DNA from: Micromonospora parva
Lineage (GTDB): Bacteria > Actinomycetota > Actinomycetes > Mycobacteriales > Micromonosporaceae
DNA length: 64,000 nt
NCBI RefSeq assembly: GCF_000718515.1
Contig: NZ_JNZS01000001.1
Coordinates: 248,001-312,000, forward strand
Direction: 5' to 3'
This document shows, in pieces, positions 1-64,000 of the stretch. Below the pieces are notes generated by a model. It was not told the DNA's origin. It saw only the letters and a list, made by a program, of their open reading frames with translations, and did not search any database. The number at the start of each line of letters is the position of its first letter. Within the stretch, counting starts at the first letter, position 1. Position numbers and translations under genes: made by a program.

Positions 1-493
1 GCGCCGGGTCCGGCGTCACTGGTCCTCGCGGGCCATTGATGAGCCCGATGTTGTTGGCGTCTTCGTCGTTCGCCGAAGGAGATGCCGCGTGGCATTGGCG
101 GTCGCCACCGCTGTCCGGGCCGAGGAGGTCCTCGTACACCCCGACCTTGAACCTGATCAGGTCCAGGCACTCGGCGAGTTTGCCGATCTGGGTGGTGACG
201 TGGGCTTGGTGCTCGCGCATGAGCGTGAGTCGTTCTTCCTCGTTGCCGGCTCCCTGCCGGACGAGGTCGGCGTATCGGCGTAGCGCGGGCAGGGGCATGC
301 CGGAGGCGCGCAAGATGATGCAGACGGTGAGCCAGTCCACGTCATCCTGGCTGTAGACGCGACGCCCGCCAGGTCCACGTTGCACAGGGTTGACGAAGAG
401 GCCCTCGTGCTCGTAAAAGCGCAGCGCGTGGACGCTCAAGCCGGTGCGTTCGGCGACCTGCCCGATGCTCAGATTTGTGGTGACCTCAGCCAT
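1..493 (-). CDS. MerR-family transcriptional regulator (3' end outside window)
   Basis: The frame opens with ATG at 493 and stays open to the window edge, so the C-terminus is missing. Residues 8-75 form a MerR winged helix-turn-helix: IGQVAERTGLSVHALRFYE, then the GLF wing turn and R-R-x-Y. A helical stretch around residues 95-130 would be the dimerisation helix. There is no obvious metal-binding cysteine cluster, so it is more likely an organic or electrophile sensor than a metal sensor. It is divergent from the aldo-keto reductase at 603, with a MerR-type promoter between them, so it probably controls that gene and itself. The effector is unknown. Confidence 0.88.
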   Translation of the reverse strand, partial: MAEVTTNLSIGQVAERTGLSVHALRFYEHEGLFVNPVQRGPGGRRVYSQDDVDWLTVCIILRASGMPLPALRRYADLVRQGAGNEEERLTLMREHQAHVTTQIGKLAECLDLIRFKVGVYEDLLGPDSGGDRQCHAASPSANDEDANNIGLINGPRGPVTPDPA

Positions 494-511
494 GCCGTTC
501 AGGCTAGCGGC

Positions 512-542
512 TTGACCTAGAGTCAACTCTAGATCCTAGGGT
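512..542 (+). promoter_or_regulatory. MerR-type promoter with overlong spacer and dyad
   Basis: TTGACC (512-517) and TAGGGT (537-542) are separated by 19 bp, the overlong spacer typical of MerR-activated promoters. Inside the spacer lies a perfect inverted repeat, CTAGAGT (517-523), CA, ACTCTAG (526-532). MerR regulators bind such a dyad and untwist the spacer. The promoter points at the aldo-keto reductase at 603. Confidence 0.8.
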
Positions 543-602
543 TCCCGTGCGGTCGACACTTCTGTCGCTCCGCGATCACGGCTGAATCAAGGGAGCATCA
601 CC

Positions 603-1652
603 ATGCGCTATCGCACCCTCGGTGGAACTGGCATTCACGTCAGTGCCTACTGCCTCGGGACCATGATGTTCCAGGATGGCTGCAACTCCGACCATGACGA
701 TTGCGTTCGTATGATCCATGCCGCAGTGGATCAGGGGATCAACTTTGTCGATACCGCTGACATGTACGGGCAGGGAGAGTCCGAGGAGATCGTCGGCAAG
801 GCGCTGCGGGGGCGCCGTGATGACGTTGTCCTGGCCACCAAGGTGCACTTCCAGATGGGCGAGGGCCGCAATCGCAGTGGCAACTCGCGGCGTTGGATCC
901 TCAGGGCGGTTGAGGACAGCCTCAGGCGCCTGAACACCGACTGGATCGACCTCTACCAGGTCCACCGCCCCGACGACTCGACCGACGTCGAGGAGACGCT
1001 CTCGGTGCTCAGCGACCTCGTGCGCCAGGGGAAGATCCGTGCTTTCGGCTGCTCGACGTTCCCATCCGAGGAGATCGTCGAGGCGCATCACGTCTCCGAG
1101 CGTCGTGGCCTCGGACGCTTCCGCACCGAGCAGCCGCCGTACTCGATCCTGGCCCGTGGGATCGAGGCCTCGGTCCTACCCGTCTGCCGGCGCTACGGAA
1201 TGGGCGTGCTTGTCTGGAGCCCGCTGGCCTTCGGGTTCCTCACCGGCAAGTACCGCAAGAACCAGCCCATCGACCTGTCCACCGGGCGTCCCACAATCCG
1301 GCCGGAACGATTCGATCCCACGCTCGCGGAAAACGCCGCCAAGCTCGACGTCGTCGAGCAGCTCGTCGACCTCGCGGAGAACATCGGCTGCACCCTCCCG
1401 CAGCTCGCCATTGCGTTCACAGTGGCCCACCCGGCCGTCACCTCGGCGATCATCGGACCGCGGACCATGCCGCAGCTGGAGGATCTCCTCAAGGGCGCCG
1501 CGCTGACCCTGGACGACGCGGCCCTCGACCGAATCGACGAGATCGTGCCGCCCGGGACCAACCTGTACAACCCGAACGCTCCCATGCCCCCGCGTTCGCT
1601 GACCGACACCGCGCTGCGTCGCCGCCCACTCGCCGACCGCGCCGCAGCCTGA
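603..1652 (+). CDS. Aldo/keto reductase
   Basis: Predicted NADPH-dependent cytosolic oxidoreductase of the aldo-keto reductase superfamily (YajO/Tas-like branch), 349 residues with a TIM barrel. The catalytic tetrad can be read: Asp50 and Tyr55 in DTADMY, Lys80 in ATKVHF, and His121 in YQVHRP. The start is ATG at 603, after a weakly purine-rich stretch. It lies alone behind a MerR-type promoter, so it is probably induced by a toxic carbonyl or another effector sensed by the divergent MerR protein. The substrate cannot be inferred. A 12-bp-stem terminator follows at 1687. Confidence 0.9.
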   Translation: MRYRTLGGTGIHVSAYCLGTMMFQDGCNSDHDDCVRMIHAAVDQGINFVDTADMYGQGESEEIVGKALRGRRDDVVLATKVHFQMGEGRNRSGNSRRWILRAVEDSLRRLNTDWIDLYQVHRPDDSTDVEETLSVLSDLVRQGKIRAFGCSTFPSEEIVEAHHVSERRGLGRFRTEQPPYSILARGIEASVLPVCRRYGMGVLVWSPLAFGFLTGKYRKNQPIDLSTGRPTIRPERFDPTLAENAAKLDVVEQLVDLAENIGCTLPQLAIAFTVAHPAVTSAIIGPRTMPQLEDLLKGAALTLDDAALDRIDEIVPPGTNLYNPNAPMPPRSLTDTALRRRPLADRAAA

Positions 1653-1686
1653 TCGAGCAGATAGGGCTGGGCCAGGACTTCGAACC

Positions 1687-1716
1687 GAGGGAGACGGGAA
1701 GGTGCCCGTCTCCCTC
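1687..1716 (+). terminator. Hairpin terminator after aldo/keto reductase
   Basis: Twelve-bp perfect stem (1687-1698 with 1705-1716) and a 6-nt loop AAGGTG, 35 bp after the stop codon. No U tract follows, as is usual in actinobacterial terminators. Confidence 0.7.
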
Positions 1717-1754
1717 GCGCCTTCGGGGCCCCTCCACACGCGACGTCGTCCACC

Positions 1755-1784
1755 CCGTTACGGCAATTAACGGCTTACCGGTAA
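1755..1784. promoter_or_regulatory. Palindromic, AT-richer patch upstream of NUDIX gene
   Basis: CCGTTA (1755-1760) and TAACGG (1768-1773) form an inverted repeat with a 7-nt spacer, followed at once by the perfect palindrome TTACCGGTAA (1775-1784). The surroundings (about 1755-1860) are clearly richer in A+T than the rest of the window. This could be an operator or promoter region for the NUDIX gene at 1867; the protein that binds it is unknown. Confidence 0.35.
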
Positions 1785-1866
1785 CAGTAATCCAATAAAT
1801 CACCGCCACAAAGCGGGCATACCGTACGTGCATCATAATGACAGTTCTTGTGCGTAATGCATCAGG

Positions 1867-2400
1867 ATGGTGTCGTTGGGGCAGCGCCTGGCCCGCGAAC
1901 TGCGAGATCCTGTCACTGTGATCGCACAACGGCTCAGGGTCGCCGCGTACGCGGTGTGTTTGCGAGACGATCGTCTGCTGCTCGCCCGCTGGGTCTCACC
2001 AGACCGGGCGCGGCGGCACTGGACGCTACCTGGTGGAGGGGTCGAGCACGCCGAGGATCCGTTCGACGCCGTCGTGCGGGAGGTGGCCGAGGAGACGGGG
2101 TACGAGGCGCAGGTCGAACTGCTGCTCGGTGTGAACTCGCGGACCCGGACCGTCGAGAGCTACGACGGCGGGATTGTCGACCTGCACACGCTGGCTGTCT
2201 TCTACCGGGCTCGGATCGCGGGCGGTGAGCTGCGATCCGAGACGGGCGGCACGACCGACCTGGCGCAATGGGTGCCGCTGGAACAGGTCGCCACCCTGGA
2301 GCGTTCCGTGGTCGTCGACATCGGGCTTGACCTGCATCGCCACACACCGCCAACGGGGCACGGGGAGCCCATTGGCAGAACGGGGCTGATGCGGCACTGA
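1867..2400 (+). CDS. NUDIX hydrolase
   Basis: Predicted Mg-dependent hydrolase of a nucleoside diphosphate linked to another moiety, 177 residues, cytosolic. The Nudix box is complete: Gly57, Glu63, Arg71-Glu72, Glu75-Glu76 and Gly78 fit G-x5-E-x7-R-E-U-x-E-E-x-G. The preceding HWTLPGGGVE and following WVPLEQV are typical of the MutT-like group. The substrate cannot be assigned. It ends 1 bp before the stop of the convergent membrane protein gene. Confidence 0.9.
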   Translation: MVSLGQRLARELRDPVTVIAQRLRVAAYAVCLRDDRLLLARWVSPDRARRHWTLPGGGVEHAEDPFDAVVREVAEETGYEAQVELLLGVNSRTRTVESYDGGIVDLHTLAVFYRARIAGGELRSETGGTTDLAQWVPLEQVATLERSVVVDIGLDLHRHTPPTGHGEPIGRTGLMRH

Positions 2401-3051
2401 TCAGCTGCCGAAGCCGGCAATGGTGTACGCGGCGAAGCCGAGCACCGCGAGTGCCGTTGCCGCGGCGAGCGCCTGCAGACGTACCCGGTTGGTCCGAGCG
2501 ACCACCAGGATCAGTGCGGCGCCGAGCACCACTTCGATCACCGCGGTCTGCAGGCTGTCGGTGCGGTAGTGCGAGTCGTGGCCGGGTTGCGCGCTGCGGT
2601 GGAACAACATGGCCGCCTCGGCGAGCAGGACCGCACCGGGCATGGCCACGGCGATCGCTCGAACCCACGGTTGCCCGTAGCGGCTCAGCCGACCCGCCAC
2701 CCCGAAGAGTGCGCCGGCGAGGACTCCGAAGAACAGCCACATCAACGTCGTCGGCGACCACAGGTTCTGCGCGCTGTCGTGCAACAGGACGACCGCCGCG
2801 ACGTAGTACGCCTCCACGGCGATGACCAGCAGCACGATCCCGGCGAACGCGGACCGCCGCCAGTCGGCGCGGAGCCACCATCCGATGGCGAACGCGCCGA
2901 CCGCCCAGACGGCGCTGGAATTGGCCAGGTTCGCCCAGGGGTACGGCAGACTGAGCTGTAGCAACAGGTCCACCACGCCGAGAAGAACCCCACCGGCCAC
3001 CACCGTCAGGACCCGGTGGCGGCGCTGTACTTCACGATCAACTGTCGTCAC
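2401..3051 (-). CDS. Polytopic membrane protein, DUF6518-like
   Basis: A 216-residue protein with about six hydrophobic segments (roughly residues 15-35, 42-62, 68-92, 100-118, 128-150 and 165-212). The segment around WANLANSSAVWAVGAF, followed by WW, resembles the actinobacterial DUF6518 family, recalled from memory rather than searched. No catalytic residues are evident and the function is unknown. The start is GTG at 3051. It is convergent with the NUDIX gene. Confidence 0.6.
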   Translation of the reverse strand: MTTVDREVQRRHRVLTVVAGGVLLGVVDLLLQLSLPYPWANLANSSAVWAVGAFAIGWWLRADWRRSAFAGIVLLVIAVEAYYVAAVVLLHDSAQNLWSPTTLMWLFFGVLAGALFGVAGRLSRYGQPWVRAIAVAMPGAVLLAEAAMLFHRSAQPGHDSHYRTDSLQTAVIEVVLGAALILVVARTNRVRLQALAAATALAVLGFAAYTIAGFGS

Positions 3052-3162
3052 GGGGCAAAACTGTCACACCGAGCCGCTCGGGACATCTGCCTAAGGATGG
3101 GTTTGCGGCCGGGTCGCATCCGCCGTACGGCCGGCTTCGTTCAGCTCTGTGCGTCGGGCGCG

Positions 3163-3624
3163 CTACGTGCGGCCGTACGAGGCGCGCGCCTGCGCCACCT
3201 CGGCGGCCTCGCGTTCACGCCACCGACGCTGCGCCTCCCGGTTGCAGGCCCGACAGACCCGCCGGTAGCGACCCGTCGCGTCATCGAGCTCACGGTCGTG
3301 GCCGTTGCGGCACTGCGCTGACTGTGACCGGGTTCGGCAGGTTTCCGAGCGGCTGACCTGACGTAGGTGGGTTGGTTCGATGCAGTCGGCGGCCCCACAG
3401 GCCTGGTCGACGTCGAGGGCGGGGTCGTAGTCACCGACGAGCACCGCGTACGCGGCGATGTGCGCCCACGCGCGGCCGGCGACCTTCTGGTGCACCCCGC
3501 GTCGCGGCCCGTAGCCGTGGACGATGAGGCAGCCGCTCTCGGTGCGGTGCGAGCGCTGGAGCAGGTACGCGCGCAGCGACTCCTCGGTGTGGTAGCGGGA
3601 CAAACCCTTCACGGCCGAGAGCAC
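3163..3624 (-). CDS. HNH-endonuclease-like small protein
   Basis: A 153-residue protein. Residues about 30-92 resemble the HNH fold of phage homing endonucleases: a conserved GC-x-I-x-x-GYG start, then AHIAAY, then CGAADCIEPTHL, whose Cys and His residues would support the beta-beta-alpha metal site. A second motif, CRNGH...CRACNREAQRRW (about 105-135), looks like a zinc ribbon with a basic tail. Such proteins usually lie in phages or mobile elements; this one stands alone between cellular genes. The start is GTG at 3624; an in-frame GTG lies at 3612. Confidence 0.6.
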   Translation of the reverse strand: MLSAVKGLSRYHTEESLRAYLLQRSHRTESGCLIVHGYGPRRGVHQKVAGRAWAHIAAYAVLVGDYDPALDVDQACGAADCIEPTHLRQVSRSETCRTRSQSAQCRNGHDRELDDATGRYRRVCRACNREAQRRWREREAAEVAQARASYGRT

Positions 3625-3657
3625 GGGGCCACCGTACCCAGTTGTCCCGGCGTCGTC

Positions 3658-4587
3658 TCAACCCCAGGGAGGTAGCCAGACCTCGGCGTCGGGGGCCGGG
3701 ACCCGGCGGGAGTCGAGGTGCTCACGCAGTGCGCGCAGCGCGGGGTGCGGGTTGTCGTCGCGCCAGATGAGTGACATGGGGTAGACCGGCGCCGGGTCGC
3801 GTACCGGTATCCGGCGCAGGTCGTAGCTGTCCGGCCACAGGTACCGGGTGCGTTCGCCGGCGAGCGTCGCCAGTTGCGCGGAGTCGGCGATCTCGGCCAG
3901 CAGCGCCTCGTTGCCGAAGACCGGCCCGACCAGGTCGATGGTGAGGCCGAACGCGGCGGCGAGCTCGTCGTAGTAGGCGGACCATTCGGTGCCGGGGGCC
4001 ATGCCGGGCATCCAGATGCGGTGCTCGGCGAGTTGCACGGGCGTGACGGTACGGGCGTTGGCGAGCGCGTGGCGTGGCCCCACGAGCAGGTCGTGGTGCT
4101 CGTCGATCACGCGGGTGGCACTGATCGCTGCGGGCAGGTGGCGCGCGGCGACGGTGACGGCGTGGAAGGTGGCGTCGACAGTCCCCGCCTCGACGGCGGC
4201 CATCGCGGCGTGCACGTCGGCGTCGAGGGTGACCACGTCCAGCTCGATGCGCGGATGCGCGCGGTGGAAATCCTGAAGCAGCACCGCCGGTGCGGTCCGC
4301 CGGCTGTGCACGTCGACGCGCAGTGCCCGCCGGCCGGGGCGTACGGAGGCGTCGGCGCGTGCCTCGGCCCGCAGCAGTTCACGGGCGTGCGGCAGGAAGG
4401 TCTGACCGTCGACGGTGAGGGCGATGCCGCGAGGCGTGCGGGTGAACAGCCGTACGCCGAGGTCCTTCTCCAGTGCGGCGACGCGCTTGGAGACGGCCTG
4501 CTGGGTGATCGACAGCGCGGCGGCGGCGTCCTGGAACTGGCCGGTGTCCACGGCGGCGACGAAGGTGCGGACGGCGTCGAGGTTCAC
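3658..4587 (-). CDS. LysR-family transcriptional regulator
   Basis: 309 residues, the normal LysR length. Residues 1-60 carry the helix-turn-helix, including ITQQAVSKRVAALEKDLGVRLFTR. The rest is a periplasmic-binding-protein-like effector domain. It is divergent from the MFS exporter at 4716, and a perfect dyad lies between them, so it probably regulates that transporter and itself. The effector is unknown. Confidence 0.92.
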   Translation of the reverse strand: MNLDAVRTFVAAVDTGQFQDAAAALSITQQAVSKRVAALEKDLGVRLFTRTPRGIALTVDGQTFLPHARELLRAEARADASVRPGRRALRVDVHSRRTAPAVLLQDFHRAHPRIELDVVTLDADVHAAMAAVEAGTVDATFHAVTVAARHLPAAISATRVIDEHHDLLVGPRHALANARTVTPVQLAEHRIWMPGMAPGTEWSAYYDELAAAFGLTIDLVGPVFGNEALLAEIADSAQLATLAGERTRYLWPDSYDLRRIPVRDPAPVYPMSLIWRDDNPHPALRALREHLDSRRVPAPDAEVWLPPWG

Positions 4588-4604
4588 CCGACGAACCCTA
4601 CTGA

Positions 4605-4621
4605 CACAACCTCTGGTTGTG
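4605..4621. promoter_or_regulatory. LysR-type dyad operator
   Basis: CACAACC, TCT, GGTTGTG: perfect 7-bp arms around a 3-bp centre, starting 18 bp from the LysR start codon, in the gap between LysR and the MFS gene. It is compatible with the T-N11-A rule for LysR operators. Confidence 0.65.
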
Positions 4622-4715
4622 CCGCGCCGCTCGTCCGGTTGTTTGATCCACGGTCAGTGGCCTTGCTTTGATCGCGGCGGTCAACGACGAGTTGTCGGGA
4701 GCGGGAGGTGCGGGC

Positions 4716-5969
4716 TTGTCCGCGAGGCGATCCCTGGGTCGGCGGTTCGGGTGGTTGTGGGCGTCGTACGCGGTCAGCGCCTACGGGTCGGGGCTGGGGT
4801 TCGGGGCGTTGCCGTTGATCGCCGTGCTCGTGTTGCAGGCCAGCCCGGCTCAGGTGTCGGTGTTGGCCGCGCTGGGGCCGGCGGTGGGCGCGCTGATCGC
4901 GTTGCCGCTGGGGCCGTGGGTGGAGTTCCACCGCAAGCGGCCGGTGATGATCGCCATGGACCTGGCCCGGTTCGCGGTGCTGCTGACCATCCCCGTCGCG
5001 TACGCGTTGGGCCGGCTCAGCTTCGGGCAGTTGCTGGTCGTCTCGGCCGTGGTCGCCACCGCCAAGATCGCCTTCAACGCGGCCAGCGGCGCGTTCCTCA
5101 AGGCCCTGGTGCGGCCGGACGACCTGCTGGTGGCGAACGCGCGGTTCGAGTCGACGACGTGGAGCGCGATCGCGCTCGGACCACCGCTGGGCGGCGCGGC
5201 GGTCGGCCTGTTCGGGCCGGTGGTCACCATCGTGGCCGACGCGCTCAGCTACCTGCTCTCGGCGCTGGGCATCACCGCCATTCGCGGCCACGAGGATCAC
5301 CCTCGGCGCACCGGAGCGGCCCGGGTCCGGGCCGGCGAGCTGCTCGACGGCTGGCGGCATCTGCTCACCCACAGCGGCCTGCGGGCGCTCTACCTCAACC
5401 AGTTGCTCGTCAGTGGACTGATCATGGCCACGGAGCCGTTGCTGGCCGTGCTGCTGCTCGGCGAGTTGGGCTTTCCGCCCTGGCAGTACGGTCTCGCGTT
5501 CGCCGTGCCCTGTGTGGGCGGACTCATCGGGTCACGCCTGGCCCGTCGGGTGGTGGCGCGCTACGGCCAACACCGGATCATCCGCACCGTGGGAGCGCTG
5601 CGCGCGATCTGGCTGATCGGCCTCGCCGTCGTGCAGCCGGGCGTGGCCGGTCTCGCCACGGTGATCGCCGTCGAGTTCGCGATCATCATCTGCATGAGTC
5701 TGTACAACCCGGTGCTCGCCACCTACCGCCTTCAACAGACTCCGAAGGAGCGCGTTGTCCGCACCCTCTCTGCCTGGTCGATCGGCAGCAGTGCGGCCAT
5801 CGCCACCCTCAGCGCGCTCGGTGGGCTACTCGCCGAGGCCACCAGCGCGCGCACGGCGATCACGGTCGCCGGGCTGGTGATCCTCGCGAGCCCGCTGCTG
5901 CTGCCCCGACGCCCGGACACCGATCGACCGGCACCCGAGCACGCCGAGCGGATCTCTACGATCGCGTGA
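4716..5969 (+). CDS. MFS transporter, exporter type
   Basis: 417 residues with about 12 membrane segments, opening GRRFGWLWASYAVSAYGSG, typical of the actinobacterial MFS exporters of the MefA/EntS type. The TTG at 4716 has a good ribosome binding site (GGGAGG at 4703-4708, 7 nt away); a longer TTG start at 4668 has none. The motif FHRKRPVMIAMDLAR in loop 2-3 fits the MFS signature. It overlaps the GNAT gene by 1 nt and should be co-transcribed with it. Control by the divergent LysR protein is likely. Drug or metabolite efflux is plausible but the substrate is unknown. Confidence 0.85.
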   Translation: MSARRSLGRRFGWLWASYAVSAYGSGLGFGALPLIAVLVLQASPAQVSVLAALGPAVGALIALPLGPWVEFHRKRPVMIAMDLARFAVLLTIPVAYALGRLSFGQLLVVSAVVATAKIAFNAASGAFLKALVRPDDLLVANARFESTTWSAIALGPPLGGAAVGLFGPVVTIVADALSYLLSALGITAIRGHEDHPRRTGAARVRAGELLDGWRHLLTHSGLRALYLNQLLVSGLIMATEPLLAVLLLGELGFPPWQYGLAFAVPCVGGLIGSRLARRVVARYGQHRIIRTVGALRAIWLIGLAVVQPGVAGLATVIAVEFAIIICMSLYNPVLATYRLQQTPKERVVRTLSAWSIGSSAAIATLSALGGLLAEATSARTAITVAGLVILASPLLLPRRPDTDRPAPEHAERISTIA

Positions 5970-6541
5970 TGTTCCAGCCGACGTACCCGATCCGCACCAC
6001 CCGCCTCACGCTGCGCCCGGTCACGATCGACGACCTCGACGACGTGTACGCGTATCAGCGCCGGCCCGACGTGGTGCGGTGGATGCTCGGGGCGGAGCCG
6101 CGTACCCGTGAAGAGTCCCGGGCGTCGGTGTTGGCCATGGCGGGTGAGGACGCCTGGCGCGCGGAGGGTGACTGCCTGACGGTGGCCGCGGTCACCGACG
6201 CCGGGGTGATCGGGATCGTGGAGTTGGTGTGGCGCAGCCAGGTGGACCGTACCGCCGAGATCGGGTTCGTCTTTCACCCCGATCACGGCGGTCGCGGGTT
6301 GGCGACGGAGGCCGCCGCCGCGGTGCTGGCCTGGGGGTTCGACGAGTTCGGGCTGCACCGGGTCTACGGCAGGTGCCACGGCCGCAACGCCGCGTCGGCC
6401 CGGATGATGACGCGACTCGGCATGCGCCAGGAGGCCCGCCACGTCGAGAGTTACCTGTTCAAGGGGGAGTGGGCCGACCAGCTCGTCTTCGCGATCCTGG
6501 CGCACGAGTGGCGCGCCGGGACCCGCACGTCGCCGTCGTGA
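5969..6541 (+). CDS. GNAT N-acetyltransferase (RimJ/RimL-like)
   Basis: 190 residues. The ATG overlaps the MFS stop codon (TGATG), so translation is probably coupled. N-terminal IRTTRLTLRPVTIDDLDDVY is typical of RimJ/RimL-type acetyltransferases; the acetyl-CoA loop reads HPDHGGRGLATEAAAAVL (around residue 105). The C-terminal half has the usual NAASARMMTRLGMRQEA segment. It may modify a small molecule or a protein N-terminus; linkage to an exporter makes drug or metabolite modification conceivable. Confidence 0.85.
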   Translation: MFQPTYPIRTTRLTLRPVTIDDLDDVYAYQRRPDVVRWMLGAEPRTREESRASVLAMAGEDAWRAEGDCLTVAAVTDAGVIGIVELVWRSQVDRTAEIGFVFHPDHGGRGLATEAAAAVLAWGFDEFGLHRVYGRCHGRNAASARMMTRLGMRQEARHVESYLFKGEWADQLVFAILAHEWRAGTRTSPS

Positions 6542-6579
6542 CCGGCTGCCACGGCGACGTGCGGATCGGGCTGACAACC

Positions 6580-7320
6580 TCAGGCCCGGCGCGCGAGCCA
6601 CTCCCGGTAGGCGGTGGGCGCGATGACGGCGTCGCCCTTGGCGATCAGGACGTCGCCGGGCGCGGCGGCGAACATGCCGGCGCTGTCGTCGGTGGTCACG
6701 GTGCGCTGGTCGTCGCGGGCGGCGAGGGTGATCCGCCCCAGCTCGTCGAGGGCGAAGACGTCGGGCCCGGCGACGTTGCGGATGCCCTGCAACGGCGCGC
6801 CCATGCTGACCTCGGCGACGGCCTGGGCCACGTCGGCGGCGGCCATCGGCTGCACCGGGGTGCTGGGTAGGCGGACGGTGGTGTCGTCGGCCGTCCAGGA
6901 CAGGATCGCGTCGACGAACTCGAAGAACTGCGTGGCGCGGACGATGGAGTACGGAATCGGACCGGCCGTGAGGATGTCCTCCTGGAGGGTCTTGGCGCGG
7001 TAGTAGTCCAGGTCGGGCACCTGGTCGACGCCGACGATGGAGAGGATCACCGCGTGCCCCACGCCCGCGCGGGCGGCGGCGGCCAGCAGGTTGTCCATGG
7101 TCGTGCGGAAGAAGGCGGGTGAGGCCTCGTCGAAGGTCGGTGAGTTCGTCAGGTTGACGACGACCTCGGCGCCGGCGAGCCCGTCGGACAGGCCCTGCCC
7201 GGTGAGCAGGTCCACCCCGGTGGACGGCGACAGCGGCACCGCCTCGTGCCCTGCGGCCTGCAGAATCTTGACGACCTGGGACCCGATGAGACCGGTCCCG
7301 CCCAGTACGGCGATCTTCAT
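6580..7320 (-). CDS. NmrA-like NAD(P)-binding atypical SDR
   Basis: 246 residues. The N-terminus MKIAVLGGTGLIGSQV is a Rossmann G-x-x-G-x-x-G motif of the atypical SDR/NmrA type. No Tyr-x-x-x-Lys catalytic pair stands out, as is common in NmrA-like redox sensors. The ATG at 7320 lies 9 nt after GGAAGG; an ATG at 7326 is too close to that site. It is divergent from an Rrf2 regulator, with two operator copies between them, and is probably repressed by it. It is likely a quinone or NADPH-linked reductase or sensor in a redox response. Confidence 0.8.
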   Translation of the reverse strand: MKIAVLGGTGLIGSQVVKILQAAGHEAVPLSPSTGVDLLTGQGLSDGLAGAEVVVNLTNSPTFDEASPAFFRTTMDNLLAAAARAGVGHAVILSIVGVDQVPDLDYYRAKTLQEDILTAGPIPYSIVRATQFFEFVDAILSWTADDTTVRLPSTPVQPMAAADVAQAVAEVSMGAPLQGIRNVAGPDVFALDELGRITLAARDDQRTVTTDDSAGMFAAAPGDVLIAKGDAVIAPTAYREWLARRA

Positions 7321-7380
7321 GCCCATGCACCTTCCAGTGACGTGTGTGGTCCGGTGTCCGGCTGCGGAAAACCTCGCCGA

Positions 7381-7433
7381 TACTCGGACTTCTTCTGTCC
7401 GGGAACTATACTCGGACACAGTAGGTCCGAGTA
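7381..7433. promoter_or_regulatory. Twin Rrf2 operators over overlapping divergent promoters
   Basis: Site 1: TACTCGGAC (7381-7389), 7-bp gap, GTCCGGGAA (7397-7405). Site 2: TACTCGGAC (7409-7417), 7-bp gap, GTCCGAGTA (7425-7433), a perfect 9-bp dyad. The two copies are 28 bp apart. Between them ACTATACT (7405-7412) offers TATACT as a rightward and TATAGT as a leftward -10 box; TTACTC (7434-7429) is a possible leftward -35 with an 18-bp spacer. Confidence 0.75.
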
Positions 7434-7455
7434 ACGGGGTGGCTAGGGTGAGGTC

Positions 7456-7938
7456 ATGAAGATGTCCGGCGGGGTCGAGTGGGCGCTGCACTGCTGCGTG
7501 GTGCTCACCGCCAGCCACACGCCCGTTCCGGCGGCCAAGCTGGCGGAACTGCACGACGTCTCCAGCAGCTACCTCGCCAAGCAGCTCCAGGCGCTGGCCC
7601 GCGCCGGCCTGATCCACTCCGTGCAGGGCAAGTCGGGTGGCTACGTGCTGACCCGCGCACCGGAGAGCGTCACAGTGCTCGACGTGGTCCGGGCCGTCGA
7701 CGGTCCCGGCCCGAGCTTCGTCTGCACCGAGATCCGCCAGCGCGGCCCCTTCGCGACCCCCGCCGACGCCTGCACCACGCCGTGCCCCGTCGCCCGGGCG
7801 ATGTGGGCGGCCGAGGACGCGTGGCGGCAGGCGCTCGCCGCGGTCACCATCGCCGACCTCGCCCGCGACGTCGACGCCACCTCCGGCCCGGAGGCCCTGG
7901 TCGGCATCCAGGCCTGGCTGACCAGCGGCACCGGCTGA
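7456..7938 (+). CDS. Rrf2-family transcriptional regulator
   Basis: 160 residues. The Rrf2 winged helix-turn-helix spans about residues 1-80 (KLAELHDVSSSYLAKQLQAL, then SVQGKSGGYVLTR). Cys90, Cys106 and Cys110 (C-x15-C-x3-C) lie where Fe-S or thiol-sensing Rrf2 proteins hold their ligands; Cys13-Cys14 are additional. This suggests redox or electrophile sensing, an inference only. It is divergent from the NmrA-like reductase and probably binds the twin dyads at 7381-7433, repressing both genes. Confidence 0.88.
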   Translation: MKMSGGVEWALHCCVVLTASHTPVPAAKLAELHDVSSSYLAKQLQALARAGLIHSVQGKSGGYVLTRAPESVTVLDVVRAVDGPGPSFVCTEIRQRGPFATPADACTTPCPVARAMWAAEDAWRQALAAVTIADLARDVDATSGPEALVGIQAWLTSGTG

Positions 7939-7981
7939 ACCCTGCTGACCAGCGGCTCCGGCCGACCCGGGCCGACCGCGC

Positions 7982-9538
7982 TCAGCCGGTGTGGCGTACC
8001 TCGGTGTCCCAGATCTGCGCCCACGGACGCCGCAGCCCCCGGCACACGTGGATCGGGCCGCCGTTCTCGTCGTTGTCCACCTCGACCCGCTGATCCACCC
8101 GCCCGGCGAGGATGCACTGCTCGAACCAGGTGCTCAGCTGGTCGGGGCGCTCCCAGCCGACGGCGATGACCACGTCCGCGTCGGCGGGCGGCCGCCCGAA
8201 GTCGACCATGCTGTTGTGCCCGGAGTACGCGCGGGGGAGGGCCCGGTCCGGACCGTACCGGGCCACCGCACCGGCCTCCCCGTAGTTGGCGGTGAGGATG
8301 ACCGCCCGCGAACGCTCCTCGGGCGGCAGTCCGTTGTGGACGGCGGCCAGGGAGTCGGCGAACGCGGGCCAGCCGATCGTCTCACCGGCGTCGTAGTTGA
8401 CGTCGACCACGAAACCGGGCAACCGGTCGGCCGGCAGCACCGGCAGCAGCAGCACGACGTTGGGCAGCAGGAACGGCACCACACCCAGCGCGAGGAGCCC
8501 TCGACGCCACCAGAGCGACCCGCGCGACGCCCAGGCGACCGTGACCACCGCACCGGCGGCGGTCAGAACCAGCAACAGCGGCGCGTCGTAGTAGCCCTTG
8601 CCGCCGGCGACCAGCACGATGCCCACCACCACCAACCACGCCCAGCCCACCGCCCGGTAGGCCCGCCACGCCGGCCGGCGCAGCAGCGCGACCAGGCCGG
8701 CGATCCAGATCGGTACGGCGTACGGGCTGATGATGACGAACTGGAGGGTGAACGCGTCGAGCCGACCACTGTAGGAGCTGTCACCGCCGGAGATGGACGC
8801 TGCCACGCCGAGCTGCGGAAAGCCGTGCGACGCCTGCCAGATCAGGTTCGGCGCGGCCAACAGCACGGTGACCCCGGCGGCGGCGAGCACCCACCTGTCG
8901 CGCAGCAGCCGACGCGGCCCGGCGATGAGCACCCCGACGATCAGGCCCACCGCCAGCAGCGCCGGCAGCAGCTTGCTGAGCATGCCCACACCGAGCGCCA
9001 GCCCGATGCCCAGCGCCCAACGGCTGTCACCGGTACGCAGCAACCGCACCGCACACCACGCCGCGAGCAACCAGACCAGCAGGTCGACGGTGGTGGTGCT
9101 GAGCAGGTGACCACTGGCGAGCACGATGCCGGACAGCGCGGCGAGCACCGCCGCGACGAGCTGCGCGCCCCGACCGGCGCCCAGCTCCCGGGCGATCGCG
9201 GCGACCAGCAGCACCGCACCGCCGGCCAGCAGCGCGGACGGGGTCCGCAGCACCACCAGGTTGCCCGGCGCGATCGTGTCGAGCAGCCGGGCCAGCGCCG
9301 GGACCAGCGGACCCTGATCGACGTAGCCCCAGTCGAGGTGTCGACCGGCGAGCAGGAAGTACAGCTCGTCACGGTGATAGCCGTAGCGGCCGGCGAGCAG
9401 CAGCAGCGTCGCGCTGGTGGCGGCGGCCACCAGCCACGGGCCGCGGGTGCGCGTGCCGGGCTCCGGCTGACGCCCCGGCGGTGGTGGTGACTGGGCCGAC
9501 CGGTGAGGCCGGTCGATGTCAGTCGCGGGCTCACTCAC
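7982..9538 (-). CDS. Glycosyltransferase family 39 / ArnT-like membrane protein
   Basis: 518 residues with about 11-12 membrane segments. GYHRDELYFLLAGRHLDWGY near residue 45 is the first extracytoplasmic loop of GT-C/PMT-type enzymes; the acidic Asp-Glu pair there is the expected catalytic region. Family members move sugars from polyprenyl phosphates onto lipids or proteins. The start is taken as GTG at 9538 (VSEPATDID); the open frame runs further upstream but would overlap the next gene. It is divergent from the aldo-keto reductase at 9661. The acceptor is unknown. Confidence 0.8.
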   Translation of the reverse strand: MSEPATDIDRPHRSAQSPPPPGRQPEPGTRTRGPWLVAAATSATLLLLAGRYGYHRDELYFLLAGRHLDWGYVDQGPLVPALARLLDTIAPGNLVVLRTPSALLAGGAVLLVAAIARELGAGRGAQLVAAVLAALSGIVLASGHLLSTTTVDLLVWLLAAWCAVRLLRTGDSRWALGIGLALGVGMLSKLLPALLAVGLIVGVLIAGPRRLLRDRWVLAAAGVTVLLAAPNLIWQASHGFPQLGVAASISGGDSSYSGRLDAFTLQFVIISPYAVPIWIAGLVALLRRPAWRAYRAVGWAWLVVVGIVLVAGGKGYYDAPLLLVLTAAGAVVTVAWASRGSLWWRRGLLALGVVPFLLPNVVLLLPVLPADRLPGFVVDVNYDAGETIGWPAFADSLAAVHNGLPPEERSRAVILTANYGEAGAVARYGPDRALPRAYSGHNSMVDFGRPPADADVVIAVGWERPDQLSTWFEQCILAGRVDQRVEVDNDENGGPIHVCRGLRRPWAQIWDTEVRHTG

Positions 9539-9660
9539 CCGCTCATGATGACCGGCGAGGTGCCCGCGTGGGTGCCCGTGCCGGGGCCCGGCGGCCTCCA
9601 TGTGCAGGTGGCCCAGCCGGGTGCGAAGATCGGCTTTGTCACTCGGACCGAAAGGACGAT

Positions 9661-10692
9661 ATGCGCTACCGCACTCTGGGCAGCACCGGCACCGTGGTGT
9701 CGACACTGTGCCTGGGCACGATGACCTTCGGCGCGGAGACCGACGAGGCCGGCAGCTTCGCCCAACTGGACCGGTTCGTCGAGGCCGGCGGCACCTTCAT
9801 CGACACCGCCGACGTCTACTCCACCGGTGTCTCGGAGGACATCATCGGGCGTTGGCTGCGCAGCCGACCCGACGTGCGCGACCGCCTGGTGATCGCCACC
9901 AAGGGGCGGTTCCCGATGGGCCCGGGGACGAACGACGCCGGCCTGTCCCGGGTGCACCTCACCCGCGCCCTGGACGCGAGCCTGCGGCGCCTCGGCGTCG
10001 ACGCCGTCGACCTGTACCAGGCGCACGCCTGGGACCCGCTGACCCCGCTGCCGGAGACGCTGCGGTTCTTCGACGACGCGGTGCGCGCTGGCAAGATCCG
10101 CTATGCGGGGGTCAGCAACTTCACCGGCTGGCAGCTGCAGAAGGCCGCCCTGCTCACCCAGCACCTCAACCTCACCCCGATCGTGACCCTGCAACCGCAG
10201 TACAACCTGCTGGCCCGGGAGATCGAGTTCGAGTTGGTGCCGGTCTGCGAGAACGAGGGCATCGGCATCCTGCCGTGGTCACCGCTGGGTGGCGGTTGGC
10301 TGACCGGCAAGTACCAGCGCGACAACACGCCCACCGGCGCGACGCGGCTCGGCGAGAACCCGCAGCGCGGCGTCGAGGCGTACGCGGGTCGCAACGCCGA
10401 GGAGCGCACCTGGCGGGTGCTCGACGCGGTCCGTCAGATCGCCGGGGACCTGGGGGTGTCCATGTCGGCGGTGTCGCTGGCCTGGCTGGCTGCCCGACCG
10501 GCGGTCACCTCGGTGATCCTCGGTGCGCGTACCACCGAGCAGCTCGACGACAACCTGACCGCCGCCGACCTGGTCCTCGACGCCGAGCAGATGCGGCTGC
10601 TGGACGAGGTGAGCGCCCCACCGGTGGGCGACTACCCGTACGGCGCCGCAGGCGTGCGCCAGCGCGCCCGCGACCTGCCGGCCGGATCGTGA
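9661..10692 (+). CDS. Aldo/keto reductase
   Basis: 343 residues, a paralogue of the enzyme at 603 (both begin MRYRTLG). The tetrad is visible: Asp48, Tyr53, Lys81 and His122. ATG at 9661 follows GAAAGGA. Its stop overlaps the next start by 4 nt (GTGA), so it forms an operon with the DinB-like gene. NADPH-dependent carbonyl reduction is expected; the substrate is unknown. No dedicated regulator is adjacent, unlike the first paralogue. Confidence 0.9.
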   Translation: MRYRTLGSTGTVVSTLCLGTMTFGAETDEAGSFAQLDRFVEAGGTFIDTADVYSTGVSEDIIGRWLRSRPDVRDRLVIATKGRFPMGPGTNDAGLSRVHLTRALDASLRRLGVDAVDLYQAHAWDPLTPLPETLRFFDDAVRAGKIRYAGVSNFTGWQLQKAALLTQHLNLTPIVTLQPQYNLLAREIEFELVPVCENEGIGILPWSPLGGGWLTGKYQRDNTPTGATRLGENPQRGVEAYAGRNAEERTWRVLDAVRQIAGDLGVSMSAVSLAWLAARPAVTSVILGARTTEQLDDNLTAADLVLDAEQMRLLDEVSAPPVGDYPYGAAGVRQRARDLPAGS

Positions 10693-11195
10693 CGTCGTTT
10701 CCCGAGCCCACCGCCCCGGCCGGCAGCCGCGCCGAGGTCTTCCTGCGCTACCTGGACTACTTCCGCGAGTCCATGGTGGCCAGGGTGTCGGCGCTGGCTG
10801 AGCCGGAGCTGCGGCGCAGCCGGCTGCCGTCCGGGTGGACCCCGCTGGAGCTGCTCACCCACCTGCGCCACGTGGAGCGGCGCTGGATCGAGTGGGGCTT
10901 CCAGGGTCGGGATGTCGCCGAGCCGTGGGGCGACCGCCGCGACGACCGTTGGTACGTCGCCCCCGACGAGTCCCGCGCGGATCTGGTGGCGGCGCTGCGG
11001 GCGCAGGGCGCGCACACCACGGCCGTGGTGACGGCACACGACCTGGCCGAGATCGGTGCGCCGGGCCCGCGGTGGGACGGCGCGGACCCGGCGTCGCTGG
11101 AGCGGGTGCTGTTCCACCTGGTGCAGGAGTACGCCCGTCACCTCGGCCACCTCGATGTGGTCGCCGAACTCGCCGGCGGCCCGACCGGAGAGTGA
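10689..11195 (+). CDS. DinB/mycothiol-transferase-like protein
   Basis: 168 residues, GTG start overlapping the upstream stop by 4 nt. The four-helix DinB/MDMPI fold is suggested by WTPLELLTHLRHVERRWIEWGF in the second helix and LVQEYARHLGHLDVVAELAGG near the end. His in LRHVE, and His-x3-His in ARHLGHLD, form the expected metal triad. In actinobacteria this superfamily contains mycothiol-dependent transferases and isomerases, so a thiol-linked detoxification role next to an aldo-keto reductase is plausible but not proven. Confidence 0.8.
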   Translation: MTSFPEPTAPAGSRAEVFLRYLDYFRESMVARVSALAEPELRRSRLPSGWTPLELLTHLRHVERRWIEWGFQGRDVAEPWGDRRDDRWYVAPDESRADLVAALRAQGAHTTAVVTAHDLAEIGAPGPRWDGADPASLERVLFHLVQEYARHLGHLDVVAELAGGPTGE

Positions 11196-11396
11196 TGGGC
11201 TGATGCCGCTGTTCGCGGTTTCCCTCGCTCAATTGAGTCGGCGGTGATCCAGTCGAACTGCGCGGTGGGCGGAGGCCGTTGACGTTGGACGGTCGCCGGT
11301 GGATGATCCAGCGATGTCGCCCGGGTTGGCGAGCCGGGGCGCTGGCCCTCATGGGCAACATGATCGCGGTCATCCGATGGATTTAGGAGAGCGGAT

Positions 11397-12086
11397 GTGT
11401 TGAAGTTCCTTCTCACGTCGGGAGGCATCAGCAACCCGAGCATCTCCGACGCGCTCGTCGACCTGTTGGGCAAGCCGATCGCCGAGTCCACGGCCCTGTT
11501 CATTCCCACCGCTGTCTATCCATTCCCCGGCGGGGCTGAGAGGGCGTGGAAGGCGATTCACGGTCGGGCCGACATTCCGCTGTGCCAGCTCGGTTGGAAA
11601 TCCCTGGGGTTGCTGGAGCTCACCGCGCTGCCGACCATTCGAGAAGAGAACTGGGTCCCGGCGGTCCGGGAGGCCGACGCTCTCCTCGTCTGGGGCGGCG
11701 ACGTGCTGTACCTGACCTACTGGCTGCGCCAGTCGGGCCTGGCGGACCTGCTGCCGTCGCTGACTGACACGGTCTATGTGGGGGTCAGTGCCGGGAGCAT
11801 CGCGGTCACCCCGTACAACTGCGACGCCGAGTTCGACCTCGCGTTCGTCCCTGACGGCAGCGACAGGGCGCAGGACGCCGACCGGGCGCTGGGGCTGGTG
11901 GACTTCACCCTGTACCCCCACCTCAATCATCCGGAGATGGAGGACACCGAGCTGTCCTCCATCCAGAAGTGGGCGTCCGGAATCCCGGTCCCGACCTACG
12001 CCATCGACGACAACACCGCCATCACGGTGGTCGATGGCAATGTCGACGTCATCTCCGAAGGCGACTGGAAACTGATCAACCCCTGA
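11397..12086 (+). CDS. Peptidase S51 family (peptidase E-like)
   Basis: 229 residues. GVSAGS (Ser131 in the nucleophile elbow) and LYPHLNHPEMED match peptidase E/cyanophycinase-type S51 serine peptidases, which cleave Asp-X dipeptides. GTG at 11397 follows TAGGAGA at a good distance. The protein is cytosolic, without a signal peptide. Peptide turnover is likely. It stands alone, with a 200-bp upstream gap holding no further gene. Confidence 0.85.
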   Translation: MLKFLLTSGGISNPSISDALVDLLGKPIAESTALFIPTAVYPFPGGAERAWKAIHGRADIPLCQLGWKSLGLLELTALPTIREENWVPAVREADALLVWGGDVLYLTYWLRQSGLADLLPSLTDTVYVGVSAGSIAVTPYNCDAEFDLAFVPDGSDRAQDADRALGLVDFTLYPHLNHPEMEDTELSSIQKWASGIPVPTYAIDDNTAITVVDGNVDVISEGDWKLINP

Positions 12087-12185
12087 CCGGGTTGTCCCTT
12101 CAGCCGAGCCGGCCCCTCGACGTGGTCGCCGCGCTCGTCGGTGGCCCGGCCGGGAGCGTGCGGCCGCCGGCTCGATAATGGGCGG

Positions 12186-12758
12186 ATGCCGCTGCTCGTC
12201 GTACCCGCGCTGCCCGCCGGCAGCCTCGCCACCCAGGAGCAACCCCACCTTCCGGTACGCCCCGGGGTGGCGTTGCGGCCGTGGCGTGACGACGACGCCC
12301 CGGCCGTGCGGGCTGCCTTCGACTGTCCGGTGATCCAGCGATGGCACGTGCGTCGTCTCGACAGCGACGACGAGGCACGGTCGTGGACAGCGCAGTGGGC
12401 CGGCCGTTGGCGCGACGAGAGCGCCGCCAGTTGGGCGCTCGTCGACGCCGACGACCAGCCCGTCGGTCAGGTGGGGTTGCGCGACGTGCTGCTGACCGAG
12501 GCGTCGGCGCAGGTGTCGTACTGGCTGATGCCCGCCGCGCGCGGTCGAGGGCTCGCCACCGAGGCGCTGCTCGCCATGACCCGATGGGCCTTCACCCGGG
12601 GCGGGTTTCACCGGCTCGGGTTGGAGCATTCCACCGCCAACGCGGCGTCGTGCCGGGTAGCCACCCGGGCCGGGTTCACCGTCGAGGGCGTGGCCCGAGG
12701 GTCGGTGCGCCACGCCGACGGCTGGCACGACATGCACCTGCACGCACGACTGGCTTAA
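12186..12758 (+). CDS. GNAT N-acetyltransferase
   Basis: 190 residues. VRPGVALRPWRDDDAPAVRAAF begins the RimJ/RimL-type fold; the acetyl-CoA loop is PAARGRGLATEALLAM, and NAASCRVATRAGF closes the domain. The start is ATG at 12186; the longer frame upstream lacks a start with a ribosome binding site. Its end overlaps the convergent small gene by 4 bp. The substrate is unknown. Confidence 0.85.
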   Translation: MPLLVVPALPAGSLATQEQPHLPVRPGVALRPWRDDDAPAVRAAFDCPVIQRWHVRRLDSDDEARSWTAQWAGRWRDESAASWALVDADDQPVGQVGLRDVLLTEASAQVSYWLMPAARGRGLATEALLAMTRWAFTRGGFHRLGLEHSTANAASCRVATRAGFTVEGVARGSVRHADGWHDMHLHARLA

Positions 12759-13000
12759 CGGGCCTCGGCCCAGCCGACGAAACGCGGGGTCAGGTCGGGC
12801 AGCGCGACGCCCGGGTGGAGCGTGGTCAGATCGGCCGTCGCCTCCTCCTGGACCGTCGTCAGGTACGTCCGCAAACCCGGTCGGTCCTCGCGGTACTCGG
12901 CGAGCAGGCCCAGCTTCGCGGCCGAGCACGGCCACAGGATGCCGCAGGTCGGGCAGCGCCACGACGGCCGCGACGGCAGGTGCTTGCGGCGCTGGGGCAT
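12755..13000 (-). CDS. Small CxxC protein, conserved in actinobacteria
   Basis: 81 residues. WRCPTCGILWPCSAA holds a C-x2-C...C set that could bind zinc; the remainder is helical (KLGLLAEYREDRPGLRTYL). Its ATG overlaps the stop of the upstream small gene by 1 nt (TGATG), indicating coupled translation. Similar short proteins are common beside DUF5753/DUF397 loci in filamentous actinobacteria, as recalled from family knowledge. The function is unknown. Confidence 0.7.
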   Translation of the reverse strand: MPQRRKHLPSRPSWRCPTCGILWPCSAAKLGLLAEYREDRPGLRTYLTTVQEEATADLTTLHPGVALPDLTPRFVGWAEAR

Positions 13001-13284
13001 CAGACGGCCCGCGCAGCGGTCCGGCGCCGCGCGGGGGTGGGCCGCCGCGCGTCGCCGGGTGTTTGCCGCCGTACGCCCGCGCGCAGCACGAACAGTTCAC
13101 GCCGGGCCACCGCCTCGCCCTTCGGGTCCAGTTGGTACGCGTCGAGCCAGAGCCAACCGTCGTACGTGTGCCGGTCGGGTATCTCGCGGATGACGCGGAC
13201 GACGATCGGTTCGCGGAACTGCACGCTCGCGGCGACGGTCAGGAGGACGACGTCCCCGGCTTTGAACTCTTTCCTCTCCGGCAC
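13000..13284 (-). CDS. Small hypothetical protein, partner of the CxxC protein
   Basis: 94 residues from GTG at 13284, which has GAGGAAAG upstream; the open frame to 13437 lacks a site. The sequence KEFKAGDVVLLTVAASVQFREPIVVRVIREI, written here only in part of its length, suggests a small beta-barrel; the tail is Arg-rich. It is co-transcribed with the following CxxC gene (1-nt overlap). A strong hairpin lies 30 bp upstream. The function is unknown. Confidence 0.65.
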   Translation of the reverse strand: MPERKEFKAGDVVLLTVAASVQFREPIVVRVIREIPDRHTYDGWLWLDAYQLDPKGEAVARRELFVLRAGVRRQTPGDARRPTPARRRTAARAV

Positions 13285-13313
13285 CGGTCTTTCCTCTGCT
13301 CGGCGTCTGGGAA

Positions 13314-13354
13314 GGGGCCGCTTCCGGGAGTGCTCGCCCACCGGAAGCGGCCCC
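13314..13354. terminator. Strong 14-bp hairpin in the divergent gap
   Basis: GGGGCCGCTTCCGG (13314-13327), a 13-nt loop, and its perfect complement at 13341-13354. It lies in the 5' region of the small leftward operon, where it could attenuate transcription; there is no other gene for it to terminate except possible readthrough. Confidence 0.5.
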
Positions 13355-13490
13355 GCTACGAACGCGTCCGCCGGGTTCGGGGTCCTGCCGGTCGCGCCGT
13401 CTTCAACGCACTTTGCCGGTAGTCGCTGGACAAGCACACAGCGTTACGTTATGTCTTCATCGCAGCCGCTTTGCACCAGGAGAGGACGGC

Positions 13491-14261
13491 ATGAACCACG
13501 CCTTTGTCGCAGCGCTCGCCGCCGCGGGTCACACCGCGGAAAGCCTCGCCGATCGCATCGGTGTGCACCCGAAGACCGTCGCCCGGTGGGCGAACCCGGG
13601 GCACATTCCACAGAGCAGGCACCGGGCAACCGTCGCGGGGCTGTTGGCCAAGGAGATCGACACACTGTGGCCGGACGCCGGCCGGCGTCGTGAGCCGGTG
13701 TGGTTCCGGCCGTGGGTCGACCTGGAACGTGAGGCGGTGACGCTGCGGTCGTTCGAGTTGGCGTGGGTGCCCGGGCTGTTGCAGACCGAGGCGTACGCGC
13801 GGGCGACCCTGGCCGGCGGGATGCTGGCGGCGGAGGCGGTCGACGAGTTCACCGAGGCGCGCATCGCCCGGCAGGCGATCCTCGCCCCGGGAGAGGGCGG
13901 GCCTCTGCTGGTGGCCGTATTGGACGAGGGGGTGCTGCGACGGCGTGTGGGCGACGACCGCGCCCTGATGGCCGCGCAACTCGCGTGCCTGCTCGGGCAC
14001 GCCGAGGCGGGCACCGTGCAGTTGCACATCGTCCCGGCGGACGCGCCCAGCTATCCCGGGCTCGACGGACCGTTCACCATCGCGGACATGCCGGACGGTT
14101 CCCGGGTCGCCCACGTCGACAGCGCGGCCCAGGCGCAGATCCTGGACCAGCCATCGGACCTTGTTAATCTGGAGCGACGGTGGGAGCGGATCCGCGGCGA
14201 AGCACTGCCGCGCGGGCGTTCCCTGGCACTCCTCAGGGAAGCGGCAGCAGCATGGACATGA
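13491..14261 (+). CDS. XRE helix-turn-helix protein with DUF5753 (Scr1 type)
   Basis: 256 residues. The helix-turn-helix lies at residues 8-60 (ESLADRIGVHPKTVARW), followed by the DUF5753 domain beginning near FRPWVDLEREAVTLRSFE and including the hallmark VPGLLQTEAYARA. ATG follows AGGAGAGG. These regulators are abundant in Streptomyces-like actinobacteria and pair with a DUF397 protein; some pairs affect development, and they have been compared to toxin-antitoxin systems. The DUF397 gene overlaps its 3' end. Confidence 0.88.
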   Translation: MNHAFVAALAAAGHTAESLADRIGVHPKTVARWANPGHIPQSRHRATVAGLLAKEIDTLWPDAGRRREPVWFRPWVDLEREAVTLRSFELAWVPGLLQTEAYARATLAGGMLAAEAVDEFTEARIARQAILAPGEGGPLLVAVLDEGVLRRRVGDDRALMAAQLACLLGHAEAGTVQLHIVPADAPSYPGLDGPFTIADMPDGSRVAHVDSAAQAQILDQPSDLVNLERRWERIRGEALPRGRSLALLREAAAAWT

Positions 14262-14443
14262 CCGGCGCGCGGTGGCGGAAGAGCACGAGGAGCGGCGGCA
14301 ACGGCGGCAACTGTGTCGAGGTGGCCGACAACCTGCCGGGTGTGGTGCTCGTTCGGGACACGAAGGATCGCGACGGCGCGACGCTGGCGTTCCGCCCCGA
14401 GTCGTGGCGGCGCTTCGTCGCGCTGGCCCGTCACGCCGGCTGA
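14252..14443 (+). CDS. DUF397 protein
   Basis: 63 residues from ATG at 14252 (a second ATG at 14258 overlaps the upstream stop as ATGA). WRKSTRSGGNGGNCVEVADN, VRDTKDRDGATLAF and W-x-x-F are the DUF397 hallmarks. It is the usual partner of the DUF5753 regulator and translationally coupled to it. Family members are proposed to bind and antagonise that regulator; this is not testable from sequence. Confidence 0.88.
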   Translation: MDMTGARWRKSTRSGGNGGNCVEVADNLPGVVLVRDTKDRDGATLAFRPESWRRFVALARHAG

Positions 14444-14448
14444 CCTCG

Positions 14449-15681
14449 CTAGCGCAGACCGGCGGGCTCGGCCGGTTGCGGTTGCGGGGTCGCCGGCCAG
14501 GTGAGGCGGCGTACGCCGGGGACGAGCGCGGTGCCCGCGCAGGAGGCGAGGACCAGCAGGCCGGCGACGGCCAGCGGGACGGGTGCGCCGAACGCGTCGG
14601 CGGCCACCGGCGCCAGCGCGTAGCCCAGCGGCATGGCGCCCAGCGACACCAGCCAGTCGTACGAGGTGACCCGGGCCAGCACGTCCGGCGGGAAGTGGTG
14701 CTGCACGACGGTCTCCCACACCGGGTTGAGGTAACCGAGGGCGGTCAGCGCCACCGCGTAGGCGGCGATCACCACGGGGGCGGGCGCGGCGACGGCGAGC
14801 AGGAACAGTGGCGCGGCGTAGCAGGCCAGGCCGAGGTTGGCCAGCAGCACCGGCCGGTGCAGCCGTACCCGCCCGGCCAGCAGCGACCCGGTGAGCATGC
14901 CGATCGCGCCGGCCTGCAACAGCAGCACCCAGGTCGCCTCGCCGCCGAGTCGGTCGATGGCGACGGCCGGGCCGAGGGTCATCAGCACGGCGGCAGCGCC
15001 GTTCCACACGCCGTGCCCGAGCAGGCTGGTCCAGAACCAGTCGCGGGCGCGTACCTCGCCGAAGCCGTGCCGCAGGTCGCCGAGGACGGAACGGCGGGGC
15101 ACCGGCACGTGGCGGACCCGCACCAGCGCGAGCAGCGCGGCGCTGAGCGCGAACGACGCACCGTCGAGGATGAACGCCCATCCGGGCCCGGCGACCCAGA
15201 TCAGCGCGCCGGCCAGCGCCGGCCCGGCGAGGCGACTGGTGTTGGCGGTGATCCCCATCAGGGCGTTGGCCCGTTGCCGTTCGGCCGGTTCGACGGTGCC
15301 GGCGACCAGCGGAGACGCTGTCGGAATGGCGAAGGCCGAGGCGACGCCGCCCAGCGCCGACGCCACCACGACGGTGCTCAGCGACGGGTCGCCGCCCAGC
15401 AGCTCAACGCCGACCGCGATCTGGGCCGCGCAGCGGACCAGGTCGGCCAGCAGGGCGACCCGGCGGGCGTCGAACCGGTCGGCCACGACACCACCGAAGG
15501 GCAGCAGGAGCAGCCGGGGGACAACGGCGGCGGCGAGGACGACGGCCAGCGCGCCGGTGGAGCCGGTGGCGCGCAGCACGGCCAGCGCCAGCGCGGCGGG
15601 CACCACCGCGTCGCCGATGGCGGAGATGCTGCGACCCAGGAACAGCAGCCGGAAGGAGTGGTTGCGCAGGGGGTGAGCCAT
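14449..15681 (-). CDS. MFS exporter
   Basis: 410 residues, about 12 membrane helices. MAHPLRNHSFRLLFLGRSIS is a typical start of EntS/MefA-like exporters, and DRFDARRVALLADLVR is the loop 2-3 motif. The start is ATG at 15681; the open frame continues far upstream but crosses the MarR gene. It is divergent from the MarR regulator at 15751, with dyads between, which suggests repression of efflux relieved by a ligand. The substrate is unknown. Confidence 0.85.
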   Translation of the reverse strand: MAHPLRNHSFRLLFLGRSISAIGDAVVPAALALAVLRATGSTGALAVVLAAAVVPRLLLLPFGGVVADRFDARRVALLADLVRCAAQIAVGVELLGGDPSLSTVVVASALGGVASAFAIPTASPLVAGTVEPAERQRANALMGITANTSRLAGPALAGALIWVAGPGWAFILDGASFALSAALLALVRVRHVPVPRRSVLGDLRHGFGEVRARDWFWTSLLGHGVWNGAAAVLMTLGPAVAIDRLGGEATWVLLLQAGAIGMLTGSLLAGRVRLHRPVLLANLGLACYAAPLFLLAVAAPAPVVIAAYAVALTALGYLNPVWETVVQHHFPPDVLARVTSYDWLVSLGAMPLGYALAPVAADAFGAPVPLAVAGLLVLASCAGTALVPGVRRLTWPATPQPQPAEPAGLR

Positions 15682-15701
15682 GACCCGGAGCATAGTTCGA
15701 C

Positions 15702-15727
15702 GCCGAATATTTCGGCAACGAATATTT
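15702..15727. promoter_or_regulatory. MarR operator region between MFS and MarR genes
   Basis: GCCGAA (15702-15707), TAT, TTCGGC (15711-15716) is a perfect inverted repeat. Its core CGAATATTT (15704-15712) is repeated at 15719-15727, 15 bp on. The AT-rich block lies within a 69-bp divergent gap, so a bound regulator would cover both promoters. Confidence 0.65.
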
Positions 15728-15750
15728 TGTCGCTGAGGTAAGCTGGCGCG

Positions 15751-16266
15751 GTGACCACCACCCCGGACACCGTCGACCAGCACATCGAGCGCTGGCTGCC
15801 CGTGGTGCCCGACCTCGACGCGGACGTCGAGGGGGCGGTGACCAGGATGATCCGCCTGACCCGGCACCTGCGGGCGGTCAAGGAGCGGGTCCTGGTCGAC
15901 CTCGACCTGCCGGCCCACGAGTACGACACCCTGCACGCCCTGGCCGGTCGTGGTGGACGGGCAGCGCCCTCGGATCTCGCCGCGGACCTCGCGATGGCCC
16001 CCGCCTCGATCACCGCGCGGGTGGACACTCTGTTGCGGCGGGGCTTCGTGCGCCGAATGCCGTCCACCGTGGACCGACGGCGGGTCGACGTGGAGCTCAC
16101 CGAGGCAGGCCGGGCGGCGTGGCAGGGGGCGATGCAGGTCCAGGGCGCGGAGGAGCACCGCCTGCTCGGCGCGCTCACCGCGACCGAGCGCCGACACCTC
16201 TCCGACCTGCTGCGTCGGGTGCTCCTGGTCGCCGAGCAGCCGCCGAGCGCGCCGGAGACCGACTGA
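15751..16266 (+). CDS. MarR-family transcriptional regulator
   Basis: 171 residues, GTG start. The winged helix-turn-helix covers about residues 70-125: SDLAADLAMAPASITARVDTLL, then the wing DRRRVDVELTEAG. It is divergent from the MFS exporter at 15681 and is the likely repressor acting at 15702-15727. The ligand is unknown; such pairs usually respond to aromatic compounds or antibiotics. Confidence 0.9.
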   Translation: MTTTPDTVDQHIERWLPVVPDLDADVEGAVTRMIRLTRHLRAVKERVLVDLDLPAHEYDTLHALAGRGGRAAPSDLAADLAMAPASITARVDTLLRRGFVRRMPSTVDRRRVDVELTEAGRAAWQGAMQVQGAEEHRLLGALTATERRHLSDLLRRVLLVAEQPPSAPETD

Positions 16267-16321
16267 GCGGGCCGGAAAATCGCCTGGCGGCCCGCGTACC
16301 GCTGACGCGAGGGTGACCGGC

Positions 16322-16699
16322 ATGACTGCGCATGCCCTGGCTGGCGCCCTGGCCGACGACGCACGGCGACGGATCTTCGCGGCGATCGTGCTGGGTGCGA
16401 CCAGCGCGACCGCTGTCGCACAGCGGGTCGACCTGCCGGCGCGGGTGGTGCTCACCGGGGTTCGCCGGCTCACCGACGCGGGCCTGGTCGCCGGTGCCGA
16501 CGGCGCGCTCGCTGTCGACGAGGCGTCGCTACGGGCGGTGGTACGCGACAACCGGTCACCCGATGACGCTGAACCCGCCGCCGACGACGCGCTCAAGCCG
16601 TGGTGCGCCGCGGGCGGGTCCGATCACGTGACACTGCGCCGCTACCTGATCGACGAACAGCTGCTCACCCGCGAGCACGGCATCCACCAGCGGCTCTGA
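16322..16699 (+). CDS. ArsR/DUF2087-like regulator, probably shortened
   Basis: 125 residues. The first 75 look like an ArsR-type helix-turn-helix (ADDARRRIFAAIVLG, then VAQRVDLPARVVLTGVRRL). The end, DHVTLRRYLIDEQLLTRE, matches the C-terminal half of DUF2087. The usual first half of that domain is missing, replaced by a short acidic linker and KPWCAAGG. The frame stays open, so this is probably an internal deletion rather than a stop. It lies between two MarR genes. The function is unclear. Confidence 0.6.
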   Translation: MTAHALAGALADDARRRIFAAIVLGATSATAVAQRVDLPARVVLTGVRRLTDAGLVAGADGALAVDEASLRAVVRDNRSPDDAEPAADDALKPWCAAGGSDHVTLRRYLIDEQLLTREHGIHQRL

Positions 16700-16751
16700 T
16701 CGTCCGCCGCGCGAACCGTCCCGTCTCGGAGGATCTTGCTAGCCTCGGCGC

Positions 16752-17228
16752 ATGACCTCCTGCACGCCCGCCGACGGCCCACCGGACCTGTTGTTCCTGC
16801 TCTCCTGGGCGAGTCACGCGTTGCAGACCGAGCACGCCGCGGGGCTGGCCGAGCTGGGCATCTCGCCGCGGGCGCACTACGTGCTGGCGCAGGCCCGCAC
16901 CGGCGACCTGACCCAGCGGGAGATCGGCGAGCGGTGCGGGGTGGACAAGACCACGATGGTCGTGACGCTCGACCAGTTGGAGCGGGCCGGGCTGGCCGAG
17001 CGCCGTCCGGTGCCAACGGACCGGCGGGCCCGGCTGGTCGTGGTGACCCCGGCGGGGGAGCAGGTCCTGCGGCAAGCGCAGCAGGTGGTCCGGCGCATCC
17101 AGGACGACCTGCTCGCGACCTTGCCGGAGCAGGAGCGGGAGGTGTTCGTCGGTGCGCTCCTGGCGTTGGTGGGCGGACCGTTGGCCAGCACCTCCCCGTA
17201 CGCGCCGGGGGCCCGCTCCGGCTGTTAG
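16752..17228 (+). CDS. MarR-family transcriptional regulator
   Basis: 158 residues. The helix-turn-helix is LTQREIGERCGVDKTTMVV (residues 54-72), the wing PTDRRARLVVVTPAG. It lies 76 bp upstream of the DUF6069 membrane protein gene, and a dyad occupies that gap, so it may control the downstream gene in the same direction. The ligand is unknown. Confidence 0.88.
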   Translation: MTSCTPADGPPDLLFLLSWASHALQTEHAAGLAELGISPRAHYVLAQARTGDLTQREIGERCGVDKTTMVVTLDQLERAGLAERRPVPTDRRARLVVVTPAGEQVLRQAQQVVRRIQDDLLATLPEQEREVFVGALLALVGGPLASTSPYAPGARSGC

Positions 17229-17238
17229 TTCTGAGAAA

Positions 17239-17260
17239 GATAGTTCCGAACGAGACTATC
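17239..17260. promoter_or_regulatory. Dyad upstream of DUF6069 gene
   Basis: GATAGT (17239-17244), 10 bp, ACTATC (17255-17260). TAGTTC also occurs as a direct repeat at 17226-17231 and 17241-17246. TTACGG just downstream could serve as a -10 box. It may be the binding site of the MarR protein encoded immediately upstream. Confidence 0.45.
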
Positions 17261-17304
17261 TGTTACGGTCGCACTTGTTCGCTTCCCCTGAACGAGGAGC
17301 CGTC

Positions 17305-17718
17305 ATGAGTGCTGCCACCGTCACGACCCCCGCCCCCTCACCACTGCGCCGCCGCGCCCTCGGCGTCGTCGCCGCCGTCGTGGCACCCCTTGCCATCTGG
17401 GCGATCGGCGCGCTGGCCGGAGTCGACTACACCATCGAGAGCCCGGGCCAGCCGGCCACAAACATCGGGGCCGGCGCCATCGTCATGATCGCCCTGGGCG
17501 CCGCCCTGCTCGGCTGGGCGGCGCTGGCTCTGCTGGAACGGTTCGCCGCCCGGGTCGCCCGTCCGGTCTGGATCTCGCTGGCCGTCGTGGTGACGGTGCT
17601 GTCCTTCGTGCCGCTGTTCGGCGTCGAGGCCACCAGCGGCGCCAAGCTCGCCCTGGGCGCCACGCACGTGGCCGTGGCGGTCGCGCTGATCGCGCTGCTG
17701 CCCCGTCCCCGCCGGTAA
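17305..17718 (+). CDS. DUF6069 family membrane protein
   Basis: 137 residues with four hydrophobic segments (about 17-40, 55-76, 88-106 and 112-133). GAGAIVMIALGAALLGWAAL and LLERFAAR are the typical pattern of DUF6069, seen in many actinobacteria next to MarR or TetR regulators. ATG follows AACGAGGAG. The function is unknown. The upstream MarR gene and dyad suggest ligand-induced expression. Confidence 0.75.
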   Translation: MSAATVTTPAPSPLRRRALGVVAAVVAPLAIWAIGALAGVDYTIESPGQPATNIGAGAIVMIALGAALLGWAALALLERFAARVARPVWISLAVVVTVLSFVPLFGVEATSGAKLALGATHVAVAVALIALLPRPRR

Positions 17719-17805
17719 CCACCCGCTGGCATTCCCCACGCCCACCTCGTGTCGCGCTCGCCACGGGGTGGGCGAAACCCGTGGAAGCCGGTGCGTCCCC
17801 GTTGC

Positions 17806-17811
17806 TAGCAT
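17806..17811 (+). promoter_or_regulatory. -10 box for a probably leaderless leader ORF
   Basis: TAGCAT ends 7 nt before the ATG at 17819, the spacing expected when transcription starts at the first base of the start codon. No Shine-Dalgarno sequence precedes that ATG. No clear -35 box is visible. Confidence 0.5.
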
Positions 17812-17818
17812 CGCCGCC

Positions 17819-17863
17819 ATGGCACGAGGTATCTGGTCGCAGAAGGTCCGCTCCGCCCGCTGA
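17819..17863 (+). CDS. Putative 14-residue leader peptide of the ABC-F gene
   Basis: A short [17 protein letters not shown] then TGA, ends 102 bp before the ABC-F start. Basic residues (Arg3, Lys9, Arg11, Arg14) and the R-x-R-like end fit nascent peptides on which drug-bound ribosomes stall. The -10-like TAGCAT 7 nt upstream suggests leaderless translation. Its last codons overlap the first arm of two competing hairpins, so ribosome stalling would decide which one forms. No experiment supports it here; the inference rests on position and structure. Confidence 0.55.
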
Positions 17864-17960
17864 CGGCGGCGCGATTCCCTCTGCTGAATTCGCGCTCGCC
17901 GTCCCGGGTCCCGCCGGGCGGCCGTCAGCTGCTGCCCGGCTCCATCGCGAGCTGCGGAGC
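17859..17960 (+). promoter_or_regulatory. Attenuator-like leader with alternative hairpins
   Basis: Hairpin A: 17862-17874 pairs with 17890-17903 (13 bp, one bulged T at 17896). Hairpin B: GCTGACGGC (17859-17867) pairs with GCCGTCAGC (17921-17929). They share 17862-17867 and exclude each other. Hairpin C: 17913-17922 with 17931-17940 also competes with B. Hairpin D: GCTCC (17939-17943) pairs with GGAGC (17956-17960), covering the ABC-F ribosome binding site. Confidence 0.6.
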
Positions 17961-17964
17961 ACAG

Positions 17965-19647
<1,683 letters not shown>

Positions 19648-19676
19648 GCCGTTGACCGGGCGGTGATGATCAACAG

Positions 19677-20171
19677 GTGACCATTGCCGCCCGGCCCACC
19701 TGGGCAACCACCGCCGTTCGGCCCGACCACCCCGACGCGGTGCTGCTGCTGCGCGAGTACATGACCGAGATGGTGATTCGCTACCACCGTCGCCCGGCCC
19801 TGCCCGGCGAGGTTGACGCGGCCCTGGCCGAAATGCCCAGCGACGACCTGACCGCGCCGAGCGGACTGCTCCTGCTCGCCCGCCACGGCGACCAGCTGGC
19901 CGGTTGCGCCGGGCTGCGCTGGCAGCGGGGCTGGGCAGAGCTGACCCGGGTGTTCGTCCGGCCCGACCATCGCGGTGCCGGTGGAGGTGCCGCGCTGCTG
20001 GCCGCCGTCGAGGAACGGGCCCGCGCGGCCGGGGCGGACCGGATTCGGCTCGACACCCGCCACGATCTGGTCGAGGCCCGCGCCCTGTACGCCCGGCACG
20101 GCTACGCGGAGATCCCGGCGTACTCGCAGGGGCCCTACGCCGATCACTGGTTTGAAAAACGGCTGTCCTGA
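19677..20171 (+). CDS. GNAT N-acetyltransferase
   Basis: 164 residues, GTG start. The acetyl-CoA loop RPDHRGAGGGAALLAAVEER lies near residue 95, preceded by WAELTRVFV; C-terminal EARALYARHGYAEIP is a typical motif. It lies 29 bp after the ABC-F gene in the same direction and may be co-transcribed. The small-molecule or protein substrate is unknown. Confidence 0.85.
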   Translation: MTIAARPTWATTAVRPDHPDAVLLLREYMTEMVIRYHRRPALPGEVDAALAEMPSDDLTAPSGLLLLARHGDQLAGCAGLRWQRGWAELTRVFVRPDHRGAGGGAALLAAVEERARAAGADRIRLDTRHDLVEARALYARHGYAEIPAYSQGPYADHWFEKRLS

Positions 20172-20175
20172 GCAG

Positions 20176-20204
20176 TTGACGTTCGCATCCGGACGCGCTA
20201 AATA
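20176..20204 (+). promoter_or_regulatory. Sigma-70-type promoter of hsp20
   Basis: TTGACG (20176-20181), 17-bp spacer, TAAATA (20199-20204). The -35 box matches five of six consensus bases. The HAIR operator begins 11 bp after the -10 box, so a bound repressor would block transcription initiation. Confidence 0.75.
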
Positions 20205-20214
20205 AGAAGAGGAA

Positions 20215-20235
20215 GTTGAGTCACCCCGACTCAAC
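20215..20235. promoter_or_regulatory. HAIR-type operator (HspR site)
   Basis: GTTGAGT, 7 bp, ACTCAAC. The HspR-associated inverted repeat is CTTGAGT-N7-ACTCAAG; only the outermost base of each arm differs. Extended arms GTTGAGTC/GACTCAAC are perfect around a 5-bp centre. It lies just downstream of the hsp20 -10 box. Confidence 0.8.
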
Positions 20236-20267
20236 TCATCACCTTCGGCCAGGAGAACCGAGGAGGC

Positions 20268-20699
20268 ATGACCATGTTGATGCGTACCGACCCGTTCCGC
20301 GAGATCGACCGGCTCGCCGAGCAGTTCTTCGGTACGGCGGCCCGCCCCGCGATGATGCACCTTGACGCCTACCGCGACGGCGACCACTTCTACGCGGCGT
20401 TCGACCTGCCCGGCGTCGACCCGGACAGCATCGACTGCACCGTCGAACGCAACGTGCTCACCGTCCGCGCCGAGCGTCGCCGACCCGCCGGTGACGGCGT
20501 CGAACTGGTCGCCGCCGAACGGCCGATGGGCACCTTCACCCGGCAACTGTTCCTCGGCGACACACTGGACACCGACAAGCTGGAGGCCGGCTACGAGAAC
20601 GGGGTGCTGACACTGCGCATCCCGGTCGCCGAGCGCGCCAAGCCCCGCCGGGTGACCATCCAGGCCAACGGCAACGCCCGCCGGGAGATCAACGCCTGA
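20268..20699 (+). CDS. Hsp20 small heat-shock protein
   Basis: 143 residues. The alpha-crystallin domain spans about 28-130: FYAAFDLPGVDPDSIDCTVERN, shortened here, then LTVRAERR and the terminal GVLTLRIPVAER with a C-terminal extension. It is an ATP-independent holdase forming oligomers that bind unfolding proteins. ATG at 20268 follows GAGGAGG. It is a single gene with its own promoter, a HAIR operator and a strong terminator, consistent with heat-shock repression by HspR (encoded outside the window). Confidence 0.93.
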   Translation: MTMLMRTDPFREIDRLAEQFFGTAARPAMMHLDAYRDGDHFYAAFDLPGVDPDSIDCTVERNVLTVRAERRRPAGDGVELVAAERPMGTFTRQLFLGDTLDTDKLEAGYENGVLTLRIPVAERAKPRRVTIQANGNARREINA

Positions 20700-20713
20700 T
20701 CCGCCACGGTGAC

Positions 20714-20767
20714 GGGTGGGACCGGCGCGCCTGCGCGCCGATCCCACCCGAGGCTGAGAGTCTTTTT
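20714..20767 (+). terminator. Intrinsic terminator after hsp20
   Basis: GGGTGGGA (20714-20721) pairs with TCCCACCC (20742-20749), and CGGCGCGC (20723-20730) with GCGCGCCG (20733-20740), one mismatch between them, giving about 16 bp. TCTTTTT follows at 20761-20767. Confidence 0.85.
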
Positions 20768-20770
20768 CAC

Positions 20771-21769
20771 ATGGTGTTCTCCGACGCTCCGGTACTCGCC
20801 CGTCCGTCCGCACCACCGGCGCTGCCGAGCGGACCGATCGAGGTCACCGAGGCGTGGCTGCGTAACCGGCGGCTGTCCGAACACACCCGCGACGCCTACC
20901 GACGTGACGTCACCGGCTGGCTGCGTTGGTGCGCCGAGCGTGACCTCGACCCGCTGCGGGCCACGTTCCTGCACGTCAACGAATACGCCCGCGCCCTGGA
21001 GAACAGCGTCGGCGCCCGCAGCGGCCGCCCACTGACCCCGGCGACCGTCGCACGCCGGCTCTCGGCGCTGTCCAGTTGGTACGACTTCCTCGCCAAACTC
21101 GGTGCGGTACCGGCCAACCCGGTCGCCGGCGCCGACCGCCCCCGCGTCGACCGGGACCACTCCGCCACCGTCGGGCTCACCCCCGAGGAGGTGGACGCCC
21201 TCCTCAACGCCGCCGACGCCGACACCGGCGGGACCGCCGTCCGCAACCGGGCAGCGCTCGCGCTGCTGGCCGATCTGGGTCTGCGGGTCGGGGAGCTGAT
21301 CTCACTGGACCTGACCGACCTCGGCACCGAACGCGGCCACCGCAGCGTGCGCTTCGTCGGCAAGGGCGGCAAACAACGCCGCCGCGCCCTCACCCCCAGC
21401 GCCGGGCACGCCCTGGACGCCTACCTGGCCCAGCGGGCCGCCGCCACCGGCGTGCCGGTGGCGCAGCTGACCGGTCCACTGCTGGTCACCGCCAGCGGTG
21501 CCCGGCTGGACCGGCACTCGGTGTTCCGGATGGTCCGTCGGCTCGCCCGCGCCGCCGGCATCCCGGCCTGGGCGAAGCTGTCGCCACACTCGCTGCGACA
21601 CGCGTTCGCCACCACCGCCCGCTCCGAGGGCGTGCCGTTGGAGGACGTGCAGGACGCCATGGGGCACGCCGACCCGCGCACCACCCGCCGCTACGACCGG
21701 GACCGGCACAACCTCGACCGCGACCCGGCCTACGCGGTGTGGGCCGCCCGGTCGCGCCGCCGCGGCTGA
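20771..21769 (+). CDS. Tyrosine recombinase (XerC/D-like)
   Basis: 332 residues. An N-terminal SAM-like DNA-binding domain (about 25-110) precedes the catalytic domain. All active residues are present: Arg172 (GLRVGE), Lys198 (GKGGK), His273-x-x-Arg276 (HSLRH), His299 (GHAD) and Tyr308 (RRYDRD). No phage genes flank it, so it is either an orphan integrase or a Xer paralogue. The start lies just after the hsp20 terminator, so it needs its own promoter. Confidence 0.88.
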   Translation: MVFSDAPVLARPSAPPALPSGPIEVTEAWLRNRRLSEHTRDAYRRDVTGWLRWCAERDLDPLRATFLHVNEYARALENSVGARSGRPLTPATVARRLSALSSWYDFLAKLGAVPANPVAGADRPRVDRDHSATVGLTPEEVDALLNAADADTGGTAVRNRAALALLADLGLRVGELISLDLTDLGTERGHRSVRFVGKGGKQRRRALTPSAGHALDAYLAQRAAATGVPVAQLTGPLLVTASGARLDRHSVFRMVRRLARAAGIPAWAKLSPHSLRHAFATTARSEGVPLEDVQDAMGHADPRTTRRYDRDRHNLDRDPAYAVWAARSRRRG

Positions 21770-21788
21770 GCAGCGCCCGCCGCGTCGG

Positions 21789-21811
21789 CCCTAGGACCGG
21801 CAGACCTAGGG
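21789..21811. other. Inverted repeat between recombinase and VOC gene
   Basis: CCCTAGG (21789-21795), 9-nt loop, CCTAGGG (21805-21811). It could end the recombinase transcript or be a binding site; no T tract follows. Confidence 0.45.
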
Positions 21812-21859
21812 TGAAACCGGCCGCTTTTCGGCAGCATCGCACGTTGCTGTACTTGTGAC

Positions 21860-22285
21860 ATGACCTTCGGATTTCAGTTCGACCACGTCGGCATCACTAC
21901 CTCTGCAGCGCACCTCGACCAGACCATCGCGTGGTATCGCGACCACCTCGACTTCTTGGTGATCCAGCAATTCGAAGTCGGCGAATCGGTGTTCACCTTC
22001 ATCGGCACCGACAACACCAAGATCGAGATCATCTCGGCTGGCGCCGCCGTGAACCCGGCCCCGGCCGCCGAAAGCCTACCGGCCAGCCACGACGTCGAGC
22101 GTCTGCACCACATCTGCCTCCGGGTTCCCGACCTGGACGCGGCCATCGCCGAACTCGACCGGCGCGGTGTGGCCCTGTTCGCCGGCCCCATGACGGTCGA
22201 GAAGAGCGGTCAGCGTTTCGCCTTCATCCGGGACAACATCGGCACCATCATCGAGATCACCGATGCGGTGCCGATGGCCGGCTGA
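21860..22285 (+). CDS. VOC-family (glyoxalase-like) protein
   Basis: 141 residues with two beta-alpha-beta-beta-beta modules (FDHVGITTSAAHLDQTIAWY and LHHICLRVPDLDAAIAEL). Candidate metal ligands are His11 (DHVGI), His77 (HHICLR) and Glu in IIEITD. The second module end, FIRDNIGTIIEI, is typical of methylmalonyl-CoA epimerase-like and lactoylglutathione lyase-like members. Its last 29 bp overlap the convergent regulator gene. Confidence 0.85.
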   Translation: MTFGFQFDHVGITTSAAHLDQTIAWYRDHLDFLVIQQFEVGESVFTFIGTDNTKIEIISAGAAVNPAPAAESLPASHDVERLHHICLRVPDLDAAIAELDRRGVALFAGPMTVEKSGQRFAFIRDNIGTIIEITDAVPMAG

Positions 22286-23105
22286 GCGCATCGGCGACCA
22301 CGTCTCGCAGCCGCTGCAGGGCCGCCTCGGCGTCGGTACCCGGATCGGCCCAGTAAAGGTAGAGCCAGACGTCGTCGGCCAGTTGCGCGGCCACCTGCCG
22401 CAGTGCCAGCAAACCGATCAGCGGATGACGGTACACCTTGACACCGGGCGCCGGGGTCGCGACGTCGTGCTCGTCCCATAGCTCGCGGAACTCGGGACTC
22501 CCCGCGTTCAGATTCTCGACCAGGCGGTGGAGACGGCGGTCCTCCGGGAACCGGGTGACGGCGGCCCGGAGGACACCGACGGTCTCGCGGGCGGAGTGCT
22601 CCCACGTCACCATCACCTCACGAGCACCCGCATCGGCGAACAGCCAGTACGCGTAGTAGCGGCGCTCAAGGGGGAACGTGTCGAAGTCCGTCGTCAGTTC
22701 TCGATGCAGTGCGTTCGCGCCGATCACCTCGCTACCACGCCCCACCACAATCGCCGGAACAGCGACGGCGCGCAGAAGCCCGGTGATATTCGGATGATTG
22801 CCCGGAACACGGTCTGCCTCGTGTTTCGAACGGCCCCGAACCAGCAGATACAGCTGTGCCCGTTGCGCCGGCGAAAGGCGCAACGCCGTGGCCAGAGAAT
22901 CGAGAACTGAATCGGACGGCGAGACGTTACGGCCCTGTTCCAGGCGCATGTAGTAGTCGACGCTCACGCCGGCCAGGGCCGCCACCTCTTCGCGCCGCAG
23001 CCCGGGCACCCGGCGTCCCGAGCCGTCGATCAAACCGGCTTGCGCCGGGCTTACCTGCGCCCGTCGTGAGCGAAGGAAGTCACGCAGAGCGGTGTTTCGT
23101 TCCAC
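22257..23105 (-). CDS. Helix-turn-helix regulator with MmyB-like ligand domain
   Basis: 282 residues. The XRE-type helix-turn-helix spans about 10-90 and includes RVPGLRREEVAALAGVSVDY, highly typical of this family; the C-terminal part is the MmyB-like PAS-related domain (AIVVGRGSEVIGANALHREL). These proteins bind fatty-acid-like ligands and often control adjacent SDR or hydrolase genes. Here the nearest gene in the same direction is a VOC gene. The start is GTG at 23105. Confidence 0.88.
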   Translation of the reverse strand: MERNTALRDFLRSRRAQVSPAQAGLIDGSGRRVPGLRREEVAALAGVSVDYYMRLEQGRNVSPSDSVLDSLATALRLSPAQRAQLYLLVRGRSKHEADRVPGNHPNITGLLRAVAVPAIVVGRGSEVIGANALHRELTTDFDTFPLERRYYAYWLFADAGAREVMVTWEHSARETVGVLRAAVTRFPEDRRLHRLVENLNAGSPEFRELWDEHDVATPAPGVKVYRHPLIGLLALRQVAAQLADDVWLYLYWADPGTDAEAALQRLRDVVADALSRPSAPHR

Positions 23106-23170
23106 CAGACGATCGTGTCAGACACGCATGAGTCAGGAGACGTTGGTGCGGCTGAGCAGGCTGTGCGGCG

Positions 23171-23542
23171 TCAGCCCTGCGGGCGGGGGCAGATGCAGAA
23201 CGGCTGACCGATCGGGTCGAGGAGCACGACCCACTTGTCGCCGCCGGGCTGGAAATCCGGCTTGGACGCGCCCGCCGCCACGAACTTCTCCTCCGCCGCC
23301 GCCAGGTCGTCGACGTAGAGATCCAGGTGGTAGCGCTTGTCGCCGGTCGGATCCGGCCAGGAGGGCGGTCGGTAACCCTCGACCAGACCGAAGCCGATGG
23401 AGACGCCACCGGAGCTAATCATCGCGTACTCCGGTTGGCTGTGGGTGACCTCCCAGCCCAGCGCCTGGTGGTAGAACGCGGCATGGCCGGCAGGATCGGA
23501 ACTGTCGAGGTTGACCATCGCGAGGTCGGCAGAAACTGTCAC
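23171..23542 (-). CDS. VOC-family protein
   Basis: 123 residues. MVNLDSSDPAGHAAFYHQAL and YHLDLYVDDLAAAEEKFVA are the two modules; WVVLLDPIGQPFCICP is the common end of the actinobacterial glyoxalase/bleomycin-resistance-like group. It could bind a drug or act as a metalloenzyme; the metal ligands are not fully conserved. It is followed at once by the MmyB-like regulator on the same strand. Confidence 0.85.
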   Translation of the reverse strand: MTVSADLAMVNLDSSDPAGHAAFYHQALGWEVTHSQPEYAMISSGGVSIGFGLVEGYRPPSWPDPTGDKRYHLDLYVDDLAAAEEKFVAAGASKPDFQPGGDKWVVLLDPIGQPFCICPRPQG

Positions 23543-23599
23543 GCCGGCAGTATGCCGACGGGGTCCGACAAACTCCGGGCCTGCGACACCCGCCGCCCA

Positions 23600-24764
23600 T
23601 CAGAGGGCCTCGAGCGGCCAGAACGTCACCCGGGCGGTGCTGTCACGGCAGATCAGCCCGGCGCCCACCCGTCGACAGTCGGTCAGACCCTCCGGAAGCA
23701 CCACCGACACCCGATGACCGTCGCGTCCCACGGTCGCCACCAGCGCACGCCTGCCGTCCGCCGCCAACCCCAGCACCACCAGCGGCTCCGCCGGCACCCG
23801 GGGGCCCGCCACCGTGCGCCAGCGCGCGCCGTCCGGCCACGACCACACCCGCGCCCCGGTGCCCGCGTCGATCGCCCAGCGGCCCTGCTCGTCCTGCCCG
23901 CAGATCAGGCCCTGGCAGGGCCGCAGGGTCAACTCACCCGACGACACCGGCACCCGCCAGCGCGACGCCAGCCCCGGTAGGTCGTACCCGGTCAGCGCCA
24001 CCGCGCCGGCGACCGGGTGGCGCAGCACCAGGTGCGCGCCGACGACCTGGGGGTTGTCCGGGCCGTAGTCGGCCGGCGGAAGCTGGCCCCGCCCGCGCTC
24101 GACACCGTCGCGGGCGTCGAGAAACCGGACCAACCCGTTGTCCTGCACCAGCAGCACCCGCCCGGGCAGCGCCCGCAGCACCGCCGTGGAGGGCAGCGGA
24201 ACCGACCACCGGGTCGCACCGGTGGTCGGGTCGACGCCGTGCACCGTGCCCTCGACCCGCCGCCCCGGATCGGAGGCGCTGCGTACCTCGCTCACCGCGA
24301 CCGCCGCGTCCCCGGCCGCGTACACCCGCCTCGGGTCGCCGCCACACAGGCTGTCCGGTACGCATCGACCGCGCGGTGGTCACCCGCGCCCCGCGCGTCT
24401 GATCCCGTTCCACCAGCAGCAGCAGGTCACCGACGACCTCGGCGGACCACCCGGCGGCGGGTGGCACGGTGACCCGCCACCGCGGCGGGCCGCCCGGCGC
24501 GGCCGAGTCGTAGGCGCTCAGCGTCGGCGGGCTCTGGTCGGGGCCGACGACCAGCAGCAGCGGTCCCGCGCCCAGCACTGTCGTCCCGGCGGGCACCACC
24601 GGCCCGACCTGCGGCGACAGGCGCCCGACCGGGGCGGCACCGCCCAGCAGGGCACAGATCGCCACCAGCGCCGCCACCCGCCACCGGCGCGACACCTGCG
24701 GCGGCGGCCGGCGCTCGTCCAGCGGCGCGCCCCGGTCGTCGCCCAGCTCGATCAGCACCGACAT
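23600..24764 (-). pseudogene. PQQ-type beta-propeller membrane protein, frameshifted
   Basis: The gene starts at ATG 24764 with MSVLIELGDDRG, a membrane anchor at about residues 28-46 (VAALVAICALLGG), then propeller strands. The frame carries sense to about ARSMR near 24364; the homologous reading then continues one base later as CVPDSLCGGDPRRVYAAGD and runs in frame to the stop at 23600 with repeats such as GVDPTTGATRWSVPLP. The downstream frame is closed by a TGA just upstream of the junction, so neither frame alone is complete. It is a +1 frameshift within about 24335-24380, or a sequencing error. Intact, it would be about 388 residues, BamB-like. Confidence 0.75.
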
Positions 24765-24795
24765 GCGGGCCCACCCGTCCGCTCGCGCCGGCCGA

Positions 24796-26499
24796 TCAGC
24801 AGAGCAGGTCCAGGTGGTGGTGGGCGTCCTCGGCGATCTCCTCGTGGCGCAGCCAGCGGCGCGCCCACAACCGGGCTGCCAGCTCCGCCTGCTCGTCCCC
24901 CCACGCGGCGTGCTCGACGAGCAACGCGGTGGTCAGCGCGTACGCCAGGCGCAACGCCAGACCACGGGCGCCCGCGAGCACCGCCGACGCACCCGGGTCG
25001 ACGGTCACCGCGCTGATGGTTTCCGTCAGCTGCGCGGCGGCGGTGGCCAGCGTGTCGGCCAGCACCGGCGACAACGGCCGCGCCAGGTCGACGGCGGCGG
25101 CGAGCCGGCTCAGCAGCGGCACCCCGGCGTCCTCCCGGGTCAGCGCGCGCAGCACGTCCAGGGCCAGCACGTTGGTGGTGCCCTCCCAGATCGGCAGCAC
25201 CTGGGCGTCGCGCAGCAGCCGGGGCACGCCGGTGTCCTCCACGTAGCCGGCCCCGCCGAAGCTCTCCACGTACTCGCTGGCGGAGCTGACGGCGAGCCGG
25301 CCGGTGGCCAGCTTCGCCAACGGGGCCACGATGCGCAGCTCCGCCGCGGCCTCCGGGTCTGCGCCGACCTCCACCCGCCCCAGCAGGGCGAAGGCGTGCC
25401 CGGCCAGGGCGAACGCGCCCGCGGCGTCGACCGCGAGGGTGCCCAGCGTGGCCCGGTGCAGCGGCGAGGACACCAGCGGGCCGCCGGCGACGTGCCGCAC
25501 CTCGGCGTACGCGCGGGCGTAGTCGAGGCCACGTCGCATCCCGCCGGCCGCCGCCGCCGCGTTGTGCACCCGGGTCACCACGACCAGGGTCATCGCCCGG
25601 ACCAGACCGGGCACCGCCGGGTCACCCAGCGGGAGGGCGTACGCGTCGCGCAGACCGATCTCGGCGGTGGGCAGCGCCCGGGTGCCGAGCTTGTCCTTGA
25701 GCCGGTGCACCGTGACGCCCGGTGCGGGTGCGCCCGGTGCCGCGCCGTCGGCCAACGGGGAGTCGACCGCGTACCGGGGAACGAGGAACGGGGCGAGCAC
25801 CCGGCTGCCCCGCCCGGCGCCCTCCGGTCGGGCCAGCGCCACCGCCATCGCCGCGTCGGCAGCGGAGCAGAACCACTTTTCCCCGGTCAGCCGCCACGAA
25901 CCGTCCGCCGCCGGTCGACCGAGCGTGCTGGAGCGGCCCAGGTCGGAGCCGCCCTGCGACTCGGTCATCCACTGCCCGCTGGTGATCGCCGTCGCCGGGT
26001 CCGTCGAGATCAACCGGGGCAGCCACGCGGCACGGACCGTGGCGTCGACGTCGGGCATGCTGAGCAGCGCCGCCGCCCCGTCGGCCATCGCCACCGGGCA
26101 CGAGAACGTCGCCGACTCCGGCCCGTACAGGTGCAGCAGGGCGTGTTGCACGACCCGCGCGGCGGCACCCCAGGTGCCCCGGGCGTCCGGCAGGTACGGC
26201 AGCGCGACCACGGCGTGGCGGGCGGCGGCGGCGCGCTGCTCCTGCCAGCCGGCGGAGGTGTCGATGCGGTCGACGCGGGCGCCCCACGGGTCGTAGCGGA
26301 CCAGCGTCGGCGGGTGCGCCTCGGCGTCGGCGTGCGCCGCGCGCAGCGGCCCGGTGACGTCGGCGGCCAGGTCCGCGAGGCGGCCCTTCGCGGCGGCGTG
26401 CCCGCCCGGGCCGAGGTGACGCTCCAGCCAGGAGCGCAGCAGGCCATCGCCGGCGTACGGGTCGACGGGGGGTGGTACCGGCTGCACGAAGCGGCTCAT
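24796..26499 (-). CDS. Acyl-CoA dehydrogenase, AidB-like
   Basis: 567 residues, close to the length of AidB/IBR3-type enzymes rather than the 380 of fatty-acid ACADs. Visible motifs: ITSGQWMTESQGGSDLGRS, GEKWFCSAADA, and ESFGGAGYVEDTGVP, the FAD-binding and base-flipping-like regions of AidB. AidB helps protect DNA against alkylation in E. coli; whether this one does is uncertain. It precedes the PQQ-propeller gene on the same strand. Confidence 0.88.
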   Translation of the reverse strand: MSRFVQPVPPPVDPYAGDGLLRSWLERHLGPGGHAAAKGRLADLAADVTGPLRAAHADAEAHPPTLVRYDPWGARVDRIDTSAGWQEQRAAAARHAVVALPYLPDARGTWGAAARVVQHALLHLYGPESATFSCPVAMADGAAALLSMPDVDATVRAAWLPRLISTDPATAITSGQWMTESQGGSDLGRSSTLGRPAADGSWRLTGEKWFCSAADAAMAVALARPEGAGRGSRVLAPFLVPRYAVDSPLADGAAPGAPAPGVTVHRLKDKLGTRALPTAEIGLRDAYALPLGDPAVPGLVRAMTLVVVTRVHNAAAAAGGMRRGLDYARAYAEVRHVAGGPLVSSPLHRATLGTLAVDAAGAFALAGHAFALLGRVEVGADPEAAAELRIVAPLAKLATGRLAVSSASEYVESFGGAGYVEDTGVPRLLRDAQVLPIWEGTTNVLALDVLRALTREDAGVPLLSRLAAAVDLARPLSPVLADTLATAAAQLTETISAVTVDPGASAVLAGARGLALRLAYALTTALLVEHAAWGDEQAELAARLWARRWLRHEEIAEDAHHHLDLLC

Positions 26500-26636
26500 C
26501 GATCGGCTCCTGGCACTGCTCGGGGGTGTGCGCCGACGGTAGACGATGCGGGGCCGCCGCGAACAGGGCGAGCCCCGGACCCGATTTTTCGACTTGTCGT
26601 ACCCCGGTGCGACCGTGTTCTCTACGGTCGGTAGTC

Positions 26637-27095
26637 GTGGGTGCCGGCCAACAGTGGAGTCGACCGGCCCGGCGTCACCGCCCGATGCGCACCGGGTTGG
26701 CGTTCGCCGGGTTCGGCGTGGCGTTGTGCTGTGTGGGGGTGGCCGGGCTGGGCGCCTGGAACCTGCAGACCGTCCGGCAGGCCGCCGGCCCGATCCGGGA
26801 GACCGCCGACGGCTTCCTCAACGAGGTGACCCTGGGCGACAGCGACCGGGCGTACGAGCGGCTCTGCGCGGACGCCCGCAGCCGGTGGAGCGCGATCGGT
26901 TTCACCAGTTGGGTGCGGACTCCACCGATGGTCACCGACTACGAGATCACCGACGTGTCGGTCGCCACCCGCAGCGGGCGACCGCAGGGCACGGTGACCG
27001 TGAAGGTGACCCGCGACGGTGGGCTCAGCGAGGAACGTCGCCTGCCGGTGGTCCGCGAGGACGGCGGCTGGCGGGTGTGCGGTGACCCGTTCTGA
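26637..27095 (+). CDS. Membrane-anchored extracytoplasmic hypothetical protein
   Basis: 152 residues from GTG at 26637 (an internal ATG at 26685 is possible). TACGGT at 26623-26628 lies 8 nt before the GTG, so a leaderless transcript is plausible. An Arg-rich start is followed by one membrane segment (about 20-42) and a soluble domain of about 100 residues (FLNEVTLGDSDRAYERLCAD...EDGGWRVCGDPF), resembling DUF4878-like NTF2-fold proteins with two Cys. The function is unknown. It overlaps the LtrA gene by 14 nt. Confidence 0.65.
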   Translation: MGAGQQWSRPARRHRPMRTGLAFAGFGVALCCVGVAGLGAWNLQTVRQAAGPIRETADGFLNEVTLGDSDRAYERLCADARSRWSAIGFTSWVRTPPMVTDYEITDVSVATRSGRPQGTVTVKVTRDGGLSEERRLPVVREDGGWRVCGDPF

Positions 27096-28275
27096 GCCCC
27101 CGGTCGCCACCCCGGTACGCCCGCAACTGCTGCGACCACGGGAGGGGGTGCAGCCGACCACCTCCACGGAACTCTTCTTCGACCTCGTCTTCATCTTCAC
27201 CATCACCCAGCTGTCGCACTACCTGCTCGCGCACCTGGACTGGCGGGGCGCCGCCCGTACCGGCCTGTTGCTGGCGCTGGTGTGGTTCGTCTGGGTCTAC
27301 ACCACCTGGCTGACCAACTGGTTGCAACCGGACCAGGGGCCGGTGCGGACGATGCTGATCGGAATGGCGCTGGGCAGCCTGCTGTTGTCGGCGGCGATCC
27401 CGGACGCGTTCGGCTGGACCGGTCCACTCTTCGCGCTGGTCTACGTGATCATGCAGGTGGGCCGCACACTGTTCGCGTTGTGGGCGGTGCAGGGCAGTCC
27501 GTGGCTGGTGGCCGGATTTCAGCAGTCGCTGCCGTGGATCACCGGGACGTCGGTGCTCGTGGTCCTCGGCGGCCTGGTCGGCGGGGCCGCCCGGGACGCG
27601 GTGTGGGCGGCGGTGATCGTGATCGAGGTGGTCGGCCTCTCGCTCGGTTATCCGCTGCCGAAGCGGGGACGCAGCCGACCCGAGCGGTGGATGGTGGAGG
27701 GTGGGCACCTGGCCGAACGGTGTGCGGCGTTCGTCCTGATCGCGCTGGGGGAGTCGATCCTGGTCACCGGCAGCACCCTCACGTCACACGTCAACCTGGT
27801 GACGTCCGGGGCGTTCCTGTTGGCGTTCGGCGGTTCGGTGGCGCTGTGGTGGGTGTACTTCGCCCGCTCGGCGCCGGCCGCCACGGAGGTCATCGCCCAC
27901 GCCGGAGAGCGCACCGGCGCGTTGAGCCGGGTCGCCTTCAACTTTCTGCACCCGGTGATCGTCGCCGGTGTCGTCGTGGCGTCGGCGGCCGACGAGCGGT
28001 TGCTGCGGGAACCCGGCGCCCCGGCTGCCACGGTCGACGTGCTGCTCACCCTCGGCGGACCGGCCCTGTTCCTGGCCGGGCACGCCGCCTACAAGGCGCT
28101 GCTGTGGCGGGCCCTGCCGATCAGCCGGGTCACGGCGGTGGTGGTGCTGTTGGCGTTGATGCCGGTGGGTGTGGCGCTGGGTGCGCCGGTCGCGGGGTGC
28201 GCCGCGGCGGCGTTGGTGGTGACGGTGGCGGTGATCCTGACCGACCGGCGCCGTTCCCTGACGCTCGCGCGGTGA
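27082..28275 (+). CDS. Low temperature requirement protein A (LtrA) family
   Basis: 397 residues, GTG start overlapping the previous gene. About ten membrane segments; STELFFDLVFIFTITQLSHYL near residue 30 (shortened) is the family signature, and GERTGALSRVAFNFLHPVIV recurs later. LtrA was found in Listeria as needed for growth in the cold; the biochemical role remains unknown. Confidence 0.88.
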   Translation: MTRSEPPVATPVRPQLLRPREGVQPTTSTELFFDLVFIFTITQLSHYLLAHLDWRGAARTGLLLALVWFVWVYTTWLTNWLQPDQGPVRTMLIGMALGSLLLSAAIPDAFGWTGPLFALVYVIMQVGRTLFALWAVQGSPWLVAGFQQSLPWITGTSVLVVLGGLVGGAARDAVWAAVIVIEVVGLSLGYPLPKRGRSRPERWMVEGGHLAERCAAFVLIALGESILVTGSTLTSHVNLVTSGAFLLAFGGSVALWWVYFARSAPAATEVIAHAGERTGALSRVAFNFLHPVIVAGVVVASAADERLLREPGAPAATVDVLLTLGGPALFLAGHAAYKALLWRALPISRVTAVVVLLALMPVGVALGAPVAGCAAAALVVTVAVILTDRRRSLTLAR

Positions 28276-28299
28276 CCGCGTTCTGAGCCGGCCGGTGGT

Positions 28300-29016
28300 T
28301 CAGTCTCGGGGACCGAGGTCCCCGCTGCGGTAGTGGCGGCGGCAGAGCACCTGGTAGCGCACCTCGGCGGTGTCGACGGTGTCGCCGATGACGACCTGGG
28401 CGCCCTCGCGGACGACCTGCCCGTCGACGACCCGGGCGTTGAGCAGCCCTTCGCGGCCGCACCAGCAGAGCACCTCGACCTGGATGCGGGCCACCTCGTC
28501 GGCCAGCTCGAACAGACGTTGCGCGGCGGGGAACAGGCACGACCGGAAGTCGGTGGCCAGGCCGAACGCGAAGACGTCGACGTCGTAGCTGTCCACCAGC
28601 TCGGCCATCTGCTCGACGTGCTCGACGGTGTAGAAGCACGCCTCGTCGCAGATCAGGTAGTCGACGCGTACCCCGTCGGCCCACCGGCCGCGCACCAGGG
28701 CCCGCAGGTCCAAGTCGTCGGTGACCTCGATGGCCTCGTGGGCCAGGCCGATACGGGTGGTGACCTGCGGTCCCAGCGAACGGTCGATGCGGGTGGTGAC
28801 CAGCCCGCGCCGGCCCTGCCGGGCGTGGTTGTAGTTCATCTGCAACGCCATCGTGGACTTGCCGCAGTCCATCGGCCCCCAGAAGAACTTCAACGCCGCC
28901 GCGTGCACCGGACGCCCGTCGAGCCCACGCGCGGCCGCACACCCGGCCGGGGCGTGCGGCTGCCCGGGGAACGGGTGGGCCAGGCAGGTCGGGACGGTGG
29001 CGGCGTCGTCAGTCAC
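28300..29016 (-). CDS. tdk: Thymidine kinase
   Basis: 238 residues. Phosphorylates thymidine in the salvage pathway using ATP. Walker A is FFWGPMDCGKST (about residues 44-55), Walker B is YLICDEACFYT, and the zinc site is built from CWCG and the late CRRHY. Type II thymidine kinases are about 190-220 residues; GTG at 29016 gives about 40 extra residues (THP-like, two Cys) before the kinase fold, and a GTG at residue 37 gives a more usual length. Confidence 0.9.
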   Translation of the reverse strand: MTDDAATVPTCLAHPFPGQPHAPAGCAAARGLDGRPVHAAALKFFWGPMDCGKSTMALQMNYNHARQGRRGLVTTRIDRSLGPQVTTRIGLAHEAIEVTDDLDLRALVRGRWADGVRVDYLICDEACFYTVEHVEQMAELVDSYDVDVFAFGLATDFRSCLFPAAQRLFELADEVARIQVEVLCWCGREGLLNARVVDGQVVREGAQVVIGDTVDTAEVRYQVLCRRHYRSGDLGPRD

Positions 29017-29072
29017 GGTCGGGCAGCCTAGCCGATCGACCGCCCCTGATCTGCCTGGTCCGGGACGCGTGC

Positions 29073-30462
29073 TCAGAGCACCCGGGGCGGGGTGTTGCCC
29101 ACGGCCACGATGGCACGGCGGATCGGCACGGCGGCCAGGAGCAGGAAACCGACCACGAAGAAGATCAGCAGTGAGACCAGGCCCACCCGGTACGAGGCGG
29201 TGAGCTGGAACACCAGCCCGAAGGCGAGCGGGCCGAGCCAACTGGTGCCCTTGTCGCTGATCTCGTAGAAGCCGTAGTACTCGCCTTCCTTACCGGCCGG
29301 GATGAGCTGGCTGAACAGCGACCGGCTCAGCGCCTGGCTGCCGCCGAGCACCAGGCCGATGGCCGCGCCGAGGATCATGAACGGCACCGGCGCCTCGGCC
29401 GGCAGCCGGAACGCGCCGATGATCACACCGATCCAGAGGATCAGGCTGAGCAGCACCGTCTTCCAGGCGCCGATGCGCCGGGCCAACGCGCCGAGGCTCA
29501 ACGCGCCGCCGAAGGCGAGGAACTGCACCAGCAGGATGGTGATGATCAGGGTGCTCTGCTCCAGGCGCAGCTCCTCGGTGCCGTACTGGCTGGCCAGGGT
29601 GATGACAGTCTGGATGCCTGTAGACCAGAAACGCCAGTAGGAAGAACAGCGTCAACGGGTACGCCTTGATCTCCCGCAGGGTGCGGCCCAGCTGCCGGAA
29701 CCCGTCGGTGAGCACGTTGCCCTGCCGGGTCAGCGCCGCCGCCGCGCCGGGGCGTTCCCGCAGCCAGCGCAGCGGCACGAGGGTGAACACCGCCCACCAC
29801 ACCCCGGCGGAGACGATCGACCAGCGGGCCAGGTCCAGGGTGCGCTGCGGGTTGTCGTCCTCGCTGAACAGGGTGACCGCCACCAGGTTGAACGCCAGCA
29901 GCAGACCGCCGCCCAGGTAACCCAGCGCCCAACCGCGGCTGGAGATGCCGTCGCGTTCGTCCGGGCCGCCGAGCTGCGGCAGGAACGAGTTGTAGACCAC
30001 CAGGGCCGCGCCGAAGGAGATGTTCGCGACCAGGAAGAGCGCCCCACCAAGCAGGTAACGGTCGCCGGTCACGAAGATCATCGCGACGGTGGCGCCGGCG
30101 CCGGTGAACGCGGCGCCGCCGAGCAGCCGCTTCTTGTGCGCCGACCGGTCGGCGATCGCCCCGATCACCGGCAGCACGAACACGGTGAGAAAGACCGACA
30201 GCGAGATCAGGTACGGGTAGTAGGACCCGGCCGCCACCCGGATGCCCAGCGGGTACACGTACCCGTCGCAGGTGTCCGCGCCCAACTCGCAGCCGGCGGC
30301 CAGCTCGGCGACGGTGGTGATGAACGGGCCCAGGAACACCGTGATGACGGTGGTCTGGAACGCGGAGTTGGCCCAGTCGTAGATGTACCAGCCGCGCCGC
30401 TCCCGGCGAGTGCTCGCCGGGGGCGGAGTGTCGTCCACCGTGGGGGTCACGGTCTCGGCCAT
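29073..30462 (-). pseudogene. UMF1/Atg22-type MFS transporter, frameshifted
   Basis: The start MAETVTPTVDD and RRGWYIYDWANSAFQTTV are typical of UMF1-family MFS transporters. Reading is sensible to FFLLAFLVY (near 29620), then nonsense. One frame later, GIQTVITLASQYGTEELRL continues and runs to the stop at 29073 with PIRRAI at the end. Homologues have LVYNDGIQTVI here; the bases between TAC and GGCATC number 1 instead of 6, so a 5-bp deletion at about 29619 is the simplest cause. Intact, it would be about 465 residues. Confidence 0.8.
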
Positions 30463-30479
30463 CGGTGGTCCTTCGACGC

Positions 30480-31247
30480 TCAGGCGGCCCAGTGGCCGCG
30501 GCTGCGGTAGACGTCGCGCAGCACGCCGACGTGATCGGTCATGATGCCATCCACGCCACGATCCAGTAACTCGTGCATCTGGGCTGGTTCGTCGATCGTC
30601 CAGACGTGCACCTGCAGGCCGATGCGGTGGCAGTAGTCGAGGAACCGGCGGTCCACCACCGGCACCCGCCCGTAGCGCGGCGGCACCTGCGCGGCGACCA
30701 CCGACGGCGGCAGCCGCAACGGCCGCCCGTGCAGGGAGGCCAGCCGCAGCCGGGCGACGCCGCGCATGCCCAGGCTGGTGGCGACCCGCCCCTGGGTGAG
30801 CGCCCGCAGCCGGGTCAACCGGGCGTCGCTGAACGAGGCGAGCAGCACCCGGTCCCCGGCGCCGGCCCGGGACACCGTCGCCACCGTCGGCTCGACGCCG
30901 CCGTCGGCCTTCACGTCGATGTTGAAGCGGACCTGCGGCCAGGCGGCCAACACCTCGTCGAGCCGGGGTACGACGGCGGCGCCGCCGACGCGTACCGAGG
31001 CGAGATCCGCCCAGCTCATCTCGGCGATGCGCCCCGGCTCACCGGTGACCCGCCGCAGCGTCGGGTCGTGGAAGATCACCGCCACGCCGTCGGCGGTGGC
31101 GTGCACGTCGGTCTCCACGTACCGGTAACCCAGCCCGATGGCCCGGGCGAACGCCTCGGTGGTGTTCTCGTCGCCCTCGGCGGCGCCGCCACGGTGGGCG
31201 AACGCCAGCGGCGCGGGTGCGTCGAGGTAGCCGAATCGGGTCAACAC
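30480..31247 (-). CDS. Glycerophosphodiester phosphodiesterase
   Basis: 255 residues, cytosolic. It hydrolyses glycerophosphodiesters to glycerol-3-phosphate and an alcohol. AHRGG (residues 17-21), ENTTEAF, ETDVHATADGVAVIFHDPTL and NIDVKADGG supply the metal-binding and catalytic residues (His18, Arg19, Glu27, Glu/Asp in ETD, His-Asp). VHVWTIDEP and GVDGIMTDH close the TIM barrel. The start is GTG at 31247. It belongs to phospholipid turnover, near a PlsC-type gene. Confidence 0.9.
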   Translation of the reverse strand: MLTRFGYLDAPAPLAFAHRGGAAEGDENTTEAFARAIGLGYRYVETDVHATADGVAVIFHDPTLRRVTGEPGRIAEMSWADLASVRVGGAAVVPRLDEVLAAWPQVRFNIDVKADGGVEPTVATVSRAGAGDRVLLASFSDARLTRLRALTQGRVATSLGMRGVARLRLASLHGRPLRLPPSVVAAQVPPRYGRVPVVDRRFLDYCHRIGLQVHVWTIDEPAQMHELLDRGVDGIMTDHVGVLRDVYRSRGHWAA

Positions 31248-31299
31248 GCGACGCAGTATGCCCGCCGCCGGTGGCGCGTGGGTGGCCTGCCGGCGAAGA

Positions 31300-31497
31300 T
31301 CACGCCCGTGATCCCGGTGCGCTGACGGGCTCGTCGCGCACCTGGCGTTGGTCGACCGGGTTCCGCGGTTCCGGGCCGGGTCGGGGGCCGTGACCGCAGT
31401 GTCGGCAGGCACCGCGCCGACGCAGGTGGTAGGCGATCTTGTAGTTCCTGCTGCCGAAACACGTTGAATGCCCCTTATGCGGGGACAGTAAGTGCAA
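31300..31497 (-). CDS. Possible 65-residue protein with C-x2-C knuckle
   Basis: The only frame with actinobacterial codon bias in this gap reads SRNYKIAYHLRRRGACRHCGHGPR and continues for about 35 Pro/Arg-rich residues to TGA at 31300. The C-x2-C-x-H group could be a small zinc knuckle. A start is uncertain: TTG at 31497 lies inside a repeated palindrome and has no ribosome binding site. It may be real, a remnant, or chance. No homologue is recalled. Confidence 0.35.
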   Translation of the reverse strand: MHLLSPHKGHSTCFGSRNYKIAYHLRRRGACRHCGHGPRPGPEPRNPVDQRQVRDEPVSAPGSRA

Positions 31498-31540
31498 GAT
31501 CGCGGCAGCAGGCCGAGCAAGATCGCGGTAGGAGGCCGAC
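31433..31540. repeat. Dispersed palindromic repeat, copy 1, plus tandem duplicate
   Basis: GCGATCTTG (31433-31441) pairs with CAAGATCGC (31495-31503). CCTGCTGCCG (31447-31456) pairs with CGGCAGCAGG (31503-31512). GGGACAGTAAGTGCAAGATCG (31482-31502) has a near copy at 34.99 kb. A 23-bp unit starting CAAGATCGCGG is repeated in tandem at 31495-31517 and 31518-31540 with three differences. Confidence 0.75.
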
Positions 31541-31544
31541 CGGG

Positions 31545-32306
31545 TCAGCGGCGGCGGTGGGCGCGACTGGGGTCGACGGGGCGGCCCGGGTCCACGTGGC
31601 GGGGAAGGTCCGGCTCGTCGGGGCGCAGCGGGGCGAGGGTGTCGGTGAGCGCGTCGATGATCCGGTCGGTGGCCCGGCGGGCCGCGCCGGGGTTGGTTGC
31701 CGTTGTCTCGCCCAGGTCGACGGGGGTGCCGAAGTGCACCCTGATCACCGGTCGACGGCGCAGGGCGCGGGCGATGCCCCGCAGCATCCCCCGGGGCGCC
31801 TGGTAGGGCAGCACCTCGTGCGAGCCCCATTGGGCGACCGGGATGACGGGGGCGCCGCAGGCCAGGGCGAGTCGGGCGGCGCCGGTCTTGCCGCGTTCGG
31901 GCCACAGGCCCGGGTCCAGGCCGATGCGCCCTTCGGGGTAGATGAGGATCACCGAGCCGCGGGCCACGGCCGTGGCGGCGTCGTCGAGGGCCCGGTGCAC
32001 GGCGCTGGTGCCCCGGTCGACCCGGATATGCCCGGCGTGGCGCATGGCGGCGCCGAAGAGCGGGACGCGGAACAGTCCGGCGGTCGCCATGATCCGCGGG
32101 GCGATGCCGCGGGTCTGGCAGGCGGCGGCCATGACCAACGGGTCGAACGGGCTGATGTGGTTGGCGGCCAGCACCAGCGGGCCGCGACGCAGGTGCGCCG
32201 GGACGTCGCCGGTGACCTCGAGGCGGGCGAGCAGGCCGACCAGGCCCCGGGCCAGCAGCAGGGCGGCGCGCCAGGTCAGCGGCGGCTGCCAGGTGGAGGT
32301 GTTCAT
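31545..32306 (-). CDS. 1-acyl-glycerol-3-phosphate acyltransferase (PlsC-like)
   Basis: 253 residues. NHISPFD (His50, Asp55) is the acyltransferase motif; FRVPLFGAAMRHAGHIRVDR and YPEGRIG are motifs II and III. It transfers an acyl chain to lysophosphatidate or a similar acceptor at the membrane. Actinobacteria carry several paralogues, so the exact acceptor is unknown. It is upstream of and divergent from cydA. Confidence 0.9.
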   Translation of the reverse strand: MNTSTWQPPLTWRAALLLARGLVGLLARLEVTGDVPAHLRRGPLVLAANHISPFDPLVMAAACQTRGIAPRIMATAGLFRVPLFGAAMRHAGHIRVDRGTSAVHRALDDAATAVARGSVILIYPEGRIGLDPGLWPERGKTGAARLALACGAPVIPVAQWGSHEVLPYQAPRGMLRGIARALRRRPVIRVHFGTPVDLGETTATNPGAARRATDRIIDALTDTLAPLRPDEPDLPRHVDPGRPVDPSRAHRRR

Positions 32307-32422
32307 CAGCGCGACATCGTCGCACGTGGTGGCCGGGCCGCGAGGGCGGGTCGGCGGGTTGCCCGGGTGATCAGGGTCATTGGTCCCGGGCCGTTTCGGG
32401 CCGCCTGGCCCTGCTCTTTTCT

Positions 32423-32459
32423 CTACGACGAGCAGTAGTATTTACTACGTCTCGTAGTA
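32423..32459. promoter_or_regulatory. Nested dyads upstream of cydA (BlaI/CopY-like operator)
   Basis: TACTACG (32443-32449), TCT, CGTAGTA (32453-32459): perfect 7-bp arms. GTAGTA (32435-32440), TT, TACTAC (32443-32448): a second dyad sharing its right arm. CTACGA (32423-32428) also pairs with TCGTAG (32452-32457). The TACNAC/GTNGTA arrangement resembles BlaI/MecI/CopY operators; assignment is inference. Confidence 0.6.
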
Positions 32460-32480
32460 CGGATGGCTGGGGGTTTTCAG

Positions 32481-33896
32481 GTGGACGCGTTGGACGTTGC
32501 CCGCTGGCAGTTCGGTGTCACCACCGTCTACCACTTTCTCTTCGTGCCACTGACCATCGGCCTGTCCGTGCTGGTGGCCATCCTGCAGACGATGTGGCAC
32601 CGCACCGGCAACGAGCGCTACCTCAAGCTCACCAAGTTCTACGGCAAGCTGTTCCTGATCAACTTTGCCATGGGCGTGGTCACCGGCATCGTGCAGGAGT
32701 TCCAGTTCGGCATGAACTGGAGCGACTACTCCCGCTTCGTCGGCGACATCTTCGGCGCACCGCTGGCCATCGAGGCGCTCGTCGCGTTCTTCCTCGAATC
32801 CACCTTCATCGGCCTGTGGATCTTCGGGTGGGACCGGCTGCCCAAGCGGGCCCACCTGGCCAGCATCTGGGCCGCCGCGATCGGCACCAACCTGTCGGCG
32901 TACTTCATCCTCGCGGCGAACTCGTTCATGCAGAACCCGGTCGGCTACCGGATCAACCCCGACAGCGGGCGCGCCGAGCTGACCGACTTCGTGGCCGTGC
33001 TGACCAACAAGGTCGCCCTGATCACCTTCCCGCACACCCTGGCCGGCTCGTTCCTGGTCGCCGGGTCGCTGGTCGTCGCGGTCGGCCTTTACCACGTGAT
33101 CCGCAACCGCGACTCGGCCGACACCGGCGCGTACCGCTTCGCCACCAAGTTCGGCTCCTGGGTGGTCCTGGTCGCCTCCGCCGCCGTGCTGTTCACCGGC
33201 GACATCCAGGGCAAGATCATGACGGATGTGCAGCCGATGAAGATGGCCGCCGCCGAGGGCCTCTACACCACCGAGAGCCCCGCCTCGTTCTCCGTGCTCA
33301 CCATCGGCAGCCTCGACGGCAGCCGTGAGGTGTTCGCCCTCAAGATCCCGTACCTGCTGTCGTACCTGGGCACCGGCGACCCCAACGGCACCGTGCACGG
33401 CATCAACGACCTGCAGGCCCAGTACGCCACGCAGTACGGCGCGGGCAGCTACACCCCGATCATCCCGGTCACCTACTGGAGCTTCCGCTTCATGATCGCC
33501 TTCGGGATGGCGGCCGGCGCGATCGCCCTGCTGGTCCTCTGGAGCCAGCGCAAGGGCCGCACCCCGAGCAGCAAGTGGCTGCTGCGCGCCGGGCTGGCCA
33601 TGCCGGTGCTGCCGTTGCTGGCCAACTCCTTCGGCTGGATCTTCACCGAGATGGGCCGCCAGCCGTGGATCGTCTTCGGCGAGATGCTCACCCGCAACGG
33701 CGTCTCCCGCAGCGTCTCGCTGACCGAGGTGCTCACCTCGTTCACCGCGTTCACGCTGATCTACGCCACCCTCGCGGTGATCGAGGTCAAGCTGCTGCTG
33801 CGCTACGCCAAGGCGGGTGTGCCCGACGTCAGCGAAGAGCACCCCATCGACGACACCCACGACGACGCCGAGCGCCCGCTCGCCTTCGCCTACTGA
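32481..33896 (+). CDS. cydA: Cytochrome bd oxidase subunit I
   Basis: 471 residues. It holds the three haems of the quinol:O2 oxidoreductase with high oxygen affinity. His18 in VYHFLFVPL is the haem b595 ligand; FGWIFTEMGRQPWIVF is a conserved C-terminal signature, and the short loop between helices VI and VII is of the short-Q-loop type. GTG at 32481 has GGGGG 7 nt away and gives MDALDVARWQFG; an ATG at 32463 overlaps the operator. It forms an operon with cydB. No cydDC genes follow in the window. Confidence 0.95.
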   Translation: MDALDVARWQFGVTTVYHFLFVPLTIGLSVLVAILQTMWHRTGNERYLKLTKFYGKLFLINFAMGVVTGIVQEFQFGMNWSDYSRFVGDIFGAPLAIEALVAFFLESTFIGLWIFGWDRLPKRAHLASIWAAAIGTNLSAYFILAANSFMQNPVGYRINPDSGRAELTDFVAVLTNKVALITFPHTLAGSFLVAGSLVVAVGLYHVIRNRDSADTGAYRFATKFGSWVVLVASAAVLFTGDIQGKIMTDVQPMKMAAAEGLYTTESPASFSVLTIGSLDGSREVFALKIPYLLSYLGTGDPNGTVHGINDLQAQYATQYGAGSYTPIIPVTYWSFRFMIAFGMAAGAIALLVLWSQRKGRTPSSKWLLRAGLAMPVLPLLANSFGWIFTEMGRQPWIVFGEMLTRNGVSRSVSLTEVLTSFTAFTLIYATLAVIEVKLLLRYAKAGVPDVSEEHPIDDTHDDAERPLAFAY

Positions 33897-33911
33897 TCAC
33901 CGGAGCCCGCC

Positions 33912-34910
33912 GTGGACCTCACCACCATCTGGTTTCTCCTCATCGCCGTCCTCTTCACCGGGTACTTCATCCTGGAGGGCTTCGACTTCGGCGTCGGCAT
34001 GCTGCTGCCCGTGCTCGGCCGCGACGACCGGGAACGCCGCGTCCTGATCAACACCATCGGCCCGGTCTGGGACGGCAACGAGGTCTGGCTGATCACCGCC
34101 GGTGGCGCCATGTTCGCCGCGTTCCCCGAGTGGTACGCCACCCTCTTCTCCGGCTTCTACCTGCCGCTGCTGCTGATCCTGCTGGCCCTGATCGCCCGGG
34201 GCGTCGCCTTCGAGTACCGGCACAAGCGCCCCGAGGCGTCCTGGAAGCGCCGCTGGGACACCGCGATCGTCGTCGGGTCACTGTTGCCGGCGATCCTGTG
34301 GGGCGTCGCCTTCGCCAACATCCTGCGCGGTGTGCCACTGGACGCCGACCACGAGTACGTCGGCGGCCTGCTGGACCTGCTCAACCCGTACGCCCTGCTG
34401 GGCGGCGCGACCACCCTCGCGTTGTTCCTCACCCACGGCGCGGTGTTCCTCGCCCTGAAGACCACCGGCGACATCCGCGAGCGCGCGGGTGCCCTGGCGG
34501 TGCGCCTGGGCGTCGGCGCCGCCGTGCTCGCGGTCGGCTTCCTCACCTGGACGTTGACCATCCGCTCCAGCGCGGCCGCCGTCGTGCTCGCCGTCGGCGC
34601 GGCCCTCGCCCTGCTCGGTGGCCTGGCCGCCGCCAAGGTACGCCGTGAGGGTTGGGCGTTCACCGGCACCGCCGTGGCGATCGGCCTGGCTGTGGCGACC
34701 CTGTTCGCGGCGTTGTTCCCGAACGTGCTGCCCTCCACCCTGGACGCGGCCGGCACGCTGACGGCCACCAACGCCGCGTCCACCCCGTACACCCTGAAGA
34801 TCATGACCTGGGTGGCGGTGATCTTCACCCCGGTGGTGCTGGCCTACCAGGGCTGGACGTACTGGGTGTTCCGCAAGCGCATCGGCGTGGCCAACATCCC
34901 GCAGCACTGA
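33912..34910 (+). CDS. cydB: Cytochrome bd oxidase subunit II
   Basis: 332 residues, about eight membrane helices. Opening FLLIAVLFTGYFILEGFDFG and the motif GPVWDGNEVWLITAGGAMFA are diagnostic of CydB. It pairs with CydA to form the bd-type quinol oxidase, which keeps respiration going at low oxygen or when the bc1-aa3 route is blocked. It lies 15 bp after cydA and shares its control. Confidence 0.95.
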   Translation: MDLTTIWFLLIAVLFTGYFILEGFDFGVGMLLPVLGRDDRERRVLINTIGPVWDGNEVWLITAGGAMFAAFPEWYATLFSGFYLPLLLILLALIARGVAFEYRHKRPEASWKRRWDTAIVVGSLLPAILWGVAFANILRGVPLDADHEYVGGLLDLLNPYALLGGATTLALFLTHGAVFLALKTTGDIRERAGALAVRLGVGAAVLAVGFLTWTLTIRSSAAAVVLAVGAALALLGGLAAAKVRREGWAFTGTAVAIGLAVATLFAALFPNVLPSTLDAAGTLTATNAASTPYTLKIMTWVAVIFTPVVLAYQGWTYWVFRKRIGVANIPQH

Positions 34911-34942
34911 CCGGTCCGGCGGGCCCGCGCACGGGCCCGCGC

Positions 34943-35011
34943 CGATCTTGCACTTTCGGTGGACAATATGCGGGACATAGCCCCTTCGCCGGGACAGGAA
35001 GTGCAAGATCG
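34943..35011. repeat. Dispersed palindromic repeat, copy 2
   Basis: CGATCTTGCACTT (34943-34955) and its exact complement AAGTGCAAGATCG (34999-35011) flank 43 bp. GGGACAGGAAGTGCAAGATC (34991-35010) nearly matches 31482-31501. It lies after cydB and may also serve as its terminator. Confidence 0.8.
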
Positions 35012-35079
35012 CGGGCCAGGGTGATCATGGCGGTGGTAAATCAGCGGTGGCTGCGGAGCCGTCCGGTTAGGTTGTCCCG

Positions 35080-36273
35080 ATGCCCGCGACTGTGCACGTA
35101 CGTGAACTCACCACCGATGACCTCGACGCCGCCTGGGAGTTGGGTCGGTTCGCGTTCGGCTCCGACCCGCAGCGCCCCGCCAGCACGAGCGTCGACGTGC
35201 CCGGCCTGACCCGCTACGGCGCGTTCGACGACGCCGGTCGGCTCGTCGGTAAGGCCGTCGACCTGCACCACGACCAGTGGTGGTCGGGCCGGGCGGTGCC
35301 GGCGGCCGACGTGGCCGGGGTGGCGGTCGCGCCCGAGGCCCGGGGCCGGGGTGTGGCCCGAGCGCTGCTCACCACTCTGCTGCGCGGCGCCCGCGAGCGG
35401 GGAGCTGCGGTCAGCGCCCTGTACCCGACCGTGGCCGCCCCGTACCGGGCCTGCGGGTGGGAGGCAGCCGGGGTGCTGCGCACGCTCAACCTGGCCACCG
35501 CCGCGCTGCCCCGGCACCGGCCCGCCGCGCACCTGAGCGTGCGGGCCGGCACACCCGCCGACCTGGCCGCCGTCGCCGACCTCTACGAGCAGGTCGCCCG
35601 GCACCGCAACGGCATGCTCACGCGCCGGGGGACGCTGTACGACTTCTTCGCCGCCGACGGGGGCCTGCCCGGCGACGGGCTGACCCTCGTCGAGGCCGAC
35701 GGCGAGCTGGTCGGTTACGCCACCTGGCAGCGGGGCCGGGGCTACGGAGCCGACTCGGTGCTCACCGTCGACGAGGCGCTGGCCACCACCGCCGAGGCGG
35801 CCCGGGAACTCGTCGGGGTCCTCGGCAGTTGGGCCAGCGTCGCGCCGACGGTGCGGCTGTGCCCGCTCGACGGGGACGCGGTCAGCGTTCAGCTGCCGCT
35901 GGAGTCGGCCCGCGAGCACGAGCGGGATCTGTGGATGCACCGACCGGTGGAGGTGGCCCGCGCGGTGGGCGCGCGGGGGTGGCCCGTTCACGCCCGGGGC
36001 GTTGTCGACTTCCACCTCATCGACCCGCTCGCCGAGTGGAACACCGGCACCTGGCGATTGGCTGTCGCCGACGGCGCCGCCGAGCTGACCCGCGTCGACG
36101 CCGAGGCGGACCTGCGCTTGGACGTGCGCGGTTTCGCGCTGTTGTACGCCGGGGCGGCGCACGCCCGGTCGGTGGCGCAGGCCGGGCTGCTGCACAGCGC
36201 CGCTGACGCCGACCCGGCCGCCCTGGACCTGCTGGGGGTGGGCGGCCCGGCGCAGCTGCTCGACTACTTCTGA
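35080..36273 (+). CDS. Eis-like multidomain GNAT acetyltransferase
   Basis: 397 residues, the Eis length. Order: GNAT (about 1-150) with the acetyl-CoA loop VAVAPEARGRGVARALL, second GNAT-like domain (150-290), then an SCP2-like C-terminal domain ending in DYF; the terminal carboxylate acts as general base in Eis enzymes. Tyr in ALYPTVAAPYRACGWE is the expected acid. Mycobacterial Eis acetylates aminoglycosides at several amines and also proteins; drug resistance is possible but not shown here. Confidence 0.85.
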   Translation: MPATVHVRELTTDDLDAAWELGRFAFGSDPQRPASTSVDVPGLTRYGAFDDAGRLVGKAVDLHHDQWWSGRAVPAADVAGVAVAPEARGRGVARALLTTLLRGARERGAAVSALYPTVAAPYRACGWEAAGVLRTLNLATAALPRHRPAAHLSVRAGTPADLAAVADLYEQVARHRNGMLTRRGTLYDFFAADGGLPGDGLTLVEADGELVGYATWQRGRGYGADSVLTVDEALATTAEAARELVGVLGSWASVAPTVRLCPLDGDAVSVQLPLESAREHERDLWMHRPVEVARAVGARGWPVHARGVVDFHLIDPLAEWNTGTWRLAVADGAAELTRVDAEADLRLDVRGFALLYAGAAHARSVAQAGLLHSAADADPAALDLLGVGGPAQLLDYF

Positions 36274-36292
36274 CCGACCGGGCCCGGCAGGC

Positions 36293-36353
36293 GGGTCGCT
36301 GGCCGGCGTCACGCTGACGCGTGGGTCGCTGGCCGGCGTTTCACGCTGACGCG
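36293..36353. repeat. Tandem 30-bp duplication after the Eis-like gene
   Basis: The unit starting GGGTCGCTGGCCGGCGT and ending CACGCTGACGCG occurs at 36293-36321 and 36323-36353; the second copy has two extra T. It abuts a 22-bp palindrome. Confidence 0.75.
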
Positions 36354-36375
36354 CCGGCCCCCGCGCGGGGGCCGG
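36354..36375. terminator. Perfect 22-bp GC palindrome, bidirectional terminator
   Basis: CCGGCCCCCGC followed by its exact complement, 11-bp arms, no unpaired spacer. It lies between the convergent Eis-like and MarR genes and could end both transcripts. Confidence 0.65.
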
Positions 36376-36445
36376 TCACCGGAACGGGCACGCCCCCCTG
36401 GTCGCTGCGCTACCCACTGGTCGACGGTGGTGGACTCGTTCCCGG

Positions 36446-36889
36446 TCAGGTCGGGATCGCTGCCAGTTCGGCGTTCGCGCGCTGGGTGACCACTGTGAGC
36501 ACCTGGGCGGCGGCGCTGGCGTCGGCGGGTGCGATGTCCGCGTACAGGCGGGCGCTGATGCCCGCGACGGCGTCGGCGATGCGGGCCTGCACGGCGCGAC
36601 CGGCGTCGGTGAGCCGTAGCCGGGTCGCGTTGTCCGGGTCGCTCTGGGCGAGGTCCGCGTCGACGAGGGTGGTGAGCACCCGCCGCACCTCCCGCTCGTC
36701 GACCTTGAGGGTGCTGGTGATCCGTTGGGTGAGCTGGGCCTGCTCGACCGGGCCGTTGGCGAGGACGTTGAGAACGAGCAGCTGGTTGAACTCGACGCCG
36801 AGGGGAGCGACGGTCCGTTCGAGCAGGGCGCGGGTGGCGTAGTGGGCCTGGCCGATGACCTGGCCGTTGAGGGTGGGGACGGTGGACAT
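36446..36889 (-). CDS. MarR-family transcriptional regulator
   Basis: 147 residues; ATG at 36889 has an excellent AAGGAGG. The winged helix-turn-helix is in residues 45-100 (QAQLTQRITSTLKVDEREVRR, shortened here), followed by NATRLRLTDAGRA. It is divergent from another MarR gene 97 bp away, and both face the operator at 36905. Probable autoregulation and cross-regulation; the ligand is unknown. Confidence 0.88.
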   Translation of the reverse strand: MSTVPTLNGQVIGQAHYATRALLERTVAPLGVEFNQLLVLNVLANGPVEQAQLTQRITSTLKVDEREVRRVLTTLVDADLAQSDPDNATRLRLTDAGRAVQARIADAVAGISARLYADIAPADASAAAQVLTVVTQRANAELAAIPT

Positions 36890-36904
36890 GACGCCTCCTT
36901 CAAT

Positions 36905-36938
36905 ACGTTGGCCACGCCAACGTTGGTGCAGCCAACGT
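36905..36938. promoter_or_regulatory. Double MarR operator in divergent gap
   Basis: Dyad 1: ACGTTGGC (36905-36912), CAC, GCCAACGT (36916-36923), perfect 8-bp arms. Dyad 2: ACGTTGG (36920-36926), 5 bp, CCAACGT (36932-36938). The two overlap through CCAACGTTGG, giving a 15-bp period. A further half-site GCCAACG lies near 36960. Confidence 0.75.
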
Positions 36939-36986
36939 AACACTCGATCGTGGGTCGCGCCAACGATTCCTGGTAGGCTGCGCCCC

Positions 36987-37439
36987 ATGGATCACGCGGC
37001 CCCGCAGTCACCCGCCGGGCTCAGCACCACCCCGAGCTGGCTGCTCAACCAGACCGCCAGCCACGCCGCCCGGCTGCTCAGCGAGGGCTTCGCCGCGCAC
37101 GACCTGCGCGGCTACCACTACCGGCTGCTCGCCACCCTGACCGAGGAGGGGCCTGCGAGCCAGGCCGACCTCGGCCGGCGCTGCGGCATCGACCGCAGCG
37201 ACGTGGTGGCCACCATCAACGACCTGGCCGGCCGAGGGCTCGTGGTGCGCGCCCCCGACCCGGCCGATCGCCGCCGCAACGTCATCAGCGTCACCGACGC
37301 CGGCGCCGACGAGGCGCGCCGGATGGGCGTGACAGTCGAGCGCGTGCAGGCCGACCTGCTCGCCCCACTGTCCACCGACGAGCGCGAACAGCTGACCCGA
37401 CTGCTCACCCGGCTGCTGCGGCACCACAGCCGGCACTGA
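36987..37439 (+). CDS. MarR-family transcriptional regulator
   Basis: 150 residues. SQADLGRRCGIDRSDVVATI (about 59-78) is the recognition region and DRRRNVISVTDAGAD the wing. It is divergent from a MarR gene with a double operator between them. No enzyme or transporter gene is next to either, so the pair's target may be elsewhere. Confidence 0.9.
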   Translation: MDHAAPQSPAGLSTTPSWLLNQTASHAARLLSEGFAAHDLRGYHYRLLATLTEEGPASQADLGRRCGIDRSDVVATINDLAGRGLVVRAPDPADRRRNVISVTDAGADEARRMGVTVERVQADLLAPLSTDEREQLTRLLTRLLRHHSRH

Positions 37440-37445
37440 CCCGCC

Positions 37446-38132
37446 TCAGCGGGCCTCGCGCAGCTCCGCCAGCCGGGCCTCGATCTCGGCCAACTCGGCG
37501 CGCAGCTTCTCGGCCTGCTGCTCCGCCTCGGCCCGCTCGGTGCCGAGGATCTGCTCCACCGCCTCCTGCACCCCCGGCACGTCGACCAGGGCCACCATCT
37601 TCAACGCCTCGGCCGGCTTCACCACGTACGGCTTCGCGAGGGCCTTGCTGCCCTGCTGCGCCGCGACGGTCCACTCACCGTCGGCGTACGCCAGGGTCAC
37701 GGTGAGACCCGCGGGGCCCTTCGGCTTGACGGCCTTGACCGCCCGCCGCGCCGGCGGCTTCTCCGTCTGCTCCACCTTCGGCTCCTCCTGTCGCTGCGCG
37801 GGCACCCGCGGCGTGTCCAACACGAACTCCGGCGCGGCCACCGCGGGCGGCGTCTCCGGCTCGGGCTCCGGCTTCGGCTCCGCCACCCGACGGCCGGCCC
37901 CCTTGGGCGCCACGGCCAGGTCGGCGGGGGAGAACGGCAACTCGTCGCGGCCGAAGCGCACCACCACGAACTCGTCGGACACCTCCGGGTCGGTCAGCTC
38001 GATCACCTGGCCGACCTGACCGGCGATCTGCCCCGCCGCCGCGGTGAACACCACCCGTGGCTTACGCCCGGCCGCCAACGCCTCCCGGATGCTCTGCACC
38101 TCGCTAGTGGACAAACCCTGGCCGGCATCCAT
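37446..38132 (-). CDS. Conserved actinobacterial hypothetical protein with coiled-coil tail
   Basis: 228 residues from ATG at 38132 (GAGGG 5 nt away; GTG at 38135 is too close). Residues 1-75 form a compact domain with VIELTDPEVSDEFVVVRFGRDELPFSP (shortened); 80-140 is a Pro/Glu-rich linker; 140-190 is KPKGPAGLTVTLAYADGEWT; and the last 40 residues (AEAEQQAEKLRAELAEIEA) are a coiled coil. Similar proteins are common in Micromonosporaceae and their function is unknown. Confidence 0.7.
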   Translation of the reverse strand: MDAGQGLSTSEVQSIREALAAGRKPRVVFTAAAGQIAGQVGQVIELTDPEVSDEFVVVRFGRDELPFSPADLAVAPKGAGRRVAEPKPEPEPETPPAVAAPEFVLDTPRVPAQRQEEPKVEQTEKPPARRAVKAVKPKGPAGLTVTLAYADGEWTVAAQQGSKALAKPYVVKPAEALKMVALVDVPGVQEAVEQILGTERAEAEQQAEKLRAELAEIEARLAELREAR

Positions 38133-38215
38133 CACAACCCTCTTCCGTACACCTGTTTGATTGCTGTCTTGATATCAGCCGGCTGCGACACCCGCCGCAC
38201 GGGGCTCACGCCCGC

Positions 38216-38677
38216 TCAGCCGCCCAGCGCCCGCAGCGCCCGGTCCGCGTGGTCGTTCATGCTCACCTCACTGTGGATCACCTCGATGACCCGCCGGTCG
38301 GTGCCGATCACGAACGTCATCCGCTTCGTGCTCAACGCCCCCAACGGCAGCCGCCGCTTCACCCCGAACTGCTGCGCCACCGTCCCGTCCGCATCCGAGA
38401 GCAGCGGATAGTCGAACCCGTGCAGCGTCGAGAACTCGGCCTGCTTCGCCACCGGGTCCCGGCTGATGCCCACCCGCGACGCGCCCACCGCCGTGAACTC
38501 CGCCGCGAGGTCGCGGAAGTGGCAGCTCTCCGCCGTGCACCCGCGGGTCATCGCGCCCGGGTAGAAGAACAGCACCACCGGCCCGGTCGCCAGGAACTCC
38601 GACAGTCGCCGCGGCGTGCCCGTCTCATCCGGCAGCTCGAAATCCTGCACCACGTCGCCGACACCCACACCCGCCAC
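38216..38677 (-). CDS. Peroxiredoxin, PrxQ/BCP type
   Basis: 153 residues. Thiol peroxidase using Cys47 in GAMTRGCTAESC as the peroxidatic and Cys52 as the resolving cysteine (C-x4-C). The Pro usually found before the active Cys is Arg here. FFYPGA and DYPLLSDADGTVAQQFGV are family motifs. It detoxifies hydroperoxides in the cytosol with thioredoxin-type electron donors. Confidence 0.9.
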   Translation of the reverse strand: MAGVGVGDVVQDFELPDETGTPRRLSEFLATGPVVLFFYPGAMTRGCTAESCHFRDLAAEFTAVGASRVGISRDPVAKQAEFSTLHGFDYPLLSDADGTVAQQFGVKRRLPLGALSTKRMTFVIGTDRRVIEVIHSEVSMNDHADRALRALGG

Positions 38678-38901
38678 CGCGCACCTCCATCGTCGGATCG
38701 ACCGCTGCCCGATCGACCGCGCGGTGAGCGTAAGCGATCACCCCCAGAGCGCCGCCATCTCGTCGGCCTGGGCCCGCCCGGCCGGCGCCGCCGACGTCGG
38801 CGCGGGGACCGGCGCCCGCTGCGTGTGACTCTCCTCTCGACGACCGACCCGGGCTGGTCACGGTAGCGTCGGCCCATCCCACCGACATCCCTGGAGGCAC
38901 C

Positions 38902-39630
38902 GTGGCACCCGTCACCGTCATCACCGGCGGCGGCCGGGGCATCGGCGCGGCCACCGCCCGCCGTCTCGCCCACGCCGGTCACCACATCGCCCTGTGCTAC
39001 CGCCGCGACCACAACGCCGCCGACGCCGTCCTGGCCGACCTGCGGGCCGCCGGCGCACAGGCCATCGCGGTACGGGCCGACACCACCGACCCCGAGCAGG
39101 TACGCGCCCTGTTCGACGCGGCCGCCGAGCTGGGCCCGCTCACCGGCCTGGTCAACAACGCCGGCGTCACCAGCCTCATCGGGCCCTTCACCGAGCTGCG
39201 CGTCGAGGACCTGCGCCGGGTCGTCGACGTCAACCTCGTCGGCTACGTCCTCTGCGCCCAGCAGGCCGCCCGGCGGCTCACCGACGGTGGGGCGATCGTC
39301 AACGTCTCCTCGGCGGCGGCGACCCTCGGCAGCCCGGGGGAGTACGTGCACTACGCCGCCGTGAAGGCCGCCACCGACACCCTCACCGTCGGCCTGGCCA
39401 AGGAACTCGCGCCCAGGGGCATCCGGGTCAACGCCGTCGCCCCCGGCATCGTGCGCACCGACATCCACGCCGACTCCGGGGTGCCCGACCGCGCCGACTC
39501 GGCGGTCGGCCGTATCCCACTGGGCCGCGCCGGCGAACCCGACGAGATCGCCGCCGCCATCGCCTGGCTGCTCGGCCCGGACGCCTCGTACGCCACCGGG
39601 ACCGTGCTGCGCGTCTCCGGCGGCCTCTGA
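38902..39630 (+). CDS. SDR-family oxidoreductase (3-oxoacyl-ACP reductase-like)
   Basis: 242 residues, GTG start. TGGGRGIG (8-15) binds NAD(P)H, NNAG follows, and Ser/Tyr151-x3-Lys155 (YAAVK) is catalytic. The end GTVLRVSGGL is typical of FabG-like SDRs. The substrate could be an oxoacyl or other ketone. It stands alone in front of a perfect terminator. Confidence 0.9.
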   Translation: MAPVTVITGGGRGIGAATARRLAHAGHHIALCYRRDHNAADAVLADLRAAGAQAIAVRADTTDPEQVRALFDAAAELGPLTGLVNNAGVTSLIGPFTELRVEDLRRVVDVNLVGYVLCAQQAARRLTDGGAIVNVSSAAATLGSPGEYVHYAAVKAATDTLTVGLAKELAPRGIRVNAVAPGIVRTDIHADSGVPDRADSAVGRIPLGRAGEPDEIAAAIAWLLGPDASYATGTVLRVSGGL

Positions 39631-39636
39631 CCGCGC

Positions 39637-39665
39637 TGCGGGGTGCCGTCGCACGGCACCCCGCA
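39637..39665. terminator. Bidirectional terminator between SDR and MFS small subunit
   Basis: TGCGGGGTGCCGT (39637-39649), loop CGC, perfect 13-bp complement (39653-39665). It separates convergent genes. Confidence 0.8.
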
Positions 39666-39671
39666 CGCACC

Positions 39672-39797
39672 TCAGTGGGTGAACAGCTTCGCCGCGGTGA
39701 TGACGGTCTGCGCGACCCCGTAGCCGAGCAGCGCCGCCACCACCAACCAGGAGATCCACAACCGGGCCTGCTGCCCGGGACGGCTGTCCTCACTCAT
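39672..39797 (-). CDS. MFS transporter small subunit
   Basis: 41 residues: a hydrophilic N-terminus (MSEDSRPGQQARLW), then one membrane helix (ISWLVVAALLGYGVAQTVI) and a short tail. The ATG overlaps the stop of the OxlT-type transporter by 4 nt (ATGA), with GAGGAG 9 nt upstream. Small single-span proteins of this kind are found immediately after OxlT-family MFS genes, as recalled from family knowledge, and are annotated as small subunits. It probably stabilises or regulates the transporter. Confidence 0.8.
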   Translation of the reverse strand: MSEDSRPGQQARLWISWLVVAALLGYGVAQTVITAAKLFTH

Positions 39798-41224
39798 CGC
39801 GTACCACTCCTCTGCCTCGTCGTGTCCTCGTCCCGGTGCGCCGTCTCGTCGGCGCGCTGATCCGCCGGTGGTTCGTGGTAGCGCTGCGGCACCGGCCGGA
39901 CCAGCAGGTTCGCCGCGAAGCCCACCGCCAGCACCCCGACCATCGTGAACAGCGCCGGCCGGTACGCCGCGGCCGTCAGCGAGCCCGGCTCGCCCTGCGC
40001 GTCGAGGAACCCGTTGACGATCAGCGGACCCGCGATGCCCGCCGCCGACCAGGCGGTCAGCAGCCGCCCGTGGATCGCGCCGACCTGGAAGGTGCCGAAC
40101 AGGTCACGCAGGTACGCCGGCACCGTCGCGAACCCACCGCCGTAGAACGACAGGATCACGCACGCCAACAGCACGAACAGCGCCGTCGAGGTCTGCCCGA
40201 CGAGCGCCAGCAGCGCGTACAGCACCATGCCGACACCCAGGTACACCAGGTAGATGGGTTTGCGGCCGATGACGTCCGAGGTGGACGACCACACGAACCG
40301 GCCGGCCATGTTGAACAGCGACAGCAGGCCCACGAACCCGCCGGCCGCCGCGACGGTCACCGCCGAGGTGCCGTTGTCGCGGAAGAAGTCCTGGATCATC
40401 GGGCTGGCCTGTTCCAGGATGCCGATGCCGGCTGTCACGTTGCAGAACAGCACCACCCACAGCAGCCAGAACGAGCGGGTCTTCACCGCGTTCGCCGCCG
40501 ACACGTTCGCCGTGGTGACCAGCGGCTTCGCCGCCACGCTCGCCGGGTCGAAGCCGGCCGGACGCCAGTCCTGCGCCGGCACCCGCACGTTCGCCACCCC
40601 GAACATCATGATCACGAAGTAGCCCAGGCCGAGCGTGACGAACAGCCACACCAGGGCGCTGCCCGAGGCCGTCGACCCGGCGTTGGCCGGGTCGTAGCTG
40701 GCGTCGTAGAACGACAACAGTTGCCGGGACAGGGGAGAGGCGACCATCGCCCCACCACCGAATCCCATGATCGCCAGCCCGGTGGCCAGGCCCGGCCGGT
40801 CCGGGAACCACTTGATCAGGGTGGAGACGGGGGAGATGTAGCCGATGCCCAGGCCGATGCCGCCGAGCAACCCGTAGCCCAGATACAGCAACCACAGTTG
40901 CTTCGTGGCGATGCCCAGCGAACCCACCAGGAAACCCGCCGCCCAGAAACAGGCCGAGACGAACATGGCCTTGCGCGGCCCGTTCGCCTCCACCCAGGTC
41001 CCGGCGACGGCCGCGGACAACCCGAGCATCACGATCGCGATGCTGAAGATCACCCCGATCGCCGTCTGGCTGGTGTCGAAGTGGGCGATCAGGGAGTTCT
41101 TGTAGACGCTGGTGGCGTAGACCTGACCGATGCAGAGGTGGATGGCCAACGCCGCCGGGGGAATGAGCCAGCGGCTGTAGCCGGGCGGCGCGACGGTGTG
41201 CCGACGGTCGAGTGCGGAAAGCAT
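39794..41224 (-). CDS. OxlT-family MFS antiporter
   Basis: 476 residues, 12 membrane helices, ATG at 41224 with GAGAGGAAG. PPAALAIHLCIGQVYATSVY and GIGLGIGYISPVSTLIKWFPDR are characteristic of the oxalate/formate antiporter family in actinobacteria. The C-terminal tail is charged. The real substrate may be a mono- or dicarboxylate. It forms an operon with the 41-residue small subunit by a 4-nt overlap. Confidence 0.88.
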   Translation of the reverse strand: MLSALDRRHTVAPPGYSRWLIPPAALAIHLCIGQVYATSVYKNSLIAHFDTSQTAIGVIFSIAIVMLGLSAAVAGTWVEANGPRKAMFVSACFWAAGFLVGSLGIATKQLWLLYLGYGLLGGIGLGIGYISPVSTLIKWFPDRPGLATGLAIMGFGGGAMVASPLSRQLLSFYDASYDPANAGSTASGSALVWLFVTLGLGYFVIMMFGVANVRVPAQDWRPAGFDPASVAAKPLVTTANVSAANAVKTRSFWLLWVVLFCNVTAGIGILEQASPMIQDFFRDNGTSAVTVAAAGGFVGLLSLFNMAGRFVWSSTSDVIGRKPIYLVYLGVGMVLYALLALVGQTSTALFVLLACVILSFYGGGFATVPAYLRDLFGTFQVGAIHGRLLTAWSAAGIAGPLIVNGFLDAQGEPGSLTAAAYRPALFTMVGVLAVGFAANLLVRPVPQRYHEPPADQRADETAHRDEDTTRQRSGTR

Positions 41225-41368
41225 GCGCTGCTTCCTCTCGGTGAGGACGAGAAACGTCGCCCCCAACGTGCCCAGCGCACTCGTGAGCGGCAAACCTCAC
41301 CGTCGCCGGACGGTCGTTCCGCTGAGCTGAGCGGTCAGTCAGCCACCCGCGCGCCGCGGTGTCGGCAG

Positions 41369-42748
41369 CTAGCGCAGGTCCGGGACATGCCAGCCGCCGG
41401 CCAGCGCGTCGGCGTCCGCCGGACCCCAGCTGCCCTTGTCGTACGACCGCACGGGCGTCGGCAGATCCAGGATCGGCTCGACGATGCGCCACTCCTGCTC
41501 GATCGTCTCGGCCCGCGCGAAGCGCAGGTGCTGCCCGTCCATGGCGTCGTCGAGCAGCCGCTCGTACGCCTCCTGGCGACGACCGAGAGCGGCGCCGAAG
41601 TCGACGGACAGGTCCACCGGTCGGCTCGCCACCTCGGCGCCCGGGCTCTTCGCCTGGATCGACATGGTGATGCCGTCACCGCGCCCCAGCCGGAAACGCA
41701 GCAGGTTCGCCGCGGTCGCCGTGCCCCGCTCGGCCGGAATCAGCGAGCGCTGCGGCTGCTTGAACTCGACCACGACCTCCGTCGCCGTCCCCGGCAGGGA
41801 CTTGCCGGTACGCAGGTAGAACGGCACACCCGCCCAGCGGGGCGAGTCGACGGTCAACCGGGTCGCCACGAACGTCTCGGTGTTGGAATCCGGGGCCACG
41901 CCCGGCTCGTCGCGGTAGCCGGCGTACTGCCCCCGGACGGTGGACTGCGGCGACAGCGGCGCGATCTGCCGCAGCACCGCGGCCTCCGCCTCCCGGAACG
42001 CCACGGTGTCCTCGCTGGCCGGCGCCTCCATCGCGATGAGCGCGACGACCTGCAGGATGTGGTTCTGCAGCACGTCCCGGGTCGCGCCCACCGTGTCATA
42101 GAAGCCGGCCCGACCCTGCGTGCCGAAACCCTCGGCGAGGGTGACCTGGATGTTGTCGATGTGCTCGTTGTTCCACAACGGCTCGAACAGCCGGTTGGCG
42201 AACCGGAAGGCGTAGAGCCCCTCGACGGCTTCCTTGCCGAGGTAGTGGTCGATACGGAACACCCGCTCCGGCGCGAAGGCCGCGCCCAGCGTGCGATCCA
42301 GCTCGCGGGAGGACTCCAGGTCACGCCCGAACGGCTTCTCCACGATCACCCGACCCCGGTCGGCCAGACCCACGGCCGCCAGGCCCTCGACGACGGAACC
42401 GAACACCGCCGGAGGGATCGCCAGGTAGAAGACCGGCCGCTCGGCGTCGCGCAGCCGCTCCGCCAGCCGCTCGTACGTCGCCGGGTCGGCGTAGTTGCCG
42501 GAGATCATCGAGAGGTTGTCCGCGAGCCGGTCGAAGGTCTCGTCGTCGATCTCGTCGTTGGCCTCGGTGACCGACTTGCGCGCCATGGTGACCAGTTGCT
42601 GATCATCCCAGGGGGAGCGGGCCACGCCGATCACCGGGACGTCGAGGCGGTCGCGCCGGGTCAACTCGTACAGCGCCGGGAACAGCTTCTTCGAGACGAG
42701 ATCTCCCGTGACGCCGAACAGCACTACCGCGTCTGAGCGCATGTGCAT
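41369..42748 (-). CDS. zwf: Glucose-6-phosphate dehydrogenase
   Basis: 459 residues. First step of the oxidative pentose phosphate pathway, producing NADPH. LFGVTGDLVSKKLFPALYEL binds NADP; RIDHYLGKE (near residue 165) is the active-site signature, with catalytic His in the FDxH-like RNHILQ... region. GTG/ATG choices at the start (MHMRSD) differ by two residues. It stands alone, without the usual pgl-tal-tkt neighbours, so may be an accessory isozyme. Confidence 0.93.
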   Translation of the reverse strand: MHMRSDAVVLFGVTGDLVSKKLFPALYELTRRDRLDVPVIGVARSPWDDQQLVTMARKSVTEANDEIDDETFDRLADNLSMISGNYADPATYERLAERLRDAERPVFYLAIPPAVFGSVVEGLAAVGLADRGRVIVEKPFGRDLESSRELDRTLGAAFAPERVFRIDHYLGKEAVEGLYAFRFANRLFEPLWNNEHIDNIQVTLAEGFGTQGRAGFYDTVGATRDVLQNHILQVVALIAMEAPASEDTVAFREAEAAVLRQIAPLSPQSTVRGQYAGYRDEPGVAPDSNTETFVATRLTVDSPRWAGVPFYLRTGKSLPGTATEVVVEFKQPQRSLIPAERGTATAANLLRFRLGRGDGITMSIQAKSPGAEVASRPVDLSVDFGAALGRRQEAYERLLDDAMDGQHLRFARAETIEQEWRIVEPILDLPTPVRSYDKGSWGPADADALAGGWHVPDLR

Positions 42749-42939
42749 GGCACTTCCATTCGATCATGTGCTTCTGATCTTCCGAACGGACAACGGCACG
42801 ACCCGCCGCGGGAATTCCCCCGCGAGCGGCACACGTGAGGTCGGCGACAACGCTGTCTCGACACGCCCTTACCTTAAGGAAGGTTTACAGTACAGGCGGG
42901 GCGCCGGTAGCCTGCGATTCTAATCGACGAAGGTCGATC

Positions 42940-44556
42940 ATGACGAGGCCTGGAGGTACCGTGCGTCGCCGACACACCACACGGCTGCTGGCCATAGCCG
43001 CACTCGCGCTCCCACTCACCCTGCCTGCCACACCCGCCCCCGCCGCGGCACCCACCACACCAGCCCGGCAGCTCAGCGACGTCATCCCCGCACCCGTCGA
43101 AACCCGACCCGACGCACACAACACCTTCCGGATCACCCCGCTGACCGTCATCCGCACCACCCCCGGCTCCACCGCCGCCCGGCAGATCGGCCACCAACTC
43201 GCCACCACCCTGCGCCCCGCCACCGGCCACCCCCTGCCCGTCCTGCCCGTACGCTCCACCCCGCTACCCGAGATCGCCCTGCTCATCGAGGGCACCGACA
43301 ACCGCATCGGCCAGCAGGGCTACCAACTCGACGTCACCCGCCGCGGCGTCACCATCCGCGCCAACACCCCCGCCGGCCTGTTCGCCGGCACCCAGACACT
43401 GCGCCAACTGCTCCCCGCCCAGATCGAGGCACCCGACCGGCAGCGCATCACCTGGACAGTCCCCGGCGGACGAATCATCGACTACCCACGCTTCGCCTAC
43501 CGGGGTGCGATGCTCGACCTCGCCCGGCACTTCCACACAGTGGACGACATCACCGCCTACGTGGACCTGCTCAGCCAGTACAAAATCAACTACCTGCACC
43601 TGCACCTGACCGACGACCAGGGCTGGCGCATCCAGATCGACTCCTGGCCCCGCCTCACCACCGTCGGCGGCGGACCCGGCACCGGAGTCGACGGCGCCGG
43701 CCCCGGATACCTCACCAAGGCCGACTACCAGGCCGTCGTCGCCTACGCCGCCGCGCGACACATCACGATCATCCCCGAGATCGACATGCCCGGGCACACC
43801 AACGCCGCCCAGTCGACATACCCCGAACTCAACTGCGACGGCGTCGCGCCGCCCCCGCGCACCGACATGGCGGTCGGCTACAGCTCCCTGTGCATCAACG
43901 ACGAACTCACCTACCGATTCGTCGAGGACGTCATCCGCGAGGTCGCCGCCATCACCCCCGGACCGTTCCTGCACATTGGCGGCGACGAAGCCCACGCGAC
44001 CACCGACGAGGACTACCGCACCTTCATGAACCGGGTCCTGCCCCTGGTCGCCAAGTACGGCAAACGCGCCTCCGGATGGAACGAGATCACCCAGGCCGAC
44101 CCGCCCACCGACGCTGTCGCCCAGTTCTGGGGCACCGGCACCACCAACGCCAGCCTCGCCGCGGCCGCCGCCCGCGGCAACAAAATCATCATGTCCCCGG
44201 CCAACAAGGCCTACCTGGACATGAAGTACGACGCCAACACCCGCCTCGGCCTCCGCTGGGCCGGCCTGATCGAGGTGTCCGACGCGTACGGCTGGGACCC
44301 CGCCACCCGGGTCACCGGCGTCGGCGAGAACGCCATCCTCGGCGTCGAGGCACCCCTGTGGTCCGAAACCCTGCGCACCCTCGATGACATCGAATACATG
44401 GCCTTCCCCCGCCTACCCGCGATCGCCGAACTCGGCTGGTCCACCTCCGCCAGCCACGACTGGGAATCGTTCCGAACCCGGCTGGGGGAGCAGGCACCCC
44501 GCTGGCGACTGCAACAGGTCGACTTCTACCCGTCCCCACAGGTGCCCTGGCGCTGA
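42940..44556 (+). CDS. Secreted beta-N-acetylhexosaminidase, GH20
   Basis: 538 residues. The signal peptide has a basic start (VRRRHTTR), hydrophobic core and APAAA cleavage region. The GH20b-like N-terminal domain is followed by the TIM barrel; HIGGDEAH (345-352) holds the catalytic Asp349-Glu350 pair. LHLHLTDDQGWRIQIDSWP (shortened) and IPEIDMPGH are further motifs. It releases terminal GlcNAc/GalNAc from chitin fragments, glycans or peptidoglycan. ATG at 42940 follows GAAGG; GTG at 42961 is an alternative. Confidence 0.93.
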   Translation: MTRPGGTVRRRHTTRLLAIAALALPLTLPATPAPAAAPTTPARQLSDVIPAPVETRPDAHNTFRITPLTVIRTTPGSTAARQIGHQLATTLRPATGHPLPVLPVRSTPLPEIALLIEGTDNRIGQQGYQLDVTRRGVTIRANTPAGLFAGTQTLRQLLPAQIEAPDRQRITWTVPGGRIIDYPRFAYRGAMLDLARHFHTVDDITAYVDLLSQYKINYLHLHLTDDQGWRIQIDSWPRLTTVGGGPGTGVDGAGPGYLTKADYQAVVAYAAARHITIIPEIDMPGHTNAAQSTYPELNCDGVAPPPRTDMAVGYSSLCINDELTYRFVEDVIREVAAITPGPFLHIGGDEAHATTDEDYRTFMNRVLPLVAKYGKRASGWNEITQADPPTDAVAQFWGTGTTNASLAAAAARGNKIIMSPANKAYLDMKYDANTRLGLRWAGLIEVSDAYGWDPATRVTGVGENAILGVEAPLWSETLRTLDDIEYMAFPRLPAIAELGWSTSASHDWESFRTRLGEQAPRWRLQQVDFYPSPQVPWR

Positions 44557-44578
44557 GCCGTACCGCGCCGCTGTTGGT

Positions 44579-44605
44579 GGGCACCGGCCGTTTCGGCCAG
44601 TGCCC
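44579..44605 (+). terminator. Hairpin after the hexosaminidase gene
   Basis: GGGCAC and GGCC (44579-44584, 44586-44589) pair with GGCC and GTGCCC (44595-44598, 44600-44605); one C/A mismatch and loop GTTTC. Confidence 0.7.
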
Positions 44606-44719
44606 AACGCAACACCGGGGTCCAGAGCCGGCCCCTCGACCTCGACGGCGCGCGGGCCGGCCACCGCCCATGAGACGGTGAAGCAGCCAACCACCGCCGA
44701 CTCCAACAAGGACCCCGCC

Positions 44720-45502
44720 ATGAACCTGGCGTTCGACCAATCAGCAGACACTGGACCAGCGGTGGTATGCCTACCGATGTTCAGCATGAGCCGCGCCGCC
44801 ACGGCCGCCGCCCTCAGCCCCGCCCTCGCCGGCGCGGGCCTCCGCGAGATCTACCTGGACCTGCCCGGCCACGGAGACACCCCCGCACACTGCCCACCCA
44901 CCTCCCAGGCGACGCTGGACACCGTCTGCGCCTGGCTCGACCAGCACCTCGACGCGCCAGCCCTGCTCGCCGGCAGCTCCTACGGCGCGTACCTGGCCGC
45001 CGGCATCGCCCGCCAACGACCCGACCTCGTCCGCGGCCTGCTCCTCGTCTGCCCCGGCGTCACCATCGCCCGCCACACCCGGACCCTGCCCGCCGACCCA
45101 CCACTCGACGCACCCACCGGCTGGCTCGACGACGCCCCCGCCGCCCTGCACGAACACCTCGACGCCGCACTGGGCCACCGCACCCCGGCCGTCGTCGCGA
45201 CGGTGCTGGCGGCACTGAACTCCGGCGGCCCCGGCGACCCGGCCTTCCAAGAGGAACTCCAGACCGGGCCCGGCTACGCACTACCCAACGAGGACGCCGA
45301 CGTCGTCTTCGACGGCCCGGTCAGCGTGATCACCGGCCGACAGGACGGAATCGTCGGCTACGCCGACCAGTTCCGCGCCATGCGCCACTACCCGCGCGGC
45401 ACCTATACGGTGATCGACGCGGCCGGGCACTACCTGCCGTACGAACAACCCGCCCTGCTGCGATCGCTCACCCAGGACTGGCTGCACCGCACCCGAGACT
45501 GA
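44720..45502 (+). CDS. Alpha/beta hydrolase
   Basis: 260 residues. The nucleophile elbow is GSSYGAY, preceded by YLDLPGHGDTP and the oxyanion region; GRQD supplies the acidic residue and AGHYLPYE the catalytic His. No signal peptide, so cytosolic. The family includes esterases, peptidases and haloperoxidase-like proteins; the substrate is unknown. ATG at 44720 follows AAGGA. Confidence 0.85.
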   Translation: MNLAFDQSADTGPAVVCLPMFSMSRAATAAALSPALAGAGLREIYLDLPGHGDTPAHCPPTSQATLDTVCAWLDQHLDAPALLAGSSYGAYLAAGIARQRPDLVRGLLLVCPGVTIARHTRTLPADPPLDAPTGWLDDAPAALHEHLDAALGHRTPAVVATVLAALNSGGPGDPAFQEELQTGPGYALPNEDADVVFDGPVSVITGRQDGIVGYADQFRAMRHYPRGTYTVIDAAGHYLPYEQPALLRSLTQDWLHRTRD

Positions 45503-45566
45503 GACGCGTCAGTGGGGGAGCGGACCCCGCCCACGAGGTCACGGGGTTCGCCCAGCCTCCCATCAC

Positions 45567-48500
45567 TCACCCGAAGCGTTTGATGCGCACCCCGTCCGGG
45601 GGCGCGGTATCGGCCAGCTCGACGCTTCGCGAGAGATGCACGGTCATGGGTTTTCCGTGTAGCGGCGTCAGGTCGAGTCCCGGCACCGAACCATAGATCC
45701 GGAGATCCTTGAGCTCCGTCAGTCCGGCAAGCGGAGTGAGGTCGAACAAGTGCTGATGGTTGCCGATGCTCAGCCAGCCAAGCTGAGGTAGCCCGGCCAA
45801 CGGACTCAGGTCGGTGACGGGTGTCCCTTCAATCACCAACTCGGTCAGTGTGTCGATCGAGGCCAGCGCGGCCAGGTCGGTCAGCCAGGCGCACCCGCCC
45901 AACGACACGTACGTGACTTTCAGGTGGCGGAGCCTCACCGCCAGCTCACGAATCCCGCCGGCAGGCTCCTCGCTGGCATAGAGCGCCAGCTGCGTCAGGT
46001 TCTGCAGAGGATCGAGCATCGCCGGATCCCACAGCGGGGATGGACTGCAGCTCAGGAATCTCAGCGCGGTGAGCTCAGCGAAGAGACTGTCGCGAACCTC
46101 CACACCGCCCAAGGCAAGCCAGTGCAGCTGCCGCAAAGAGGCGAGCGCGATGAGGTCTTGATCAGGTGCAAGGCCCCACAAGGCCAGGTTGGTAAGTCTG
46201 GGCAACCCTCGCAGCGAGGAGAGATTCAACAGTTGCTGATCGGCATCCAACCAAATACTGACCAGGTCGACATTCCTGGCCAGATGCCCAAGGTCGCCAA
46301 CAACCCCTCTCGCGGTCAAGTGAACTTCGGTCAGATGCGGCACGTCCGACAACTGGGCCAGGTCCACCTTCTGATCGGTGATAACGACCGTCTTGGCGAG
46401 ATGACGCAGCCGGGGCAGCGCGGGGAGCAGGGCTGCACTGCGGATCGTTGCCATGCCACCCTCAAGCGGGGCGTCAGCGAGGACCCGGTCGGCGTAGTCG
46501 GCGGGGTCGAAGTACTCCCACGCCGTGATGAGCTGCTGCTGGACGCGAGGTCGCGGGTCGGTGCCGTAGCGGGCGAGGGTGGCGAGCGCATCGGGACCGT
46601 TGACCAAAGCCACAGCCCTGACCGTGGCGGCGGCCTGGGCCTCACTCAACGTGCTGAGATCCGCCGGCAGCTCGGCGAGCAGCGGTTCTCCCACTGCCGC
46701 CAGGGACCGGGCCTCGGCGACGGACCGGGGCAGCAGCTCACGCAGGTGGGAACGGATCCGGCCAAGGACTTCCGGCTCGACCGCTGGCGCGGTTTCCAGG
46801 CACGCCGCAGCGAGCAGCCGCAACCTTCGGGCCTGCTTCGGTCGCTCGGCGGCGAGCGTGAGCAGACCGGCGAGGAGCTGCCTGCGGACCGGCGCGTTGG
46901 CGTGACCGGCGGCCAGAATGATGGTTTCGCGCCAGGTGTCGAGATGGGCGTGCTCAAGCAGGGCACCGGTGTGCCCCTGGTCGGCGGCCTCCCGGGCAGC
47001 CAGGTATTCCTGAAAGGTGCGATGGACGAAGTCGATGCGGTCGGGCACCGGCTCACGCAGGACCCCACTGCGTTGGATCATGTGCTCGAGCACGGCGGCG
47101 ACGGGGGCGGTGATGTGCCGGATCCCGGCCAACCGATGCGCGAAGCGCTGCGTCGCCTCGGCGCGGGTGAGCTCGGTGCGGCTGTTCTGGGTCATCCACC
47201 AGGCGACCTCCTGCAACAGCTGCGCCTGGTCGCGGCTGGTCAGTTCCGGCAGCGCGGTGGGAACTCCGCGTTGGGAGTCGCGGCGGTGCAGCAGCATGTC
47301 GATGGCAGCCTGGTAGATGTCCATCCGGTTGCGGGGCAGGTTGCTGTCCCGGTCCAGGTTCAGCGCGCACAGCATCGCGCAGAGCAGCGGGCTGCCGGCG
47401 AGGTTCTGCAGGTGGGCGCTGCCGTCGAGCTGGGCGAGCAGCCGCTGTTCGTAGCCGGGCAGCAGATGGGGTTCGCAGGGCAGGTCGGCGGCGCGCCGGA
47501 CGGCCTCGTGCCAGTGCCGGATCAGCGCCTTGACGTCGGCCGGCCCCATCCGCTCCAAAAACACCGAGGTGAACCCCTCAGTGTCCAGCCACCGGGCCGA
47601 CGCCGCAGCCGGCCGGGAGGTGACCACGACCCGCAGGTCCGGGTAGGCGGACAGCAGGCCGTGCAGCCAGTCACGGACCGTCCGCCGTTGGCCCTCGGGC
47701 ACCTCGTCGACGCCGTCGACCAACAGGATCGCCCCGATGCCGAGTTGGCGGTGCACCCAACCGGGAGGCATCAGCCCGGCGATCGTGGCGGCGATCAGGT
47801 CGAGGAACCGTTGCGGGGGAGGCAACGGCTGGGCGACATGGTCCCGCAGCCGGATCAGGAACGGGGTACGCCCGTTCCAGGTGTCGAGTTCTCCGGTGAA
47901 CCCGTGCCGGGCCGCGGTGACCGCGATCCACTGCATCAGAGTGGTCTTGCCGGAGCCGGCGTCACCACGCAGCAGGACCCGCGCCGCGTCGCCAAGGGCC
48001 TGCTCGGCCCGCACCGAAGCGCTGTCACCACCACCGCCGTCGGAGCGCAACAGGCCGGGACCCCAGCGGAACCCACCGCGGCGCAGGCCACGGGTGGTGC
48101 CGCCGGTGACGGCCAGGCTGATGTACGCGATGCTCAACGGGGTACGCAACCGGTAGCGGTGCACGTCGACGCCGAACAGCTCCAGATGATCCAGCACGGT
48201 GAGCAGGTGGGCCAGGTACCGGGTCCGGAACTGGGCGTCATGACTGGTCCCGGTCGGGGCGTCCAGACTGGTCACCGGCAGCCGGGCCAGGACCTGGGTC
48301 AGGCTGTCGGCCACCGCGGACAGCCGTTCCAGGGTCTGCACGGTGGCGCGACCCTGGAACGGGGGGAGTTGCACCACCAACTGGGTCAGGCAGGTGCAGC
48401 ACTCGTCGAGGACCCGCCCGTACAGGTGTACTGCCGCCTCGCTCAGACCCGCCCGCGCGGGAACGTCGGGCAGTTGCCGGCGCAGTCGGGTGGCCATCAG

Positions 48501-48842
48501 CGCGGGGTCGACGTCGTCGGCGAACACCGCGGCGTCGGACAGGTCCGCGTCGCGCAGCGTGTCGGCCACCGCGTTCAGGGCGGCGGCGATCTCGTTGTCG
48601 GGCAGCGCCGGCTCCCGGCGGCGAACCAGTGGCTGCAGGCGCTCGTAGACGGTGTCGACGATGTCGTCCAACCGCCGGCCCGCCCGGCGCAGGCCGAGGT
48701 CATCGGTGATCCCGGAACCGATCAGCTCGATGAGCGGCGTCTCACGTTCCCGGTGTTCCCGGCGGCGTCCCAGCCACCGTTTCACCGCCGGTGTCACCAC
48801 CGAGCCGGCCAGGCGCAGCAACGCCGTCTCGACCATCCCCAC
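45567..48842 (-). CDS. NACHT NTPase with N-terminal helical domain and C-terminal LRRs (bacterial NLR-like)
   Basis: 1,091 residues, GTG at 48842 behind AGGAGGAG. Residues 1-190 are helical (TALLRLAGSVVTPAVKRWLG...), like NACHT N-terminal helical domains. NACHT: Walker A GDAGSGKTTL (about 290-299), Walker B ILLVDGVDEVPE (about 370-381) with the NACHT DGxDE signature, sensor VVVTSRP (about 405), and the winged-helix zone IDFVHRTFQEYLAARE (about 605-620). Residues about 815-1075 are leucine-rich repeats, e.g. LSPLAGLPQLGWLSIGN and LTPLAGLTELKDLRIYG. Bacterial NACHT proteins of similar type protect against phage. No effector enzyme fold or membrane helix is visible; the trigger and effector are unknown. 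It could also be a signalling STAND ATPase unrelated to defence. Confidence 0.9.
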   Translation of the reverse strand: MGMVETALLRLAGSVVTPAVKRWLGRRREHRERETPLIELIGSGITDDLGLRRAGRRLDDIVDTVYERLQPLVRRREPALPDNEIAAALNAVADTLRDADLSDAAVFADDVDPALMATRLRRQLPDVPARAGLSEAAVHLYGRVLDECCTCLTQLVVQLPPFQGRATVQTLERLSAVADSLTQVLARLPVTSLDAPTGTSHDAQFRTRYLAHLLTVLDHLELFGVDVHRYRLRTPLSIAYISLAVTGGTTRGLRRGGFRWGPGLLRSDGGGGDSASVRAEQALGDAARVLLRGDAGSGKTTLMQWIAVTAARHGFTGELDTWNGRTPFLIRLRDHVAQPLPPPQRFLDLIAATIAGLMPPGWVHRQLGIGAILLVDGVDEVPEGQRRTVRDWLHGLLSAYPDLRVVVTSRPAAASARWLDTEGFTSVFLERMGPADVKALIRHWHEAVRRAADLPCEPHLLPGYEQRLLAQLDGSAHLQNLAGSPLLCAMLCALNLDRDSNLPRNRMDIYQAAIDMLLHRRDSQRGVPTALPELTSRDQAQLLQEVAWWMTQNSRTELTRAEATQRFAHRLAGIRHITAPVAAVLEHMIQRSGVLREPVPDRIDFVHRTFQEYLAAREAADQGHTGALLEHAHLDTWRETIILAAGHANAPVRRQLLAGLLTLAAERPKQARRLRLLAAACLETAPAVEPEVLGRIRSHLRELLPRSVAEARSLAAVGEPLLAELPADLSTLSEAQAAATVRAVALVNGPDALATLARYGTDPRPRVQQQLITAWEYFDPADYADRVLADAPLEGGMATIRSAALLPALPRLRHLAKTVVITDQKVDLAQLSDVPHLTEVHLTARGVVGDLGHLARNVDLVSIWLDADQQLLNLSSLRGLPRLTNLALWGLAPDQDLIALASLRQLHWLALGGVEVRDSLFAELTALRFLSCSPSPLWDPAMLDPLQNLTQLALYASEEPAGGIRELAVRLRHLKVTYVSLGGCAWLTDLAALASIDTLTELVIEGTPVTDLSPLAGLPQLGWLSIGNHQHLFDLTPLAGLTELKDLRIYGSVPGLDLTPLHGKPMTVHLSRSVELADTAPPDGVRIKRFG

Positions 48843-48979
48843 GCCGCGTCTCCTCCTGGTCTGCTGTGAGGTCTGACTGGTGCGCGTGCCAACAGTTCAC
48901 GAGACAGCGACCACTGACGACGCTACGTCGTGCGGGGATTCATGGCTGTCCCCTGTCCAGCCGTTCCCACCGCGATTCG

Positions 48980-48993
48980 ATAATGCACATTAT
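48980..48993. promoter_or_regulatory. AT-rich palindrome upstream of the NACHT gene
   Basis: ATAATG, CA, CATTAT, 138 bp upstream of the GTG start. The surrounding 35 bp are the most AT-rich of the region, so this is the likely promoter/operator for the NACHT-LRR gene. Confidence 0.5.
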
Positions 48994-49030
48994 GTAAAGT
49001 ACCGTTATCTGACGGTCCCCTCGGCAGTGG

Positions 49031-49786
49031 TCACTCGCGGGTCAGTCCGGGCGGGCACGCGTCCTCGTCCAGGCTGACGGGGCGGGCGGCGACCAGCGGA
49101 TTGCGCTGCAGGCGGGCAACCACAGCGGCGCTGGCGCCGAAGTCGGTCCAGGTGTCGTCCCACAGCGCGGAGACGAGCCAGGAGCGATCCGCCGGAAAAA
49201 ACAGATCCGGCAGCGGGCCATCGCCGCGCATGTGACCGACCCTCCAGGTCAGTGCCTGTTCAGGTCCGGCTTCGACCAGCACGTACGGATAGTCCGAGTA
49301 GAGCGACACCCTCGGGGCGCGCGGGAAGACGACGTCGTGGGCGCCGGTGTCGAGGTAGCCCAGCCACCAGGGTTGGTCCGGGGTGCACGCGACCAACTCG
49401 TCCACCACGGCACGTTCGTGGGCGGCGAAACCGACGCCGTCGGGCGGATGGAACGTGGCGTACGCGTCGAACACCGGCGGGATCGCGGCGGTGATCGAGA
49501 GGCCCTGCGTGGTCTGCCCGGCGAACCAGGCGACGTCGCCGGCGGTGCCGATCCGCCAGCGGCGCCCGTCCTTGTCGACCTCTTTGAGTGGCGTCACGGT
49601 CGATGCGTCCGCGCCGGGCTGCCTGATGAGGCCCGGCGACGCGTAGCGAGCCCACCCGGGTCGTCCGGCGGCCCGCCACTGGTGCCCTTCGGGGCAGATC
49701 AGATCCGTCGGGCCGCCCGGCTCCCGGTCGGCGGTGGCCGTACCGGGCCGACCACAGCGCGGGCAGGTGGTGACGGGCGACGTCAT
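49031..49786 (-). CDS. Hypothetical protein with N-terminal zinc finger
   Basis: 251 residues. The N-terminal CPRCGRPGTATADREPGG...CPEGHQW looks like a C-x2-C...C-x2-H zinc ribbon of a substrate-recognition type. The rest is an alpha/beta domain (VDKDGRRWRIGTAGDVAWFAG, shortened; PWWLGYLDTGAHDVVFPRAP) with no recognised family. It is upstream of the NACHT gene on the same strand, separated by 188 bp with a palindrome. A functional link is possible but unproven. Confidence 0.6.
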   Translation of the reverse strand: MTSPVTTCPRCGRPGTATADREPGGPTDLICPEGHQWRAAGRPGWARYASPGLIRQPGADASTVTPLKEVDKDGRRWRIGTAGDVAWFAGQTTQGLSITAAIPPVFDAYATFHPPDGVGFAAHERAVVDELVACTPDQPWWLGYLDTGAHDVVFPRAPRVSLYSDYPYVLVEAGPEQALTWRVGHMRGDGPLPDLFFPADRSWLVSALWDDTWTDFGASAAVVARLQRNPLVAARPVSLDEDACPPGLTRE

Positions 49787-49965
49787 GCCGCGCAGGATAC
49801 GGGCTCCTCGATCGACTTCACTCGGTTTCGCCCGCAGCGGCCGGCGGTGGGTAACGCCGGTCGGCTGCTGTCGAGGGTTCTACAGCGTCGGCACCTGCCC
49901 TGGGTCGGTCGGCTCCCCCTCGCCCGGCGGTCGTCCGCCGCCACTTCCCGGGAACGCGAAAATGC

Positions 49966-49985
49966 TGCATAATATCCCTTATGCA
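49966..49985. promoter_or_regulatory. Palindrome over the recombinase start codon
   Basis: TGCATAA (49966-49972), 6 bp, TTATGCA (49979-49985). The ATG at 49981 lies inside the right arm, so a protein bound here, or a hairpin, would block translation or a leaderless start. No Shine-Dalgarno sequence precedes the ATG. Confidence 0.55.
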
Positions 49986-50985
49986 TGACAAAAAGGACGA
50001 ATCGCTCGGGGTGCTGATCGAGGAGTTCCTGACCGCTCGCGCCACCGGCAAGCCCTCCCCCCACACCCTGGCTGCCTACCGTCGGGACCTGTACGCGGTG
50101 GCCGCCCTGGTCGCCGACGGTGACGCCACTCCCCTCCCCCTCGACGACCTGTCGATCACCGACCTCTCCCCCCGCGTCATGCGGGCGGCCTTCGCCCGCT
50201 TCGCCGCTCCCCGGGCGCCCGCGTCGGTGCACCGGGCCTGGTCCACCTGGAACAGTTTCTTCACCTTCCTGGTCGCCGACGGGGTGGTGGCGGGCAACCC
50301 GATGCCGGCGGTCGGACGGCCCCGGGCGCTCCTCCCCCAGCCGAAGCCGCTGCGCGGCGCGGACACCCCCGAGGTGCTGCTCGCGGCGGTCGCCCGCGAC
50401 GACGGCCGGCAGCGTGACCCGTGGCCGGAGCGGGACGTGGCGGTGCTGGCGGTGGCGCTGTGCGCGGGGCTGCGCCTGTCGGAGCTGCTGGCGTTGCGGG
50501 TCGGCTCGCTGGCGGGTCGGCCTGGTGAGCGGCGCATCGAGGTGCTCGGCAAGGGTGGGCGGCCCCGGGTGGTGCCGATCGAGGCGGACCTGGACCGGGT
50601 GCTGCGGGACTACCTGGACAGTCGGGTGCGGCGCTTCGGTTCGCGGTCGGTGCGGCCGGACTCGGCGTTGCTGGTGGATCGGCGTGGTGAGCCGCTGCGC
50701 CGGGGTGGGCTGCAGTATCTGGTGGAGTCGTGTTTTCGGCGGGCGGGCGTCGGTGACCGGGTGCCGCGGGGAGCGCGGTTGCACGCGTTGCGGCACACCT
50801 TCGCGACCCGGTTGGCCGAGGACGGGGCGAGCGCGGCAGAGATCATGCGGTTGCTGGGGCACGCGTCGTTGGCGTCGTCGCAGACGTACATCGAGGTGAC
50901 GGCCGTTCAGCAGCGCGACGCGGTGCGGGCCAACCGCACCAACCGGGCGTTGGCCGCGCTGGTGCCGGTGCGGGAGGAGCGGTGA
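49981..50985 (+). CDS. Tyrosine recombinase (integrase-like)
   Basis: 334 residues. The core-binding domain (about 15-110) is followed by the catalytic domain with Arg165 (GLRLSE), Lys191 (GKGGR), His268-x-x-Arg271 (HALRH), His294 (GHASLASSQ) and Tyr303. All are present, so it should be active. It resembles XerC/D in size, but its position beside a NACHT gene and its palindromic start suggest a mobile-element role. No att sites were recognised. Confidence 0.85.
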   Translation: MHDKKDESLGVLIEEFLTARATGKPSPHTLAAYRRDLYAVAALVADGDATPLPLDDLSITDLSPRVMRAAFARFAAPRAPASVHRAWSTWNSFFTFLVADGVVAGNPMPAVGRPRALLPQPKPLRGADTPEVLLAAVARDDGRQRDPWPERDVAVLAVALCAGLRLSELLALRVGSLAGRPGERRIEVLGKGGRPRVVPIEADLDRVLRDYLDSRVRRFGSRSVRPDSALLVDRRGEPLRRGGLQYLVESCFRRAGVGDRVPRGARLHALRHTFATRLAEDGASAAEIMRLLGHASLASSQTYIEVTAVQQRDAVRANRTNRALAALVPVREER

Positions 50986-50991
50986 GCGCGG

Positions 50992-51636
50992 TCAGTGGGC
51001 CCGCTCGTCGGTGTCGCCGGCGGTTTTGGGCAGTGCGCCGAGGACCGCGTTGATGATGTGGATGCGGGCGTTGGTGGCCCGGTAGTCGGCGCACACGGCG
51101 TCGGCCCGGTCGGCGAGGCGGGCGGTGGGTCCGGTGCGGGTGACGGTGACGGTGGTGCCGTCGAGGGTGGCGGTGGTGCCGGCGGTCACCAGGTCGTCGA
51201 TGGTGTGGGTTCCGGTGATCAGGTGTGCCTTGAGCAGGGTGCGTAGCTGGTCGGTGTGGCGGGTCATCAGGTCGTCCCAGTTGTCCTCGGAGAACGTGGC
51301 GGCGAAGGCGTCGTCGGAGGGGGCGAGGATGGTGACGTCGGTGCCGGTGGGCAGGTCGGTGAGGGCGCCGCTGGTGCGCAGGGCCGCTTCGAACGTGGTG
51401 AGGGTGGGGATCCACCGCAGTGCCTGGTCGACGGGTTGGTCGGCGAGGAAGCTCGGGTTGCCGGGGTCGGTGCCGGTGGGCAGGGCGGCGCAGAGCGGCC
51501 CGGTGACCTGGGTGGCGCTGGTGGTGTCGCGCGGTGGCTTCGGGTCTGTTGTGGTGGTGCAGGCGACCGGGGTCAGCAGCAGGGCCACGGCAACCAGGTG
51601 CAGAGCGCGGGACGGGTTCGACACGGCGGGCTCCAC
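50992..51636 (-). CDS. Fasciclin-domain lipoprotein
   Basis: 214 residues. The signal peptide ends with a lipobox-like PVAC (Cys26), so it is probably lipid-anchored. After a Thr/Pro-rich linker, the FAS1 fold spans about 75-205, with TDVTILAPSDDAFAATF and LKAHLITGTHTIDDL motifs. FAS1 domains mediate adhesion. The start is GTG at 51636 (or GTG at 51624). It lies 87 bp after the M14 carboxypeptidase gene on the same strand. Confidence 0.85.
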   Translation of the reverse strand: MEPAVSNPSRALHLVAVALLLTPVACTTTTDPKPPRDTTSATQVTGPLCAALPTGTDPGNPSFLADQPVDQALRWIPTLTTFEAALRTSGALTDLPTGTDVTILAPSDDAFAATFSEDNWDDLMTRHTDQLRTLLKAHLITGTHTIDDLVTAGTTATLDGTTVTVTRTGPTARLADRADAVCADYRATNARIHIINAVLGALPKTAGDTDERAH

Positions 51637-51722
51637 GGGTCGGGGTTGGGGGGTGGGGTGTGCCGGCGGTGCGGGGCGTGGTGGCCTCGCACCGCCGGCA
51701 CGCCGGCTCGGCTAGCTGATGG

Positions 51723-53828
51723 TCACAGTGCCGCGCACTGGTTGGTGCGCGGGCCGTGCACGGTGTTGGCGACGCCGAGGTTGGTCGGGGCGGTGCTGTT
51801 CGCGGTGCAGTTGAGCGGGCCGCGGATGGTGTTGCCGGCGAGCAGTGCCGCGGTGGTGCCGGTGGTGTTGCCGGTGAGGCTGGCCGGGCCGGCGATGGTG
51901 ACGTCGATGATGGAGATCGCGTTGGTGGTGGTGATCTGCAGCGGGCCGTTGACGGTGCTGTCGGCGAGGACGACGCCGGCGGCGCGGTTGGCGCTGACGG
52001 GTCCGCTGATTGTCGTTGCGGTCGCGACGAGTGCCGCGCCGGGCTGGACGGTGACGGGGCCGTTGATGGTGGCGTCGGCGGCGCAGGTGAAGCCGGTGAC
52101 GGTCAGTGGTCCGTTGCGTCGGCCGGTGAGGGTGGGGTAGACGCGTTCGCCGTCGGTCAGCTTCTCGACGCCCTGGGTGTCGAGAAGCAGCGGGATGAGG
52201 CCGCGTTCGGGCTGGTTGAGGGGGACGTACCAGCCGTCGTTGGTCTTGATGACCTGCCAGCCGTGTGCGGCGATGCGCTGGGCGACGGTGGTGCCGACGC
52301 CGCCTGGTCCGTCGGTGCGTGCGCCGTTGTACTGCTCGTCGGTGAGCTTGTAGGCGCAGGGGGCGTTGTCGAGGATGAGGTCGGCGCGGGGGGCGTCGAG
52401 CGGCGGCGGGCTGTCGCCGGGGTGCGGGGCGGGGTGGGCGGGGATGGGTCGGGAGCCGCGGAAGACGAGGCGGCCGGTGTTGGCGGCCTGGATTTCGATG
52501 GACTCGGCGCGGGAGGTGAGGATGTCGTTGCGGTCGGCGCGGTGGTAGTCCAGGAACTGGTGGAAGGTCCACAGGGCCGAGTAGGTCTTGCGGCGTCGGT
52601 TGTTGGCGGTGTTGCCCTCGTCGGGTCGGGTCTGTCCGCCGGAGCTGCGCAGTTCCAGCAGGGAGTTGGCGACGTTCTTGAGGCCGAGGGTGTTGCGCAG
52701 GATGGTTTCCTCGCTGAGGCCGACGTTGCCGCCGCCTTCGCAGCCGTAGGGGCAGGCCCACCAGCCGGCTTCGGCGCCCTTGGTGTACATGTGGCCTTCG
52801 ATCATGTCCTGGGACTGGTCGAAGATGGGTTGGGCGACGTTCTGGTGTCGGGGTGGCAGCATCGGCAGGTCGCCGGCGCGGGAGTTGCCGAACTCGTGGC
52901 CGTCGTAGCCGGCGACGGGTCGGTAGTCGCGGACCATCTTGATGTACGCGGCGGTTTCCGGCTGGCGGATCAGTGAGTAGTCGCGGTTGAGGTCCTGGCC
53001 GGTGGAGTTGCCGCGGGTGTTGTTGGCGCGGCCGTCGCCGTTGATGGTGGGGACGATCAGGACGGTGGTGTGGCTGAGCAGGTCGGTGATGCGGGGGTCG
53101 GTGCTGAAGGCGAGTTGCCGGGCCATGATGAGGCAGGCTTCGCGGTCGCCCGGTTCGTTGCCGTGCACGTTGCAGTTGATGGCCACGGGTGCGGTGGCGG
53201 CGACGGCCTCTGGGGTGGTCGCGGGGGTGGGGTAACCGATGACCAGCATGTTGATCGGTCGGTTCTGGACGGTGCGGCCGAGTTCGACGACGCGGACGCG
53301 GTCGCTGAGGGCGTCGATGGCGGCGGTGTAGGCGTACTCGTCGGTGTCGCTGGTGTACTGGGCGGCGTGGGCGGTTTCCCACTGGGTGCGCAGTTGCTCG
53401 CCGGGGGTGTCGGGGTTGCCCCAGGGTGCGGTGGTGGTGGCGACGACCGGGTCGGAGTAGGGCTGTTCGGTGGTGCCGGCGCGGGCGCGTACCCGCCACT
53501 GGAAGGTGTCGCCGGGGTTGAATCCGGCGTCGGCGAAGGTGGGTGCCTGTTGGTTGATCTGGCGGTTGGGGCGCCAGATGCCCACGATGGTGGGTGCGCC
53601 GGTGGGGGTGCCGGTGGCGTCGACGGCGGTGCGTTCGATCTGGTAGTCGGTTGCCCCGTCGACGGGTTGCCAGGCGAGGGTGGCGTACCCGTCGGCTTGG
53701 CGGATGGTGAGGTTGGTGACCTGGTTGGGTGCTGCCGCGCTCTGGGCGTTGGCGGGGGTGGGTGCGGTGGTGAGGGTGAGGGTGAGGAGTGTGGCTACGG
53801 CGATCGCTAGGGGTCGCTGGTGTCGCAT
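51723..53828 (-). CDS. Secreted M14 zinc carboxypeptidase with FN3 and beta-repeat tail
   Basis: 701 residues. Sec signal peptide (MRHQRPLAIAVATLLTLTL, cleavage after ANA), an FN3 domain (about 35-130), then the M14 domain: HGNEPGDRE gives the first zinc His and Glu, GYDGHEFGN the third His, and LLELRSSGG the catalytic Glu. The last 140 residues form a series of 19-24-residue units, each starting with a GP pair (NGPVTV, SGPVSA, NGPLQI, AGPASL, RGPLNC), probably a beta-solenoid. ATG at 53828 follows GGAGG. It acts on peptides or cell walls outside the cell. Confidence 0.9.
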   Translation of the reverse strand: MRHQRPLAIAVATLLTLTLTTAPTPANAQSAAAPNQVTNLTIRQADGYATLAWQPVDGATDYQIERTAVDATGTPTGAPTIVGIWRPNRQINQQAPTFADAGFNPGDTFQWRVRARAGTTEQPYSDPVVATTTAPWGNPDTPGEQLRTQWETAHAAQYTSDTDEYAYTAAIDALSDRVRVVELGRTVQNRPINMLVIGYPTPATTPEAVAATAPVAINCNVHGNEPGDREACLIMARQLAFSTDPRITDLLSHTTVLIVPTINGDGRANNTRGNSTGQDLNRDYSLIRQPETAAYIKMVRDYRPVAGYDGHEFGNSRAGDLPMLPPRHQNVAQPIFDQSQDMIEGHMYTKGAEAGWWACPYGCEGGGNVGLSEETILRNTLGLKNVANSLLELRSSGGQTRPDEGNTANNRRRKTYSALWTFHQFLDYHRADRNDILTSRAESIEIQAANTGRLVFRGSRPIPAHPAPHPGDSPPPLDAPRADLILDNAPCAYKLTDEQYNGARTDGPGGVGTTVAQRIAAHGWQVIKTNDGWYVPLNQPERGLIPLLLDTQGVEKLTDGERVYPTLTGRRNGPLTVTGFTCAADATINGPVTVQPGAALVATATTISGPVSANRAAGVVLADSTVNGPLQITTTNAISIIDVTIAGPASLTGNTTGTTAALLAGNTIRGPLNCTANSTAPTNLGVANTVHGPRTNQCAAL

Positions 53829-53966
53829 GTGGCCTCCGACTAGTTGATCGTGGCGCGATTCGATCAGCATGGTCGTCGGAGATCGTCTATGCAATGATCT
53901 TGAGGGAATCTTGCGGCTGGGCCTGCCGCTCCCCCGGTGGCCGCCGCTGGCGGGTGTCGGTGGTGG

Positions 53967-54620
53967 TCAGGGTTCGATGAGGCCCGCGCGGATGGCGTAT
54001 CGGGTGAGGTCGAGCCGGTCGCGGAGACCCAGTTTCTGCAGCAGGTTGCTGCGGTGCCGCTCGACGGTCTTGATGCTGATGAACAGCAGTTCGGCGATCT
54101 CCTTCGAGGAGTGCCCTTCGGCGACGAGTTTGAGGATCTCCTCCTCGCGGCCGGTGATGGCGCGTTCGGGTACGGGTTCGCCGTTGCGGACGCGGTCGAG
54201 GTAGTTGCGGATCAGGGCGGTGACGGCGCCGGGGTAGAGGAACGGTTCGTCGCGCATGGCGGCCCGGCACGCCTCGACGAGGTCGCGGTCGGCGACGGAT
54301 TTGAGGACGTATCCGTTGGCGCCGGCTCGGAGGCCTTCGAAGAAGAACTGTTCGTTGTCGTACATGGTCAGGATCAGTACCCGCAGGCCCGGTTGCTGTC
54401 TGACGAGTTCACGGGTGGCTTGCAGGCCGGTGAGCCGGGGCATGGCGATGTCGAGGATGGCCAGGTCCGGTTGGTGGAGTCGGGCTTGTTCGAGGGCTTC
54501 GGCGCCGTCGCTGGCCTCGGCGACGACGGTCAGGTCGGGTTCGCCGTCGAGGATGAGGCGTACGCCGCGGCGTACCAGTGCGTGGTCGTCGGCGAGCAGG
54601 ATGCGGATGGGCGCGCTCAT
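53967..54620 (-). CDS. NarL/LuxR-type response regulator
   Basis: 217 residues. The receiver domain has Asp11-Asp12, phosphoacceptor Asp57 (LDIAMP) and Lys in YVLKSV; the LuxR-type helix-turn-helix is at about 150-210 (ITGREEEILKLVAEGHSSKEI, shortened; KTVERHRSNLLQKLGL). ATG overlaps the stop of the kinase gene by 4 nt. It is the partner of the upstream histidine kinase; targets are unknown, possibly the carboxypeptidase gene downstream. Confidence 0.92.
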   Translation of the reverse strand: MSAPIRILLADDHALVRRGVRLILDGEPDLTVVAEASDGAEALEQARLHQPDLAILDIAMPRLTGLQATRELVRQQPGLRVLILTMYDNEQFFFEGLRAGANGYVLKSVADRDLVEACRAAMRDEPFLYPGAVTALIRNYLDRVRNGEPVPERAITGREEEILKLVAEGHSSKEIAELLFISIKTVERHRSNLLQKLGLRDRLDLTRYAIRAGLIEP

Positions 54621-55570
54621 GCCAGGCCTGCTGGGTCGGGTACGTCGAGGGTGACCTCGGTGCCGCCGGCGGGGCCGGGGCCGATGCTGAGGTGGGCGCC
54701 GACGAGCAGCGCCCGTTCGCGCATGCCGCGGATGCCGGCGCCTTCCGGTTGGCCGGCGATGCCGCGTCCGTCGTCGCGGATGCGTAGCCGCACGCCGTCG
54801 CCGTGTGGGATGAGGGTGATGTCGACGCGGCTGGCGTTGGCGTGCCGGGCGACGTTGGTGAGGCCTTCCTGGGCCACGCGGTAGAGCACCAATTCGACTT
54901 CCTCGGTGAGTACGGGTAGATCGGGTGCGAAGTCTCGGCGGATCTGCAGGCCGCTGTGGTGGGAGATCTCCGCGAACAGGGAGCGCAGGGCGGCGATCAG
55001 TCCGAGTTCTTCCAGGACGCCGGGTCGCAGGCGGCGGGCGATGCGGCGGATCTCGTCGAGGCTGTCGCGGGTGGTTTCCTGCACCTGGTGCAGTTCGGGT
55101 CGTAGCTCGGGTGGGGCGTTGTCGGCGACGCGGCTGATCTGCAGCAGGACGGCGGTGAGGGTCTGGCCGATCTCGTCGTGCAGTTCCTGGGCGATGCGCC
55201 GCCGCTCGTTCTCCTGGGCGGACAGCGCGCGGGCGTTGCTGGCGGCGCGGTCGGCTTCGAGTCGGTCGAGCATGGCGTTGAACGTGCTGATCAGCGCGGC
55301 GATGCCGGCGTGTCCGGTGACCGCGGGGCGGGGGCCGGGGCGCAGCAGGTCGATGGTGGTCATCGCCCGGGTGAGGCGTTGCAGGGGTGCCAGGCCGACG
55401 CGCAGCAGCAGCGCGTTCGCGACGAGCATGACGACCAGGCCGCCGCTGAGGATGAGTGCCTCGGTGAGGACGAACGGGGTCGACACCGTCACGGGGCCCA
55501 GCAGGACCAGGACGGTCGCCGCGGTGAGGACCGCGGCGTTGATCAGGAAGATCCGCCAGAACAGCGACAC
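54617..55570 (-). CDS. NarX/DesK-type sensor histidine kinase
   Basis: 317 residues. Two membrane helices (about 5-26 and 35-60), HAMP-like linker (60-110), a HisKA_3 dimerisation domain with phosphoacceptor His131 in IAQELHDEIGQ, and HATPase_c with DDGRGI and GIRGMRER. The extracytoplasmic loop is only a few residues, so it senses within the membrane or at its surface. GTG at 55570 has GGGGGAGG 9 nt away. It overlaps the response regulator gene. Confidence 0.92.
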   Translation of the reverse strand: MSLFWRIFLINAAVLTAATVLVLLGPVTVSTPFVLTEALILSGGLVVMLVANALLLRVGLAPLQRLTRAMTTIDLLRPGPRPAVTGHAGIAALISTFNAMLDRLEADRAASNARALSAQENERRRIAQELHDEIGQTLTAVLLQISRVADNAPPELRPELHQVQETTRDSLDEIRRIARRLRPGVLEELGLIAALRSLFAEISHHSGLQIRRDFAPDLPVLTEEVELVLYRVAQEGLTNVARHANASRVDITLIPHGDGVRLRIRDDGRGIAGQPEGAGIRGMRERALLVGAHLSIGPGPAGGTEVTLDVPDPAGLA

Positions 55571-55825
55571 CGTGTCGAACCTCCCCCTGTCGTCTCCGCC
55601 CTTCCATCGTCGCGGGCGCGGCCGCCCCCGGGTGGGTCGACGCTCCGGTACCTCAGGATCTCGTGGGCGTCGAGTGGGTGTCCATGGGGGCTGGCTCCCA
55701 TGTTGTCCCCTGCTGACCGCCCTGGAATGAGTGTTGGCCCCGATGTCAGCAGTGCCCCCGGTTGGCAACGGTAAAGGGACAGACGGCAGGCGGGCCTTCG
55801 GGGTCCGTGGGGAGGGGGGCGGTGG

Positions 55826-57133
55826 ATGACCACGGCGGGCTGGTTGGCGGTGGCGGTGTTCACTGTCGTGTACGCGTTGATCGCGACGGACCGGGTGGAT
55901 CGGGTGGCCGCGTCGGTGGGCGGTGCGGTGTTGATGCTCGCGGTCGGGTTGACCGGTACGCAGGAGGCGTTCTTCTCCACCGACACGGGCATCGACTGGC
56001 GGGTTATTTTCCTGCTCATCGGCATGATGATCATCGTGTCGGTGCTCGGTCGTACCGGCGTGTTCGAGTATCTGGCGATCTGGGCGGCGAAGCGGGCCCG
56101 TGGGCGACCGTACCGGCTCATGGTCATCCTGGTGTTGATCACGGCTGCCGCGTCGGCGCTGCTGGACAATGTCACCACGGTCCTGCTCGTTGCCCCGGTG
56201 ACCATCTCCGTGTGTCGGCAGCTGGGTGTGCCGGTGGTGCCGTTCCTGCTGGCGGAGGTGTTCGCGGCGAACATCGGCGGCACGGCGACGCTGATCGGTG
56301 ATCCGCCGAACATCATCATCGCGGCGCGGGCCGGGCTGTCGTTCAACGCGTTCCTGGTGCACCTGACGCCGTTGGTCATCGTGCTGCTGGGTGTTCTGTT
56401 GCTGTTCTGCCGGGTGATCTTCCGGTCGGCGTTGACGTACCACCCGGAGCGGGTCGGGCCGGTGCTGGCGATGCGGGAACGCGACGCGATCCGCGAACCG
56501 CGCCTGCTGGTGTACAGCGGCATCGTTCTCGCCTTCGTCCTCGCCGGGTTCGGTCTGCACACCGTCCTGCATCTGGAACCGGCGGTGATCGCGCTGACCG
56601 GCGGTGTCGTTCTGCTGGGGGTGTCACGGCTGGAGCCGGGCAGCGTCGTCCGGGACGTGGAGTGGCCCACCCTGGCGTTCTTCGCCGGCCTGTTCATCAT
56701 GGTCGGGGCCCTGGTCGACACCGGCGTGATCCAGGTGGTCGGCACCTTCGCCACCGACGCGGTCGGCGACAACCTGCTCGGCGCGTCGTTGACCCTGATC
56801 GGCGGCGGGGCGCTCATGTCGGCGTTGGTGGACAACATCCCGTCGGTGACCGCCATCAGCCCGATCATCGAGCAGCTCGTCGCGGCGAACGGCGGCATGG
56901 AACAGGCCGGCATGCTGTGGTGGTCGCTCGCGCTCGGCGCGGGCCTCGGCAGCAATGCCACAGTGGTCGCCGCCGCCTCGAACGTGGTGATGGTCGGTCT
57001 GGCGCAGCGAGCCGGGGAGCCGATCTCGTTCTGGCGGTTCACCCGCGACGGTCTGCTGCTGACCGTCGTCACCGTCGTGCTCGCCGGCGTGTACGTGTGG
57101 CTGCGCTACTTCGTCCTGGGCGGCGCTCCGTGA
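55826..57133 (+). CDS. ArsB/NhaD-family anion or Na+/H+ transporter
   Basis: 435 residues, about 11 membrane helices. ALLDNVTTVLLVAPV and GGTATLIGDPPNIIIA are the paired signatures of the ion transporter superfamily, and a second half repeats LVDNIPSVTAISPI and GSNATVVAAASNV. It could move arsenite, Na+ or organic anions. It overlaps the next transporter gene by 4 nt (GTGA), so it is the first gene of an ion-transport operon. Confidence 0.85.
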   Translation: MTTAGWLAVAVFTVVYALIATDRVDRVAASVGGAVLMLAVGLTGTQEAFFSTDTGIDWRVIFLLIGMMIIVSVLGRTGVFEYLAIWAAKRARGRPYRLMVILVLITAAASALLDNVTTVLLVAPVTISVCRQLGVPVVPFLLAEVFAANIGGTATLIGDPPNIIIAARAGLSFNAFLVHLTPLVIVLLGVLLLFCRVIFRSALTYHPERVGPVLAMRERDAIREPRLLVYSGIVLAFVLAGFGLHTVLHLEPAVIALTGGVVLLGVSRLEPGSVVRDVEWPTLAFFAGLFIMVGALVDTGVIQVVGTFATDAVGDNLLGASLTLIGGGALMSALVDNIPSVTAISPIIEQLVAANGGMEQAGMLWWSLALGAGLGSNATVVAAASNVVMVGLAQRAGEPISFWRFTRDGLLLTVVTVVLAGVYVWLRYFVLGGAP

Positions 57134-58740
57134 CGCTGCCGTCGCTGTATCTGCTGCTGGCAGCCGGGACGCTGGTGGCGCTGGTCAGCGTGGGCGCCGC
57201 GAAGATCGCCGCGAAGGCCGGGATGCCGGTGCTGCTGGCGTACCTGGGTGTCGGGCTGCTGCTCGGCGAGGGTGGGCTCGGGCTGCCGTTCGACGACGCC
57301 GCGTTGGCGCAGGCGCTCGGGTTGGCCGCCCTCGCGGTGATCCTCGTCGAGGGCGGCCTGACCACCCGGGTCAGCGACGTGCGGCGGGTGTTGCGCCCGG
57401 CGACCGCGCTCGCCACCCTTGCGGTGTTCATCAGCGTCGCCGTCACCGCCGCGGCGGCGCACTACCTGCTCGGCCTGGGATGGCAGCTGTCGCTGCTGCT
57501 CGGCGCGATCGTCTCGTCCACCGACGCGGCCGCCGTCTTCTCGGTGCTGCGCGCCGTGCCGCTGCCCCGTCGGCTGAGCAACCTGCTGGAGGCGGAGTCG
57601 GGGCTCAACGACGCGCCCACGTTCATCCTGGTGCTGGCGTTCAGCGCGACGAGTCTGAGCACCCTGTCCCCGGGCGGGATGCTCGCCCAGATGAGCTACC
57701 AACTGGTGGTCGGCGCGCTCGCCGGCGTCGGGGTGGGGATGGCTGCGGTGTGGCTGCTGCGCCGGCTCACCCTGCCCACCTCGGGGCTGTACCCGATCGC
57801 CACGTTCGCGTGCGGGGTGCTCGCGTTCGCCGGCTCCGGCCTGCTGCAGGCCAGCGGCTTCATCGCCGCGTACCTGGCGGGTCTGGTGCTCGGCAACGCC
57901 GGCCTGCCGCACCGGCGCGCCACCGAGTCGCTGGCCGAAGGGCTCGGCTGGATCGCGCAGATCGGCCTGTTCGTCATGCTGGGTCTGCTGGTGTCGCCGG
58001 CCGACCTGCCGGCGGCGATCGTGCCGGCGCTGGTGGTCGGCGCCGCCCTCCTGCTCATCGCCCGGCCCGTCTCGGTGCTGCTGACCCTGTTGCCGTTCCG
58101 CATCCCGCTGCGCGAGCAGGTGTTCCTGTCCTGGGCGGGGCTGCGCGGCGCCGTGCCGATCGTGCTGGCCACGGTGCCGGTGGTGGCCGGCACCCCCGGT
58201 GCCATGGTCGTGTTCAACATCGTCTTCGTGCTCGTCGTGGTGTTCACCGCGATCCAGGCGCCGTCGCTGCCGTGGCTCGCGCAACGCCTCGGGCTGGCCC
58301 CGCACCGCGTCGGCCCGGACCTGCAGGTCGAGATCGCCCCGCTGGACAACATCGACGCCGACCTCATCAACGTCACCATCACCGCGGGTTCGAAACTGCA
58401 CGGCACGTACCTGGACGAGCTGCGGCTGCCCACGCCCGCGGTGGCCCCGCTGGTGGTGCGCGACGGCGTCGCGTTCGTTCCCGCGACGGACACCCGGCTG
58501 CGCACCGGCGACGATCTGCTCGTCCTCACCACCCCGACGGTGCGTGAGGCCACCGAACGCCGACTGCGGGCGGTCAGCCGCGCCGGGCGGCTGGCCCACT
58601 GGCACGGCGAGTACGGCGACCCCGACCGGCGTGCGGAACCATCAAGGAGGAGTCCGTCATGGAAATCGAACGAATCGCCCTCCCCGGCGTCGGCGTCTCG
58701 TACTCGTTCGTCACCGGCGATGGCACCCGACTCGGCGTGA
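57130..58740 (+). CDS. Potassium/proton antiporter, CvrA/NhaP2 type
   Basis: 536 residues, GTG start coupled to the previous stop. CPA1-type membrane domain of about 12 helices with SSTDAAAVFSVL (the conserved Asp pair region) and GLNDAPTFILVLAF. The soluble tail (about 400-480) is an RCK-C-like domain: GSKLHGTYLDELRLP and LRTGDDLLVLT. It should exchange K+ or Na+ for H+. The last 27 codons overlap the start of the regulatory subunit gene and look like non-native sequence. Confidence 0.88.
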   Translation: MTLPSLYLLLAAGTLVALVSVGAAKIAAKAGMPVLLAYLGVGLLLGEGGLGLPFDDAALAQALGLAALAVILVEGGLTTRVSDVRRVLRPATALATLAVFISVAVTAAAAHYLLGLGWQLSLLLGAIVSSTDAAAVFSVLRAVPLPRRLSNLLEAESGLNDAPTFILVLAFSATSLSTLSPGGMLAQMSYQLVVGALAGVGVGMAAVWLLRRLTLPTSGLYPIATFACGVLAFAGSGLLQASGFIAAYLAGLVLGNAGLPHRRATESLAEGLGWIAQIGLFVMLGLLVSPADLPAAIVPALVVGAALLLIARPVSVLLTLLPFRIPLREQVFLSWAGLRGAVPIVLATVPVVAGTPGAMVVFNIVFVLVVVFTAIQAPSLPWLAQRLGLAPHRVGPDLQVEIAPLDNIDADLINVTITAGSKLHGTYLDELRLPTPAVAPLVVRDGVAFVPATDTRLRTGDDLLVLTTPTVREATERRLRAVSRAGRLAHWHGEYGDPDRRAEPSRRSPSWKSNESPSPASASRTRSSPAMAPDSA

Positions 58741-59159
58741 TCTGCCACCCCAACGGCGCCCGTGACATCGCCCTGTACGACCGCGACGACCCGACCGACG
58801 TCCGTGCCGCGGCGACGCTGTCGCCGGTGGCGGCCCACCACCTGGCCAACCTGCTCGCGGCGACAGCGGTCATCGACCTGGTGCCCGACGGCGGCGCGGA
58901 CGTGGACGCCGTCACGGTGGCCCGGGTGCCGGTTCCCGCCGGCAGCGACTACGACGGTCGCCCGCTGAGCAGTCTGCGCACCGACGCCGTCGTGGTGGCG
59001 GTCCTGCGCGACGGCCACCCCGACCTCAGGCCCGACGCCCGGCGGGACCTGCGCTACGGCGACACCCTGGTCGCCGTCGGCACCCGCGACGCGATCGACC
59101 ACCTCGGACGCGCCGTCGCCGGCTACGTCAGCGGCGGTGTGACCACCCGGCAGGGATGA
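58659..59159 (+). CDS. TrkA-C domain regulatory subunit of cation/proton antiporter
   Basis: 166 residues; ATG follows AAGGAGG with 8 nt spacing. Its N-terminal half (IERIALPGVGVSYSFVTGDG) and C-terminal RCK-C domain (GSDYDGRPLSSLRTDAVVVAV, shortened; DLRYGDTLVAVGTRDAI) match KhtT-like subunits that gate antiporters in response to ligands or pH. The gene starts 82 bp inside the antiporter gene and should be translated with it. Confidence 0.85.
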   Translation: MEIERIALPGVGVSYSFVTGDGTRLGVICHPNGARDIALYDRDDPTDVRAAATLSPVAAHHLANLLAATAVIDLVPDGGADVDAVTVARVPVPAGSDYDGRPLSSLRTDAVVVAVLRDGHPDLRPDARRDLRYGDTLVAVGTRDAIDHLGRAVAGYVSGGVTTRQG

Positions 59160-59180
59160 CGACAGGTGACAGCCGTGGGG

Positions 59181-59960
59181 TCAGCCCAGGTCGACCAGGA
59201 GCGGCCGGTGGTCGGAGATGGTGGACAGCGGGGTGGTGACCGCGCGTACCGGCGGCAGCTGGTCGAGGGCGTGCCGGTCGGCGAGGATGTGGTCGAGTTG
59301 GACCCGGGGCTGCCCGGAGGGGTAGGTGGGACGTCGGCCCAGGGGGTGCCAGCCGGAGATGAGCCGGGCCGCCCCGGCGGGCAGGTTGAGGTCGCCGAGC
59401 AGGACGCGGGGGGCCGGTAGCGCGCGCAGGGCGCGCACGGTCTGGCGCAGTTGGCGGGCGTTCCAGCCAGGCACGAACGACAGGTGGGTCGCGGCGACGG
59501 TGAGGGCGCCGTGGGGGGTGTCCAGGACGGCGGCGAGGACCACGCGCGGTTCGTCGTGCAGGAGGATGAGGCCGCCGCGGGGGCCGGGCACGTAGACCGG
59601 TGAGCGCACCGGCGCCGGTTTGAGCCGGGTGACCTGCCAGCTGCGCACGGGATGTCGGCTGATCAGGCCGATGCCGTAGCAGGGTTCGCCGTGCCCGTCG
59701 TCGTCGTGGCGCAGCGGGCGGAACTGTTCGCCGGGGGTGCCGACGACGGCGGCGGCGAAGCGGTGGTGGGGTGCGTCGAGGGCGCGGGCGGCGATGGCGG
59801 TGAGGTCGAGGTTGCCGCTGCGGTGCTGGTCGCGGTCGACCTCCTGCAGGGCGAGCACGTCGGCGTCGAGGGCGCCGATGGCGGCGGCGAGTCGGTCGGA
59901 GTCGACGAGCCCGTCGGTGAGGGACCGTCCGTGCAGCACGTTGAAGGTGGCCAGGCGCAC
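59181..59960 (-). CDS. Endonuclease/exonuclease/phosphatase-family protein
   Basis: 259 residues. TFNVLHGRS, LALQEVDRDQ, THLSF, LLGDLNLP and ISDHRPLLVDL are the EEP metallo-hydrolase motifs (Asn, Glu, His, Asp-x-Asn and Asp-His). No signal peptide, so cytosolic. It may cleave phosphodiesters of nucleic acids or lipids; the substrate is unknown. It is convergent with the antiporter operon. Confidence 0.88.
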   Translation of the reverse strand: MRLATFNVLHGRSLTDGLVDSDRLAAAIGALDADVLALQEVDRDQHRSGNLDLTAIAARALDAPHHRFAAAVVGTPGEQFRPLRHDDDGHGEPCYGIGLISRHPVRSWQVTRLKPAPVRSPVYVPGPRGGLILLHDEPRVVLAAVLDTPHGALTVAATHLSFVPGWNARQLRQTVRALRALPAPRVLLGDLNLPAGAARLISGWHPLGRRPTYPSGQPRVQLDHILADRHALDQLPPVRAVTTPLSTISDHRPLLVDLG

Positions 59961-59998
59961 TCCTGCACCTTACGTGCCCGTGGCATGGTTGCCGGGTG

Positions 59999-60082
59999 GT
60001 GAAGGTGTTGCTGTGTTCGGTGCTGGTGTTCGTGGCGGTCGGGGCGTTGGGGGTGTTTCTGCGCCGTACGCGAGGTCGTTGA
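59999..60082 (+). CDS. Possible 27-residue single-span membrane peptide
   Basis: GTG at 59999 gives MKVLLCSVLVFVAVGALGVF followed by LRRTRGR and TGA: one hydrophobic helix with a basic end, as in many actinobacterial small membrane peptides. No good ribosome binding site is seen, but a second GTG sits just before it. It lies between divergent genes. It is not proven to be expressed. Confidence 0.4.
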   Translation: MKVLLCSVLVFVAVGALGVFLRRTRGR

Positions 60083-60141
60083 CGTGAGTCTGACCACGTC
60101 AGGCCCGGTCTGGCCGTCCCCTGTGGGAAGAATTGCCGCCC

Positions 60142-60912
60142 GTGGACGCCGTATCGCTGAGTACCCTGCTGGCCGCCGCGGCGCTGGCCGGGTGGGTCGA
60201 TGCCGTGGTCGGCGGCGGCGGGTTGTTGCTGCTGCCGGCGTTGCTGGTGGCCGCCCCGGGGTTGCCGGTGGCCACCGCGCTGGGCACGAACAAGTTGGCC
60301 GCGATCTTCGGTACGGCCACGGCAGCGACGACGTACGCCCGGCGGACCACGCTCGACTGGCGGGTGGTGGGACCGGCGGCGGGGTTGGCGGTGCTCAGCT
60401 CCGGCGTGGGCGCCGTGCTCGCCGGGGCGGTGCCGGCGGCGGCGTACCGGCCGGTGGTGTTGGTCGTGTTGGTGGCGGTGGCGGCGTTCGTGCTGCTGCG
60501 ACCCCGGCTGGGGGTGCTACCGGCGCCGCACCGGCGCACCCCGGCGAGGGTGGCGGCGGCGATCGCGGTGGCCGGGGTGGGCATCGCCCTGTACGACGGG
60601 TTGATCGGCCCGGGCACCGGCACGTTCCTGGTGTTGGCTTTCACCGCCCTGCTGGGCTCGGATTTCGTGCACGGCTCGGCGATGGCGAAGGTCGTCAACG
60701 CGGGCACGAACCTGGGCGCGCTCGTGGTGTTCGCGGTGACCGGGCACGTGTGGTGGCTGCTGGGCGCGGGCATGGCGGTGTGCAACATCGCCGGCGCGGT
60801 GCTCGGGGCGCGCATGGCGTTGCGCCGCGGCTCCGGGTTCGTGCGGGTGGTGCTGGTGGTGGTGGTGGCCGCGTTGATCGCGAAGCTGGGCCACGACCAG
60901 TGGGTGGCCTAG
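60142..60912 (+). CDS. TSUP (TauE/SafE) family permease
   Basis: 256 residues, eight membrane helices. WVDAVVGGGGLLLLPALL and GTNKLAAIFGTATA are the first-half signature of the sulfite exporter TauE/SafE family; GIALYDGLIGPGTGTFLVL the second. Members move sulfur-containing anions. GTG at 60142 is preferred; a TTG at 60133 lies too close to GGGAAG. The C-terminus falls in a triplicated repeat. Confidence 0.85.
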   Translation: MDAVSLSTLLAAAALAGWVDAVVGGGGLLLLPALLVAAPGLPVATALGTNKLAAIFGTATAATTYARRTTLDWRVVGPAAGLAVLSSGVGAVLAGAVPAAAYRPVVLVVLVAVAAFVLLRPRLGVLPAPHRRTPARVAAAIAVAGVGIALYDGLIGPGTGTFLVLAFTALLGSDFVHGSAMAKVVNAGTNLGALVVFAVTGHVWWLLGAGMAVCNIAGAVLGARMALRRGSGFVRVVLVVVVAALIAKLGHDQWVA

Positions 60913-60971
60913 CGGCTGGGCCACGGCCACCGGCCTAGCCGGCCGGGCCACGACCAGTGGGTGGCCTAGCC
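60889..60971. repeat. Triple 28-bp imperfect repeat with stops on both strands
   Basis: GGGCCACGACCAGTGGGTGG followed by CCTAGC at 60889-60914 and again at 60946-60971 (offset 57 bp), with a degenerate copy between. CTAG in each copy gives TAG rightward and CTA leftward; the first is the TSUP stop and the last the deformylase stop. Confidence 0.75.
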
Positions 60972-61475
60972 GCGCCGGCTGGGTGAGTCGAACCGCCCGG
61001 CGCGGATCTCGCGCAGCGCCCGGCGTCGGGTGTCGCCGCGCAGGGTGTCGACGTAGAGCCGCCCGCCCAGGTGGTCGGTTTCGTGTTGCAGGGCGCGGGC
61101 CAGGAACCCGCTGCCGGCGATGGTCAACGGCTCGCCGTGCTGGTCGACACCGTGGGCGGTGGCGTGCATGGCCCGCACGGTCGGGAAGTACAGGCCGGGG
61201 ATGGACAGGCAGCCCTCCTCGTCGTCCTGGAGCTCGTCGGACAGCTCCAGGGTCGGGTTGATGAGGTGGCCACGGTGCCCGTCGGCGTCGTAGACGAACA
61301 CCTGGGCGCTGACGCCGATCTGTGGTGCCGCGACGCCGGCGCGGCCGGGGGCGCCGAGCAGGGTGTCCATCAGGTCGGTGACGAGGGCACGCAGCTCCGC
61401 GTCGAAGGTGGTGACCGGTTCACATCCGGTGCGCAGGACAGGGTCGCCGATGATCCGGATGGGCCGCATGGTCAT
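60966..61475 (-). CDS. def: Peptide deformylase
   Basis: 169 residues. Removes the N-formyl group from nascent proteins using Fe2+. Motif 1 GVAAPQIGV (47-55), motif 2 EEGCLSIPG with Cys89 as metal ligand, and motif 3 HETDH (131-135) with both His ligands and catalytic Glu. It is the only copy in the window; genomes often hold more than one. Its stop lies in the repeat shared with the TSUP gene. ATG at 61475 or 61469. Confidence 0.93.
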   Translation of the reverse strand: MTMRPIRIIGDPVLRTGCEPVTTFDAELRALVTDLMDTLLGAPGRAGVAAPQIGVSAQVFVYDADGHRGHLINPTLELSDELQDDEEGCLSIPGLYFPTVRAMHATAHGVDQHGEPLTIAGSGFLARALQHETDHLGGRLYVDTLRGDTRRRALREIRAGRFDSPSRRG

Positions 61476-61507
61476 GCGGGTCAGCGTATCGCCGTCCGGG
61501 CGCGCCG

Positions 61508-62728
61508 TCAGCGCCCGGCCAGGGTGGCGCGGATCGGGGTGGTCTTCGCGGCGGCCTCGGCGACCTCGGCGTACGGGTCGCTGTCCCAGGTGATGCCGCC
61601 GCCGGCCCAGGTGTGCAGCCGTTGGCCGTCGGCGGCGGCGGTGCGGATGGTCAGACCCAGGTCGACACGACCGGGCGCGACCCAGCCGAGCGCGCCCATG
61701 CTGGCGCCGCGGCCGACGGGTTCGAGGGCGCTGATCTGGGTCAGGGCGGCGAGTTTCGGCGCGCCGGTGACCGAGCCGCCGGGGCAGGTGGCGCGCAGCA
61801 GGTCGGCCAGGCCGAGGCCGTCGGCGACGGTGGCGCGGACGGTCGATTCGGCCTGCCACAGGTCGCACCAGCGGCGGACGGCGAACAGGTCGTCGACGGT
61901 GACGCTGCCGGTACGGGCGATGCGCGCCAGGTCGTTGCGTTCCAGGTCGACGATCATGATGTGTTCGGCGCGTTCCTTGGCGCTGGCGAGCAGTTCGGCG
62001 CGCCCGGCGGCGGTGGCCGGGCGGGTGCCCTTGATCGGTCGGGTGATCACCTGCCCGTCGGTGACCTCGACGAGGGTTTCCGGGGAGGCGCAGCCGATGG
62101 CCCAGCCGCCGCCGGTGAGCACACCGCCGTAGCGGGCGCCGGGGAGCGCGCCGAGGCGGCGCAGGGCGGGCAGCGGGTCGCCGGTGTAGGGGGCGGCGGC
62201 GTGGCCGACGATGTTGCTCTGGTAGACGTCGCCACGGCCGATGGCGGCGCGGACCGCGTCGACGGCGGCGGCGTGCTCGCGGGGGGTCCAACTCTCGGTC
62301 CACTCGCCGAGCCACCACCGCCTCGGCGGGCCGGGCGGCGTGATCCGGACGCGGCCGTGCTGGTAGACGACGACAACGAGGTCGGGCAGGGTCGGCGCGG
62401 GTTCGGGCGCCCCGGTGGGCGCACCGGTCAGCAGCGCCCCGGCGGCGGCGGACAGGTACAGCGCCGCGCCGCAGACCCCGTCGCCGTGGCGGCCGGTGAC
62501 GGGTCGGGTCAGGTCGTGCAGGGGCAGGCCGTGCGCGGCGAGGAACTCCTCGGCCAGGGCCGCCGGGTCGCCGCCGTCGGCGCGGGACCAGTGCAGGCGG
62601 GCGCGTTCGGTGAGCGCGCCCCGGCATCCGGCCGGCGCGGCCGGCACATCGACGTACGTCGCCGGACCGAGGTCCGCGTCGCACACGTATGGGAGCGTTT
62701 CCACGCCGTACGGTCCAACCTTCCTCAT
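61508..62728 (-). CDS. pabB: Aminodeoxychorismate synthase component I
   Basis: 406 residues. Chorismate plus ammonia to 4-amino-4-deoxychorismate for folate. RPIKGTRP contains the Lys that marks PabB (anthranilate synthases have Ala); DLERNDLARI and CPGGSVTGAPK bind Mg and chorismate. The protein lacks a fused lyase domain. The open frame starts at ATG 62728. It is followed by peptide deformylase 32 bp away on the same strand. Confidence 0.88.
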   Translation of the reverse strand: MRKVGPYGVETLPYVCDADLGPATYVDVPAAPAGCRGALTERARLHWSRADGGDPAALAEEFLAAHGLPLHDLTRPVTGRHGDGVCGAALYLSAAAGALLTGAPTGAPEPAPTLPDLVVVVYQHGRVRITPPGPPRRWWLGEWTESWTPREHAAAVDAVRAAIGRGDVYQSNIVGHAAAPYTGDPLPALRRLGALPGARYGGVLTGGGWAIGCASPETLVEVTDGQVITRPIKGTRPATAAGRAELLASAKERAEHIMIVDLERNDLARIARTGSVTVDDLFAVRRWCDLWQAESTVRATVADGLGLADLLRATCPGGSVTGAPKLAALTQISALEPVGRGASMGALGWVAPGRVDLGLTIRTAAADGQRLHTWAGGGITWDSDPYAEVAEAAAKTTPIRATLAGR

Positions 62729-62806
62729 CCGTTCAGTGGATTTCCCGCGAACCAGGCGGACACCTGGTCGATGCTGGACACTTTCGCTTGGTACTGTGCG
62801 TCACTG

Positions 62807-62823
62807 GTCATGTGAACCATGAC
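62807..62823. promoter_or_regulatory. Inverted repeat upstream of the DUF5999 gene
   Basis: GTCATG (62807-62812), TGAAC, CATGAC (62818-62823), between divergent pabB and DUF5999. A wider pair ACTGTG/CACAGT flanks it. It may be an operator. Confidence 0.45.
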
Positions 62824-62851
62824 ACAGTGCCCCCACAGTCCGGAGAACCCG

Positions 62852-63052
62852 ATGTGCCAGCACCAACCGACCTGCCCTTCCGCTGAAGCCACCGACCGGG
62901 AAGCCGCGCGGGTCCTCGCCTGCTTCCGTGAGCAGGGCTGGAGCCTGCTCTGCAACGGTGTCATCGTCTTCGACGACACCGGCGAGCTGCTCCCCGACGG
63001 CAGCAGCATCGCACCGCACCGCGGCCCCGCCCGCCACGCCCTCGTGGCCTGA
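62852..63052 (+). CDS. DUF5999 protein
   Basis: 66 residues. MCQHQPTCPSAEATDREAA and QGWSLLCNGVIVFDDTGELL are the hallmark of DUF5999, a short actinobacterial protein with a Cys/His cluster. ATG at 62852 (GGAG upstream) gives the usual start; the open frame begins at 62819. The function is unknown. Confidence 0.85.
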   Translation: MCQHQPTCPSAEATDREAARVLACFREQGWSLLCNGVIVFDDTGELLPDGSSIAPHRGPARHALVA

Positions 63053-63214
63053 CCGACCACTCAGCGTCACCGAATAGCCGCCGTCGACCCAGGCTAGTCC
63101 CCCGGTAAGGGACGTCCCCGCCCAGGTCGCAGCGACTGCCGGGGCAGGCCGTACCCGCCCGCCCCGGCGCGCCGTCATCGGCCCTTCGACGCCCGGCGGC
63201 GCTGCCAAACCTTG

Positions 63215-63230
63215 AGCGCCCGCGGGCGCT
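63215..63230. terminator. Perfect 16-bp palindrome after gcvP
   Basis: AGCGCCCG followed by CGGGCGCT, two bp beyond the gcvP stop. Probably its terminator hairpin (6-bp stem, CGCG loop). Confidence 0.65.
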
Positions 63231-63231
63231 G

Positions 63232-64000
63232 TCAGTCTTCGAACGCCTCCGGCGACGGGCACGAGCAGACCAGGTTCCGGTCGCCGTACGCGCCGTCGAT
63301 GCGCCGCACCGGCGGCCAGTACTTCCCGGCCCGGTCCACCCCGGCCGGGTACGCGCCCACCGACCGCGGGTACGCGTGCGACCACTCGTCACCGCTGACC
63401 ATCGCCGCGGTGTGCGGCGCGTTCGCCAGGGGGTTGTCCCCCGCCGGCCACTGCCCCGACGCCACCTGCTCGATCTCCGCGCGGATCGCGATCATCGCGT
63501 CGCAGAACCGGTCCAGCTCGGCCAGGTCCTCGCTCTCGGTCGGCTCCACCATCAGCGTCCCCGCCACCGGGAACGACATCGTGGGCGCGTGGAAACCGTA
63601 GTCGATCAACCGCTTCGCCACGTCGTCGACGCTCACCCCGGTCGCCTTCGTCAACGGCCGCAGGTCGAGGATGCACTCGTGCGCCACCAGGCCCTTGTTG
63701 CCGGCGTACAGCACCGGGAAGTGCCCACGCAGCCGCGCCGCCACGTAGTTCGCCGCGAGGACCGCCACACCGGTGGCCCGGGTCAGCCCCTCGGCGCCCA
63801 TCATCCGCAGGTACGCCCACGGGATCGGCAGGATGCCCGCCGACCCGTACTTCGCCGCCGAGATCGCCGGGGTGGCGTCGGCGTGCGCGCCGAGCGGGTC
63901 ACCGGGCAGGAACGGCGCCAGGTGCGCGCGGACCGCCACCGGGCCCACGCCGGGGCCACCGCCGCCGTGCGGGATGCAGAACGTCTTGTGCAGGTTCAGG
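63232..64000 (-). CDS. gcvP: Glycine dehydrogenase (decarboxylating), C-terminal part
   Basis: The gene runs off the right edge; about 256 C-terminal codons are present. The PLP-binding Lys is in [17 protein letters not shown] near the edge; later [31 protein letters not shown] (shortened) and [23 protein letters not shown] are family motifs. P-protein of the glycine cleavage system, which decarboxylates glycine and passes the aminomethyl group to the lipoylated H-protein. Any glycine riboswitch would lie outside the window. Confidence 0.95.

Follow-up and report, generated by a model that had tools for sequence, protein, structure and literature searches.

What is a protein with the layout of animal NLR immune receptors doing beside a tyrosine recombinase and an AT-rich palindrome in the soil bacterium Micromonospora parva, and do these elements belong to one system? 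We addressed this question in a stretch of 64,000 nucleotides (the window), to which all positions below refer. In our reading, to which we assign a probability of roughly 70%, the NACHT gene encodes a one-gene immune receptor that acts inside the cell and belongs to the bacterial NLRs. The gene is accessory cargo of a variable interval that adjoins the chromosomal dif, and we count neither dif nor the Xer recombinase nor the zinc-ribbon gene among the parts of the system.

Architecture of the NLR-type protein

The gene and its domains are located as follows:
45567..48842, minus strand: NNH1-NACHT-LRR protein (bacterial NLR), 1,091 aa, GTG start; from domain profiles, alignment and model
48285..48821, minus strand: NNH1 helical domain, residues 8-186, putative effector or signaling end; Pfam PF22733
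47502..47981, minus strand: NACHT NTPase, residues 288-447; Pfam PF05729 and invariant Walker A/B and sensor residues
45648..46412, minus strand: leucine-rich repeats, residues 811-1065, hypervariable; from matches to solved LRR domains, model, entropy and dN/dS

The sequence AGGAGGAG lies directly 5' of the GTG start codon, and the N-terminus VG[M/V]VETALLR is common to the four alleles compared. The protein is ordered as NNH1, NACHT, helical domains and about 11 LRRs. An HMM search, as the initial annotation had proposed, placed the first two domains above their cut-offs: NNH1 (PF22733) scored 179.1 bits against a curated cut-off of 27 with the full profile (1-177) matched, and NACHT (PF05729) reached 65 bits against 26.7. 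A search of the organism's own genome located NNH1 at G000:C1:296285-296821, corresponding to bases 48285..48821. The motifs GDAGSGKTT, LLVDGVDE and TSRP were found in the NACHT domain, and across 70 aligned sequences the NTPase and winged-helix residues are unchanged, with G296, G298, K299, T301, D376, D379, E380, R410 and H607 invariant. The NLR-like layout with all key NACHT motifs is therefore real, as judged by Pfam, the alignment and the predicted fold.

The repeats were recognized by another route. Pfam LRR models stayed under their cut-offs (LRR_4: 16.4 against 27 bits), whereas the stretch matches solved LRR domains, among them Roco 5il7 (5.8e-26) and internalin A, and the model shows an LRR solenoid with 11 strands within residues 817-1049, mostly at pLDDT 85-96. 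Because solved LRR domains match and 11 strands are modeled, the region is a genuine LRR and not the misread repeat family that had been considered a risk. Residues 1-22 of the model are mostly of low confidence. An amphipathic membrane helix at helix 1 was rejected, as a strong signal was absent in 18-residue windows (moment at most 0.37).

Kinship with known NLRs

Structure prediction placed animal NLRs as the best-ranked matches of the fold, with NLRC4 (5.3e-17), NOD2 and NLRP3 first in Foldseek. The VIA-align comparison with NLRC4 covers model residues 199-1070, and the whole-length structural alignments start at about residue 199, that is, with NNH1 outside them. Like these three receptors, the Micromonospora protein has an NTPase module followed by an LRR; however, identity is 11-21% in the listed alignments, Foldseek TM-scores in the top rows are 0.22-0.39, and the whole-chain rmsd exceeds 13 Å. 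These weak values indicate that the domains agree with those of animal NLRs and that the domain arrangement does not. Animal NLRs have a CARD or PYD at the end where this protein has NNH1, and by sequence search its LRR is nearest to Roco and internalin LRRs.

With bacterial NLRs and bNACHT proteins it has in common a central NACHT with intact motifs, a C-terminal LRR and an N-terminal non-NTPase domain, which is a PD-(D/E)XK nuclease in bNACHT25 and NNH1 here. Conte et al. 2025 (PMC12169576) already term bacterial proteins with NACHT and LRR bona fide NLRs. Here a NACHT with intact Walker A and B and an LRR occur in one protein, and a family search returned 1,606 matches. The 1,091-aa protein is thus a bacterial NLR of a kind already described and a member of a large actinobacterial family, and the suggestion of a novel immune system is not supported. 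Among the 120 matches listed, identity is 42-95% and most proteins have 1,080-1,130 aa; the actinobacterial NNH1-NACHT-LRR proteins, named “NACHT domain-containing protein,” differ from the Micromonospora protein in sequence alone.

The dif site, the recombinase and the zinc-ribbon gene

The following features lie upstream of the receptor gene:
48973..49000, plus strand: the “AT-rich palindrome,” an 11+6+11 site identified as chromosomal dif from its likeness to the Frankia alni dif, its single copy and its position opposite dnaA
49031..49786, minus strand: zinc ribbon plus a conserved domain of about 180 aa, 251 aa; widespread, without NACHT linkage
49981..50985, plus strand: genus-core Xer-type tyrosine recombinase beside dif; from profiles and genome distribution

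The NACHT gene, zinc-ribbon gene, palindrome and integrase could be taken together as a mobile defense module, since the four are adjacent here and, as far as the contigs extend, also in M. inaquosa and M. arida. Each component argues otherwise.

The palindrome matched once in the window and in none of 100 shuffles. It has dif-like arms around a 6-bp center, and 23 of its 28 positions are identical to the Frankia alni dif as given in PMC3025954. Exactly one copy is present in 118 of 121 genomes, and in 32 of 33 single-contig genomes it lies at least 0.45 genome lengths from dnaA, opposite it and near the replication terminus. By sequence, copy number and position, we identify it as the chromosomal dif. 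The initial annotation had assigned this palindrome to the NACHT promoter: the site itself exists, 130 bp 5' of the NACHT start codon and 30 bp from the zinc-ribbon stop codon. A role as operator of that promoter was rejected because the same site is found 3' of the zinc-ribbon gene at loci without NACHT.

Twenty loci were fetched from the 116 recombinase-bearing genomes, 18 of them picked for a nearby zinc-ribbon gene. In 19 of 20 loci, dif was seen inside the 149 nt examined; in the genome of the remaining one (G119) it lies about 210 bp before the zinc-ribbon gene. The zinc-ribbon gene adjoins dif without a NACHT gene in 18 of the fetched loci. Its protein has 1,854 relatives; 55 of the 121 genomes encode one, compared with 10 for NACHT, and we therefore rejected it as a NACHT partner; the supposed linkage dissolves, as the gene adjoins dif irrespective of NACHT. 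Its model (pLDDT 72.6) gave no Foldseek match at E<=0.001.

The recombinase, described earlier as an orphan integrase, is present in 116 of 121 genomes, nearly always in single copy. It is a genus-core, dif-linked Xer type; as its distribution is not patchy, an integrase of a mobile element traveling with cargo was rejected. In the XerS/difSL and XerH/difH single-recombinase systems, as reviewed in PMC5357621, the recombinase gene also adjoins dif. The difSL center, however, has 11 bp, whereas the Micromonospora center has the ordinary 6 bp, and those systems have a sole recombinase, whereas this genome has XerC-like and XerD-like genes elsewhere, the latter scoring 305.7 bits, under the curated cut-off of 329.6. 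The dif-side recombinase is consequently not the only Xer of its genome. Entry of cargo through Xer recombination at dif was rejected as well, since matching genomes, like the window, have a single dif copy.

Finally, a NACHT relative of 61% identity (G029) lies on a contig separate from that of recombinase and dif. The neighborhood survey therefore leaves NACHT tied neither to the zinc-ribbon gene nor to the recombinase, and a mobile module of the four elements is highly improbable.

A variable interval with sporadic cargo

Two further features delimit the position of the receptor gene:
44720..45502, plus strand: alpha/beta hydrolase bordering the variable interval on its left; start picked by eye within ORF 44384-45502
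45503..48972, no strand: variable cargo interval from hydrolase to dif, here filled by the NACHT gene

This interval holds the gene as sporadic accessory cargo. Counting its own genome, a relative occurs in the 10 of 121 genomes already mentioned at E<=1e-30 and in 4 of 160 at E<=1e-200, which confirms its sporadic presence; paralogue counts per genome are lower bounds (at most 6 or at most 4 candidates scored each). Plasmid records of Streptomyces and Embleya, 14 in all, carry distant relatives at 32-40% identity, two of them covering 80% of the query. Another relative (L116), 37% identical, is separated by about 3 kb from a replication gene of the pSAM2 type. Phage carriage was rejected: one scan confirmed no relative in viral contigs, and two phage records match the LRR part alone.

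At 16 loci, the cargo comprises 45 ORFs, called by a simple frame-composition caller. By Pfam they encode transporters, a lanthipeptide synthetase, a mycothiol transferase, a glyoxalase and similar proteins (25 of 36 families listed), together with two protein kinases. PADLOC assigned PD-T4-6, mads and other models to at most 4 of the 45 ORFs each (best 5.7e-24). Since this other cargo is mostly not defense-like, we discarded the idea of a defense island. Ten flanking genes searched against PADLOC 2023 gave no clear known defense gene, the sole match being that of a LuxR-type response regulator, weak (8.4e-6) and over its helix-turn-helix end. The NACHT protein itself had no strong match in PADLOC 2023, which may be without models for such proteins; the NCBIfam antiphage EruA model matched it weakly (26.7 bits, cut-off 1,000). 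Among 119 ORFs around 12 relatives outside the dif locus, no conserved partner was established; PADLOC matches there span 14 families with at most 5 ORFs each, and several of these loci are close kin. Elsewhere in the window, a “gnd” assignment for 39794-41293 was rejected, as Pfam gives an MFS transporter, and 41369-42748, recognized by eye, is presumably zwf.

The protein might instead be a non-immune signaling NACHT, a regulator of the STAND type that governs host physiology or development, with the LRR sensing endogenous ligands and its variability reflecting lineage-specific host partners. Where the host of a listed relative (120 in all) is named, it is an actinomycete, and many of these hosts have a complex development; no clear defense neighbor was seen among the ten flanking genes. 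Presence in just 10 of 121 congeners, however, implies that the gene is dispensable for shared development, and a constant internal ligand hardly explains the LRR divergence among close species at one locus described below. We consider such a regulator unlikely.

Variation of the leucine-rich repeats

Mean identity to 25 close relatives is 81-88% from NNH1 through the helical domains, 79% in the repeats at 651-810 and 52% in the LRR. Column entropy in 23 sequences is 1.47 in the LRR, against at most 0.58 in any equal-length window of residues 1-810. Among 13 Actinoallomurus proteins it reaches 1.12 in the LRR and 0.75 in the tail, against 0.19-0.50 in the other domains. In two clades, then, the LRR is strongly hypervariable against a conserved remainder of the protein, an observation that is new here. 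The sensor-like pattern, a hypervariable LRR with a conserved engine, was accordingly borne out, and it fits what would be expected of a sensor following changing targets. The points of interest are this variability and the dif-side setting; the receptor itself is of a known kind.

For the three close alleles at the dif locus, those of the window strain, M. inaquosa and M. arida, LRR dN/dS is 0.47, 0.54 and 0.59, compared with 0.02-0.23 in the other domains and 0.25-0.66 in the short tail. Although the LRR makes up 23% of protein length, it holds most of the amino-acid-changing differences (84/108, 74/114 and 83/113, pairwise). Against the 61% relative H61, the LRR ratio is 0.34, with 0.33 in NNH1 and 0.16-0.21 in the others, a weak contrast in a pair whose dS is near saturation.

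This divergence could also reflect relaxed constraint and recombination in a drifting accessory gene, without a current selected sensor role. No class or pair tested gives an LRR dN/dS of 1 or more, and the strand positions do not consistently exceed the other LRR positions; these ratios are compatible with relaxed constraint and leave positive selection unproven, and we dropped that claim. The ratio of 0.37-0.40 in the neighboring zinc-ribbon gene means that raised values are not peculiar to the LRR. In the comparison of the window's own allele with that of G028, dS is 0.354 in the LRR and 0.32 in the tail, against 0.04-0.19 elsewhere, so recombination import of a diverged LRR may inflate the difference; the weak contrast with H61 points the same way. 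On the other side, the frame is intact in all four alleles read, the second clade (Actinoallomurus) repeats the pattern, and the LRR scaffold class has a dN/dS of 0.18-0.24, far from neutral, a contrast partly built in because the scaffold/other split and the entropy come from the same alignment. Drift of this kind is, in our judgment, quite unlikely.

Proposed function and significance

The reading as a single-gene immune receptor builds on features directly seen: how the domains are ordered, an NTPase with its key residues intact, a fold prediction ranked nearest to animal NLRs, sporadic presence and LRR-centered hypervariability. From these we infer ligand sensing, nucleotide switching, oligomerization, an executioner role of NNH1 and phage defense. 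The variable LRR fan would sense an invader molecule or its effect, with phage the probable invader. Sensing would free the ADP-locked NACHT/winged-helix module, which would then swap its nucleotide and oligomerize; the clustered NNH1 helical ends would shut down or kill the cell, either themselves or through a recruited partner. An anti-phage function is likely. More tentatively, NNH1-NACHT-LRR proteins may form an allelic series: at one fixed address the signaling engine would stay unchanged, and selection by phages would diversify the LRR or exchange it from strain to strain, much as happens at the NLR loci of plants and animals. A position beside dif might make such swaps easier, through the recombination that goes with replication termination.

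A recombinase and a palindrome near an immune gene are easily taken for a mobile element, and the dif result shows that they need not be one. In layout, no bacterial proteins come closer to the NLRs of animals and plants than bacterial NLRs with an LRR, and we found few relevant works on them. The three natural alleles, in which the engine is near-constant and mainly the LRR differs, constitute a natural test set for whether phage specificity resides in the LRR, and hence for whether bacterial NLRs, in the manner of plant NLRs, recognize phages through an LRR that changes.

LRR variability of the NACHT protein

The leucine-rich repeats of the NACHT protein are hypervariable. The protein and its neighbors in the window are as follows:

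44720-45502 (+), hydrolase gene
45567-48842 (-), NACHT protein of 1,091 aa with NNH1 (8-186), NACHT (288-447) and LRR (811-1065)
48973-49000, palindrome, read here as dif
49031-49786 (-), zinc-ribbon gene
49981-50985 (+), Xer-type recombinase gene

Averaged over 25 close relatives, identity to the query is 81% in NNH1, 83% in the linker, 86% in NACHT, 88% in the winged-helix/helical region and 79% across residues 651-810, compared with 52% in the LRR and 66% in the tail. Column entropy climbs from approximately residue 781-811; over 23 sequences with 68% identity or more, the LRR averages 1.47, against no more than 0.58 in any preceding 255-residue window. Within residues 811-1050, entropy is 0.63 for the hydrophobic scaffold and 1.89 for other positions, reaching 2.22 for those in or beside strands, although the split between scaffold and other positions is partly built in because this alignment also served to define the scaffold. 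Similarly, 13 Actinoallomurus proteins show entropies of 1.12 in the LRR, 0.75 in the tail and 0.19-0.50 elsewhere. Among the titles and abstract openings listed in a literature search, none mentioned LRR hypervariability in bacterial NLRs; PMC10907252 reports that diversity-generating retroelements act on putative conflict systems in multicellular bacteria.

The window's allele shares 92% identity with that of M. inaquosa and 91% with that of M. arida. For three allele pairs, LRR dN/dS was 0.47, 0.54 and 0.59, with 0.02-0.23 in other domains, 0.25-0.66 in the short tail and 0.09-0.40 in adjacent control genes, the zinc-ribbon gene being at the top; of the differences that change an amino acid, 84 of 108, 74 of 114 and 83 of 113 fall within the LRR. 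No class of positions exceeded a dN/dS of 1 in these comparisons, and positive selection on the LRR was therefore rejected as a claim. Strand positions (0.46, 0.70, 0.65) showed no consistent excess over other LRR positions (0.52, 0.62, 0.95). Both results would fit an LRR that diverged through relaxed constraint together with recombination. So would the comparison with H61, a Micromonospora strain whose NACHT relative is 61% identical, where the contrast almost vanishes (LRR 0.34, NNH1 0.33; dS above 0.8 throughout), and the elevated LRR dS between M. parva and a second Micromonospora genome (G028), which points to recombination. We regard relaxed constraint as improbable, slightly less so after the dN/dS, H61 and G028 recount, which moved our estimate for a single-gene, bacterial-NLR-type intracellular immune receptor from 0.72 to 0.70.

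Family and distribution

A protein search recovered at least 1,606 relatives at E<=0.001, with scoring confined to the 7,993 candidates sharing the most words. Among the 120 relatives listed, all those with an organism name are actinobacterial, most carry NNH1 and NACHT, and many match LRR models. A 34% relative occurs in Dictyobacter. Within the genus, counting M. parva itself, relatives are present in 10 of 121 genomes at E<=1e-30 and in 4 of 160 at E<=1e-200. Fourteen plasmid records from Streptomyces and Embleya hold distant relatives (32-40%), two of which cover 80% of the query, and a replication initiator of the pSAM2 type lies approximately 3 kb from a 37% relative (L116). The viral contigs scanned yielded no confirmed relative.

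The M. parva genome contains at least four more NACHT-domain matches above the Pfam cut-off, on contigs C15, C14, C7 and C2 (150 of 269 candidates scored), and a single NNH1. In H61 (locus L112), the surroundings look more defense-like than in the window: the neighbors include a Trypco2 gene next to one for a TPR protein that matches STAND weakly. Also nearby is a 401-aa protein that matches PADLOC models of endonuclease effectors over its N-terminal part (best PADLOC match 1.6e-19).

The dif site and its recombinase

The initial annotation placed an AT-rich palindrome in the NACHT promoter; by its sequence and placement, this 28-bp element is the chromosomal dif. It matches the Frankia alni dif at 23 of 28 positions, with an identical 6-bp center (Kono et al. 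2011, PMC3025954, a paper whose main text does not contain the word Micromonospora). With up to three mismatches allowed, exactly one copy is found in 118 of 121 genomes, and the reversed control pattern in none of the 121. In 33 single-contig genomes, its distance from dnaA averages 0.482 genome lengths and is at least 0.45 in 32, the exception being 0.419 (lengths mostly rounded to 0.1 Mb).

The adjacent gene, previously described as an orphan integrase, encodes an Xer-type recombinase found in 116 of 121 genomes, starting 299-1,411 bp from dif in 33 of 33 single-contig genomes; full-length matches outside M. parva are 76-96% identical. Since XerD-like and XerC-like genes lie elsewhere in the M. 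parva genome, this is a further Xer-type enzyme. Among the papers listed in our literature searches (15 of 97 and 10 of 44 matches), none concerned a Micromonospora dif with an Xer-type enzyme encoded beside it. An inverted repeat, TGCATAA-TATCCC-TTATGCA (49960-49995), overlaps the recombinase start codon and is nearly letter-perfect in the 22 loci compared. The CATAAT immediately 5' of the ATG suggests a putative leaderless promoter. A second Xer/phage-integrase family recombinase (20771-21769, +; 332 aa, Pfam 2.5e-30) lies approximately 28 kb from the dif-linked one.

The variable interval

Searching 20 fetched relative loci with the window genes (tblastn) revealed a recurring order of hydrolase, variable interval, zinc-ribbon gene and Xer, with fasciclin and M14 peptidase genes also in that order in 17; the zinc-ribbon gene is absent from two loci and the hydrolase undetected in three. 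The interval spans 69-9,451 bp across 15 loci with both hydrolase and zinc-ribbon gene (in L100, only the end of the hydrolase was detected) and is below 100 bp in three. The NACHT gene occupies it in the window, in M. inaquosa (L111, the same contig as L026) and in M. arida (L025). The M. inaquosa contig stops short of the recombinase, and that of M. arida breaks off inside it. By Pfam, most of the other occupants are genes for metabolism, lanthipeptides, regulation or transport, and a few match PADLOC models.

In L093 and L110, the interval left of dif carries similar proteins of 865-885 aa, each followed by two more similar proteins. Among the 45 cargo ORFs, RamC/LanC-type lanthipeptide synthetases and ABC transporter membrane regions occur twice each and are probably these proteins.

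The zinc-ribbon gene does not track NACHT, contrary to the linkage considered in the initial annotation. Its product combines an N-terminal Cys/Cys...Cys/His ribbon with a domain of approximately 180 aa; neither a Pfam family nor a fold match was found for the protein. Many of its 1,854 relatives lack the ribbon, and many are encoded away from the recombinase; one source gives a relative (P0070) the candidate label of SUKH-3 immunity protein.

A putative NLR-like receptor

In structure, the NACHT protein fits what Conte et al. 2025 (PMC12169576) define as a bacterial NLR; the authors of that paper mention their own earlier discovery of bacterial NACHT-LRR proteins. Walker A, Walker B, R410 and H607 do not vary across 70 sequences (41-95% identity). 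In animal NLRs, ADP is held by a winged-helix histidine, and the NTPase switch should thus be functional. From its anatomy and pattern of variation, we propose that the protein most likely works in an NLR-like manner: recognition by the LRR would lead to nucleotide exchange and oligomerization, and NNH1 would then drive shutdown. With a probability of roughly 0.7, the NACHT gene provides M. parva with a bacterial-NLR-type immune receptor for putative sensing and shutdown.
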